Assembly: GCA_017540085.1 (NCBI GenBank) | Contig: JAFYBQ010000014.1 | Coordinates: 1-42,209 of the forward strand | Length of the DNA: 42,209 bases | Source of the DNA: Synergistaceae bacterium | GTDB lineage: Bacteria; Synergistota; Synergistia; Synergistales; Aminobacteriaceae | Direction of reading: 5' to 3' | In this document: in pieces, positions 1 through 42,209 of the stretch | Layout: each line of letters opens with the position of its first letter | Position numbering within the stretch: the stretch's first letter is position 1 | Notes under the pieces: generated by a model | What the model saw: the letters and a program-made list of their open reading frames with translations, nothing else | Told to the model about the DNA's origin: nothing | Databases searched by the model: none | Translations under genes and position numbers: made by a program

Positions 1-141
1 CAACAGAGGAGTAAAAGACGTATTTGTGTTCTGCGTGGACGGCCTAACAGGATTTCCAGATGCGATAAAAGGGGTGTTCCCCAAATCGGACATTCAGCTG
101 TGCATAGTTCATCTTGTTCGGAACAGTTTGAAATACGTATC
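1..141 (+). repeat. Terminal inverted repeat of the contig, left copy (141 bp, exact)
   Basis: Bases 1-141 are identical to the reverse complement of 42069-42209. Identity stops at base 142 (A here, G in the other copy). The segment is internal transposase coding sequence, not an IS terminus. Confidence 0.95.
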
Positions 142-241
142 AAAAGCATCCCAGAAGTGGACAATGCCGATAAGCAACTGGTCAAAAGCATTAAGTCACT
201 TCTATGTGAGATACGCAGACCGTTTCCCGAAAGTGTCATAG
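2..241 (+). pseudogene. IS256-family transposase remnant with internal deletion
   Basis: The frame is open from base 2 and ends in TAG at 239-241. It first encodes the mutator-transposase segment around the catalytic core (CVDGLTGFPDAI, then IQLCIVHLVRNSLKYVS). It then jumps directly to what looks like the extreme C-terminus of the family (ASQKWTMPISNW, then YADRF). In family members these two segments are separated by more than a hundred residues that include the last catalytic Glu region, so this copy is internally deleted in frame and should be inactive. The break falls just after base 141, exactly where identity to the right-hand copy also ends. What is upstream of base 1 is not visible. 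Family assignment is firm; the deletion is inferred from family knowledge. Confidence 0.82.
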
Positions 242-250
242 AAAAATCTC

Positions 251-275
251 ATACACAGTTTACTTGACAGACCCC
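251..275. repeat. Candidate terminal inverted repeat of the IS256-type element
   Basis: Read on the minus strand, the segment begins with GGGTCTGTCAAGTAAACTG. This resembles the GTCAAxTAAACTGT-like tips I associate with IS256-family elements. It lies about ten bases past the transposase stop, and permease coding sequence resumes right beyond it. The exact tip is uncertain by a few bases because the partner repeat is not in the window. Confidence 0.55.
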
Positions 276-472
276 ATTCCGAGAGTCATGAAGCTGTAGA
301 GGAAGTACGGCCTCATTGAGCGCACGACATTCGCGAAATAGAAAACGGGACGGCGTGAAATTCCTGCGGCGACTCTTCCCGCGTCAACGTAATAGAACAC
401 AGCGCACACTACAGCAAGGAGTATCACAAGGAAAAATTCCCAGCTCGTGAAAAAATCTTTTACCTTCTTCAT
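260..472 (-). pseudogene. Sugar-type ABC transporter permease (second subunit), truncated by the IS
   Basis: The ATG at 472 lies 3 nt after the upstream permease stop. A hydrophobic segment occupies about residues 12-30 (FFLVILLAVVCAVFYYV), and the text up to about residue 66 (SFMTLGMG) resembles the start of a BPD_transp_2 permease such as RbsC, LsrD or RhaQ. The next codons come from the IS end and reach a stop at once, giving 70 aa against the roughly 320 expected. The rest of the gene should lie on the far side of the insertion, outside this contig. The transporter therefore has only one intact permease here and is probably inactive unless a single-permease complex forms. Confidence 0.8.
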
Positions 473-475
473 GGC

Positions 476-1480
476 CTATATATTCCTCCCTCCTAAATCC
501 TGCTTTGCTGAAATCCTCTGCAATATCACGTTGAGTAGAATCGCGAACAGTAACAGAATGCCTTTAATGAACTCCGTAATCATTGAGTTACCGATTCCCA
601 TCTGAGGAATCGCGCTGTCAATGAACGCCACCATAAGCGCACCGATTACGACTCCCGTGATTTTCCCGTAACCGCCCGTAACGCTGACTCCTCCGAGAAC
701 ACATGCGGCAATCGTGAACATCTCATCACCTGTTGCGCTCCCTTTCTCGATAGCGGCATAGAACGCAAGCCACATTATTCCCGCAAGCCCCGCTGAAGCT
801 CCGCATATCGTGTGAGCGAGGACTCGAATCTTGTTGAGATGTACTCCGCGCATTTGTGCCGCCTCAGCGTTTGAGCCGACAGCGTAAAGATTCCGGCCTG
901 TTCGCGTGTAGTTGAGGAATATTGCAGTCCCAATCACAACGAGTACAGCAAGCCACACGAGGAACGGAAGCCCTAAAAATTCATGATTGATGAGGCTGTC
1001 TTTGAATGACTGTGTGAGCTGAGTCGGGTTGACTTTGTTCATGCCTAGTAGCCAGTTCATTGGGATTAACGCCCGGACTATATAGCTTGTGCCTAACGTA
1101 ACAATAAGCGCGATGACTCGTCCGTAGCTCATTAAGACTCCGTTCACCGCACCGATAGCCGCGCCGATTGCAATTCCAAGCACGAACATCAATAACGTAT
1201 TCTGAATCACTCCGAGTCCCATCAGTTTTCCCGCGACAGCTCCGGCGAACGCAAGCACAGCCGTTGTAGAAATGTCGATTGACCCGACAAGAAGGACGCA
1301 GAGCATTCCGCAGCACATCACCATATTTATTGAGCCGTTCTTGAGGACGTTTAGCCACGAATTAGCGAGATAACCCGGCACTCTCACATTCACCGCGAAA
1401 AGCAAAAGCGCAAGCACTCCGAGAAGGGGAAGCTCTCTGTGTTCAATCAGGAATGAATAGACCGATTTGTGTTTAGCCAT
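476..1480 (-). CDS. Sugar-type ABC transporter permease (BPD_transp_2 family)
   Basis: A 334-residue polytopic inner-membrane protein with about 8-10 hydrophobic segments. It has the family hallmark GSIDIS (near residue 67), the cytoplasmic coupling region NAEAAQMRGV and the conserved ACVLGGVSVTGG segment. It would form the translocation channel of a CUT2-type importer (ribose, rhamnose or AI-2-like substrates) with the ATPase upstream and the second permease downstream. A good Shine-Dalgarno (GGGAGG) precedes the ATG, and the 16-nt gap to the ATPase gene shows an operon. No substrate-binding protein gene is in view, so the substrate cannot be named. Paired permease genes after the ATPase match Lsr/Rha-type gene order, but this is only a resemblance. 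Confidence 0.88.
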   Translation of the reverse strand: MAKHKSVYSFLIEHRELPLLGVLALLLFAVNVRVPGYLANSWLNVLKNGSINMVMCCGMLCVLLVGSIDISTTAVLAFAGAVAGKLMGLGVIQNTLLMFVLGIAIGAAIGAVNGVLMSYGRVIALIVTLGTSYIVRALIPMNWLLGMNKVNPTQLTQSFKDSLINHEFLGLPFLVWLAVLVVIGTAIFLNYTRTGRNLYAVGSNAEAAQMRGVHLNKIRVLAHTICGASAGLAGIMWLAFYAAIEKGSATGDEMFTIAACVLGGVSVTGGYGKITGVVIGALMVAFIDSAIPQMGIGNSMITEFIKGILLLFAILLNVILQRISAKQDLGGRNI

Positions 1481-1496
1481 TATGATTCCTCCCTCC

Positions 1497-3017
1497 CTAT
1501 GACGCTTTCGACTGAGGCATGGCCGCGTTCAAGATTATTTCTTGCGTGAGGCTCTTTGTGTCTGTGAACTCGGCTGTGATTTTCCCCTCGCTCATGACAT
1601 ATATACGGTCTGACATGTTGATGACTTCTGGCAATTCTGAACTTATCATGAGGATTCCGAGTCCCTGCGAGGCTAAGTCGCTCATAATTTCGTAGATAGC
1701 GGCTTTGCTGCCAACGTCGACTCCTTTTGTCGGCTCATCAAGAATGATCATCTTTGGATTCGCGGCGAGCTGTTTCGCAACAACAACCTTCTGCTGATTT
1801 CCTCCGGATAACGCGCCCGTTAATGTGTCAGTGTCAGGGGCTTTTATCGCGAGAAGGTCTTTCATTCCGTCTGAAAGCTGACGTTCTTTCTTGGGACTGA
1901 CAAAGATTCCGTTCTGGCATTCTTTAGCCATTACAGGGAGCGAGATATTATGATTGATTGACCACTGCAACAATAAGCCGTCTTTCTGCCTGTCTTCAGG
2001 AAGGTAGCCTAATCCTTTTTCCATCATCTGAGTCGGCGTATGTTCGTGAATTTCCTCTCCCATGAAGAAAATTTTTCCTGAGTCCGGCTGATGGACTCCG
2101 AAAACTGACTCCATTACCTCAGTGCGTCCTGCTCCTACAAGCCCGGTGAGTCCGACAATTTCCCCGGCCTTCACGGAGATGTTCACGTCCCGGAAAAATC
2201 CTGTCCGGCTCAGATTCTCAAGCCTCAATAATTCCCCGCCTGTTTCGGTTTCCTTCTTTGGGTAAAGCTGATTGATGTCCCTTCCGACCATCTGATGAAT
2301 CAGGAATGACTGCTCGACCTCGTGAAGATTCCACGTGCCTATGTACTGAGCATCGCGGAAAACCGTAACACGTTCTGCGAGTCCGTAAATGTCCTCGAAT
2401 CTGTGAGAGATTAATATTATCCCGGTGCCGTTGTCGCGGAGTCGTAACGCTATCTTGTAGAGTGCTTCTGCCTCGCGCTGAGATAATGCCGCTGTAGGTT
2501 CGTCCATGATGAGAATTTTTGCGTTCATTGAGAGGGCTTTTGCGATTTCTATAAGCTGCTGCTGCGCTACTGAGAGCGAGCCAACGGAAGCGGTTGGGCT
2601 AAAATCCGCGTCAACAGCTTCAAGAAGTTTCTTTGCCTCGCGGTTCATTTTCGCCCAGTCGATAAAAGGCCCGATCTTGTACTCATGGCCGGCAAAAATA
2701 TTTTCTGCGACGCTCAAATCAGGGTAGCTTGCGGCGTGCTGATATATTGCGGCGATTCCTCGTTCCTGAGCGATTATAGGGTCAGACATCACGACTTTCT
2801 CACCGTTAAGGATGATTTCTCCTCCGTCAGGCTGGTGCGCTCCCGTGATGACTTTTATGAACGTGGATTTTCCCGCGCCGTTTTCACCTGCGAGTGCGTG
2901 AATTTCTCCGGCCTTCAAGTTGAAGTGAACATTGTCGAGAGCCTTAACGGAGAGTCGACAATCCTGACTACTTTGGTTGGGATCAAGCGTACGTAACGTA
3001 TCCGGCAGTTTTCCCAA
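1497..3017 (-). CDS. Sugar-type ABC transporter ATPase, 5' end replaced
   Basis: A tandem ABC ATPase of the RbsA/MglA/LsrA type, which powers CUT2 sugar import. The first cassette has Walker A GENGAGKST, signature LSVAQQQ and Walker B ILIMDEPTAA. The second has the usual degenerate Walker A (GLVGAGRTE), signature LSGGNQQK and Walker B MIILDEPTKG. Homology to the family begins only at VKALDNV (about base 2949). The 20-odd residues before it do not look like this family, and the only open start is a TTG at 3017 without a sensible ribosome site. I take the native N-terminus (about 15-20 residues including the first beta strand), start codon and promoter to have been lost at a rearrangement junction near 2950. 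The remaining reading frame is intact. With the downstream permease also broken, the operon looks like a decaying locus. Confidence 0.85.
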   Translation of the reverse strand: MGKLPDTLRTLDPNQSSQDCRLSVKALDNVHFNLKAGEIHALAGENGAGKSTFIKVITGAHQPDGGEIILNGEKVVMSDPIIAQERGIAAIYQHAASYPDLSVAENIFAGHEYKIGPFIDWAKMNREAKKLLEAVDADFSPTASVGSLSVAQQQLIEIAKALSMNAKILIMDEPTAALSQREAEALYKIALRLRDNGTGIILISHRFEDIYGLAERVTVFRDAQYIGTWNLHEVEQSFLIHQMVGRDINQLYPKKETETGGELLRLENLSRTGFFRDVNISVKAGEIVGLTGLVGAGRTEVMESVFGVHQPDSGKIFFMGEEIHEHTPTQMMEKGLGYLPEDRQKDGLLLQWSINHNISLPVMAKECQNGIFVSPKKERQLSDGMKDLLAIKAPDTDTLTGALSGGNQQKVVVAKQLAANPKMIILDEPTKGVDVGSKAAIYEIMSDLASQGLGILMISSELPEVINMSDRIYVMSEGKITAEFTDTKSLTQEIILNAAMPQSKAS

Positions 3018-3316
3018 CAGTTTTAGTTCCTATCGAGGCAACTAATGAGCTGTACAGATTAGCGGCAGAGGCACGGGGAAAATCAGTAGAGCAGGATAAG
3101 GAGGTTTACGATTTCTTCATTGGCCTGAATGGTTTTCTTCCGCTGAAGACTGACACGTGCATTGAGTTTCTGGACTATAACGGTATGTCGTACGTAATTG
3201 ACATTGACGATGATGCTCTTCCTAAAGTCCGTAAGGTTCTTGATGAACAACTAGCAAGACATGGCCAATCCGTTGAGGGATTGCTGGAAGAGGCTGAAAA
3301 GGTCATGAGGAGATAG
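2948..3316 (+). pseudogene. Beheaded ORF of unknown family at the rearrangement junction
   Basis: The plus-strand frame is open from just after a TAA at 2945-2947 to TAG at 3314-3316, about 122 codons. No ATG, GTG or TTG lies in frame over the first 75 or so codons, although the text reads as real protein from the start (YFGWDQAYVTYPAVFP, then VLVPIEATNELYRLA, then a Glu-rich C-terminus ending EEAEKVMRR). It is therefore the C-terminal part of a longer gene whose 5' end was lost where the sequence meets the ABC ATPase gene head-on. The Shine-Dalgarno of the next gene lies in its last codons, so it was the leading gene of the small plus-strand cluster. I do not recognise the family. Confidence 0.6.
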
Positions 3317-3320
3317 CCAT

Positions 3321-3734
3321 ATGAGCAACGTCAGTGTAGAGGAAAAGAAGGCTGAGGCTCTCCATCGCATGAAAAGTCTCGGCCTTTTCACGGAAGCTAA
3401 AGAGTTCGACAGAACAGGAAAGGTCAGATTGTTTTTGCAAAATGCTGACCTGTTCTTATGCGTTAAAGGAAAAGAATTAGATCAGATCAGAGCATTCGAG
3501 CTAAGTTATAACGCTCTTGTGTTTGCAGTCATTCGTACCTTTACGAGTGGTGGCATGATGGACAGCTACTTGTTCGTCGGTGATTATCCTGAAGAATGGG
3601 CTGATGACCGCAGGCTTCTGTTGGAAGGTGAAGCAACGGCATATGTCTATAACCATGACGTGCCTTATTGCTCGGAGGTAGGAAGCGTCGGTATTAAGCA
3701 TTTGCCCGGTTCAGGCTTGTATCGGATTTGGTGA
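3321..3734 (+). CDS. Hypothetical protein, 137 aa, mobile-element type
   Basis: The ATG at 3321 has AGGAGA seven bases upstream, inside the end of the preceding frame. The protein is soluble, with a charged N-terminal helix (VEEKKAEALHRMKSLG) followed by a mixed alpha/beta body. Its acidic, aromatic C-terminal half (YLFVGDYPEEW, then ATAYVYNHDVPYCSEVGSVG) ends GLYRIW. No signal peptide or membrane segment is visible. The style recalls accessory proteins of conjugative and integrative elements in gut Clostridia, and the neighbouring DpnD/PcfM-type gene supports that. I cannot name a function. It appears intact. Confidence 0.7.
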   Translation: MSNVSVEEKKAEALHRMKSLGLFTEAKEFDRTGKVRLFLQNADLFLCVKGKELDQIRAFELSYNALVFAVIRTFTSGGMMDSYLFVGDYPEEWADDRRLLLEGEATAYVYNHDVPYCSEVGSVGIKHLPGSGLYRIW

Positions 3735-3749
3735 GAGGAGGTGAATATT

Positions 3750-4065
3750 GTGAAAACATATCAGGTCAATTGGGAAAAGTTATACGGAAGATGAAGTCAT
3801 TGCTATTCATAGCATGTGGCAGAACATTCAGGATCGAAACAACATTAGCGAGTGTATAGAGCTTGCTCTTGCCATGCTGGGTGATGGTGAGGTCTCTGAA
3901 TACGCTCGCAATAACAAGTTCCACATCATAGAGCAATGTTTGGAAGATTTGCCTGAGTGGGGTGTCTGGCAGGATGAATGCTTGAGTCAGAATTGTCTGT
4001 TGCTTGATTATCTCATTGCGGACAAGTTGAAAGCGATGTACGAAAACCACAAGAAGGAGTCCTAG
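3750..4065 (+). pseudogene. Small hypothetical gene broken by a +1 frameshift
   Basis: A GTG at 3750 with a strong AGGAGGT site eight bases upstream starts VKTYQVNWEKLYGR and hits TGA at 3792-3794. Removing one A from the A-run at 3774-3778 restores a continuous frame. It then reads NWESYTEDEVIAIHSMWQ and runs to the TAG at 4063-4065, giving about 104 residues. The downstream part alone (from an ATG at 3814, 83 aa) has no ribosome site. The rejoined protein is acidic and helical and ends KAMYENHKKES. The gene is either a fresh pseudogene or carries a single-base sequence error. Its family is unknown to me. Confidence 0.65.
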
Positions 4066-4067
4066 CC

Positions 4068-4241
4068 ATGAAGGAGTACACGATCAGAATCAAAGAAACG
4101 CTGGAAATGCGTGTCTTTGTCGAAGCCTCATCTGTACAAGAGGCAAAAGACAAAGTGCAAACGGCTTGGGAAAATGGCGATTACATCCTTGATGCAGAGC
4201 ATTTTCAGGGCGTAACTTTTAGCATTGCGCGTAGGAGGTAA
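4068..4241 (+). CDS. DpnD/PcfM-family small protein
   Basis: A 57-residue protein starting at ATG 4068, two bases after the preceding stop; AAGGAG lies eleven bases upstream. It begins with a beta strand (EYTIRIKETLEMRVFVEA), then a helix with AKDKVQTAW, then the sequence YILDAEHFQGVTFS. This pattern, including the ILDAEHF-GV-F ending, is what I know from the DpnD/PcfM family. That family is common on conjugative plasmids and integrative elements of Firmicutes, and its molecular role is not established. It is the best evidence that the 2.95-4.9 kb segment came from a mobile element. The last codons contain the AGGAGGT site of the next gene, so the two are translationally linked. Confidence 0.72.
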   Translation: MKEYTIRIKETLEMRVFVEASSVQEAKDKVQTAWENGDYILDAEHFQGVTFSIARRR

Positions 4242-4245
4242 CAAT

Positions 4246-4749
4246 GTGAAAGATGTAGTTTTTACAACGAGTGGCGTAACGAGCTGGGGTTATTCGTGGG
4301 AATGGACTTTTGACGGCGGTGTTGATCTCAAAGCTCCAGACGGACACACACTCTTAGTAACTGACTTGCATACGCAGGTTCCAGAGTACAATTTCGAGGA
4401 TGACTTATACGACCGTAATTTCTCGATGTCTCAGGCTCAAGATGCCGAATGGGGGCAAATATGCTGGAATTGCTATTTGCTGGAATCTGCGATTTACAGC
4501 TTGGCTTGGGAGAGCTTCAGGTCATGTGCTGGTCAGGTTGTTCAGGACTTCAAAGCAAAGAATCCACAGGCGCATTGCTTAACTGAGGATGAGTATGAAG
4601 CTATATTAGCGTCCTGCCTGAATGCTATCAGGAAACAGCAAGGTTGGGATTCTGAGAAGTTGGAATGGCTGTTTGATTGCAATGGCTCTATTAATGAGGC
4701 TGTTGATGAGTGGCTTACGGATTCTCTGGAAAGACAGGGACTCATGTAA
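4246..4749 (+). CDS. Hypothetical protein, 167 aa, mobile-element type
   Basis: I choose the GTG at 4246 because a perfect AGGAGGT sits six bases upstream; a more upstream ATG at 4225 lies inside the preceding gene without a site. The protein is acidic and Trp-rich, with a beta-rich N-terminal part (VVFTTSGVTSWGYSWEW) and a helical C-terminal half (LTEDEYEAILASCLNAIRKQQGW). It has no signal peptide or membrane segment. It is the last complete gene of the small plus-strand cluster. I do not recognise a family; an origin in a conjugative or phage-like element is inferred from its neighbours. Confidence 0.68.
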   Translation: MKDVVFTTSGVTSWGYSWEWTFDGGVDLKAPDGHTLLVTDLHTQVPEYNFEDDLYDRNFSMSQAQDAEWGQICWNCYLLESAIYSLAWESFRSCAGQVVQDFKAKNPQAHCLTEDEYEAILASCLNAIRKQQGWDSEKLEWLFDCNGSINEAVDEWLTDSLERQGLM

Positions 4750-4827
4750 TGTCATGTTCGTGTCTGTAAACAAAAAGCAATGAAGTTTTAGCGTAAAATT
4801 TTTCTCGTATGTCTTTCTTGAAGGTCT

Positions 4828-4989
4828 TTATTGAAAGTGTTGACAAATACGCCTTAAAGTTGTATTATATAACCATAGAGAAAGAAAGTAGAGGCAAACT
4901 CGGCCTACTATCAAGAATGAATATAATACAGGCAGTACAACAAATAATGCTAAACCGATAAGTACCGCTCCTCTCATGGAACGCTTCAC
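4828..4989 (-). CDS. Small membrane-protein frame downstream of flhB, probably truncated
   Basis: A GTG at 4989, 25 nt after the flhB stop and preceded by CGAGGAG nine bases upstream, opens a 53-codon frame ending at TAA (4828-4830). Residues 8-29 form one hydrophobic segment (AVLIGLALFVVLPVLYSFLIVG). The later residues (RVCLYFLSLWLYN, then RRICQHFQ) are encoded by the complement of the orphan promoter region, so I suspect the native C-terminus was cut off by the foreign fragment near 4900. The ribosome site and coupling to flhB argue for a genuine last operon gene. It does not resemble the start of FlhA. Function unknown. Confidence 0.45.
   Translation of the reverse strand: MKRSMRGAVLIGLALFVVLPVLYSFLIVGRVCLYFLSLWLYNTTLRRICQHFQ
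4840..4868 (+). promoter_or_regulatory. Strong sigma-70-type promoter with no gene left behind it
   Basis: TTGACA (4840-4845), a 17-base spacer and TATTAT (4863-4868) make a near-consensus promoter. It points right, toward the 3' end of the minus-strand flhB. Only a 14-codon frame (ATG at 4918) follows before flagellar DNA begins, so the gene it served appears to be missing. It also lies antisense to the small frame at 4828-4989. Confidence 0.6.
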
Positions 4990-5014
4990 GTTAAACAACT
5001 CCTCGAATGAAAAT

Positions 5015-6082
5015 TTATGATGGCTGTGATTTCTGCCCCTTCAGCCTGTAAACGAACGCTAAGACCTCAGCGACTCCCCTGTAGAAATCTTCGGGGACTT
5101 CCTCGCCTATCTCGACATTCTCATACAATGCCCACGCAAGCGGCTTGTTCTCTATGACCGGGACAAGATTATTCTGCGCGATTTCGCGAATCCTCTGCGC
5201 TAAGTAGTCCGCTCCTTTTGCGATAACCTGCGGCGCGCCCATCACCCCGCGGTCATATTGCAGGGCGACGGCTATATGTGTCGGGTTCGTGATTACTACG
5301 TCAGCTTTCGGGACATCGGACATCATTCGGTTTCGTGCCATTTCTCTTTGCTTCTGACGGATTTTCTGCTTGACCTGCGGATCTCCTTCCATCTGCTTGT
5401 ACTCGTCTTTGACTTCTTTCTTGCTCATCTTGATAGACTTCTCAAAGTCCCATTTCTGATAGGCGTAATCCGCGAACGCCATCACCAGCAGCATTAGTGC
5501 CAGTCTCATGGCCAAAGTCCAAAGCATATCCCAAAATTGTCGGCTCCCAATCTCTAACGGCATCTGCATTGCTTTTGACGACATCGGCAGATAGTTCTTG
5601 ATTGCGTTGTATATCATCACGGCAAAAATTGCTGACTTCAATAACCCCTTCAGGAGTTCCACGCACGAGCGCATAGAGATAATTTTCTTCATGCCGGAAA
5701 AAGGATTCAGCCTGTCGAATTTCGGCACAAAAGGCTCTCCCGTGAACGCGAATCCTACCTGCGCTATCACCGCGCTTGTCGCAAAAAGAACAACGAGTCC
5801 TCCCAGCGGAAGCCACGCCGCAAAGTAATCCTTGATTGCCTCCCATGATACCCACGAGAACCACCCATCCTGCAAGATTGCCCGGTCGCCTATCGCCATG
5901 AACATGAAGCGAATCATTCCCGTTAGAGTCCGCCACACTGACGCGCCCAATAACGCAAGAGCCAATAACGCCGTAATGATAGCCACCGCGGCGTTTATGT
6001 CCTTGCTGACACATACACGGCCTTCCTCGCGGACTTTCTCGCGCTTGTGAGGTGTTGCTTCCTCTGTGCGTTCCTCAGCCAT
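5015..6082 (-). CDS. flhB: Flagellar type III export protein FlhB
   Basis: FlhB is the inner-membrane export-gate component that switches the flagellar secretion system from rod/hook to filament substrates. The 355-residue protein has a hydrophilic start (AEERTEEATPHKREKVREEG, the conserved FlhB N-terminus), four membrane segments (about residues 30-50, 80-110, 140-160 and 185-205) and a charged linker. It also has the autocleavage motif NPTH near residue 265, followed by the usual IAVALQYD. The C-terminal cytoplasmic domain ends YRLKGQKSQPS. The ATG overlaps the fliR stop by 8 nt (ATGGCTGA), the typical fliR-flhB coupling. It is the last recognisable flagellar gene of this operon; flhA is not found next to it, and foreign DNA follows. 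Confidence 0.96.
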   Translation of the reverse strand: MAEERTEEATPHKREKVREEGRVCVSKDINAAVAIITALLALALLGASVWRTLTGMIRFMFMAIGDRAILQDGWFSWVSWEAIKDYFAAWLPLGGLVVLFATSAVIAQVGFAFTGEPFVPKFDRLNPFSGMKKIISMRSCVELLKGLLKSAIFAVMIYNAIKNYLPMSSKAMQMPLEIGSRQFWDMLWTLAMRLALMLLVMAFADYAYQKWDFEKSIKMSKKEVKDEYKQMEGDPQVKQKIRQKQREMARNRMMSDVPKADVVITNPTHIAVALQYDRGVMGAPQVIAKGADYLAQRIREIAQNNLVPVIENKPLAWALYENVEIGEEVPEDFYRGVAEVLAFVYRLKGQKSQPS

Positions 6083-6872
6083 TTACGGGCCTCCACATTC
6101 GCAGAACGCTTAGGGCAAATTCGACCCACCGCTCAAAGTTTGCGTGAATCAAATCCATCATCAATGGGATTACAGCCGCCAATACCATGAATCCGAGCAT
6201 GACTTTCACGGGGAGTCCAACGACAAAAATATTCATCTGCGGGACAGTCCGCGCCAGAAATCCGAGTCCCACGTCAGACAAGACTAACGCGCAGTAAAAC
6301 GGGATAACCATCCTCAAAGCCAGCACAAAGAGACTCTGAAGCCACGTCCCTAACTGCAAATCGCCTGACGGGAATAATGAGAGCTGGCCGGGCGGTACAA
6401 GTTTCAGCGTCTCAATTAATGCCTGAATCATAATCAAATGCCCGTTCCACCGAAAATAGAACCACATAGCGACAAAGAAATTTAGCTGTCCCAAAATTGA
6501 TGTCTCACTCTGCGTTGAAGGATCCATCACCTGAGCCATAGAGAATCCGATTGTCGTCCCGGTCTGCTCGCCCGCTACCCTCAGCGCGTAAAGTGGCAAT
6601 GCAGAAATGAAGCCCAGCGCGACTCCTATCAGCAATTCGCGAATGAATACCGCGGCGATAAATATAACCTCGTCAAAATATATCATCGGGATGTCCTCAG
6701 CCTTTATGATTCCGACTGAACACACCGTGAGCATTACGGCGAAAAGATAGCGGAAGGGAGTCGGCGGCATTGTTGATGTGAAAATCGGCGAGCTGAACAC
6801 AAGCCCGATGTATCGCAGGTGAAGGAGCATGTAGACGGCTAATAGCTGAGACGGTAATTCAAGCCCGCGCAT
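6075..6872 (-). CDS. fliR: Flagellar export protein FliR
   Basis: FliR is a membrane component of the flagellar type III export gate, in complex with FliP and FliQ. The 265-residue sequence has about six hydrophobic segments. It includes the recognisable LVFSSPIFTSTMPPTPFRYLFA region near residue 25, the conserved GFSMAQVMDPSTQSETS loop in the middle, and GLPVKVMLGFMVL toward the C-terminus. Length and order of segments match the family. It starts 7 nt after fliQ and overlaps flhB by 8 nt. Confidence 0.95.
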   Translation of the reverse strand: MRGLELPSQLLAVYMLLHLRYIGLVFSSPIFTSTMPPTPFRYLFAVMLTVCSVGIIKAEDIPMIYFDEVIFIAAVFIRELLIGVALGFISALPLYALRVAGEQTGTTIGFSMAQVMDPSTQSETSILGQLNFFVAMWFYFRWNGHLIMIQALIETLKLVPPGQLSLFPSGDLQLGTWLQSLFVLALRMVIPFYCALVLSDVGLGFLARTVPQMNIFVVGLPVKVMLGFMVLAAVIPLMMDLIHANFERWVEFALSVLRMWRPVNG

Positions 6873-6879
6873 TTGCGAG

Positions 6880-7158
6880 TCAGTTTATGAATCTTTCGAG
6901 CTGGCCTAAAATTTCGCGGGTCATTACGAGCATTCGCTGACCTATCCACGGCGATAACAGCACTATGCAAAGGAAGACCGCCAAAATTTTCGGGATAAAT
7001 ATCAATGTCTGCTCCTGAATTGATGTCGCTGTCTGCAAAATTCCTATGAACAGTCCGATTACCATAGCCACAAGCAAAATCGGAAGCGTAACAGAAATCA
7101 TTGTCCATATTGCCCCCGTCATAATATCGGGAAGGCTTAATGTTGTTACTGTATTCAT
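6880..7158 (-). CDS. fliQ: Flagellar export protein FliQ
   Basis: A 92-residue protein with two transmembrane helices (about residues 16-40 and 55-75) and the family text VGLFIGILQTATSIQEQTL-like (here IGLFIGILQTATSIQEQTL) ahead of the second helix, where IPKILAVFL follows. FliQ builds the helical export gate together with FliP and FliR. It sits between fliP (15 nt upstream) and fliR (7 nt downstream), the standard order. Size and sequence are normal. Confidence 0.95.
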   Translation of the reverse strand: MNTVTTLSLPDIMTGAIWTMISVTLPILLVAMVIGLFIGILQTATSIQEQTLIFIPKILAVFLCIVLLSPWIGQRMLVMTREILGQLERFIN

Positions 7159-7173
7159 TTCTCACACTCTCTT

Positions 7174-8001
7174 TTACGGTACGTTTGTGAAGCTCTTTAA
7201 CACGCTCATCACTACGAGATTCCATCCGTCAGCCATGACAAATAATAACAGCTTGAACGGAAGCGAAATCATCATAGGCGGAAGCATCATCATTCCCATA
7301 GCAAGAAGGACGCTCGACACGACCATATCAACAACAAGGAACGGAATATATATCACGACTCCCATCTGAAAGGCCGTCTTCAGCTCGCTTAACATGAACG
7401 CGGGAATCAAAATTCTTGTGGGAACCTGCGACTGATTCGCGGGGCGGTCTGCTCCTGCCATTGAGATTATGAGCGATAATTCTTCCTGCCGGGTGTAACG
7501 GAACATGAAATTTCTTACGGGTTCTATTGACCTGTCCCAAGCCTGTTGAGCGTTGATATTGCCGGATAAATACGGGTTGAGGCCGTTATCGTAGACCTGA
7601 GTCCAAGTCGGATACATCGTGAACATTGTGAGGAATAACGAGAGTCCCGCTATGACTTGCTGAGGGGGGGACTGCTGTAGACCTATTGCCCGCTGAACGA
7701 ATCCCACAACGATAATTATACGGGTGAAGCTCGTAACCATCAGCAATATTGCCGGAACGAGACTAAGCACCGTCATTAACGCTAAAATTTGGAGCGTCAA
7801 TGCCACGTCCCGCGGGGAATCTGCCTGGCCGAGTCCGAGTGTGATTGAGGGTAATGGGATTGTCCCGGAAAGCTCCGGCGGTCTCGGAGGGTTGAGAATT
7901 GCCGCTGATGATACCCCGTGAAGTATCAGCACAAGCAACATCATAACGGGCGCGAGGATTCTAACAGTCCGCTTCAGCTTGGGATTTAGTCCATTCGGCA
8001 T
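7174..8001 (-). CDS. fliP: Flagellar export protein FliP
   Basis: FliP is the core of the flagellar export gate. The 275-residue precursor has an N-terminal hydrophobic signal-like segment (residues 11-32), then the diagnostic MTSFTRIIIVVGFVQRAIG stretch and SPPQQVIAGLSLFLTMF. The C-terminal signature includes IPAFMLSELKTAFQMGVVIYIPF and MGMMMLPPMMISLPFKL. The ATG at 8001 has GGAG upstream and lies 41 nt inside the end of fliO, in another frame, so the two are translationally coupled. The sequence is a normal, intact family member. Confidence 0.96.
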   Translation of the reverse strand: MPNGLNPKLKRTVRILAPVMMLLVLILHGVSSAAILNPPRPPELSGTIPLPSITLGLGQADSPRDVALTLQILALMTVLSLVPAILLMVTSFTRIIIVVGFVQRAIGLQQSPPQQVIAGLSLFLTMFTMYPTWTQVYDNGLNPYLSGNINAQQAWDRSIEPVRNFMFRYTRQEELSLIISMAGADRPANQSQVPTRILIPAFMLSELKTAFQMGVVIYIPFLVVDMVVSSVLLAMGMMMLPPMMISLPFKLLLFVMADGWNLVVMSVLKSFTNVP

Positions 8002-8245
8002 AGCTCCATCTCCCTATGAGGCTTGATCCGTGAGGCCCTGCAGTGAACGCGACAACGTCAGGCCCGCAGCGCACAACTAAAAATATATCCCTGGCAGTCA
8101 AGCGCAGGGACGTTATTATTTCAACGTTTTGCGAACCTTTCGCGTTTGGGTTGTTCTTCCTGAAATATTTTGTGAGGACGAAAGCGCACAAGGCCATCAA
8201 TATCAGCGCACATACAGCCCGAATCAAATAGGCTGTGAGACTCAC
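7961..8245 (-). CDS. fliO: Flagellar protein FliO
   Basis: A 94-residue single-span protein with one hydrophobic helix (about residues 6-25, IRAVCALILMALCAFVLTKYF). A short cytoplasmic domain follows with the pattern IITSLRLTARDIFLVVRCGPDVVAFTAG, typical of FliO/FliZ (PF04347). FliO assists FliP assembly in the membrane. The start is GTG at 8245, with only a weak ribosome site (AGAGC), 11 nt after the cheY stop. Its 3' end overlaps fliP by 41 nt. Sequence conservation in FliO is low, so position directly before fliP is an important part of the call. Confidence 0.87.
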   Translation of the reverse strand: MSLTAYLIRAVCALILMALCAFVLTKYFRKNNPNAKGSQNVEIITSLRLTARDIFLVVRCGPDVVAFTAGPHGSSLIGRWSYAEWTKSQAEADC

Positions 8246-8256
8246 GCTCTGTATTT

Positions 8257-8619
8257 CTATGACAGCACCTTCGTTATTGCTTCTATGACTCTCTCAGGCT
8301 GGAAGGGCTTGACGATGAAATCATTTGCCCCGGCCTGAATCGCCTCGATTACCATGGGCTGCTGACCCATTGCCGAGACCATTACGACTTTCACGCTGGG
8401 ATCGAGTGCCTTTATTGCCTTTACCGCGTCAATGCCGTTCATTTCCGGCATAGTTATATCCATTGTGATGATGTCGGGCTTGTATTTCTGGAACGCCGCG
8501 ACTCCTGCCTTCCCGTTTTCAGCCTCTGCGACAACCTCGAAATCGTTTTTTGTGAGAATGTCTTTCAGCATCATACGCATGAACGCCGCGTCATCGACTA
8601 TCAAAACTTTCTTGCCCAT
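8257..8619 (-). CDS. cheY: Chemotaxis response regulator CheY
   Basis: A 120-residue stand-alone receiver domain. The acidic pocket is D9-D10, the phosphorylation site is D54 (in ITMDITMPEMNG), and the conserved switch residues are S82 and K104 (IVKPF). Phospho-CheY binds the flagellar switch and changes rotation. Here the gene sits between fliY and fliO, an arrangement also known from Bacillus and Thermotogales-type flagellar operons, so its product is made together with its target. The ATG is preceded by AAGGAGCG. The 74-nt gap upstream contains a TATAAT (minus strand, plus coordinates 8667-8672), so an internal promoter is possible, though no good -35 is seen. Confidence 0.95.
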   Translation of the reverse strand: MGKKVLIVDDAAFMRMMLKDILTKNDFEVVAEAENGKAGVAAFQKYKPDIITMDITMPEMNGIDAVKAIKALDPSVKVVMVSAMGQQPMVIEAIQAGANDFIVKPFQPERVIEAITKVLS

Positions 8620-8693
8620 TCAAAAACGCTCCTTCAACGTAATTATATTTTGTGGATTTGCCCAGCATTATAACACGAAACGAGGCGAAAAAT

Positions 8694-9752
8694 TTACGAG
8701 GCCGCCCGCGCCGCTCCTCCCGGTATTATGTCAGTGATACGGACTCCGAAATTCTCATCAATCACGACAACTTCACCATGAGCGATTAATTTCCCGTTCA
8801 CGAGAATGTCAACAGGCTCTCCCGCCATTTTGTCGAGTTCAACAACCGCGCCTGCTGTGAGGGCTAAAATTTCTGATACGCTCTTTCTTGCCTTCCCAAG
8901 CTCAACCGTAACACGCACGGGAATGTCCGCGATTAAGTCAATCGGACTCGGTGCGCCTCCCCCGCTCCCGCCTCCCAAAGGCTGAAACGCCGCGGGCCTC
9001 ACGTCAACCGCCGGGCCTGCGTTCTGTCTTCCTCCGCTCATATTTCCGCCTCCCATAGGGTTATTGTTCGATGCCTGGGACTGCGGCTGCTTCCCTTCGA
9101 GGGCATCACGCATAAATCCGGCTATGTCAAGCGCGTTGTCAAGCGTCAGGCATGTCCAGATATTGAACGGCTTTAGTCCGTCAATCGTAACATTAACGGG
9201 GCTGCACCAAATTTTTTTGTCGGCAGGCTCAAGCGACAGTGCGCGCCAGTCATCCTCGCCAAGTGCTGATGTCGTGTTTTCGGGCATGAGCCTTTTCCCG
9301 GCCATGAGTCCCGCAAGGCTCGTGAATGCTGACCCTACAACCTGACTCAATCCTTCCTGCGCCGCGTTCCAATATAGGTCGCTGGGTTCGGGAACGTCCC
9401 CGCCTCCGCCGCCCATCATGAGATCCGCGAGAGTCAATGCGCCTTTCTGGTCAACAACAAGCGCGAGCGGCCTGTCATCGAGTCCGCCGAAAGTTGTCGA
9501 GAAGAGAAACGGAATCTCAGCGAACTTTCCCCGGAAGTCGTCCTGCGTCAAAATTTCGGGTGTTCCAACGTTCGTGATAACATTTTTCCCGGCAAGCATG
9601 TTGATTACGCTGTTTTCGGAATTTGCGAACGTGTCAGAAACTTTCGCGAGCTGTTCCGCGTCCGCGTCTGAAATCTCGTCAGCGTCGCCGAAATCCCCTC
9701 CGCCTGAAAGAAGCGCGTTTATCTCATCGGGACTCAGTAAATCATCAGACAT
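8694..9752 (-). CDS. fliY: Flagellar motor switch protein FliY (CheC-FliN fusion type)
   Basis: A 352-residue switch protein of the long FliY kind. Residues 5-15 (LLSPDEINALL) match the CheY-P-binding peptide otherwise known from FliM. The middle region (about 50-210) is CheC-like, with GALTLADLMMGGGG followed by an LYWNAAQEGLSQVVGSAF helix. A low-complexity Gly/Asn/Gln linker follows (about 225-270). The C-terminal SpoA/FliN domain (about 275-345) reads IDLIADIPVRVTVELGKA, then VVVIDENFGVRITDI. It forms the C-ring with FliM and, in Bacillus, dephosphorylates CheY-P; whether the CheC phosphatase residues are present here was not resolved. AGGAG precedes the ATG, 15 nt after fliM. Confidence 0.92.
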   Translation of the reverse strand: MSDDLLSPDEINALLSGGGDFGDADEISDADAEQLAKVSDTFANSENSVINMLAGKNVITNVGTPEILTQDDFRGKFAEIPFLFSTTFGGLDDRPLALVVDQKGALTLADLMMGGGGGDVPEPSDLYWNAAQEGLSQVVGSAFTSLAGLMAGKRLMPENTTSALGEDDWRALSLEPADKKIWCSPVNVTIDGLKPFNIWTCLTLDNALDIAGFMRDALEGKQPQSQASNNNPMGGGNMSGGRQNAGPAVDVRPAAFQPLGGGSGGGAPSPIDLIADIPVRVTVELGKARKSVSEILALTAGAVVELDKMAGEPVDILVNGKLIAHGEVVVIDENFGVRITDIIPGGAARAAS

Positions 9753-9767
9753 TAATCATTTCTCCTT

Positions 9768-10781
9768 TCATGCGTCATCGTCTTTTGCTGAAACCTGCGG
9801 AATTTCCCGCGTCAAAACTTTCGTCAGCTCAACCGCCATATGACCGTTCAATGTTCCCGGCCTGGCTTTGAAGCGCACCTGATTGCCGACTCTCACATCG
9901 ATATGCGAGTCTTTTAGCTCGTCAAGTTTTATTACATCGCCAACCTGAAGCGCGTAAACGTCAGCAAGAGACAGCACCGTGTGTCCAAGCTCCATAGCAA
10001 GCGGCATGTTGACCTGCATAATAGAATTACTGAGCCAAGTTTTGACCTCGTCGTCTCCCTTGTGGCTTGTTGACGCGAACCACTGCTGACTCGAAAGCCT
10101 GTCCATAATCGGCTCAATCAGGAAGTACGGAAAGCACAAGCTCACCATTCCTTCAACATCTGAGACTCTCAGCTTCATTATGACAACAAGAACCATATCA
10201 CTTGGAGAACATATCTGCACAAAGAACGGATTACTTTCCATCGACTCGAACCTGAAGCGGACATCAACAACAGTACTCCAGCTGTCTTCAAGCAATTCTA
10301 ATATCCTCATGATTACGCGCTCGATGACGGTTTTCTCAATGTCGGTAAGCTCTCTTACATTGCCGGAAAATGTCCCGCGCCCGCCTAACATACGGTCTAT
10401 TATCGTGAAGACTAATGACGGGTTAATCTCTATGAGCATTGAGCCTTCAAACGGGTGCATTTCGATTAAGCCTATAACAGTGGGCTGGACCATGTAATTC
10501 ACGAACTCTTCATAGGCGAGCTGCTCAACGGAAGCAATTTCCGCTGACACAATCGAGCGTATCAGGGTAGAAAGTACCGTAGTCATCTGCCGGGCGAATG
10601 ACTCGTGAATCATCTGTATCGCCCTGAGCTGATCTTTGCTGAATTTGTCGGGACGCTTGAAATCGTAGACCTTTAACTTTGCGTACTCGTCAGCCTTAGC
10701 GGCGATTTCGTCAATGTTCGCGCCGCTTGAGATTGACTTCATTAAAGCGTCAATAGCGTCCTGTGATAATACGTCGGGCAT
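9768..10781 (-). CDS. fliM: Flagellar motor switch protein FliM
   Basis: FliM is the C-ring subunit that receives CheY-P. The 337-residue protein begins with the CheY-binding peptide (VLSQDAIDALM, residues 4-14). It continues with the family start of the middle domain (YDFKRPDKFSKDQLRAIQMIHESFARQ) and the YEEFVNYMVQPTVIGL and LMLGGRGT-like (here RMLGGRGTF) motifs. It ends with a SpoA domain (VLSLADVYALQVGDVIKLDEL, then VRFKARPGTLNGHMAVELT). GAGG lies nine bases before the ATG. Length and domain order are normal. Confidence 0.96.
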   Translation of the reverse strand: MPDVLSQDAIDALMKSISSGANIDEIAAKADEYAKLKVYDFKRPDKFSKDQLRAIQMIHESFARQMTTVLSTLIRSIVSAEIASVEQLAYEEFVNYMVQPTVIGLIEMHPFEGSMLIEINPSLVFTIIDRMLGGRGTFSGNVRELTDIEKTVIERVIMRILELLEDSWSTVVDVRFRFESMESNPFFVQICSPSDMVLVVIMKLRVSDVEGMVSLCFPYFLIEPIMDRLSSQQWFASTSHKGDDEVKTWLSNSIMQVNMPLAMELGHTVLSLADVYALQVGDVIKLDELKDSHIDVRVGNQVRFKARPGTLNGHMAVELTKVLTREIPQVSAKDDDA

Positions 10782-10794
10782 TTGTCAGAGCCTC

Positions 10795-11250
10795 TTACTG
10801 TAAAACTATGCTCTCGAAAAGCACGTTTGTTATTGGAGCTTCCCCGCCTACGTCCGGGAGCATTCGGTTCAGTGAGCGTTTTATGTCTCCGGCAAACTGC
10901 AGAGTCCCTTCCGCGCTTGTGAGGTCGTCATATACTCTGTCTTTCACGAGCATGAAAACTTCATTGCGTATCCTCATGAGCCATCCGGGAGTCTGAATTA
11001 ATGCCGCGGCTCCTTCCTTTTCTGTAAGCTCAAGAGAGAGTCCGAAACTGATTACATGACGGCCTGCCCCTGCCAAGTTGCTGGTGAACTCGCCTATTGA
11101 CACGACCGGGCCGGGGTTCTGTATGACTTTTGCGGTGCCTATGGCGTTTGTGTCTTCGGGTGCCATTGTCCTGCCTAGAATGAGTCCGCCCCCGAATCCC
11201 GCGCCGAACATTACGAGTCCTACTACTGCAAAAATTATTATGCGCTTCAA
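10795..11250 (-). CDS. fliL: Flagellar basal-body-associated protein FliL
   Basis: A 151-residue inner-membrane protein. One N-terminal transmembrane helix (residues 3-26, glycine-rich GLVMFGAGFGGGLILG) is followed by a periplasmic FliL domain with VVSIGEFTSNLAGAGRHVISFGLSLELT and the C-terminal helix EGTLQFAGDIKRSLNRML. FliL surrounds and supports the stator units MotA/MotB. The start is TTG at 11250 with GGGAGG eight bases upstream. It is separated from motB, its usual neighbour, by the inserted hicB-hicA pair, and lies 27 nt after hicA. Confidence 0.92.
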   Translation of the reverse strand: MKRIIIFAVVGLVMFGAGFGGGLILGRTMAPEDTNAIGTAKVIQNPGPVVSIGEFTSNLAGAGRHVISFGLSLELTEKEGAAALIQTPGWLMRIRNEVFMLVKDRVYDDLTSAEGTLQFAGDIKRSLNRMLPDVGGEAPITNVLFESIVLQ

Positions 11251-11277
11251 GTTTTATTGTCCTCCCTGATGAATAGT

Positions 11278-11469
11278 CTAGAATATTGGCGGAAGTCCCG
11301 CGTCCTTGCATACTTCATTCGCTGATATTCTGTCGAAAATTGTATGACGCTTAACCGCTACGGCTCTTCCGTCCGGGTGAACATAAAAGCTGTGGCGTTT
11401 CCCTTCACGCTTCAGATAAAAGCCGCACTGCTCTAAATACTTTACGACATCCCTGCGCTTAACTGACAT
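11278..11469 (-). CDS. hicA: HicA-family toxin (mRNA interferase)
   Basis: A 63-residue protein of the HicA/YcfA type, a small double-stranded-RNA-binding-like fold that cleaves mRNA during translation. It opens KRRDVVKYLEQCGFYLKREG and carries the active-site His (H26) in GKRHSFYVHPDGR. It ends with the common DRISANEVCKDAGL helix. The ATG overlaps the hicB stop by 11 nt, the coupling expected of a toxin-antitoxin pair, here in antitoxin-first order. The pair is embedded in the flagellar operon between motB and fliL on the same strand, with no terminator visible, so it should be co-transcribed with the motility genes. Activity is unproven. Confidence 0.87.
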   Translation of the reverse strand: MSVKRRDVVKYLEQCGFYLKREGKRHSFYVHPDGRAVAVKRHTIFDRISANEVCKDAGLPPIF

Positions 11470-11722
11470 GTACCATCAATGCCTCTTCCTCAGATGGTAT
11501 ACATTCAGGCGCAACCGATACGGACATCGGCTCAAAAATCAGCGGGATATACGGGATCTTTCTGCCGTCTTCCTCGTAAAGTTCTGCCATTTCTCCGGCT
11601 GCTTCCTGCAAAAGTTCCCGGCAGTCGTCAAGATCTTCACCCTCTGTAATAACTCCCGGCCATTCAAGAAGCCTCCCTAAATAACCGTGTTCAAGTTTCC
11701 TGTAACAAGCTGTAAATTGCAT
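11459..11722 (-). CDS. hicB: HicB-family antitoxin
   Basis: An 87-residue protein with the partial-RNase-H-like HicB fold. It opens FTACYRKLEHGYLGRLLEWPGVITEGEDLDDCRELLQEAAGEM, with the typical aromatic strand, the WPGVITEGEDL segment and the following helix. There is no obvious C-terminal DNA-binding domain, so autoregulation may be weak or absent, which would fit expression from the flagellar promoter. A strong site (GAAGGAGGGA) lies before the ATG, only 14 nt after motB. It should neutralise the HicA encoded directly downstream. Confidence 0.85.
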   Translation of the reverse strand: MQFTACYRKLEHGYLGRLLEWPGVITEGEDLDDCRELLQEAAGEMAELYEEDGRKIPYIPLIFEPMSVSVAPECIPSEEEALMVHVS

Positions 11723-11736
11723 CGTAAATCCCTCCT

Positions 11737-12465
11737 TCAGCGTTTAGGATACTGCGACAAGAATACTATCTCCACCCGCCTGTTCAAGGCTCTGTGTTCG
11801 CTTGTGTCATTGGGTACTATAGGCTGTGCCGAGCTGTAGCCCGTCGCCTGAAGTCTCACGGGGTCAAATCCGCCCTCATGCTCCATGTAACTGGCAACCG
11901 CCGCCGCCCTCATGGCCGATAATCCCCAGTTGTCGCGGTAAGGCCCTCCGCGAAGGACTCCCGAATCCGTATGACCCTCTACCGCCGCAAACGGCACACG
12001 ATCCCGGACAAGCTCCGAAATTTTGTAGAGTGCGCGCCTTCCTTCCGGCCTAAGCTCCGCGCTTCCCGGCAGAAACATGAACTGATCGCTGATTGAGACG
12101 GCGACCCCGCGCTGATTGATTGACACCTGTATGTCCCTCGTGAGATTCTCAGACCGCAGAAAGGAGTTGAGCGTGTACGCAACGTGCCTCGTGTCAATTT
12201 CTACACGCTCACTTGCCCCCGGGCTTGTGCCAACTTCCCCGCTTCTGTTCGGGTCGGTCGACTCCTCTGTCGTTACGCCGCCTTTGAGGATTCCCAGAGA
12301 ACCCCGCAGGGACAGTAACGCCTTCTGAAATTTCTGCGAGTCAATCGAGGACATAGCGAACAGCAGAATGAAGAAACACAATATAAGCGTAACCATGTCC
12401 CCGTATGTACCCATGTAGAAAGGTGCTGAGAGTCCCGGCTCTTCCGGCTTTTTCTGACGCGCCAT
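11737..12465 (-). CDS. motB: Flagellar stator protein MotB
   Basis: MotB anchors the stator to peptidoglycan and, with MotA, forms the ion channel. The 242-residue protein has a short cytoplasmic tail and one transmembrane helix (about 23-44, DMVTLILCFFILLFAMSS). The ion-carrying aspartate is D23 (in TYGDMVTL; many homologues have YAD). After a plug/linker, an OmpA-like domain (about 125-240) contains VEGHTDSG, NWGLSAMRAAAVASYM and HRALNRRVEI. The ribosome site lies in the last codons of motA, four bases away. The order motA-motB is canonical, but the next gene is the hicB antitoxin instead of fliL. Confidence 0.95.
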   Translation of the reverse strand: MARQKKPEEPGLSAPFYMGTYGDMVTLILCFFILLFAMSSIDSQKFQKALLSLRGSLGILKGGVTTEESTDPNRSGEVGTSPGASERVEIDTRHVAYTLNSFLRSENLTRDIQVSINQRGVAVSISDQFMFLPGSAELRPEGRRALYKISELVRDRVPFAAVEGHTDSGVLRGGPYRDNWGLSAMRAAAVASYMEHEGGFDPVRLQATGYSSAQPIVPNDTSEHRALNRRVEIVFLSQYPKR

Positions 12466-12468
12466 AGT

Positions 12469-13242
12469 TTAGCCCTCCTCCTGATTGAAGGCTTCGCGCA
12501 TTGCGGGAGGAAGATATACTTTCAGTTTCTCTTCAACGATTCGAGGGTTCTCCCCTGCCTGTATCGCTAGTATTCCTTCTACCATCAATTCCATCGATTT
12601 GACTTCCTGCGCTGAACGTGCCGCAAGTTTTTTGCTGACGGGAGACCCGAACATGTTAGCCATCATTGAGCCGTACATTGTCGTGATGAGTGCGACCGCC
12701 ATACCGGGACCGAGCGCGTTAACGTCCGAAAGGTTTCCCAGCATTGCTATAAGTCCGATAAGTGTACCGATCATTCCGAACGAGGGAGCGAACTCCGTCA
12801 AGTGGTCAAAAACTGCTTTGTTCGCGCTGTGCCTGTCCTCAAAGTTTCCTATCTCAGTGTCAAGAATCGCCCGCACTAATTCCGGGTCTGTTCCGTCAAC
12901 AACAAGCTGTATTGCCTTCCTCATGAAGTCGCTCTCAACCTCGGCAATGTCAGCCTCAAGCGATAACAATCCCTCGCGCCGTGCTTTTTCCGCAAAGCTC
13001 ACAATCATCTGAACCATTCCGACTAAATCAGGCTCATGAAACACAAATACATTCTTCAGGCATCCGGTCATAGCTTTGAGCCTTGCGCCGGGGTTTGAGA
13101 TTATTGTCGCGCCGATTGCACCTCCGATTGTGATCATCAGTGAGGGAACGTCTATATATGCTCCGATGTTGCCGCCGGAAGCCATTGACGCAATAACTAG
13201 TATCCATGTCGCCAAAAATCCGATGAGACTCGTTAAATCCAA
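12469..13242 (-). CDS. motA: Flagellar stator protein MotA
   Basis: MotA is the proton- or sodium-channel subunit whose cytoplasmic loop pushes on FliG. The 257-residue protein has four membrane segments (about 5-22, 32-50, 148-168 and 178-200). A large loop carries the conserved charges (FAEKARREGLLSLE, residues 86-99), and the conserved PSFGMIGTLIGLIAML and GPGMAVALITTMYG stretches follow. The start is TTG at 13242, supported by AGAGGTG eight bases upstream. It follows flbD by 24 nt. Whether the motor uses H+ or Na+ cannot be read with confidence. Confidence 0.95.
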   Translation of the reverse strand: MDLTSLIGFLATWILVIASMASGGNIGAYIDVPSLMITIGGAIGATIISNPGARLKAMTGCLKNVFVFHEPDLVGMVQMIVSFAEKARREGLLSLEADIAEVESDFMRKAIQLVVDGTDPELVRAILDTEIGNFEDRHSANKAVFDHLTEFAPSFGMIGTLIGLIAMLGNLSDVNALGPGMAVALITTMYGSMMANMFGSPVSKKLAARSAQEVKSMELMVEGILAIQAGENPRIVEEKLKVYLPPAMREAFNQEEG

Positions 13243-13266
13243 TGTGTATGCACCTCTGACGCTGTA

Positions 13267-13494
13267 TTATTCTGGTTTGTCTGCTTCGTCCGCAGTGTTT
13301 GCTATTATGCAGGTATAGCCCGCCGCTTTCCTGAAGGCTATTATTTTCCTGTACACGTCCTTCACTTTCTCTTTTACCACATAGCGGTGGCCGTTGAGGA
13401 GACGCAGTACAGTATCAGGCGTTACATCAATGGTTTCAATCATGTCGGAATTAAGCAGGAATGCCTCGCCGTTCAGACGATGTACTTCAATCAT
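13267..13494 (-). CDS. flbD: FlbD-family flagellar protein
   Basis: A 75-residue small protein with the FlbD pattern: VHRLNGEAFLLNSDMIETIDVTPDTVLRLLNGHRYVVKE, followed by a helical segment and a divergent, acidic C-terminus ending EADKPE. FlbD (PF06289) is regularly encoded just upstream of motA in spirochaete, clostridial and Synergistota-like flagellar operons; its role is not well defined. It is the first gene of the operon seen here. No clear ribosome site precedes the ATG, although a TATAAT-like stretch lies directly before it. Confidence 0.86.
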   Translation of the reverse strand: MIEVHRLNGEAFLLNSDMIETIDVTPDTVLRLLNGHRYVVKEKVKDVYRKIIAFRKAAGYTCIIANTADEADKPE

Positions 13495-13642
13495 TATATT
13501 ACAACGCCAGCCCTTCGCTTGAAATTTCTTAATCCGTAATATTATGCCGGGATAATCAGCTTAATATTATACGATTTTGAAGGCAAAAAGCGATAAAATA
13601 ATCACACGAAAAATTTTCCCGGAGGTGCAATAAAAATTCACC
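13495..13642. promoter_or_regulatory. Divergent intergenic region between the flagellar operon and the 461-aa gene
   Basis: This AT-rich 148-bp gap must contain the start signals of both units. Several TAATATTA/TATTATAC-like boxes occur (for example around 13561-13571), but I see no unambiguous -35/-10 pair. GGAGGT at 13620-13625 is the only ribosome site for the rightward gene and lies unusually far (17 bases) from its ATG. Confidence 0.35.
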
Positions 13643-15028
13643 ATGCCAGAAAATATTAATGACCTTTACAATCATGTAGACTTTATCATTAACGGCGGGG
13701 CAGTGAAGACTCTTGCCGACTATCTCGAAAGCGCGGGCATTAAGGCGGTAATCGCAGAGTCTGGGACTCCAGGTCTCCTGAATGTTACAGGAGCGGCCGG
13801 ACTCATGCCGTCATCCCTCACAATCAAGGACGAAATCACCGTGCTGTTCGCGAAATCACCCGCAAAAGAATCGTACCAGCTCGAATTTTCCGCAGGCAAT
13901 GACACATGGCCGGGTGTCATCAGAATCAGGGGGGCATATTGGGAGCTGTATATACTCCTCAAAGACAAACCCGAAAATCCCGACTCCCTCCTCAAAGACC
14001 TAAAGCCCTACGCCGGACTCATAATGCTGTGGGAAAACATGCGTAACATTTCCGAGACAGAGAAAAAATTATCCCGTCTGTCGTATATGATCCTTGCCAC
14101 AAAAAGCACACTCGCGTCAATCTTTGAGCCTATGCCGCTTCAGTATTTCGCCTCGTTCCTTGCTGACGTTCTGCAGGAGAGCCTGTTCCCGAAATCCGTC
14201 GCAATCCTCAAAGATGAGGGAAATTATTTGACGGTCTTCAACGGAAAGGCCGACTCCATTCCCGAACGCAGGGGAGTTTACGCGGAACAGATTCTCCCGC
14301 CCGCGCCTGTTGTCGTGAAGAGCGACTCGCCCGCTGAAGTTGTCCTGCCTGTCGCTGAAGGTGATTGCAGGCTCTTCTGCCTCATGACGTGGGACAAGCT
14401 CCCGGACAAAGAGACGATGAATTTCATTGAGCTGCTTGGGAATCTCGCAGTCCGTGCAATCGCAATCAACAATTTACGCACCCAGTCCCGGCAGGCTGAA
14501 GCGTCAATTTCCGCAGGGGAGTTCACGGTTCTTTCACTGTCGAACGTCCTGAAAGTTTTGCGCGGTGCTGAGGACAGGTCAAAATTCTTCTCGCTCCTTG
14601 TCGATATATTCATGGAGCAGTGCAGAATGAACAGCTGCATTCTCGCCACTTGGAGCAATTCCCGCAAAGGCTACGCGCTCTCGGAGCAGAGACGGGGACA
14701 CATCAAAGCCGAGGCTGAGACAACATTACTCCCGTCCCCTGAAGGCCCGGTGAAGTCCGCCAATGTCGGAGAAGCATATTATGATCTCGGAGCGATGAGT
14801 CCTGACTCCGTGTTCAGGTCATGGGGGCTTGCGGGGTGTCCGTGGAAAAACGCCCTCAAAGAGTCGTCAGCAAAATACATTTTCCCCGTCTGCGATGACA
14901 ATTCGCTTGTAGGAATAATCGCGCTCGGTTCGGGGACTGAAGGAAGGAATGCGCTTGACCGTTCGCAGCTGGCTTCCCTGCAATTAATCGCACAGTTTGC
15001 GGCGTATGAGTTCAGGCGGTTCGCATAA
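13643..15028 (+). CDS. Hypothetical protein with GAF-like regions, divergent from flagellar operon
   Basis: A 461-residue soluble protein I cannot assign to a named family. It lacks signal peptide and membrane segments. The N-terminal 130 residues form an alpha/beta part (VDFIINGGAVKTLADYLESAG, later IRGAYWELYILL). A helical connector around 135-165 (ENMRNISETEKKLSRLSYMILATKSTLASIF) links to two regions (about 165-285 and 310-460) that have the strand-helix rhythm of GAF sensor domains. The second ends with the typical IIALGSG-LDRSQLASLQLIAQFAAYEFRRF. There is no output domain (no kinase, GGDEF, HTH). Its position, divergent from flbD-motA, suggests a role in motility or signalling, which is inference only. 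The ribosome site is far from the ATG. Confidence 0.6.
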   Translation: MPENINDLYNHVDFIINGGAVKTLADYLESAGIKAVIAESGTPGLLNVTGAAGLMPSSLTIKDEITVLFAKSPAKESYQLEFSAGNDTWPGVIRIRGAYWELYILLKDKPENPDSLLKDLKPYAGLIMLWENMRNISETEKKLSRLSYMILATKSTLASIFEPMPLQYFASFLADVLQESLFPKSVAILKDEGNYLTVFNGKADSIPERRGVYAEQILPPAPVVVKSDSPAEVVLPVAEGDCRLFCLMTWDKLPDKETMNFIELLGNLAVRAIAINNLRTQSRQAEASISAGEFTVLSLSNVLKVLRGAEDRSKFFSLLVDIFMEQCRMNSCILATWSNSRKGYALSEQRRGHIKAEAETTLLPSPEGPVKSANVGEAYYDLGAMSPDSVFRSWGLAGCPWKNALKESSAKYIFPVCDDNSLVGIIALGSGTEGRNALDRSQLASLQLIAQFAAYEFRRFA

Positions 15029-15036
15029 AGAGGAAT

Positions 15037-15101
15037 TACCCCCCTCCGTAAACGGTGTCCCCCCTAAGTTAGGGGAGAGGGAGCAAGGCGGAAGAGGGGT
15101 A
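15037..15101. repeat. REP-like palindromic element
   Basis: The segment begins TACCCC and ends GGGGTA. Its outer arms are near-complementary (TACCCCCCTCCG against CGGAAGAGGGGTA), and an inner palindrome, CCCCTAAGTTAGGGG, lies inside. Such nested C-rich/G-rich palindromes are typical of dispersed intergenic repeats in gut bacteria. It fills most of the gap between the 461-aa gene and dxs and could act as a hairpin at the end of the first transcript. No second copy is evident in this window. The only purine-rich candidate ribosome site of dxs (GAGGGG) lies in its right arm. Confidence 0.6.
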
Positions 15102-15115
15102 AACATAAAAGTGAT

Positions 15116-16963
15116 ATGAATTTTCTGCGACAAGGATTCACACATAAAGACCTGCTGAATATCGATGATGACAAACTGCCCCTGCTGGCTGACGATGTGA
15201 GGTCGGTTGTTGTTGACACAGTGAGGAAAAACGGCGGGCATTTAGGCTCATCACTCGGAGTCGTTGAGCTGACAATAGCAATGCTGAAAGTTTTTGACCC
15301 ACTCAATGACCGCATAATTTTTGATGTCGGCCATCAGTCCTACCCGTACAAGATTCTCACAGACAGGTTTGACCGCTTTCACACTCTCCGAATGAAGGAC
15401 GGAATATCAGGTTTCCCCCGCCGGAATGAGTCGCCCTATGACCATTTCAACACGGGACACTCAAGCACATCAATTTCTGCGGCACTGGGTTACGCAAAGG
15501 CGCGGGACTTGCTTCACGAGGACAGGAATATTATTGCCTTCATCGGGGACGCTTCATTGATTAACGGGCTTGCGTTCGAGGCACTGAATTACGTCCGCGA
15601 GACAAACACCCGCCTGATTATCATCCTCAACGACAACAGGCACTCAATCAGCAACAGGGTCGGGGGATTCTCTACGGTTCTTGCGGAGCTGTCAGCCAAC
15701 ACGATATACAGGAGGGCAAAAAACTTTTTCCGGCGGCATTTTGGAGGCAACAGCAGACAGCCTTACGCGGGGAACACGAATCTTTTAGCCCGCGCAAGAA
15801 ATTTCTTCAAGGCATTCACCAGGCCGATAAACATTTTCGACAAGCTCGGAATAAAGTACTGGGGGCCTTTCGACGGCCACGACATGAAGACCGCTATCCG
15901 TATGATGACGCTGGCCAAGAATTACTACAGGCCGGTGATACTTCACTTCAACACCGTGAAAGGCAAAGGACTCCCGGAAGCAGAGTCAGACCCGACAAAG
16001 TATCATCAGCTTTCACCCGCAGGGACTCCGAAATTTCGAACATGGAGCGAGGCGGCCTCAGAGATTGCCGAAGAGTTAGCCATGAACGATGACAGAATAG
16101 TCTGCTTCACGGCGGCCATGATGACGGGGGTGAAGCTGGAGAAATTCTCGCGGGCATTTCCGGGACGGTTCTTTGATGTCGGAATCGCCGAGTCTCACAT
16201 GCTCACGATGGCGGCAGGGCTTGCGGCGGGAGGTATGCGCCCGTGGGTGTTCATATACTCGACATTCTTGCAGAGGGCTACGGATCAGCTAATGCACGAC
16301 ATTGCGCTTCAGAATCTTCCTGTTGTGATTATGGTTGACCGCGCCGGGCTGTCAGGCTCAGACGGCGACACACATCAGGGAATGCTCGATATTCCGTGGG
16401 GCAGGCCGGTTCCGAACCTCGAAATTTACGCCCCCTGCGATGAAGACTCCCTCCGTGAATGTATGCTCATTGCCTCAAAACGTAACGGCCCGACATTGAT
16501 ACGTTACCCCCGCGGGAAAATCCCGGACGGAAAAATCACAGTCAGCACAGAAAATGGAATCGCAAAAATTTCTGACGGTCATAACTGGGCACTGTTCGGG
16601 AACGGCGCAGGCGTGAATATCATGCTTGACGTTCGTGAAACGGCGCGGCGTGAAGGCGTTGACGTTCCTGCGGTGTATGACGTTCGGAGGGTCAAGCCGA
16701 TTGACGCGGAGGAATTGCGCGGGATTCTGGGACGGTACAAAGTTGCAGCGGTGATTGAGGATAACTACATGGCCGGGGGATTCGGCGAGGCTTTCGGGGC
16801 ATTAATCGCGGAGAAGGGACTCGGCGTGAAATTATTGCGTTTCGGAGTGCCTGATGTCTGCGTGAAACATGCAACACAGGAGGAACAGCGCGAGCTTTAC
16901 GGAATGACCGCCCGGAATATCATTGACACGTACAGGAATGAAGGACAAACAGAGACTCGATAA
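15116..16963 (+). CDS. dxs: 1-deoxy-D-xylulose-5-phosphate synthase
   Basis: DXS condenses pyruvate and glyceraldehyde 3-phosphate with thiamine diphosphate, the first step of the MEP isoprenoid pathway. At 615 residues it has the normal length. It has H42 (GGHLGSSLG), DVGHQSYPYKIL, GHSSTSISAALG, the ThDP loop ending LNDN (172-174), FDGHD, the catalytic Glu E359 (IAESH), DRAGLSGSDGDTHQG and RYPRG. An oddity is the ThDP/Mg motif, which reads GDA (144-146) where the family nearly always has GDG. The metal-ligand Asp is kept. The gene opens a run through tlyA to gmd; its ribosome site is weak and lies 16 bases upstream in the palindromic element. Confidence 0.93.
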   Translation: MNFLRQGFTHKDLLNIDDDKLPLLADDVRSVVVDTVRKNGGHLGSSLGVVELTIAMLKVFDPLNDRIIFDVGHQSYPYKILTDRFDRFHTLRMKDGISGFPRRNESPYDHFNTGHSSTSISAALGYAKARDLLHEDRNIIAFIGDASLINGLAFEALNYVRETNTRLIIILNDNRHSISNRVGGFSTVLAELSANTIYRRAKNFFRRHFGGNSRQPYAGNTNLLARARNFFKAFTRPINIFDKLGIKYWGPFDGHDMKTAIRMMTLAKNYYRPVILHFNTVKGKGLPEAESDPTKYHQLSPAGTPKFRTWSEAASEIAEELAMNDDRIVCFTAAMMTGVKLEKFSRAFPGRFFDVGIAESHMLTMAAGLAAGGMRPWVFIYSTFLQRATDQLMHDIALQNLPVVIMVDRAGLSGSDGDTHQGMLDIPWGRPVPNLEIYAPCDEDSLRECMLIASKRNGPTLIRYPRGKIPDGKITVSTENGIAKISDGHNWALFGNGAGVNIMLDVRETARREGVDVPAVYDVRRVKPIDAEELRGILGRYKVAAVIEDNYMAGGFGEAFGALIAEKGLGVKLLRFGVPDVCVKHATQEEQRELYGMTARNIIDTYRNEGQTETR

Positions 16964-17732
16964 ATTACTGCCTGAGCTGGGACTCGCTGAAACACGCGCA
17001 AAGGCTCAGGCTCTTATTATGGCCGGAAAAGTCCGGGTGAACGATCAGACCGTAACAAAAGCCGGAGCTATGTATGAGCGCGGGATAAATATCACGGTTG
17101 ACGATGTGCCGAAATGGGCGGGGCGTGGTGCGCTGAAATTATTGCGGGCGTTCGAGGTTTTCGGGCTTGACGTCGCCGGGAAGGTCTGCGCTGATTTCGG
17201 AGCGTCAACAGGAGGATTCACGGACGTATTATTGTCGAACGGTGCGCGGAAAGTCTACGCGGTTGATGTCGGTTACGGCCAATTGATATGGAGGCTTGCG
17301 AGTGATTCGCGTGTTGTCGTAATGGACAGGACTAACGCAAGGTATTTGACCCGTGAAAATTTCCCTGAGACGATAATTTTTGCGGGGTGTGATGTCTCGT
17401 TCATATCGCTGAAACTGATTCTCCCGGTGCTTGATGATGTGGCTGACTCTGAAGCCGTCGTGTTAATCAAACCTCAATTTGAGGCCGGAAGGGACAGAAT
17501 TTCGCGGGGGGTAGTCCGGGACAAGTCGATTCATGCAGAAGTTATTGACGAAATATTGAGCTTCATACGGGAAAAAACGCGGTTCAAAGTTGCCGGGCTT
17601 ACGTATTCGCCTGTAAGAGGGCAGGAAGGGAACATAGAATTTTTGTGCCATATTACGCACGGCGGAGAGGATAAAAAGTTTGCCGTTAATGATATAGTTG
17701 ACGAGGCGCACGAAAAAACGGGGAGTGATTAA
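16938..17732 (+). CDS. tlyA: TlyA-family rRNA methyltransferase (RNA 2'-O-methylation)
   Basis: I choose the ATG at 16938 (MKDKQRLDKLL), which matches the family start, over a TTG at 16923; both lie inside the end of dxs. The protein (264 aa) has an N-terminal S4 RNA-binding domain (about residues 5-60: LGLAETRAKAQALIMAGKVRVN). It is followed by an FtsJ-like methyltransferase fold with the SAM-binding loop DFGASTGGFTDVLLSNGA, the downstream AVDVGYGQL, and the catalytic-type Lys in VVLIKPQFE. TlyA proteins 2'-O-methylate cytidines in 16S/23S rRNA; some are also described as haemolysins. A dxs-tlyA pair is common in Firmicutes and relatives. Confidence 0.92.
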   Translation: MKDKQRLDKLLPELGLAETRAKAQALIMAGKVRVNDQTVTKAGAMYERGINITVDDVPKWAGRGALKLLRAFEVFGLDVAGKVCADFGASTGGFTDVLLSNGARKVYAVDVGYGQLIWRLASDSRVVVMDRTNARYLTRENFPETIIFAGCDVSFISLKLILPVLDDVADSEAVVLIKPQFEAGRDRISRGVVRDKSIHAEVIDEILSFIREKTRFKVAGLTYSPVRGQEGNIEFLCHITHGGEDKKFAVNDIVDEAHEKTGSD

Positions 17733-17738
17733 CGTTAC

Positions 17739-19061
17739 ATGAGGCAGAAAGAATTTCTTGAGCTTTGCGCGAATGGCAGACGTGAAGAGATAGAGTCAGC
17801 AATAAAATCCGGGATTGACGTAAACAGGAAGGCATATATATACGGGGCGAAAGTGCCGCCGATTTTTGTCGCAGTAATGGAGGAAAACGCCGAGGCCGTA
17901 AAACTGCTGCTTGAATATGGAGCGCGCTCCGGGGACGGTTTCACGGCTGCTGTGGTAAAGGGGAAAAAGAAGCTGCTGAAGCTCCTTGTTGACAGCGGCG
18001 GGGACATCAGCCAGGACGACTCGAACGGACATAATCCCCTGTTCCTTGCGGTAGTCTCGAACAAAGCAAAGGTAGTGCGGTGGCTCATTGAGCTTGGCGC
18101 GGATGTCAACAAACGGAATGAAGCGGGCTATAACGTTCTGACATACACTGTGCTTGCTCAGATGAAAGAAATGCGCGAGGACAGGAAGCAGTTTGACCCC
18201 GAAATAATACGCGCCCTCATGAAAGCCGGGGCAGATTATGACGAGGCTATGATTATCGCGGTGAAATCGGGAAATATTCCCTTCATCGATATTATTCTTG
18301 ACTGCGGAGCGGACATCAACAGGCCGTGCGATTTTGAGGACGAGCAGACTCCCTTAGCGGCGGCCATGTTCACGGGAGAGAAGCCAATAGACGCTGAGAT
18401 GGTGAAATTTCTTGCTGACAGGGGCGCATACCTCGATGAAATTTTCGAGTTAAGCCCGGAAGTTATGACTAACGCCCTGAACGTTTCAATCACAGCGAAT
18501 CGGCCGGACATCGCAGAAATTCTCCTTTCACACGGAGCTGACCCGAATTTTCAGGATCCTACCGGGCGCACCTCGCTGGTATATGCCGTAGTTACGGATG
18601 AAGACATTGTGCGGTTACTGCTTGAGTACGGAGCTGACCCGAATATAGCGGACAAAAACAGCCGCACTCCCCTAATGCTGGCGGCTCTTGATGTCGGCAC
18701 TGAGCCGGGAATAATGGAGTTGCTGATACAGCACGGGGCAGACATAAACGCGCAGGACGAGGACGGAATGACGGCACTTTTGTGGGTTGTCGCGGGCAAG
18801 GACAGGAGTCCCGGCCTCACAATGTCATCACTGATTCGGACAGGGGGCTTCATGGCTGAGGGGTGGCAGTCATGGTTCAGGCTTCTTGTGGTTTACACGG
18901 CGTTGAAGCGCGAGGCACAGCTCGACAGCATTCGGCTTCTTGTGAATCACGGTGCTGATGTCTATATGCCTGACAGCAAGGGGATAAACGCATTGATGTG
19001 CGCGATGATGAATTTCGATGACGAGGCAGCAGAAATTATGACAAACAATAAGGATGAATAA
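17739..19061 (+). CDS. Ankyrin-repeat protein
   Basis: A 440-residue protein built of roughly ten to twelve ankyrin repeats with no signal peptide. Clear units are EAVKLLLEYGAR (near 55), KVVRWLIELGADVNKRN (near 110), EIIRALMKAGADYD (near 155), DIAEILLSHGADPNFQDPTGRTSLVYAV, then DIVRLLLEYGADPNIADKNSRTPLMLAA, IMELLIQHGADINAQDEDGMTALL and SIRLLVNHGADVYMPDSKGINALM. Ankyrin stacks mediate protein binding; the partner is unknown. It lies 6 nt after tlyA and its stop overlaps the start of the polysaccharide-exporter permease, so it is translationally linked to the export genes. I see no enzymatic domain. Confidence 0.88.
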   Translation: MRQKEFLELCANGRREEIESAIKSGIDVNRKAYIYGAKVPPIFVAVMEENAEAVKLLLEYGARSGDGFTAAVVKGKKKLLKLLVDSGGDISQDDSNGHNPLFLAVVSNKAKVVRWLIELGADVNKRNEAGYNVLTYTVLAQMKEMREDRKQFDPEIIRALMKAGADYDEAMIIAVKSGNIPFIDIILDCGADINRPCDFEDEQTPLAAAMFTGEKPIDAEMVKFLADRGAYLDEIFELSPEVMTNALNVSITANRPDIAEILLSHGADPNFQDPTGRTSLVYAVVTDEDIVRLLLEYGADPNIADKNSRTPLMLAALDVGTEPGIMELLIQHGADINAQDEDGMTALLWVVAGKDRSPGLTMSSLIRTGGFMAEGWQSWFRLLVVYTALKREAQLDSIRLLVNHGADVYMPDSKGINALMCAMMNFDDEAAEIMTNNKDE

Positions 19062-19932
19062 TATTTTGTTTCTGCAATGGTTAAAACGCTGGATAAAGCC
19101 GGCCAAGCTGGGACAGTTCGACATGATAATAGAGCCGAACAAAACGACAGCAGATTTCATTTACGAGCTTGTGAAGTTCCGCGAGCTTTTTGTGTTCATG
19201 GCACTGCGCGACATTCTTGTGAGGTACAAGCAGACTGTCATAGGCGTTGCGTGGAGCGTTATACGTCCGCTTCTCAGCATGGTGATATTCACCGTGATAT
19301 TCGGGCGTGTGGCAAAACTTCCCAGCGAGGGAGTCCCGTATCCGATAATGGTATTCTCGGCTCTGCTTCCGTGGCAGTATTTCGCAAACTCAATATCAAG
19401 CAGCTCCGAGTCATTCCTGAGAGCGTCAACAATGATAAGCAAGATATATTTCCCGCGCATAATTCTTCCCACGTCAGCCGTGTTAGTGAGTGCGGTTGAT
19501 TTCGTAATATCGTTCGTGCTTCTGTGTATATTGATGCTGGTGTACAGGTTCATGCCGTCGCCAATGATATTTTTGCTTCCCGTGTTCTTTATCCCCGCAA
19601 CGACAACGGCACTGGGCATAGGCTATTTCTTCTCCGCTGTGGGAGTGAGATACCGCGATTTCCGGCACATTATGCCCTTCATTGTGCAGTTCGGGCTTTA
19701 TGTTTCGCCTGTAGGATTCTCAAGCTCCGTAATCCCGGACAGATGGCGGCTTCTTTACAGCCTGAATCCTATGGTAGGAGTCATTGACGGCTTCAGATGG
19801 TGCATACAGGGCACGGCCTCTTCTCTGTACCTTCCCGGCTTCATAATATCGCTGATAAGCTCAACGCTCATTTTCTGGTACGGCCTAAAATATTTCAGGA
19901 AGACTGAGCGGACATTTGCCGACTACATTTAG
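19054..19932 (+). CDS. wzm: ABC-2 type polysaccharide exporter permease (Wzm-like)
   Basis: A 292-residue membrane protein of the Wzm/TagG/KpsM family that moves undecaprenyl-linked glycans across the inner membrane. Typical text: FRELFVFMALRDILVRYKQTVIGVAWSVIRPLLSM (cytoplasmic amphipathic part and first helix), GVPYPIMVFSALLPWQYF, SKIYFPRIILP, and VGVRYRDFRHIMPFIVQFGLYVSPVGF near the C-terminus. Six membrane helices are visible. The ATG at 19054 overlaps the ankyrin gene stop by 8 nt. A second in-frame ATG at 19123 (MIIEPNKTTADF) resembles the usual family start better, so the true N-terminus may be 23 residues shorter. The ATPase partner follows after 14 nt. Confidence 0.92.
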   Translation: MNNILFLQWLKRWIKPAKLGQFDMIIEPNKTTADFIYELVKFRELFVFMALRDILVRYKQTVIGVAWSVIRPLLSMVIFTVIFGRVAKLPSEGVPYPIMVFSALLPWQYFANSISSSSESFLRASTMISKIYFPRIILPTSAVLVSAVDFVISFVLLCILMLVYRFMPSPMIFLLPVFFIPATTTALGIGYFFSAVGVRYRDFRHIMPFIVQFGLYVSPVGFSSSVIPDRWRLLYSLNPMVGVIDGFRWCIQGTASSLYLPGFIISLISSTLIFWYGLKYFRKTERTFADYI

Positions 19933-19946
19933 AGGGGGCATGAGAA

Positions 19947-21239
19947 ATGTTAGCACTGAAAATTGAAGACCTGGGAAAACGCTATGTGATAGCCCACAGG
20001 GGAAATAATCGGCTTTATGATGTTCTTGCGGATTATACAGCGAGGCTTGCGCGCAGGGTCAGGCATCCTTTTGCGCCGAGGTCAAAGCCGAAAGGAGTCG
20101 AAGATTTCTGGGCGTTGCGGAACATAACATTTGACGTTGAGCAGGGCGAGCGAATCGGAATCATCGGCCATAACGGTGCGGGAAAGTCAACACTTCTGAA
20201 GCTCCTAAGCCGCATAACAGATCCCACAGAAGGCAGGATTTCCATCAAAGGAAGAGCGTCAAGCCTGCTTGAAGTCGGTACGGGATTTCACCCGGATTTG
20301 TCAGGCCGCGAAAATATTTACATGAACGCCGCGATTCTGGGAATGAAAGTACACGAGATACGCCGCAATTTTGACGCTATCGTTAATTTTGCCGGGGTCG
20401 AGAAATTTCTTGACACGCCCGTGAAACGCTATTCGTCCGGGATGTATGTCCGTCTTGCGTTCGCGATTGCCGCTCATCTCAATTCCGAAATACTGATTGT
20501 TGATGAGGTTCTTGCTGTCGGTGATATGAACTTCCAGAAAAAATGTCTCGGAAAAATGGACGAGATTAGCCGCGGGGAAGGGCGCACCGTTCTTTTCGTC
20601 AGCCACAATATGGGAGCTATCATGCAGCTTTGCAACAGGATAATATGCCTCGACAGCGGCAGGATGATTCTTGATACGCCTGACGTAAATGAAGGTGTCG
20701 AGAAATATATGGATATGTCCCATCTTCAGACGACAGATGCGGAATGGAACAATCCCGGCGGGAAATTCGATAACGATTACTTCACGCCGCTTAGATTCGG
20801 AGTGTATAACGCTCAGGGGGAAATCAATCTTTCGTCAGTCAGACGCAATGATGAGCTGTATGTTGAAATTGAAGGCATAGTGAAGAAACCCGAAAAGGGA
20901 CTCGGAGTCGGATACTCGCTTTACTCGCAGGAAGGAATATTGTTATACAGGACGTACCAAGCTGATCAGGACGACACGCCCGGAGCACTTCCGATTCTTG
21001 AAGGCCGCGTAGTTCTGCGGGGAAGGCTTCCGCTTGAGGTGCTTAACATGGGTCAGTTCAGGCTTGATTTGTCGGTTACCATGAATAATGTGAGCTGGAT
21101 TGTTGTCCCTAACGTGAGGGGTAACCCGTCTGTGTCATTCACGATTGAGCCTCACCTCGACAGCTCATCGCCATACAGGACAATAAAGAAGCCCGGCCCT
21201 ATGATGATAAACAGCAATTGGATCCTCAAAGGAGAGTAG
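19947..21239 (+). CDS. wzt: Polysaccharide exporter ATPase with C-terminal glycan-recognition domain (Wzt-like)
   Basis: A 430-residue ATPase partner of the Wzm-like permease. The ABC domain (about 1-250) has Walker A GHNGAGKST (74-82), the Q-loop region LLEVGTGFHPDLSGRENI, signature YSSGMYVRLAFAIAAHL and Walker B ILIVDEVLAVGD. The long insertion before Walker A (YDVLADYTARLARRV, then VEDFWALRNITF) is typical of this subfamily. Residues about 270-420 form a beta-rich extension like the Wzt C-terminal domain, which in E. coli O8/O9a and similar systems recognises the capped end of the O-antigen. That would make this a chain-end-recognising exporter. The gene precedes gmd by 3 nt. Confidence 0.92.
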   Translation: MLALKIEDLGKRYVIAHRGNNRLYDVLADYTARLARRVRHPFAPRSKPKGVEDFWALRNITFDVEQGERIGIIGHNGAGKSTLLKLLSRITDPTEGRISIKGRASSLLEVGTGFHPDLSGRENIYMNAAILGMKVHEIRRNFDAIVNFAGVEKFLDTPVKRYSSGMYVRLAFAIAAHLNSEILIVDEVLAVGDMNFQKKCLGKMDEISRGEGRTVLFVSHNMGAIMQLCNRIICLDSGRMILDTPDVNEGVEKYMDMSHLQTTDAEWNNPGGKFDNDYFTPLRFGVYNAQGEINLSSVRRNDELYVEIEGIVKKPEKGLGVGYSLYSQEGILLYRTYQADQDDTPGALPILEGRVVLRGRLPLEVLNMGQFRLDLSVTMNNVSWIVVPNVRGNPSVSFTIEPHLDSSSPYRTIKKPGPMMINSNWILKGE

Positions 21240-21242
21240 CGC

Positions 21243-22334
21243 ATGAAGAAAGCATTAATCACAGGAGTTACGGGGCAGGACGGTGCATATTTGACGGCGT
21301 TCCTGCTGAAGAAGGGCTACGAGGTTCACGGCCTGAAGCGGAGAAGCTCAATCTTCAACACAATGAGGATTGACGAGTTCTATAAGGACTTGCACGAGGA
21401 GGGGCATAAATTTTTCCTGCATTACGGCGACCTTACCGACTCCAGCAACTTAATACGAATGGTGCAGGAGATTCAGCCCGATGAAATATACAACCTTGCG
21501 GCGCAGAGCCATGTAAAAGTCTCGTTCGAGGAGCCTGAATACACCGCCGACTCTGACGGACTCGGAACACTCAGACTACTTGAGGCCATAAGAATACTGG
21601 GGCTTGAGTCCCGCACGAAATTTTACCAGGCATCAACGAGCGAATTATTCGGGAAAGTCCAAGAGACTCCGCAGAAAGAGTCAACGCCCTTTTACCCCCG
21701 AAGTCCATACGCCGCTGCGAAATTATATGCTTACTGGATAACGGTAAATTACCGTGAAGCCTATAACATTTTCGCCTGCAACGGAATACTCTTCAACCAT
21801 GAGTCAGAATTACGCGGGGAAACTTTCGTAACGCGCAAAATCACAAGAGCCGCCGCCCGAATCGCGCTGGGTCTTCAGGAGAAAACATATCTCGGCAATC
21901 TCAACGCAAGACGCGACTGGGGATACTCTGAAGACTACGTGCGGGCTATGTGGATGATACTTCAACAGGAAAAGCCCGACGATTTTGTGATTGCCACAGG
22001 TGAAACGCATTCGGTGAGGGAGTTTGCGACTCTGGCATTCCACGAGGCCGGAATAAATATCGAATGGCATGGAGAAGGCATCGGCGAGAAAGGAATAGAC
22101 ACAGCGACAGGAAGGACAGTTGTTGAGGTTGACTCGCGTTATTTCCGCCCGACTGAAGTAGATTTGCTGCTGGGAGACCCGTCAAAGGCCGAGCGCGTTT
22201 TAGGGTGGAAAAGAAAAGTAACATTCCCGGAATTAGTCAAACGCATGGTGAAATATGACATGGAGCTTTTCAGGAAGGATATATTAATCCGGGACGCAGG
22301 CTATAAGGTAACAAGCGCGATTGAAGAAGTTTAG
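21243..22334 (+). CDS. gmd: GDP-mannose 4,6-dehydratase
   Basis: The enzyme converts GDP-D-mannose to GDP-4-keto-6-deoxy-D-mannose, the precursor of D-rhamnose, L-fucose and related sugars in surface glycans. The 363-residue short-chain dehydrogenase has the NADP-binding loop [10 protein letters not shown] at its N-terminus and RRSS (residues 33-36), which fits NADPH use. [19 protein letters not shown] follows. The catalytic set is T132 and E134 (STSELFG) with Y156-K160 (YAAAK), the same numbering as in the E. coli enzyme. [16 protein letters not shown] follows. GGAGAG precedes the ATG. No downstream reductase (rmd or fcl) is in the window, so the final sugar is open. Confidence 0.95.
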
Positions 22335-22340
22335 CGTAAA

Positions 22341-22375
22341 AACCGGGGGGCCGGGCTAATTCCCGGTGTCCCCGC
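22341..22375 (-). terminator. Intrinsic terminator of the AddB-like gene
   Basis: On the minus strand, CCGGG-AATTAG-CCCGG forms a stable hairpin extended by flanking GGGG/CCCC, followed by GGTTTTTA. It overlaps the last codons of the nuclease gene and sits between two convergent genes, so it may also stop transcripts arriving from gmd, though without a T-run in that direction. Confidence 0.6.
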
Positions 22376-25289
22376 CATTTTCATTGTCGTCATCATTCAC
22401 GGCTTCCCCGCGAAATTCTCCCTTACGGCAAATGCTCTTTATGTGGCAGTAACGGCACCTGCCCGAATCATAATCAGGCAGAAATTTCCCAGTCTCAAGA
22501 ATCCTCACGGCACACTCCGCGGCGTATTTGCCCTCGTCATTTCTCCCGGCAATGTCAGAATCAAGCGTGATATTTTTCCCGTCATTGTTCAGCTGCGAGA
22601 ACGGCGCGAAAATTCCCCGTACAGAATCCGTGAACGTTCCCCAGATTCGCCCGTCCTCATGGCCGAGAATGTATACACCCGCGACATCACAGCCGTATTT
22701 CTCCCGGAACATGGCCGAGTAAAGCGACAACTGTAGCCCCCGCTCGAACTTGTCGCGCTTTGTGTCAGTGTTCCATGACTTTCCCGCAATATTCTTCATG
22801 CCCTCGTCATAGCTTTTTGCCGACATTCTGCCCTCTTTGTAGTCTGCGATAAATGCGGCTTTCGCTCCGTCATTCCCGCGCAAAATCTCTATCCTGTCGC
22901 ACTGCCCGAAAAATTTTACCCCGCTCAATTCATACTCTAACCGCGCTTCATCCTCAAGCAGTATAGATTCATGGGTGTAATTTTCGTGAAGGGAGTCGAG
23001 AATTACGGCTTGGACTCCCGCGAGCCTGTTTGCACGGAATCTCAGCCCCTCACGCTTTCGGGCAAGGCGCGAATCCCTCAGAAGGTGCGAAAACTCAGCG
23101 TAAGTATCATCTGCGGACTCTAATTTCTCCCATTCTGATTTTGCGGCTGACATGAATTTTTCACCGGGGGCAGCCATGTCCTGACGGTATATCGTCCACA
23201 CTGACTCCCAGTATTTATGGAGAAGGTTACCCCATTGGGACGGCGGGACTAACTCCGAGTCGGGCTGGTAGAGTCTCGCGGAATGATGCTGATACCACAA
23301 GAACGGACACTCTAACAGCTCCTGTATATCACTCGCGCCGACTGATTCAGCCTTTGCCCTTACGCACGGAGTCTTACGGGAAATTTTTCCCCCCGCGTCA
23401 ATTTCCGGGAACGTGAAGCCGTCTGACCCAAGCAATATATTTATCCCCTCGGATTTCTGCGGTACTTTCTTCCATCCGGGCATGTCGTTAAGGAATTTCG
23501 GCATAAACGGCGACTCAGATACCGGCCTTCCCTCGTCATCAAGAAGCGGGCGCGTAATAATCGTTAGAGTCTCCCCTGTCATGATTAATCGCCGGAATAA
23601 TGCCTCGCGCTGTTCTGCCTTCTCCTTTGTGCGCGGGAGAAATGCTCCGTTTTCGTTGAGCTTTGAGCGTTCCTCGTTGCCTAAAAGCGGGGAGGCTTTC
23701 TCGTTCGGAGACCATGATTTTTGTGTTACGCCTGACATTATCCACACGGGGAATGACTCTAGGACAGGAGGATTCCCGGAGAATACAGCGACCGAGTCCG
23801 ACAACTGAATCGGGGCGCGTATGTGGGAGTTCCTGCACCAGTCCTCAAGAAATGTATACGCTTTCTCGTCCTCTAACTTGTCATCTTTCGCGCTGCCCAA
23901 GTCCGGCAATAATTCATGAAGTGCCGTAACTTTCTCGCTGACCGTCTCAATTGCGCTGGCCGTGAATCTCAATGACTCGTCAAGCTCCGGGAACGGCGAA
24001 ATATTGTCCCTGCGGTTAAGCCAGATTCCCGGCGTGTGAAGGAAGCTGTCAAAAGCCTCCATGATTTTCCGGGGAGTATGCCTGCCGTTAAGGACACTGC
24101 AGAAAGTTTTGACCGCCTCGACTGCTACAAGTGCCGTGCGGAATACATCGGGTGATTTCTCGTCAGGGTCATTGATTCGCTCCGTGAGATATTCCGCCCA
24201 GTTATCGAGACCCGAACGCCCCGCCCTGTATGCCCTCATCACGGGGAAGCTAGTCCCGGCGAAACATGGCTGTGTCAGCATTATGGCAGTGTCATACGCC
24301 GGAAAGTTACGGGTGCTGAGATAGCGCAATGACGAGACAACGCGCCCGGGCAAAGTCTCATTTATCGTAACGCCGTCCCTAAAGTTATACGGGACTCCGT
24401 AGCGCGTGAATGCCTCCGCGAAAGATTCCCCGCGCCCCTCGTCAATCATGAGTCCGATTTTGCCGAATCCCGGAAAATTCCCGGCCATGTCCCATTTCCC
24501 CGAATGCCAAAGCGAAAGAGTCCGGGCGATAATTTCGGGTTCGAGTCCGGGTTCTGCTGACGGAATTTCGATTATCCGGCCTGCTGACGGGGGAGCCTTC
24601 ACAGTTTCGCCGAGCTGAATACCTGCGTCATGAAATCCGCACATGTTGGCTTCAGGCTTCAGGACTCGAACGTCATAGCACCTGTCGCACACTGCCTGAA
24701 CGAGTCCCAACTGCGAATGATTGAACGACAAGAAGCCCGCGAAAATCAACACTAGTCCTTTTCCCCAGTCCTGATTTGCGATTATGGCTTTATGCGCCTC
24801 GGAGTAGACCTGCGCGCTGTCTAACAGTCTGTAATCCTCAAGATATTTCAGGTAGTCGCGGTAAATTTCAGGGAGGAGAAATTCTGCGGGGTTATCACTT
24901 TCCGGGACTAATGGAAGGCTATCGGGACTCACTCCTTCATTCAGCAATTCACGTATATCACTCGACAGCACTGACAGAAAGCCGGAACGCTCGACTCCGG
25001 GCAATGCCTCTATTTTGTCGGGATGATTCGCGGTTGCGTCATCAAGAATCCTGCGGAGTATCAATAAATGGTCAGGCGGTGAAATTGTGCGCCTGCGTTT
25101 TTCGGGAATGATAATATCCTCGTATATATCCTGCCACGTCCAAATATTTTTGTCGTCATGGCCGGGGATTAGGCGTTTGTCTTTTCGGGAAGGGACAACA
25201 AATTTCAGAGTGCGCCCGGAAAATTCCCGCTTAGTGTCATAAATTATGCGGTCAAAATCATGGCCGTTGTTGTAGGAAAGAGTCAGCAT
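22356..25289 (-). CDS. AddB-like protein with PD-(D/E)XK nuclease domain and Fe-S cysteines
   Basis: A 977-residue protein similar in layout to AddB, the second subunit of the AddAB helicase-nuclease for double-strand-break repair. The C-terminal third is a PD-(D/E)XK nuclease: VGASDIQELLECPFLWYQ (Cys near 660), FFGQCDRIEIL, the catalytic AFIADYKEG (near 813), and LQLSLYSAMFREKYG. The last region (near 945-953) has CRYCHIKSIC, giving with the earlier Cys the four ligands of the AddB-type 4Fe-4S cluster. The N-terminal part has the strand FVVPSRKDKRLI but no Walker A loop, so ATP binding is doubtful, and it is shorter than Bacillus AddB (about 1,150). No addA gene is adjacent. A TATAAT lies 35 bases upstream of the ATG. 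Confidence 0.78.
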   Translation of the reverse strand: MLTLSYNNGHDFDRIIYDTKREFSGRTLKFVVPSRKDKRLIPGHDDKNIWTWQDIYEDIIIPEKRRRTISPPDHLLILRRILDDATANHPDKIEALPGVERSGFLSVLSSDIRELLNEGVSPDSLPLVPESDNPAEFLLPEIYRDYLKYLEDYRLLDSAQVYSEAHKAIIANQDWGKGLVLIFAGFLSFNHSQLGLVQAVCDRCYDVRVLKPEANMCGFHDAGIQLGETVKAPPSAGRIIEIPSAEPGLEPEIIARTLSLWHSGKWDMAGNFPGFGKIGLMIDEGRGESFAEAFTRYGVPYNFRDGVTINETLPGRVVSSLRYLSTRNFPAYDTAIMLTQPCFAGTSFPVMRAYRAGRSGLDNWAEYLTERINDPDEKSPDVFRTALVAVEAVKTFCSVLNGRHTPRKIMEAFDSFLHTPGIWLNRRDNISPFPELDESLRFTASAIETVSEKVTALHELLPDLGSAKDDKLEDEKAYTFLEDWCRNSHIRAPIQLSDSVAVFSGNPPVLESFPVWIMSGVTQKSWSPNEKASPLLGNEERSKLNENGAFLPRTKEKAEQREALFRRLIMTGETLTIITRPLLDDEGRPVSESPFMPKFLNDMPGWKKVPQKSEGINILLGSDGFTFPEIDAGGKISRKTPCVRAKAESVGASDIQELLECPFLWYQHHSARLYQPDSELVPPSQWGNLLHKYWESVWTIYRQDMAAPGEKFMSAAKSEWEKLESADDTYAEFSHLLRDSRLARKREGLRFRANRLAGVQAVILDSLHENYTHESILLEDEARLEYELSGVKFFGQCDRIEILRGNDGAKAAFIADYKEGRMSAKSYDEGMKNIAGKSWNTDTKRDKFERGLQLSLYSAMFREKYGCDVAGVYILGHEDGRIWGTFTDSVRGIFAPFSQLNNDGKNITLDSDIAGRNDEGKYAAECAVRILETGKFLPDYDSGRCRYCHIKSICRKGEFRGEAVNDDDNENGGDTGN

Positions 25290-25339
25290 GATGATACCTG
25301 CCTTTGCGATTCTGGAATGCGGTAATTATATCAGCGCAC

Positions 25340-25375
25340 AAAAAAAGCACCCCCCGAATGCTTCCCGGAGAGTGC
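25340..25375 (-). terminator. Intrinsic terminator after the FAD oxidoreductase gene
   Basis: On the minus strand GCACTCTCCG pairs with CGGGGGGTGC (10 pairs, two of them G-U) around a short loop, followed by TTTTTTT. It ends the transporter-oxidoreductase transcript, 15 nt after the stop. The TATAAT for the next gene (plus coordinates 25325-25330) lies directly beyond, with no clear -35 because that position is inside the hairpin. Confidence 0.75.
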
Positions 25376-25389
25376 CGGAAAGTTTCAGC

Positions 25390-26652
25390 CTATATCAGCG
25401 CACCCTGCCTGACTAATTCCCGCCTGACTGACTCGGCATTAACGCTCCCTGTTTCACCCTGCAACGCCGCCGCGACTCCCGCCGCATGTCCCGTAGCGAA
25501 ACACGTACCCATTACACGGGAAGCCGCCATAGCCTGAGAGTCCGCGCATATCATACGCCCCGCGCCGTAAAGATTCTCGATGTCAACGCTCTGAATGCAC
25601 CCAAGCGGAATGTCATAGTAGCTTGCCCCCGGGACATCGAGATACGTTGCGGCCTCGTTGAGTGAGGAATGTATTTCGGGCTTCCATCCTCCGCGGGCGA
25701 TTCCGTCAGGGGATTTTCTGCGGTTGAGTACGTCATCTGCGGTGAGCATGTATTTCCCCGCAAGCCTGCGAGTTTCCCTGAAGCCGATTGACGGCCCAAT
25801 CATAGTAAGCTCGGCATTCTCCATCCCAGGCATGAAACGCTTGAACGCCTCAAGATAATACAGAGCCTGAGAGCGCGTAAACTTCTCCATTCTCGTCAAT
25901 TCCTCAGCGTTAAGCCCTTCAGGTATCACGCTCGGCAATAACACTATTACTTCCTGTGAGCCTGTAATCTTGAGGATAAATCCGCGCTCCCTCGTGAGGT
26001 TCGGAATGCCTGCGTCCTTTCCTGCCTTCACTGCGCGTTCAACAGCCGCCGGAGTCATGTCTTTTGTGATGTCGACTCCGCAGAGCCTGAACGGTAGAGT
26101 CGCCGCCATTACCTGCCCGCGTTCGTCGCCCCAGAGAGTTTTAGCCCCGGCCATGTGAGCGAGGTTTGCGTCCCCGGTTGCGTCAACAAAAGTTTTTGCG
26201 TTTACTGTGAAGCGCAACTCGTCATCCTGGCATGTTACGGACTCAATCACATTCCCCGCCCGCTTAACGCCGATAATATTTGTGTGGAGGAAATATTTTG
26301 CGTTGTTCCTGTCCATCAGGTTATCTAGGGCTACTTTCATGTATTCGGGCTTGAAATTGATGTTTTTGTTGCCCGCGGCGGAAATTATTGTTTCGGTTGA
26401 CGTTGGTGAAAGCCTCTGCATTTCCTCAAGCACCGACTCGCAGACTCCCGCAACGCATTTCACCGGGTTGTCCCCGCAGGTGTAGACCGCGCACAAAGCA
26501 CCGACTCCCGCGTTCGTACCCTCTCCGCCGAGATACGCGCTCCGCTCGATGAGTAGGACATTTGCCCCGGCCTGCGATGCTCCGATTGCCGCAGAGACTC
26601 CCGAAGTCCCCCCGCCCGCTATGAGTACGTCAGCAAAATATTCTGTCTGCAT
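25390..26652 (-). CDS. FAD-dependent oxidoreductase (FAD_oxidored type)
   Basis: A 420-residue flavoprotein with an N-terminal dinucleotide-binding fold (DVLIAGGGTSGVSAAIGASQAGANVLLIERS, E33-R34 after the second strand) and the following LGGEGTNAGVGALC. It also has the mid-protein VDATGDANLAHMAGA motif and a C-terminal FAD-closing segment (GAGRMICADSQAMAASRVMGTCFATGHAAGVAAAL). These match the FAD_oxidored (PF12831) kind of enzymes, whose substrates are mostly unknown. No signal peptide or haem motif is present, so it is likely cytosolic. It starts 3 nt after the SLC13-type transporter gene and is therefore in the same transcript. A plausible role is oxidation or reduction of the anion that the transporter imports. 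Confidence 0.82.
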   Translation of the reverse strand: MQTEYFADVLIAGGGTSGVSAAIGASQAGANVLLIERSAYLGGEGTNAGVGALCAVYTCGDNPVKCVAGVCESVLEEMQRLSPTSTETIISAAGNKNINFKPEYMKVALDNLMDRNNAKYFLHTNIIGVKRAGNVIESVTCQDDELRFTVNAKTFVDATGDANLAHMAGAKTLWGDERGQVMAATLPFRLCGVDITKDMTPAAVERAVKAGKDAGIPNLTRERGFILKITGSQEVIVLLPSVIPEGLNAEELTRMEKFTRSQALYYLEAFKRFMPGMENAELTMIGPSIGFRETRRLAGKYMLTADDVLNRRKSPDGIARGGWKPEIHSSLNEAATYLDVPGASYYDIPLGCIQSVDIENLYGAGRMICADSQAMAASRVMGTCFATGHAAGVAAALQGETGSVNAESVRRELVRQGALI

Positions 26653-26655
26653 GGC

Positions 26656-28110
26656 CTAAATCATCCCTATAATCATTTCGCCGAGAGGATAGCCCACGAA
26701 CGTAAGCACAAGAATCGCCATCACCGCGAAAAATCCGCCCCATATGAACATGTCTTTTGCAGTCGTCCAGCCTGAGCCTATCGCAACAGTGTTGATTGTG
26801 GACTGACCTGCCGGAGTCATGTTGCAGACCGCCGCCGAGAATCCTACCATCATCAGCACAGCTCCTACGCTCACGCTTCCTGCGGGCATTGCCGTTAATA
26901 CTGAGAGTGCCACCGCGCTGACTACTGTTGTTGTTACTATGTTGGACGAGAAATTTGTCTCAAGTATTGCCCACGTCATGAAGAAGAGTATCATTGCGGT
27001 TAATGACATGTTAGCGGTGAGAGGCTGAAGAGTCGCCGTGAGCCATTCGGAGATTCCCACGTCCTTGTTTGTGAGACATGCGCCCAGCCAGGTAGCCGCG
27101 CCCGTCATTAGGATAGACCCCCATAATATTCCCTTTGATGTTACTTCCCGGAAATTCATTATGCGCTCGCCTTTGTCTTTGAGAATGTAGAGTATTATGC
27201 AGCCTAAAAGCGGAGGCATTGCGGTTGTGTAGCTGTTGATTGTCTTGTAGAGGTCGGGGAATGCACCGCGTATAAGGCTCGGCCCTACCCACAAAAGAAC
27301 AACGAGTCCCATTGTCGACAGAATGATTTTCTCGCGCCTGTCAGCAGGAGGAACAGTCCCGCGCAGAGCCATAGCCTTTGACGGGTCAATGTCGTGAATA
27401 TCGTCCGGCCTGTAGAAGAGTCTGAACACGAGAATCAGCAGCACAATCAGCAAAATTCCTGTAGGGATTCCGAACGCCATAAACTGAAATTGATTTATGT
27501 CATGTCCTGTTGCCGCCGCGTAATATCCGATTGCCATTGTCGGCCACACATGCCCGATTGCCGTCATGCCCGATGACAGACTGATGCATATTGCCGTACC
27601 CATCATAATCATGTTGCCGGTCTTGCCGCCCTTTTTGACCTCAAGCACCGAGAATATATCCTCAAGAAACGGCATGAACGCCACGAAAAGCACAGACGGA
27701 GAAATGAACAGTCCCATGAACGTAACCGCCGCAAAAAGGAAGCAGACGAAATGCCACGCTCCCCGCCTCGCCACGGCGTTTGTGATAAATGCGATCGTGC
27801 AGCGTCTGACGAAATTAGTTTTTGACAGGGGATATACCAGCGCGAATGTGAAAAGCAAGAATGCAACCGTCGAATTTCCGAACGCCCCCGCAAAAGTTTT
27901 CCCGAACCCGAAAACAGGAAGGAATCCCAGCGCAAGAAGCGTAATCATGCTCGGCCAGTCAATAGAAATCGTGATCCACATCAGCAATGACCCGAAGAAG
28001 ACTCCCAGTACAGCCCAGGCATTTGGAGTCAGCCCGCAAAATTCCGGCATGAAACGAGAGCCGATAATCAGCGCAAGCGAAAGAACGAGGAAAAAATTAT
28101 CCTTCTTCAA
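26656..28110 (-). CDS. SLC13/DASS-family anion (dicarboxylate-type) transporter
   Basis: A 484-residue integral membrane protein with about 11-12 hydrophobic helices. It has the features of the divalent-anion:sodium symporter superfamily: a helix-rich duplicated layout, the loop SSGMTAIGHVWPTMAIGYY and the C-terminal TPAGQSTINTVAIGSGWTTAKDMFIWGG, equivalent to the second substrate/sodium site region. It probably imports a di- or tricarboxylate; the exact substrate cannot be read. The start is TTG at 28110 with AGGAG nine bases upstream. It is transcribed divergently from a LysR-type regulator gene and followed by the FAD oxidoreductase, a common arrangement for an inducible carboxylate-use operon. 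Confidence 0.85.
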   Translation of the reverse strand: MKKDNFFLVLSLALIIGSRFMPEFCGLTPNAWAVLGVFFGSLLMWITISIDWPSMITLLALGFLPVFGFGKTFAGAFGNSTVAFLLFTFALVYPLSKTNFVRRCTIAFITNAVARRGAWHFVCFLFAAVTFMGLFISPSVLFVAFMPFLEDIFSVLEVKKGGKTGNMIMMGTAICISLSSGMTAIGHVWPTMAIGYYAAATGHDINQFQFMAFGIPTGILLIVLLILVFRLFYRPDDIHDIDPSKAMALRGTVPPADRREKIILSTMGLVVLLWVGPSLIRGAFPDLYKTINSYTTAMPPLLGCIILYILKDKGERIMNFREVTSKGILWGSILMTGAATWLGACLTNKDVGISEWLTATLQPLTANMSLTAMILFFMTWAILETNFSSNIVTTTVVSAVALSVLTAMPAGSVSVGAVLMMVGFSAAVCNMTPAGQSTINTVAIGSGWTTAKDMFIWGGFFAVMAILVLTFVGYPLGEMIIGMI

Positions 28111-28225
28111 TTTGTGATTCTCCTTTTGTGTTATTTGGGATAAGTGAATTGTATAATGATTGTGCCATAAATGGAAATACCAGATATTTCACAAGTCCAT
28201 AAAATTTTTGCGGGGAGTGAGATTA
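28111..28225. promoter_or_regulatory. Divergent promoter region, transporter operon and lysR
   Basis: The 115-bp gap between two divergent starts has a TATAAT at 28152-28157 facing the lysR gene, with at best a weak -35 (TTGTGT at 28126-28131, spacer 20). The leftward promoter of the transporter is not clear. A LysR-type protein would be expected to bind here, but I see no convincing T-N11-A palindrome. Confidence 0.4.
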
Positions 28226-29166
28226 ATGCAGATGTCTCACCTGAGATATTTTGCCGAAATAGCCCGCGTGAAAAATATGACTCTCGCCGCAAAGAATCTC
28301 CATGTCTCTCAGCCGTCGCTTACATACGCGGTAAGAGTTCTCGAAATGAGCTTGGAGTCCCGTTGCTTTTCCGTCATCCTCACTCAATATCGCTGACAGA
28401 GGCGGGCGAAACTTTCGCGGCTCAGGCAGAACGCATAACAGCTTCAGCCGATAATCTCGCGGGAATGATGAAGGGATATGCCGGTCTCACTGCGGGAAAT
28501 TTGCGGCTTGGTGTGCTGTGGATAGGGGGATATATGGAGATATTCACCCTGCTGAATGAGTTTCGCGGAATTTTGCCGGGAGTAACATATGAGCTTTCGT
28601 TTGACGGGAGCGACATACTGATTGACAGCCTGAAAAGAAGATGCCTTCACGGAATTTTTGTTGTGAGTTCGCCAGCGTATCTTGAGAATGAGAAAGATTT
28701 TCACAGCGTCAGAATAAGCGCGGAGGAATACAAGCTCATAATCCCGAAAAGTAATCCCCTGTCGCAGAAATCAGCCGTAAGCATACGTGATTTAGGGCGT
28801 GAGACAATAATAATGCCGTCAGAGAAGACTCTGTTATACCGTCAGTTGAGCGTGATGTTTCAGGCTGAAGGTGTGAGTCCGCGTGTGCTTTGCTCAACGA
28901 GTCAGAGCGACATAGCCGGGCAGTTAGCCGGGGCGGGATTAGGGATAGCGTTTGCGTCATCGACAGTTGCGGGGAAAATTTGCGGGGAAAATTGCAGGGT
29001 GATAGATTTCGGGGAGGGAGCGAAAATTCACAGGATAATATATTTTTTGATGCCGCGTGAATTTCTTGATTACCCGCTGACAAGGGCATTTTTTGAGTTT
29101 GCGGAGAAAAAATTTTCCGGCCATGAAGAAAAATTAGAGCCTCACGATTTCCGCAAGGCTCAGTAA
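28226..29166 (+). pseudogene. LysR-type transcriptional regulator gene with a one-base frameshift
   Basis: The start ATG at 28226 has GGGGAG eight bases upstream and reads MQMSHLRYFAEIARVKNMTLAAKNLHVSQPSLTYAVRVLE, a complete LysR winged-helix N-terminus. At 28344-28346 the frame is lost. Adding one A to the AAA run would give VLENELGVPLLFRHP, exactly the family consensus, and the second frame then runs to TAA at 29164-29166 (LTEAGETF, then a normal effector domain with GNLRLGVLW and a C-terminal PLTRAFFEFAEKKF). The intact protein would have about 313 residues. It is either a recent pseudogene or carries a sequence error. It should control the divergent transporter-oxidoreductase operon. Confidence 0.8.
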
Positions 29167-29167
29167 T

Positions 29168-30337
29168 TTATTCCCTAGTCAGGACAATCTCATACCATCC
29201 GTCAGAAGGCACTGTATATTTCCACCGTATAGATGTCTCACTCTCAAGCGTAATAGTCTGTTCCTGATATGAAGTTCCATTGCTGACGATGAGCCTGTAT
29301 GTGCCGCTGCCGATATAGCTGAAGGCTTTACCGCCCGTGAAAGTGAAGTCGGCCTGCCTTCCCGGAGATTCTGCGACTGAGTATGAGATTCTGACCGCGC
29401 CCCCGCCTTTCGCGCCGCTGTTGATGACGTTATCGCCCGTGAGTGTCAGCGAGAATAACCCGGCGTAATCCCCGTAATATGTCGCAAAATCATTCTGCGT
29501 TACGCTGAGGCCGATTGCGCTGTCGGTTACTTTGGGCGTGTAGGTGAGGTGAGAGACATAGACTCTTCCTGAGACGGTCTGTGATGTGAGTCCGCTGCCT
29601 GAAGTGATTTTCCATGAGCCGGAAATTTGCGGGGGGAAGTCGGATTGTGTGTTAGTGTTGGTGTTTGTGTTGGGAGTCGGTGATGTGTTAGTGTTCGTGT
29701 TAGGGGCGGTGTTGTTGGTGTAGTCATCAGGGTTATAGCTGCTTCCTGCTCTCTTTAGGACGATTTCATAGTGATATGCGCCGAATGAAAGCCCAACGTC
29801 AATATTATCATTGTCTTCTGCCTGCTCAATCCATCGCATTGTATTTTCGTCTTCAAGTTTCATGACAAACTCGCCGTTCATGAGATTGTCATTCGCGCCG
29901 TTGCCGTCAAAATCATCTCCCGCGCCCATTCGGTAAACGCCGCCGCCCTCGTAGGTGAATGCCCCTGTCGTAAACATTATTTCCTGCTCGTAGCCGCTAC
30001 TGTCGTCCGTGAAAAAAACCGCAACCGCAACGCCCATAGCTACGTTTTTGCCTTTAAGTCTCGGAATGTGATAATTTCCTGTCTGTGTCATCTCAATTTC
30101 GACCGACTCATTTTTCCCGGCGTATGTCAAGGCCTGTCTTCCCGATGACCTGTCGCGTGATATTACCGCATAGCCCGATACAATCTCCCACGTTCCATTG
30201 ATTTCCGCAGACTGCCCGCCGTTATTGCCCGCAGAATTTCCGCCTCCGCCGCTCCCGCCTCCGCAGCCGCCCGAAATGAACGCAAGAAACAGTATCAACA
30301 GAAGAATTTTGCACAGTCCATTTTTCCTCAAGCGCAT
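29168..30337 (-). CDS. Predicted lipoprotein with two related beta domains
   Basis: I choose the ATG at 30337 because GGGGAG lies ten bases upstream; a GTG at 30346 is too close to that site. A lipoprotein signal (KILLLILFLAFISGGC) is followed by a Gly/Ser/Asn-rich tether. Two similar domains of about 150 residues follow, each opening with INGTWEIVSG or ISGSWKITSG and closing with a TMRW/SIRW strand and YEIVL. They are joined by an Asn-Thr-Pro repeat linker (near residues 208-235). The domain pair suggests an internal duplication. It is probably anchored in the outer or inner membrane facing the periplasm or surface. I do not know a named family or function. It converges on lysR with a one-base gap. 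Confidence 0.75.
   Translation of the reverse strand: MRLRKNGLCKILLLILFLAFISGGCGGGSGGGGNSAGNNGGQSAEINGTWEIVSGYAVISRDRSSGRQALTYAGKNESVEIEMTQTGNYHIPRLKGKNVAMGVAVAVFFTDDSSGYEQEIMFTTGAFTYEGGGVYRMGAGDDFDGNGANDNLMNGEFVMKLEDENTMRWIEQAEDNDNIDVGLSFGAYHYEIVLKRAGSSYNPDDYTNNTAPNTNTNTSPTPNTNTNTNTQSDFPPQISGSWKITSGSGLTSQTVSGRVYVSHLTYTPKVTDSAIGLSVTQNDFATYYGDYAGLFSLTLTGDNVINSGAKGGGAVRISYSVAESPGRQADFTFTGGKAFSYIGSGTYRLIVSNGTSYQEQTITLESETSIRWKYTVPSDGWYEIVLTRE
29646..29718 (-). repeat. Low-complexity AACAC-type repeat encoding an Asn-Thr-Pro linker
   Basis: On the minus strand, short imperfect units such as AACACTAACACA and ACACCAACA repeat across about 70 bases. In frame they encode NTAPNTNTNTSPTPNTNTNT-like residues joining the two domains of the lipoprotein. 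Such tracts change length easily by slippage and give flexible, extended spacers. Confidence 0.7.
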
Positions 30338-30415
30338 AAAATCCACACTCCCCGCCGAAAAATTTTCATCACAAATTAATATTGCACGACCATACTTAAC
30401 CCCCCTTCACTATGT

Positions 30416-30518
30416 TATAATGAACACAAGCAGGAAGGCGGCAAATTATAGCCGTGCTAAAGTACTGTAATCCTAATCCTACAGACAGTATTTTAGCATA
30501 AGCCTTCCGATTTTTATA
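30416..30518 (+). ncRNA. Candidate structured small RNA (three-way junction) upstream of hslV
   Basis: TATAAT at 30416-30421 is followed by a compact structure. An outer stem GGAAGGC (30433-30439) pairs with GCCTTCC (30502-30508). Inside are a small hairpin, GGC/GCC (30440-30442 with 30451-30453), and a 14-pair hairpin formed by 30455-30468 and 30485-30498 (one G-U pair) with a 16-nt loop containing the direct repeat AATCCTAATCCTA. An alternative inner pairing, CTGTA (30465-30469) with TACAG (30480-30484), competes with the top of the long stem. The outer stem is followed by GATTTTTAT, which could serve as a terminator. No clear -35 is seen. It could also be a transcribed palindromic repeat or an attenuator; no known RNA family is recognised. 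Confidence 0.45.
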
Positions 30519-30742
30519 TCTTCACGCCGTCCGCACAGCTTCACCGCAATTTTCACACATTCCCGAAAAACGCCCGCGCAAAAAATATATACCTCGTCCG
30601 CCTAAGTTGCCGACAGAGAGTCAAACCTAAGAATAATACGCATAAATTTTTCATTTAACCTGTATATTCACAAAATAAATACAAATGAGATAATATGCGG
30701 TCAGCACTCCCAATAAAAATTTCACGGAAGGAATGATATACC
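30519..30742 (+). promoter_or_regulatory. Upstream region and candidate promoter of hslVU-codY
   Basis: The 224 bases after the structured element hold no gene. TTCACA (30667-30672), an 18-base spacer and TAATAT (30691-30696) form a plausible promoter about 47 bases before the hslV start. GGAAGGAA (30726-30733) is the ribosome site. The stretch around 30645-30660 (AAATTTTTCATTTAA) only loosely resembles a CodY box, so I do not claim autoregulation. Confidence 0.45.
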
Positions 30743-31273
30743 CTGTTCAACGGCACAACAATAGTATGCGTGAGACGAGGAAACAGAGTCGCAATGGCGG
30801 GAGACGGACAAGTAACTCTAGGCTCACAGGTCATAAAGTCAGGAGCGAGGAAGGTCAGAAAACTTCTTGACGGAAAAATTCTGACCGGGTTCGCGGGTTC
30901 AACGGCTGACGCTATGACTCTGCTTGAGAAGTTCGAGGACTGCTTAGAGCAGGAGAAAGGCGACCTCATGCGCGGGGCTGTGAAGCTCGTCAAAGAATGG
31001 CGGCTCGACAAAGCATTACGCAGACTCGAAGCTATGATGCTTGCGGCGAACACTGAGACAACGTTACTCCTCAGCGGAGCTGGCGATGTCTTAGAGCCTG
31101 AAGGGGACGCGGCTTCTATCGGCTCCGGCTCAGGATATGCGCTTGCGGCGGCTCGTGCGCTTTGCGAGTCAACCGACAAAAGCCCGGAGGAAATCGCACG
31201 GCGTTCAATCGAGCTTGCGTCAGAAATCTGCATTTACACGAACAATCATATAATAGTCGAGGTACTAGAATAA
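30743..31273 (+). CDS. hslV: ATP-dependent protease HslV (ClpQ), CTG start
   Basis: HslV is the threonine-protease subunit of the HslUV complex. The homologous frame reads (M)[26 protein letters not shown], where the first Thr of TTIV is the catalytic nucleophile after removal of a short propeptide. The only codon that can start it is CTG at 30743, because TGA lies in frame three codons earlier. GGAAGGAA is nine bases upstream, which supports this start. A later GTG at 30770 would remove the active site. The rest ([32 protein letters not shown], then [15 protein letters not shown]) is normal, 176 aa. The TAA is two bases before hslU. Confidence 0.9.
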
Positions 31274-31275
31274 CA

Positions 31276-32727
31276 ATGACAACAGAAATCACAACAGAGA
31301 AAAAGACCCTCAATCCGGAATTAACTCCGGCGAAAATCATCGAACACCTTAACCGCTACATAGTCGGCCAGGACAAAGCAAAACGCTCCGTAGCAATCGC
31401 TCTCCGTAACAGAATCAGGCGGCGCGCCCTTCCTCCCGAAATGGCTCACGAGATTATGCCCAAGAATATTCTGATGGTAGGGCCTACGGGAGTCGGGAAA
31501 ACTGAAATCGCCCGCAGGCTTGCTACCCTGTCAAAAGCTCCGTTCGTGAAAGTAGAGGCCACGAAATTCACGGAAGTCGGCTACGTAGGCAGGGACGTTG
31601 AGACTATCATACGCGATCTCACAGAGTTTGCGGTCTCAATGGTACGCAAGCGAATGATTGAGGGAGTGCAGAAGCCCGCGCTTGAGAAGGCAGAGCAGAG
31701 ACTTCTTGACGCAATGCTCCCGAAGCCTGAGCGGAAATTCTCAATGCCCGACTTCATGAAGGCTTTTTCCGGCAAAGATGACGACGACAACAGCAACAAG
31801 GAAGAAGACCCCTCAGAGGCCGCCCTCGAACAGGAGAAGAACGAGAGAACCCGCAAAAGATTCCTCAAGATGATGAGGGAAGGAAAACTTGACGACCGCG
31901 AAGTAGAGATAGAAATCAACGACAGCACATCGCCGATTTCAGTCTTTGGCGCACCCGGAGTCGATATTATGGGCATGGGCATAAATATCAACGAAATGTT
32001 AGGCGGGATTATGCCCAAGAAGACAAAAAAACGCAGCATGAAGGTGAAAGAGGCACTCAGAATCCTTCAGCAGGAGGAAGCAGAGAAGCTCATTGACACC
32101 GAGGCCATGTCAAAAGAAGCGTTAGACCTGGCGCAGGAAGATGGGATAGTGTTTCTTGACGAGATCGACAAAGTTGTCGTGAAGGGAGGATCATCACACG
32201 GCCCGGACGTTAGCCGCGAGGGAGTACAGCGGGACTTGCTGCCCATCGTTGAAGGCTCTGTGGTTCAGACACGCTACGGCCCCGTGAGGACGGATCATAT
32301 ACTGTTCATTGCCGCCGGAGCTTTCAGCGGGGTGAAGCCGTCAGACCTTATCCCCGAATTGCAGGGGCGATTCCCGATTCGCGTTGAGCTTGAGCCGCTG
32401 ACAATCGAGAACTTACAGCGGATACTGACTGAGCCGGAGAACAGTTTGATTCGACAGTACGAGGCGTTAATATCGACAGAAGGCACAGAGCTGACTTTCA
32501 CGGACGAGGCGACTCAGGAAATCGCAAAACTTGCCCACAAAATGAACTCCGAAATGGAAGACATCGGAGCGCGCCGGCTTCATACCATGATGGAGCAATT
32601 GCTAGAGGAAATCAGCTTCAGCGTCTCAGACATGGCCGAGGAGAAAATCGAAATCACAGGCGAAATGGTGAAGGAAAAACTTTCGTCCCTTGTCGAAAAC
32701 CGCGACATACGCCGCTACCTGCTGTAG
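31276..32727 (+). CDS. hslU: HslU (ClpY) AAA+ unfoldase
   Basis: HslU unfolds substrates and feeds them to HslV. From the ATG at 31276 (2 nt after hslV) the protein has 483 residues: LTPAKIIEHLNRYIVGQDKAKRSVAIALRNR, Walker A GPTGVGKTE (69-77), and the pore-region KVEATKFTEVGYVGRDVE. A charged insertion (I domain, about 130-240, with a DDDDNSNKEED-like acidic run) follows, then Walker B GIVFLDEIDK, a sensor region and the C-terminal RDIRRYLL tail that docks into HslV. The family's typical C-terminus is kept. A longer frame opens upstream at 31162 but lies inside hslV. Confidence 0.96.
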   Translation: MTTEITTEKKTLNPELTPAKIIEHLNRYIVGQDKAKRSVAIALRNRIRRRALPPEMAHEIMPKNILMVGPTGVGKTEIARRLATLSKAPFVKVEATKFTEVGYVGRDVETIIRDLTEFAVSMVRKRMIEGVQKPALEKAEQRLLDAMLPKPERKFSMPDFMKAFSGKDDDDNSNKEEDPSEAALEQEKNERTRKRFLKMMREGKLDDREVEIEINDSTSPISVFGAPGVDIMGMGININEMLGGIMPKKTKKRSMKVKEALRILQQEEAEKLIDTEAMSKEALDLAQEDGIVFLDEIDKVVVKGGSSHGPDVSREGVQRDLLPIVEGSVVQTRYGPVRTDHILFIAAGAFSGVKPSDLIPELQGRFPIRVELEPLTIENLQRILTEPENSLIRQYEALISTEGTELTFTDEATQEIAKLAHKMNSEMEDIGARRLHTMMEQLLEEISFSVSDMAEEKIEITGEMVKEKLSSLVENRDIRRYLL

Positions 32728-32743
32728 GAGGAGTGATTCAGAA

Positions 32744-33535
32744 ATGGTTGACGCGCTGAATGAGCTTCTGAAGAAAACGCGCAGGGTTGGCCGTGCGTTT
32801 CAGGCGAAAAGGGAGGGCGAGCCGCTGAATTATTATCACCTCGCCGAAATGCTGTCGGAGTTTTCCACCGCAAATGTGTATATTGTCGACAAGTCCGGGC
32901 ATCTCTTGGGTTATCACTGGCTGCCCGATTACACGTCAAAAGCACTGTCGGAAAGTTTCCGTGACGGAGTAATGCCGGATGAGTTTGTCGTGAGAATGAA
33001 CCGCTGCCGGGACTCTGAGATTCACGACGAGGACGCGCCATTGTTCGATGATGATTACGAGGGAGAGAAGCCCGAAAAGCATTTGATGTATGTCCCTGTT
33101 ATCGGGGCTGGTGCTGAGAGGCTCGGAACGATAATGCTTGTGCGGGAAAAATCGCCGTTCCATGTTGAAGACATACTGCTTGCCGAATATCTCGGAATGC
33201 TGGCGGGAATTGAAATCCTCAACGAGCGCGCCAAAGTCTTGGAGGAGACAGCAAGAAGCCGGCTTAGTGTGCAGATGGCTATGCGGGCTTTGTCGTATTC
33301 GGAGCTTGAGAGCATGAAGCATATCATAGCCGAACTGCGCGGGCCGGAAGGTGTTGCGATTGCGTCAAGAGTCGCTGACAGAGTCGGGGTAACGAGAAGC
33401 GTTATCGTGAACGCACTGCGGAAACTTGAGAGTGCCGGATTGATTGAGAGCAGGAGTCTTGGCATGAAGGGGACGTACATAAAGATTCTGAGTCCGTTCC
33501 TGCTTGAGTATCTCGACAGGCCGAAAGGTGATTGA
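32744..33535 (+). CDS. codY: GTP- and branched-chain-amino-acid-responsive regulator CodY
   Basis: CodY is a global repressor that senses nutrient state through branched-chain amino acids and GTP. The 263-residue protein has an N-terminal GAF domain (about 1-150; LNYYHLAEMLSEFSTANVYIVDKSGHLLGY) and a long linker helix. Its winged helix includes ASRVADRVGVTRSVIVNALRKLESAGLIESRSLGMKGTYIKI, almost the Bacillus text. The ATG at 32744 has AGGAGG twelve bases upstream, overlapping the hslU end. The order hslV-hslU-codY repeats the Bacillus clpQ-clpY-codY operon without the recombinase xerC in front. A terminator follows. Confidence 0.95.
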   Translation: MVDALNELLKKTRRVGRAFQAKREGEPLNYYHLAEMLSEFSTANVYIVDKSGHLLGYHWLPDYTSKALSESFRDGVMPDEFVVRMNRCRDSEIHDEDAPLFDDDYEGEKPEKHLMYVPVIGAGAERLGTIMLVREKSPFHVEDILLAEYLGMLAGIEILNERAKVLEETARSRLSVQMAMRALSYSELESMKHIIAELRGPEGVAIASRVADRVGVTRSVIVNALRKLESAGLIESRSLGMKGTYIKILSPFLLEYLDRPKGD

Positions 33536-33556
33536 CGCTGACTGAGAATTAAGAGA

Positions 33557-33583
33557 CCGGGAGAATAATTCCCGGCCTTTTTT
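33557..33583 (+). terminator. Intrinsic terminator of the hslVU-codY operon
   Basis: CCGGGA (33557-33562) pairs with TCCCGG (33570-33575) around a 7-nt loop, followed by CCTTTTTT. A wider AAGAGAC/GTCTCTT pairing encloses it. It lies 22 bases after the codY stop. Confidence 0.85.
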
Positions 33584-33599
33584 GTCTCTTCACACACAC

Positions 33600-33635
33600 A
33601 AAAAAACAGGCGGGGGAAAATTTCTCCCTCACCTG
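33600..33635 (-). terminator. Intrinsic terminator of the chemoreceptor gene
   Basis: On the minus strand CAGGTGAGGGA pairs with TCCCCCGCCTG (one mismatch, one G-U), followed by TTTTTTT. It sits 20 bases after the chemoreceptor stop, back to back with the codY terminator. Confidence 0.8.
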
Positions 33636-33654
33636 CTGTAACTGTCCCTGAAGT

Positions 33655-35832
33655 TTACGCTTTCTTCTTGGCTGGCGCAGCTGCCTTCGCGGGAAGTGCC
33701 TTGCGTGATGAGCTGCTCTTCTTTGTGGCTCCCTCATCCTCAATGTGGAACTGTGAAAGGGCTTCCGTAATGCTCTCAACAAGACCGGTCTGATCAACTG
33801 CTCCCGTTGCGGCCCTCTCTGCGATTAATGCGGTCTCGTCCATGTCATTCTTGATGCTTTCGAGGTTCTCAAGAATTTCTGTCGTGGCCTTCGTTACGTT
33901 GTCGATTCCGGCGGCTATCTCACGGCTTGAGGCGGCCTGCTCCTGTGCGACTGCGGCGATGTTCTGTATACGGTCATTCGCTTTGTCGATCTGCCCGATT
34001 GCCTCGGCGAGTGAATCCTGCGCCCCGTTTGCTTTCTCGGTCGTCTCGTCAAGCAAAACTGCTGTCTCATCGCTTGATGTCTTTGTCTCTCTCACACTGA
34101 GCTGTAATGACTCAATCAGCCCCCGGACATTCTCAGCGGCGCGGCTTGAGTCCTCAGCAAGTTTTCTGACTGACTCGGCGACAACCGCGAATCCTCTTCC
34201 GGCCTCACCTGCTCTTGCGGCCTCGATTGCGGCGTTCAGTGCAAGAAGGTTAGTCTGATCTGCTATTGACGTAATTTCGCCGATGAACTCGGAAATCTTG
34301 TTGGAGTTTTCGACAAGCTCCTGCAATTTTTCTCCGCTTTCTTTCGTCTTCTTCTGGAGGATTACGATGTTTGCGATTGCCTCTTTAACCGTGTCGACCG
34401 CATTCCCTGTTACCGTTGTCATGTTGGAGATGAACTCGGCGCAGTCTGTCGCTGCCTGTGCGCTTGTCATTGAGGCGGCTGACATTTCCTCTGTTCCTGC
34501 ATTGGACTCCTGGAGCGATGACGCGTTGCCCTCCATGAGCTTGACGACATTGGCGACATTGGAGCGCACGTTGTTGGCATACTCGGTGTTCTTTGTCGCG
34601 TCTTCCTTCATGTTTGCTGAAGTTTCGTGGCTCTGAATTGCGAGTCCGCGAATGTCCCCGATTGCGGTGCTGAGTGAGGCGAACATTTCCGACAGAGCAT
34701 CGCCCAGATTGCCGAGTTCGTCTTTGCCCTCGTAGCGGAAATCAGCGCGGGTAATTGCCATTTCTCCGTTGCTGGCTTCCTTGCAGAGTTCAACAACACG
34801 CCCAAGAGGAGTCGAGATTGATTTTGCGATATACAGCGCGATACCAATGCCCAATATGATAGCGACAGCCGCCAGTGAGATAACAAGCGTCATTGTGCTT
34901 CCGAGCGAGTCATTAACGCCCTGCGACAAGCTGACTATTCTGCTTGTGCCTGCGTCCGTTATCTTGTTTGTTATGTTCACGAGGTTGAGTCCGTCACCAA
35001 GCAAAGTCGCGAACATTGGTTCAGTCTGCGTAAAGGAGTTGAGAACATCATTAAAGCCGTTTTTCAGCGTTGTGAATGTCCCGCGCCCGGCCGTCATAAG
35101 GTCTCTGATCTCCTTCATCGTTGAGCTTTCGTAGAATCTGTTGTACTGGTTCTCGCCGTTCACAAGCTGCTGCACGATGTCATTCATCATTTTTGCGTCC
35201 CTTGTGTCGAGTGCGACCGCGTAATTTCTCGCTGTTACTGCAAACGCTGTAGTGAGAGCTTCGGCCTGCCTTATGCGGTTGATGTATGTCTCCATGCTCG
35301 TGCCTTCAAGATTTGTCTTGAGCTGGCTGAGTGTTACTTGGTACTGCATATCTACAACGCTCGTAAGAAGGTCTATCATCTTGTCGATTTCCTTGTTGAG
35401 TGTGTTGGAGACCGTGCGCTTTGTGCGAATCATCTGATATACCTTGTTTGCTGTGGAGTTGGCGTTGCGTAAAATCCGCTCCATTTCCGGAAGGTTTTCA
35501 GACAAAGTTACGAGTGAGGAATCCTGCGCGTACATCTGCTTCCCGCTGTCTATGAGCGTCTGAAGCCCGGACAAGAAATTCTGTAGCCTGTCTATGTCTT
35601 CATCGCTTTCTGAGAACTTCAAATCCCTGACACATGCCCGTATCCAGCTTATCTGGTTGGTGAGCTTGACTGCAAGTGTTACTGTAGTGTCAACAACCTT
35701 CTGAAGGTAGGCAACATCCGACTGAACTGCTGAAATGCTCGTCCATGAGAAGAAGACAGCAACGCCGAAAAGCGCAAGGACAATCCCGAATCCTATTGTG
35801 AGCTTGCCCGTGATCTTGAAATTGTTTAACAT
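33655..35832 (-). CDS. Methyl-accepting chemotaxis protein
   Basis: A 725-residue transmembrane chemoreceptor. It has a first membrane helix (about 10-30, [16 protein letters not shown]), a large helical periplasmic sensor region (about 31-310, four-helix-bundle-like, no cache motif recognised) and a second helix (about 318-340, [19 protein letters not shown]). A HAMP domain (to about 395) precedes a long coiled-coil signalling domain with the hairpin tip [48 protein letters not shown]. The C-terminus is unusual: a Ser/Ala/Lys-rich tail ([22 protein letters not shown]) rather than a CheR-binding pentapeptide. The ligand is unknown. It stands as a single gene with its own terminator, apart from the flagellar operon. 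Confidence 0.94.
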
Positions 35833-35905
35833 GAAAATTTTTCTCTCCTGTAGTGAAATTTTTTGTGATATGAAAACGGATACCCTTTAGCGCGACATGA
35901 AAGCG

Positions 35906-36472
35906 TTATCCTTCAGGGGCAATCCCCTCCTTAGCCATGAGCCACGAGAGAGCCGCAAAAGTCTTCGAGTCCCGTATTTTTCCCTCACGTATCATTTTCG
36001 GCACGTCAGACAGCTTCACTTCACTGACTGAAACATTTTCGTCCTCATCCTGCGGAAGCGATGACCGTTCGAGTCCCTCAGCAAGATACAGCGTGAAAAT
36101 CTCCGTGCAGAATCCCGGCGAGGCGTAAAACTCCCCTATTCGGTGAAGCTCAGAGGCTTTGACGTTCAGCTCCTCTTGCATTTCGCGTTCGGCGGCCTGG
36201 GCTGGATTCTCTCCCGGCTCAATGAGTCCCGCGCAAATTTCGAGGGTCTCCTCATGCACGGCGTAACGGTACTGCCTCACAAGAAGGACTGTTTTCCTGT
36301 CGGTGAACGCTATCATTCCTACGGCGGGTTTGTGTTCGACAACTTCCCGCGAGGCGTGATGCCCTGAAGGTGTCAGAACCTCATCGCAGCGGACGCTCAA
36401 TATTTTCCCGTCAAAGATTCGGTTCTCTTTAACGCAGACTTCTTCAATGCTGGATTTTTTTCCCTGCGGCAT
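35906..36472 (-). CDS. NUDIX hydrolase, ADP-ribose pyrophosphatase type
   Basis: I place the start at ATG 36472 (MPQGKKSSIEE), with AGGTG five bases upstream; the open frame continues further up to 36532 without a site. The 188-residue protein has the NUDIX box GX5EX7REXXEEXG-like sequence at residues 82-104 (GLIEPGENPAQAAEREMQEELNV), preceded by VVEHKPAVGMIAF and VLLVRQYRYAVHEETLEICAG. This text is typical of NudF-type ADP-ribose pyrophosphatases that recycle or detoxify ADP-ribose. It is the last gene after def-fmt, 56 nt downstream of fmt. Confidence 0.9.
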   Translation of the reverse strand: MPQGKKSSIEEVCVKENRIFDGKILSVRCDEVLTPSGHHASREVVEHKPAVGMIAFTDRKTVLLVRQYRYAVHEETLEICAGLIEPGENPAQAAEREMQEELNVKASELHRIGEFYASPGFCTEIFTLYLAEGLERSSLPQDEDENVSVSEVKLSDVPKMIREGKIRDSKTFAALSWLMAKEGIAPEG

Positions 36473-36528
36473 AAGAACACCTGCCCTTTTCTGTTTGCTG
36501 TGAATTTCCGTAATTATAGCGCATATCC

Positions 36529-37428
36529 TCAAACTTTACACAATTTGAGCCGGAGTCCTGCTGACCATTCGCGCCCGGTCATTTTCCTTTTTCCCTCGCT
36601 CTGTACCTCGCACAATTCAACGCCGAAATCAGCGCACATCACAACGGGATTGCCCTCCGTTTTCACGACATGGCCGCATTCCCCCGAAATATCACGCCTC
36701 ACGCAGGCACGCCAGATTTTGACCCTCTTCCCGCCGATGACAGCATAAGCACCGCCGGACATGTCAAGAGCGCGGACAGTGTTCACGAACTTCAACGCCG
36801 AGTCCGTGAATGACAGCGCAAATTCTGACTTCTCTAATTTCGGGGCGTATGTCGCTTTCGAGTCATCCTGCGGGGAAAATGTCATCTCACCTTTCAGAGC
36901 CTCGCACGCAATCTCACTCCCAATTTCAGCAAGCCTCGTGTAAAGGTCTGACGCATTCTCGGACGGGTCAATGTCAATTTCTGACTGAGCTAGAATTTTC
37001 CCTGCGTCCATTCCCGCCGACAGCCTGAACACCGTAACGCCCGTATGAGTCCTCCCGTCAAGCAATGCCCGCTGAACAGGTGCCGCCCCGCGGTATTCCG
37101 GCAATAATGACGGGTGAATGTTCAGGCACATGCGCGACAAAAACGGCTCGCGTATAATCTGCCCAAAGTCCACCACAAATATAATGTCAGGATTCTCAGC
37201 CTCCAACGCGGAAATTAATTCGTGATTCTCGGTGAGCTTCCCTGTTCTTGTTACTGTGAGTCCGAGATTGCCCGCTGTGATTTCGACAGGGGAAGGATTT
37301 TCGCGGCTGTTCCTGCCTGAACGAGTCGGATTTCCCGTGATGATTCTGGTGAAAGTGAGTCCCCTCCGCGTGAGTCCCTCAAGACATAGCGAGGCAAATT
37401 GCCCCGTGCCTGTGTACCATATATTCAC
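36529..37428 (-). CDS. fmt: Methionyl-tRNA formyltransferase
   Basis: Fmt formylates initiator Met-tRNA using 10-formyl-tetrahydrofolate. The 299-residue protein has the N-terminal Rossmann-like formyltransferase domain (IWYTGTGQFASLCLEGL; the family usually has GTP-FA). Its catalytic motifs include NIHPSLLPEYRGAAPVQRALLDG and TGVTVFRLSAGMDAGKIL. It then has a shorter C-terminal OB-like domain (from about residue 205: ALDMSGGAYAVIGGKRVKIW). The GTG start directly adjoins the def stop codon, so the pair is coupled. It is slightly shorter than E. coli Fmt (315). Confidence 0.93.
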   Translation of the reverse strand: MNIWYTGTGQFASLCLEGLTRRGLTFTRIITGNPTRSGRNSRENPSPVEITAGNLGLTVTRTGKLTENHELISALEAENPDIIFVVDFGQIIREPFLSRMCLNIHPSLLPEYRGAAPVQRALLDGRTHTGVTVFRLSAGMDAGKILAQSEIDIDPSENASDLYTRLAEIGSEIACEALKGEMTFSPQDDSKATYAPKLEKSEFALSFTDSALKFVNTVRALDMSGGAYAVIGGKRVKIWRACVRRDISGECGHVVKTEGNPVVMCADFGVELCEVQSEGKRKMTGREWSAGLRLKLCKV

Positions 37429-37941
37429 CTAGAAATGCCCCCCGGTATGTTTGGCGGCCTTCTTCTTGATGGCGTTGCGCTTTAGGTTCGACAGGTAATC
37501 AATGAAAAGTTTTCCCGACAAGTGATCCATTTCGTGAAGGAATGCCCGCGCCGTGTAGCCCTCGCCCTCAAATGTTACTGTCTCCCCGTTAAGGTCATTG
37601 GACTCGATTTTCACCCACTGAGGCCGGACGATGTTGGCATAAATTCCCGGAAAACTGAGACAGCCTTCTTCACCTTCCTGAATGCCTTTCTGATCTATGA
37701 CTCTGGGATTGATTAGCACGTAGCTTTTTCCGTCATATTCGACAACGGCAATTTTCTTGAGGACTCCGACTTGAGGCGCGGCGAGTCCGACTCCGTCATG
37801 AACACGCATTGACGAGAACAAAACTTTAACGAAGTCCGCTAATCCCTCGTCAAAAACTGTAACAGGCTCTGAAATTTTCTTCAGCACGGGATCAGGGTAC
37901 TTCCTTATTTCTAGGATGCCCGATGATGATTCAGATGTCAA
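37429..37941 (-). CDS. def: Peptide deformylase
   Basis: Def removes the formyl group from new N-termini, the partner activity of Fmt. The 170-residue enzyme has all three family motifs: GVGLAAPQVG, EEGCLSFPG (metal-ligand Cys) and the metal-binding HEMDH in AFLHEMDHLSGKLF. The start is a TTG at 37941 with GGGAG eleven bases upstream; the nearby GTG is out of frame. It is the first gene of def-fmt-NUDIX, divergent from ctsR. The C-terminus is basic (KRNAIKKKAAKHTGG). Confidence 0.95.
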   Translation of the reverse strand: MTSESSSGILEIRKYPDPVLKKISEPVTVFDEGLADFVKVLFSSMRVHDGVGLAAPQVGVLKKIAVVEYDGKSYVLINPRVIDQKGIQEGEEGCLSFPGIYANIVRPQWVKIESNDLNGETVTFEGEGYTARAFLHEMDHLSGKLFIDYLSNLKRNAIKKKAAKHTGGHF

Positions 37942-37996
37942 ATTTTTTCACGCTCCCTTGAATTTTATGCCGACAATTTTATGTGATTAGGGCTAA

Positions 37997-38041
37997 TAGT
38001 CAATTTGCGCGGTTGATTATGATTGACCTATCAAATATAAT
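37997..38041 (+). promoter_or_regulatory. ctsR-clpC promoter with candidate CtsR operator
   Basis: TTGATT (38013-38018), a 17-base spacer and TATAAT (38036-38041) form a good promoter for ctsR-clpC. On the opposite strand the same DNA reads GGTCAAT-CAT-AATCAAC. This partly matches the CtsR operator (two GGTCAAA heptads spaced by three bases): 6 of 7 in the first heptad and 4 of 7 in the second. A further GTCAAT occurs around 37999. Negative autoregulation, as in Bacillus, is therefore likely but not proven. Confidence 0.55.
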
Positions 38042-38083
38042 GCGGCTCGTAAAAATTCCATTGACACAAAGCAGGTGATTCAG

Positions 38084-38557
38084 TTGCAGAATTTATCACA
38101 CGACATAGAGACATACATACTAGGCTTGCTTGAGGACGAGGACGAAAATTTTATCAGTCTCAGGCGCAAAGAGCTTGCCGAAATGTTTGAGTGCGTTCCG
38201 AGTCAGATAAATTACGTTCTCCGCAGCAGGTTCACGCCGGAGCAGGGCTATCTGACAGAGAGCAGGAGGGGTGAGCATGGCTACATAAAAATCTTCAGGA
38301 TAACCTGCGAGAAGACAAGCGAAAAACTCAGGCACATCAACGAAATTATAGGCAATGAGATAACGTACAGGGGAGCGCGGAAATTATTGGCGACATTGCA
38401 GGACAGGGGAATGATTACGGGGCGGGAGCGTCTGATTATCGAGGTGGCATTGAAATATATCACCGACTCCGGCCATGACGAAGACACACAAGAGACTGCA
38501 TACCTTCTCAAAAACATGCTGGGCGGTCTCATGAAAGCACAGGGAGGACAAATATAA
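38084..38557 (+). CDS. ctsR: CtsR-family heat-shock repressor
   Basis: CtsR represses clp genes until heat or protein damage inactivates it. I prefer the TTG at 38084 (MQNLSHDIETYILGLL), with AGGTG six bases upstream, to the GTG at 38075 that forms part of that site. The 157-residue protein has the winged-helix N-terminal domain (RRKELAEMFECVPSQINYVLRSRFTPEQGYLTESRRGEHGYIKI) with the glycine-rich wing RRGEHGYI, and the four-helix C-terminal domain (from about 90). It is followed 1 nt later by clpC. No mcsA or mcsB lies between them, unlike in Bacillus. Confidence 0.94.
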   Translation: MQNLSHDIETYILGLLEDEDENFISLRRKELAEMFECVPSQINYVLRSRFTPEQGYLTESRRGEHGYIKIFRITCEKTSEKLRHINEIIGNEITYRGARKLLATLQDRGMITGRERLIIEVALKYITDSGHDEDTQETAYLLKNMLGGLMKAQGGQI

Positions 38558-38558
38558 C

Positions 38559-41021
38559 ATGTGGCAGTTCTACACGGAGAGGGCGAAAAGGGTCATACAG
38601 TTAGCACATCAGGAAGCGTCAAATATGGGTCATTCTATGGTTGAGCCTGAGCACCTGCTCATAGGGCTACTCAGCGAGGGAGGCGGGACAGCCTGCCAGG
38701 CACTTGAAGAATTAGGGGTGAATACGGAAAATCTTGCTGACCATATCCGCGAGCTTATCGGGAAATCTCATGACATCCTCGCAAAGCCCGTTGACCTTCC
38801 CATGAGTCAGAGAATGAAGCGTGCGCTAGAGCTGGCCATGATTGAGGCGCGGAAAATGGGCGTGAATTATGTTGACACAGAACACATACTGCTTGGGATT
38901 CTCGCTGACGACTCCGGGCTTGCGGTTCAGCAGTTCAGGGTGATGGGCCTTACTCCGTCGACAGTATCGAAACAGGTTGCGGAAATTCTTGCTGACGGTG
39001 CCGGGAAGCAGATTGCCTCGTCAAATGTCGACTCAAAATCCAAGAGGAAAGCCAAAGTTAAGACTCCGACTCTTGACCATCTCGGCACAGATTTGACCGA
39101 ACGCGCCAAAAACGGCGAGCTTGACCCCGTTATAGGCCGTGAGAAAGAAATAAAGCGCGTCATGCAGGTTTTGTGCCGCCGTACGAAAAGCAATCCCGTA
39201 CTCATCGGCGACCCGGGAGTCGGAAAAACAGCAATAGTTGAGGGACTCGCAAGACAGATAGCTTCAGGGACAGTCCCGGAGCCTTTGAGAGAGAAAAGAA
39301 TCGTACAGCTCAATATGGGAACGCTTGTAGCCGGGACGAAATATCGCGGAGAATTTGAAGAGAGACTCCGCCGAATCGTGAAGGAATTAACCGACAGCAA
39401 GGGGGATGTTATTCTTTTTGTTGACGAGGTACACACAATAATCGGCGCGGGGAATGCTGAAGGCTCAACGGACGCGGCAAATATCCTCAAGCCTGAGCTA
39501 TCTCGCGGGGCGTTTCAGCTCATCGGGGCTACTACGCAGGACGAGTACCGCAAATACGTGGAGAAAGACGCGGCATTAGAGCGGAGATTCCAGCCTGTGC
39601 AGGTTGACGAACCTCCTGTTGATGACGCTGTGAAAATCCTTCAGGGCCTCAAAGACAGGTACGAGAATCACCATCATGTAACCTACACTGAGGACGCAAT
39701 AAACGCGGCGGCGAAACTGTCATCGCGCTACATTCAGGACAGATTTTTGCCGGACAAGGGTATAGATCTCATTGATGAGGCCGGAGCAAGAACGCGGCTT
39801 CTTGGGCTTGAGCCTCCTGAATATGTGAGGGAAATTGAGCGGAGACTCGCAGACGTTCAGCACCAGAAAGAAGAGGCCGTATTGTCGGAGCAGTACGAGC
39901 TTGCTACAGACTTGCGCGACAAGGAGCGGAGAATATCGGACGAACTCGACTCAGCCCGCCAGGAATGGCACAGGACTCAGCGCAGCGAGAAATACCAAAT
40001 CACAGAGGAAGACATCGCCGCAGTTGTGGCAGAACAGACTGGGATTCCAGTGAAGCAATTGACGGAGGCCGAAACGACTCGCCTTCTCAAAATGGAGGAA
40101 GAAATTTCCCGGCGGCTAATCGGACAGGATGAGGCAGTCAGCGCGGTATCACGTGCGATTCGCAGAGCGCGTACAGGACTCAGGGATCCCCGGCGGCCTA
40201 TAGGGTCATTTCTCTTCATGGGTCCTACTGGAGTCGGAAAAACCGAGTTAGCCCGGTGCCTTGCGCGGTTTTTGTTCGGGCGTGATGACGCTATGATTCG
40301 TATTGACATGAGCGAGTTTATGGAGCGTCATGAAGTCTCGAAACTTGTCGGCGCGCCTCCCGGCTATGTCGGCCATGAATCCGGCGGGAAATTGACCGAG
40401 ATGGTCAGGAGAAAACCTTACAGCGTGATTTTGTTTGACGAAATCGAGAAGGCTCACCCGGAAATCTTCAACATATTGCTTCAGGTTCTTGATGACGGGA
40501 AATTGACAGACGGCCAGGGCAGAAAGGTAGACTTCCGAAACACCGTAATCATAATGACAAGCAATGTCGGAGCGAAAGAAGCGCAGAAGGGAAACTCATT
40601 AGGCTTTGGGATGAGCGCGGAGTCTCAGACGGAAAGAGACTGGGAGCGCACAAAGTCAATCATACTTGAGGAAGCAAACCGAACATTCCGGCCTGAGTTC
40701 CTCAACCGTATTGATGAGATGGCTGTCTTCCGTCCGCTGTCGCGTGATAACCTTCTGAAGATTGTTGACACTATGCTTGATGATTTGTCGCTGAGGCTCG
40801 ACACAAAGGGAGTCAAAATCAGCGTGGCCAATGATGTAAAAGCCAAGATTCTGGAGAAGGGATACAAACCGAAATACGGGGCGCGTCCGTTACGCAGGGC
40901 GATACAGTCAATGTTAGAGGATAAATTATCGGACTTCATGCTTTCGGGGAAACTTCCTGAAGGCAACCCTACAATCAGCGTAAACCTCAAAGGCGAGGAG
41001 CTGACATGCGAGCTTGTGTGA
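38559..41021 (+). CDS. clpC: ClpC-type AAA+ unfoldase
   Basis: ClpC unfolds proteins for ClpP. The 820-residue protein has two Clp N-terminal repeats (about 1-145, YTERAKRVIQLAHQEA and MSQRMKRALELAMIEA). A first AAA+ domain (Walker A GDPGVGKT near 217, FVDEVHTIIGAG) is followed by a UVR-containing middle region (LSEQYELATDLRDKERRI, about 430-455). The second AAA+ domain has Walker A GPTGVGKTEL near 554 and VILFDEIEKAHP. The LGF tripeptide in GNSLGFGMS is the expected ClpP-docking loop. With neither McsA nor McsB encoded beside it, adaptor-based control must differ from Bacillus or be encoded elsewhere. clpP is not in the window. Confidence 0.96.
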   Translation: MWQFYTERAKRVIQLAHQEASNMGHSMVEPEHLLIGLLSEGGGTACQALEELGVNTENLADHIRELIGKSHDILAKPVDLPMSQRMKRALELAMIEARKMGVNYVDTEHILLGILADDSGLAVQQFRVMGLTPSTVSKQVAEILADGAGKQIASSNVDSKSKRKAKVKTPTLDHLGTDLTERAKNGELDPVIGREKEIKRVMQVLCRRTKSNPVLIGDPGVGKTAIVEGLARQIASGTVPEPLREKRIVQLNMGTLVAGTKYRGEFEERLRRIVKELTDSKGDVILFVDEVHTIIGAGNAEGSTDAANILKPELSRGAFQLIGATTQDEYRKYVEKDAALERRFQPVQVDEPPVDDAVKILQGLKDRYENHHHVTYTEDAINAAAKLSSRYIQDRFLPDKGIDLIDEAGARTRLLGLEPPEYVREIERRLADVQHQKEEAVLSEQYELATDLRDKERRISDELDSARQEWHRTQRSEKYQITEEDIAAVVAEQTGIPVKQLTEAETTRLLKMEEEISRRLIGQDEAVSAVSRAIRRARTGLRDPRRPIGSFLFMGPTGVGKTELARCLARFLFGRDDAMIRIDMSEFMERHEVSKLVGAPPGYVGHESGGKLTEMVRRKPYSVILFDEIEKAHPEIFNILLQVLDDGKLTDGQGRKVDFRNTVIIMTSNVGAKEAQKGNSLGFGMSAESQTERDWERTKSIILEEANRTFRPEFLNRIDEMAVFRPLSRDNLLKIVDTMLDDLSLRLDTKGVKISVANDVKAKILEKGYKPKYGARPLRRAIQSMLEDKLSDFMLSGKLPEGNPTISVNLKGEELTCELV

Positions 41022-41671
41022 TACGCCGGGCATTTCATGACACGCTCCCGGTGATGGCCGGCTATATAGTGCTGGGAATGGGATTCGGAATCCTCCTCAG
41101 CGCAAAAGGCTACGGGGTATTGTGGGCTGTAGTCATGGGCATAATGATTTACTCCGGTACAATGCAGTTTGCCGCGGCGGAAATGTTCGCTGCGGGGACG
41201 GGGCTGGCTGAGACGGCAATAACGGCGTTCATGATGGGCGCGAGGCATATATTCTACGGCCTCACGATGTCGGAAAAGTACAGGAACATTCACGGCCTGA
41301 AGAAAGCCTACATGATTTTCGCCCTGACTGATGAAACGTATTCGCTTGTCTGTGAGTCAGATGATGAGGATTACTGCTTCTGGGTCTCATTGCTGGATCA
41401 TTCATACTGGCTAACGGGCGGTGTAATCGGCACATTAATCGGGGAGATTCTTCCGTTTGACTCGCGTGGGATAGATTTCGTGCTGACCGCGTTATTCGTG
41501 AGCATATGCACGGAGCAATGGCTTGACGCGGAGAATCATATTCCGGCGATTATCGGGTTCGTGTCAAGCGTTGTATGCCTTGTGATATTCGGGGCGGGGA
41601 ATTTCCTGATTCCGGCCATGATAATTATTGCGGTTATGCTTATTGCGCTTAGGGGGAAAATTGATGTTTGA
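41006..41671 (+). CDS. azlC: AzlC-family branched-chain amino acid exporter, large subunit
   Basis: A 221-residue membrane protein with about five to six helices and the AzlC signature: the N-terminal AFHDTLPVMAGYIVLGMGFGILLSA, then YSGTMQFAAAEMFAAGTGLAETAITAFMMGARHIFYGLTM, and ALTDETYSLV. With AzlD it forms a branched-chain amino acid exporter. The ATG overlaps the clpC stop by 16 nt, so it is coupled to clpC, an unexpected partner. The gene ends over azlD (8-nt overlap). CodY, which senses the same amino acids, is encoded about 8 kb away; a regulatory link is possible but not seen. Confidence 0.92.
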   Translation: MRACVIRRAFHDTLPVMAGYIVLGMGFGILLSAKGYGVLWAVVMGIMIYSGTMQFAAAEMFAAGTGLAETAITAFMMGARHIFYGLTMSEKYRNIHGLKKAYMIFALTDETYSLVCESDDEDYCFWVSLLDHSYWLTGGVIGTLIGEILPFDSRGIDFVLTALFVSICTEQWLDAENHIPAIIGFVSSVVCLVIFGAGNFLIPAMIIIAVMLIALRGKIDV

Positions 41672-41987
41672 TGTTCACGCGGGATATATCGTGATAATTT
41701 CGGGGGCTGTTACGGCATTTCTGCGGTTCCTGCCGTTTTGGGCGTTCGGGAAAAAGAGGCCGGGATTCATTCTGTATCTTGGCCGTGTACTTCCTCCTGC
41801 TGTGATGGCTATGCTTTCGGTGTACTGCCTGAGAGGGACGGAGATTTTCACAGGGGCGCACGGAATCCCGGAAGCTGTAGCGTGTATTGCGGTTGTGATT
41901 CTTCACGTGTGGAAGCGTAATACCCTCCTGAGCATTACGGCAGGGACGGTAATATACATGTTCATGATACAGGCTGTATTTTCGTGA
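41664..41987 (+). CDS. azlD: AzlD-family branched-chain amino acid exporter, small subunit
   Basis: A 107-residue membrane protein with about four helices. It has the AzlD pattern: IVIISGAVTAFLRFLPFWAFGKKRPGFILYLGRVLPPAVMAMLSVYCLRG, then EAVACIAVVILHVWKRNTLLSITAGTVIYMFMIQ. The ATG at 41664 has GGGGG nearby and overlaps the azlC stop (ATGTTTGA). It is the last gene of the ctsR-clpC-azlCD transcript and is followed by a terminator. Confidence 0.91.
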   Translation: MFDVHAGYIVIISGAVTAFLRFLPFWAFGKKRPGFILYLGRVLPPAVMAMLSVYCLRGTEIFTGAHGIPEAVACIAVVILHVWKRNTLLSITAGTVIYMFMIQAVFS

Positions 41988-41991
41988 AATG

Positions 41992-42021
41992 GAGTCCCCG
42001 CCGGAATATGATGGGGATTTT
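41992..42021 (+). terminator. Intrinsic terminator after azlD
   Basis: TCCCC pairs with GGGGA around a 13-base loop, followed by TTTTT. It begins about 7 nt after the azlD stop and ends the ctsR-clpC-azlCD transcript before the IS remnant. Confidence 0.65.
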
Positions 42022-42028
42022 TCACTCA

Positions 42029-42208
42029 TCAATTCAGTATCTTTATTTTTGACAACCGCAATTTGTACGATACGTATTTCAAACTGTTCCGAACAAGATG
42101 AACTATGCACAGCTGAATGTCCGATTTGGGGAACACCCCTTTTATCGCATCTGGAAATCCTGTTAGGCCGTCCACGCAGAACACAAATACGTCTTTTACT
42201 CCTCTGTT
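42029..42208 (-). pseudogene. IS256-family transposase remnant, 3' truncated
   Basis: Reading inward from the right edge, the frame encodes the same transposase core as at the left end (CVDGLTGFPDAI to RNSLKYVS). It then continues YKLRLSKIKILN to a TGA (42029-42031). Only the first one or two residues after KYVS (YK) resemble the family, so the copy breaks off near 42060 and joins unrelated DNA. No terminal inverted repeat follows, so this copy has lost its 3' end. The 5' part is beyond the contig edge. Confidence 0.78.
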
Positions 42209-42209
42209 G
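42069..42209 (-). repeat. Terminal inverted repeat of the contig, right copy (141 bp, exact)
   Basis: This is the reverse complement of bases 1-141 without a mismatch. Both copies point inward. The flanks differ completely beyond the repeat, so two different IS copies or derivatives are joined here. Confidence 0.95.

Follow-up and report, generated by a model that had tools for sequence, protein, structure and literature searches.

Facing promoter pairs with mirrored RNA folds in Fretibacterium: a proposed cis-antisense control module for surface-protein mRNA leaders

Antisense control of a leader RNA is known from plasmids, in the RNAI/RNAII pair of ColE1 and the CopA/CopT pair of IncFII. 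In type I toxin-antitoxin loci, such as hok/sok, ldr/rdl and ibs/sib, multi-copy chromosomal cis-antisense RNAs are directed against mRNA leaders. RNAI has been used as a model of cis-antisense RNA (PMC11012335). Convergent-transcription switches have been treated in a model of scbA/scbR (PMC3134472) and in modelling work (PMC4519249), in both of which convergent transcription can give bistability in models; it has also been described in connection with memory (PMC12720443). Comparative screens have yielded candidate structured RNAs from intergenic regions (PMC6429828, PMC8632094, PMC8040213, PMC2864571). In the open literature, hardly any regulatory RNA was found described for the Synergistota, a phylum with oral and gut members.

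The family of facing promoter pairs reported here, from the gut and oral bacteria of the genus Fretibacterium, is previously undescribed. The copy analyzed lies in a window, that is, the whole stretch of 42,209 nucleotides under study, and its features are listed in Table 1. With a probability of roughly 0.6, the element is a cis-antisense control module for the leader of a surface-protein mRNA.

Table 1. Features of the element and its surroundings (positions in the window unless given as contig:position; rc, complement on the minus strand).
Feature	Position	Strand	Evidence or remark
sRNA, ~88 nt, three-way junction	30428..30515	+	fold z, covariation on 10 members, full-length R1/R2 model matches; exact 5' and 3' ends predicted
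P+, sRNA promoter TATGTTATAAT, extended -10 (T.TG.TATAAT)	30411..30421	+	45/45 aligned members
O, 5' strand of sRNA outer stem, GGAAGGC	30433..30439	+	minus complement (rcO) pairs with S in mRNA leader
Outer stem O:O', 7 bp	30433-30439 with 30502-30508	+	fold
M, small hairpin GGC...GCC, 3 bp (30440-30442 with 30451-30453)	30440..30453	+	fold, alignment
B, 5' arm of long stem	30454..30468	+	minus complement (rcB) pairs with A in mRNA leader
C, 3' arm of long stem	30485..30499	+	fold; invariant at promoter positions
O', outer-stem 3' strand and T-rich tail, terminator-like	30502..30519	+	CTCCTTTGC-TTTT in relatives
C-, second promoter TATGCTAAAAT (T.TG.TANAAT)	30490..30500	-	45/45 members; predicted mRNA start ~30482
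Predicted 5' leader of lipoprotein mRNA	30338..30482	-	antisense to sRNA 5' region; minus-specific fold of 30378-30482
A, 3' arm of leader outer stem, ATGGTCGTGC on minus	30384..30393	-	10-bp duplex with rcB, two pairs being G-U
S, C-rich spacer (G-rich on minus)	30394..30410	-	pairs with rcO in leader's long hairpin; minus-strand MFE
Lipoprotein gene, syntenic partner	29168..30346	-	signal peptide, lipobox GGCGGG; start codon probably 30337
hslV promoter-like site TTCACA-16-GATAAT, separate from element	30667..30694	+	sequence; relatives' homology ends at 30630
Six clear own-genome copies	C14:30416, C9:18000, C9:36458, C10:17309, C16:19457, C37:122375

The initial annotation had proposed a 7-pair outer stem that encloses a small hairpin and a long hairpin, between a TATAAT and a T-rich tail. 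The plus-strand fold is the three-way junction so described, with a minimum free energy of −33.6 kcal/mol and a z-score of −7.2 for the trimmed RNA (30428-30515) and −5.7 across 30416-30518, and 0 of 200 shuffles matched its stability. The TATAAT was found at 30416-30421, and the tail, TTTTTATAT at 30511-30519, lies 3' of the outer stem; a T-run follows this stem in nearly all copies and is weaker in the window (GATTTTTATAT). The long hairpin is present with a 16-nt loop containing AATCCTAATCCT, but its stem has 15 bp (30454-30468 with 30485-30499) rather than 14. The competing CTGTA/TACAG pairing, put forward as a possible switch, is found in the window and its two close relatives, yet the wider family has not retained it, and it therefore does not look like the main switch; it was rejected as such because it is confined to these sequences. 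A mini-ORF (GTG CTA AAG...TAA) was rejected as protein-coding since its reading frame is broken in G031, one of the close relatives.

In the two uncultured Fretibacterium genomes G010 and G031, with 94-96% identity, the plus-strand fold is identical to that of the window, and the changes lie in loops or the unpaired 5' tail or are converted to G-U pairs on the plus strand. The minus-strand fold is weaker in this comparison and collapses in G031. These features point to an RNA of the plus strand. A first covariance model (R1), built from three sequences and used to search 188 Synergistota genomes, gave matches restricted to the same genus; one weak match (L082, in G019) is probably false. In an alignment of ten diverse members, 93.3% of the cells are paired, changes on both sides occur at 12 of the 25 pairs, double-change cells number 32 against 11.6 in shuffles, and the covariation score was reached by 0 of 500 shuffles, where all these counts lean towards the model's structure because the alignment was fitted to it. 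Each of the ten members, folded alone, adopts the same shape, and compensatory changes are seen in all three stems among the genus relatives. The covariance search suggested in the initial annotation thus gave clear covariation in the genus, with the long stem included. A second model (R2) enlarged the set, and 45 members were aligned, leaving out the weak matches without the promoter (L082, L103, L106). In L103 (G007) and L106 (G020), the RNA model matched a conserved GAAAAGGCCGCG... stretch that is probably unrelated. The RNA had been called unrecognised, and in Rfam 15 no family exceeded its gathering threshold at the window region or at 12 related loci. At the level of sequence, these comparisons confirm a plus-strand three-way-junction RNA with its own promoter and a terminator-like end, as found in a discrete sRNA.

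As shown in Table 1, a promoter motif is present on each strand in every aligned member. P+ lies just 5' of the RNA and, like segments A and S, outside R1 and R2. For C-, the hexamer is TATAAT in 27 members, TAAAAT in 14 and TACAAT in 4. The column conservation of arm C reaches 2 bits exactly at T.TG.TA.AAT in the minus reading, while its pairing partner B is variable; C lies within the search models, so that its conservation is partly selected, yet B and O also lie within the models and vary. The fixation of C at the promoter positions while B varies indicates that P+ and C- are near-identical facing extended -10 promoters. They are separated by ~67 nt in the window and by 52-92 nt across members, and judging from their motifs both probably fire. 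Segment A was rejected as a -35 element, since its spacing to the -10 ranges from ~16 to 23 or more and leaves no fixed -35, and as the -10 of the partner gene, since the hexamer is not conserved.

Segment A lies at about −40 and repeats B in inverted orientation; the two covary across copies and also within types (0 of 300 permutations). The segment 30378-30482 folds with an energy of −34.2 (z −3.6) on the minus strand and −16.0 (z −0.5) on the plus strand. Across the 45 members, the duplex energy of rcB with A is −13.9 in the minus reading against −9.7 in the plus reading, and that of rcO with S is −10.8 against −8.6; the plus-strand duplexes O×O' and B×C have energies of −13.6 and −7.9. For none of the four duplexes did any of 2000 permutations do as well, and the negative controls gave no signal. 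In 19 type I leaders, rcB:A is paired in 96.5% of cells on the minus strand, compared with 79.5% when read as plus and 24-43% when slid. The differences between A and B are tolerated as G-U pairs in 57 cases on the minus strand and 10 on the plus strand, counts that are not independent, given the common ancestry of the paralogues. The target leader thus carries a conserved structure, with strand-specific pairing in rcB:A and rcO:S, which indicates that one DNA encodes two overlapping RNAs, with O:O' and B:C on the plus strand and rcB:A and rcO:S on the minus strand. We know of no described design in which the same DNA segments enter different conserved RNA structures on each strand and a stem arm of one RNA serves as the promoter of the other.

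Being inverted copies that flank P+, A and B could also be bound by a single transcription factor that makes a DNA loop between the facing promoters. This regulatory-DNA reading is given very little credence, as the two segments change in step from copy to copy of one genome, and the 57-to-10 bias of their differences favors what RNA pairing on the minus strand tolerates. If only the plus RNA mattered, which is the most stable and best covarying structure, it would be a trans-acting sRNA, and the minus promoter motif and mirrored pairing would be DNA-level or ancestral duplication effects. We regard this as unlikely: A and S, upstream of P+ and outside the sRNA, show covariation with B and O, their pairing is better on the minus strand, and arm C bears a promoter conservation that is not needed for pairing. 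The strand-specific conserved pairing of the leader would also suit a riboswitch or thermosensor for the surface gene, with the plus RNA as a by-product. However, the plus strand carries an invariant promoter of its own, its outer stem resembles a terminator with TTTT after it, and the leaders serve many unrelated genes, which is unusual for a metabolite riboswitch, so that this explanation appears very improbable.

Several further features of the leader were noted. A with the following T-run was rejected as a leader terminator, because the T-run begins ~8 nt past the stem and is unconvincing. A promoter nearer to the gene, downstream of A and before the start codon, may exist; if used, it would give a leader without A and rcB, which would speak against the cis-antisense module. 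On the minus strand, 30335-30400 contains AAGGGGGG and then ATGGTCGTG..., which may form an upstream ORF of five codons (MVVQY). Elsewhere, segment A is often RTG-TGY after a G-rich stretch, a candidate upstream ORF starting from RTG with a G-rich ribosome site. In many copies, an AT-rich AAAATTTTT separates A from the ribosome site (30347-30380 in the window; L077, L079, L091, L121), and by sequence likeness it resembles CodY-type AT-rich palindromes.

The partner gene is on the opposite strand in 34 of the 36 copies with a callable upstream gene, again not independent counts among paralogues, and P+ is usually 54-90 nt from its start codon. An export-type hydrophobic start was called by script in 28 of 35 callable partner genes, and by eye in two more that the script had mis-picked, where the script's background of 45/84 is crude and contains the partners themselves. 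The partners include GGCGGG lipoproteins and GFTLVELL pilin-like proteins, and a few are not exported (methyltransferase-like, acetyltransferase-like); most of those with a full reading frame are exported or enzyme-like proteins of 88-476 aa. The lipoprotein in the window matched no Pfam family. The leader predicted from C- overlaps the 5' region of the sRNA, an overlap that depends on C- as the putative mRNA start. The downstream genes differ in most genomes, which indicates that the unit follows its minus-strand partner. The RNA does not stand alone: it belongs to an element that uses both strands and sits at the 5' end of a gene on the minus strand.

The element had also been placed upstream of hslV, and the gap of ~400 bp is as stated; the link, however, is incidental, as RNA and hslV are on different contigs in both nearest relatives (G010 and G031). 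The block shared with these relatives runs from 30585 to the lipoprotein gene, and their homology upstream of hslV stops at 30630. An hslV leader or riboswitch was rejected because of this lack of linkage. Elsewhere in the neighborhood, a LysR-type regulator at 28160-29166 (+) is apparently split over two frames by a frameshift or assembly error, its HTH part sharing the frame of 28160-28396 and its substrate-binding part lying in 28171-29166. The gene after hslVU (32690-33535, +), from its reading and the literature, resembles the GAF-wHTH CodY-like protein known from Synergistetes (PMC9318921).

Across 43 genomes of the genus, the facing-promoter pattern matched ~300 times and a reversed-pattern control 12 times; in the 145 other Synergistota genomes the figures were 32 and 14, which is near background; these counts are sums over genomes in which symmetric copies are counted twice. 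The window's own genome has 13 matches, six of them clear copies, and the five besides that of the window are of a more diverged type missed by the RNA models. Diverged copies in this genome (L165, L169, L171 and L175, on C9, C10, C16 and C37) are of a GGACAAG...CTTGTCC type with symmetric twin promoters, and among the genes next to them are ones for a TerD-like protein and for a short HTH-like one. With dozens of matches in some genus genomes, and with neighboring genes that differ between species, the copies could be taken for a MITE or another small mobile element dispersed in the genus. The near-constant position 5' of a divergent minus-strand gene argues against this despite the dispersed multi-copy state, and the internal segments covary as RNA pairs, so that a mobile element seems very improbable. 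Searches for a viral, phage or plasmid origin gave no matches, and this origin was rejected.

In the cis-antisense reading, P+ would make the ~88-nt sRNA, a three-way junction of outer stem O:O', hairpin M and long stem B:C that ends at the T-run. C-, facing P+ from inside the sRNA gene, would make the mRNA of the neighboring exported-protein gene, and its leader would be antisense to roughly the first 55 nt of the sRNA, forming a mirrored junction with rcB:A as the outer stem and rcO:S as the long hairpin. Each sRNA would pair perfectly with its own leader only, and this pairing would break the rcB:A and rcO:S stems. The resulting duplex would be exposed to RNase III, or access to the region before the ribosome site would be altered, which would set the expression of that one surface gene; the collision of two polymerases would add to the control. 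The matching three-armed folds of the sRNA and the mRNA start on opposite strands suggest that each sRNA controls the adjoining gene. The sRNA and the leader presumably meet, and the net effect on the gene is presumably repression; taken alone, the sequence may be compatible with RNase III repression, altered access before the ribosome site, polymerase collision or an ON/OFF toggle. It is conceivable, though doubtful, that each copy is a self-contained RNA toggle, in which facing promoters and mutually antisense, mirror-folded RNAs turn the gene ON or OFF independently of its paralogues. If this were true, the genus-wide set would create surface diversity among the cells of one clone, with no need for DNA to be rearranged. 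The cis-antisense reading would imply a large genus-wide antisense RNA family tied mainly to genes for surface lipoproteins, pilin-like and other exported proteins, and it offers a testable proposal that many surface proteins are controlled one by one in these bacteria.

The element resembles the candidates from comparative screens in being a structured RNA found by comparative genomics of intergenic regions, and differs from registered ones in having no Rfam 15 match at a gathering score; it may still correspond to an unregistered motif in those reports (PMC6429828, PMC8632094, PMC8040213, PMC2864571). Like convergent-transcription switches, it has facing promoters, whose predicted overlapping transcripts could repress each other; unlike those gene pairs or models, it would yield a small structured RNA from one promoter, and the transcripts would overlap in a conserved RNA fold. 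It shares with type I toxin-antitoxin loci a multi-copy, chromosomal state and a predicted cis-antisense relation to an mRNA leader, whereas it is partnered with exported proteins, lipoproteins and pilin-like ones among them, mostly of 90-480 aa, rather than with small hydrophobic toxins, and no relation to these loci was found in Rfam. As in RNAI/RNAII and CopA/CopT, a short, multi-stem, terminated antisense RNA is predicted to arise from a promoter inside the target leader and to act against the 5' region of that leader. In contrast to these plasmid systems, the element is without a plasmid replication gene and is chromosomal, with many paralogues per genome, mostly at exported-protein genes, and it combines near-identical facing extended -10 promoters with mirrored three-way junctions on both strands.
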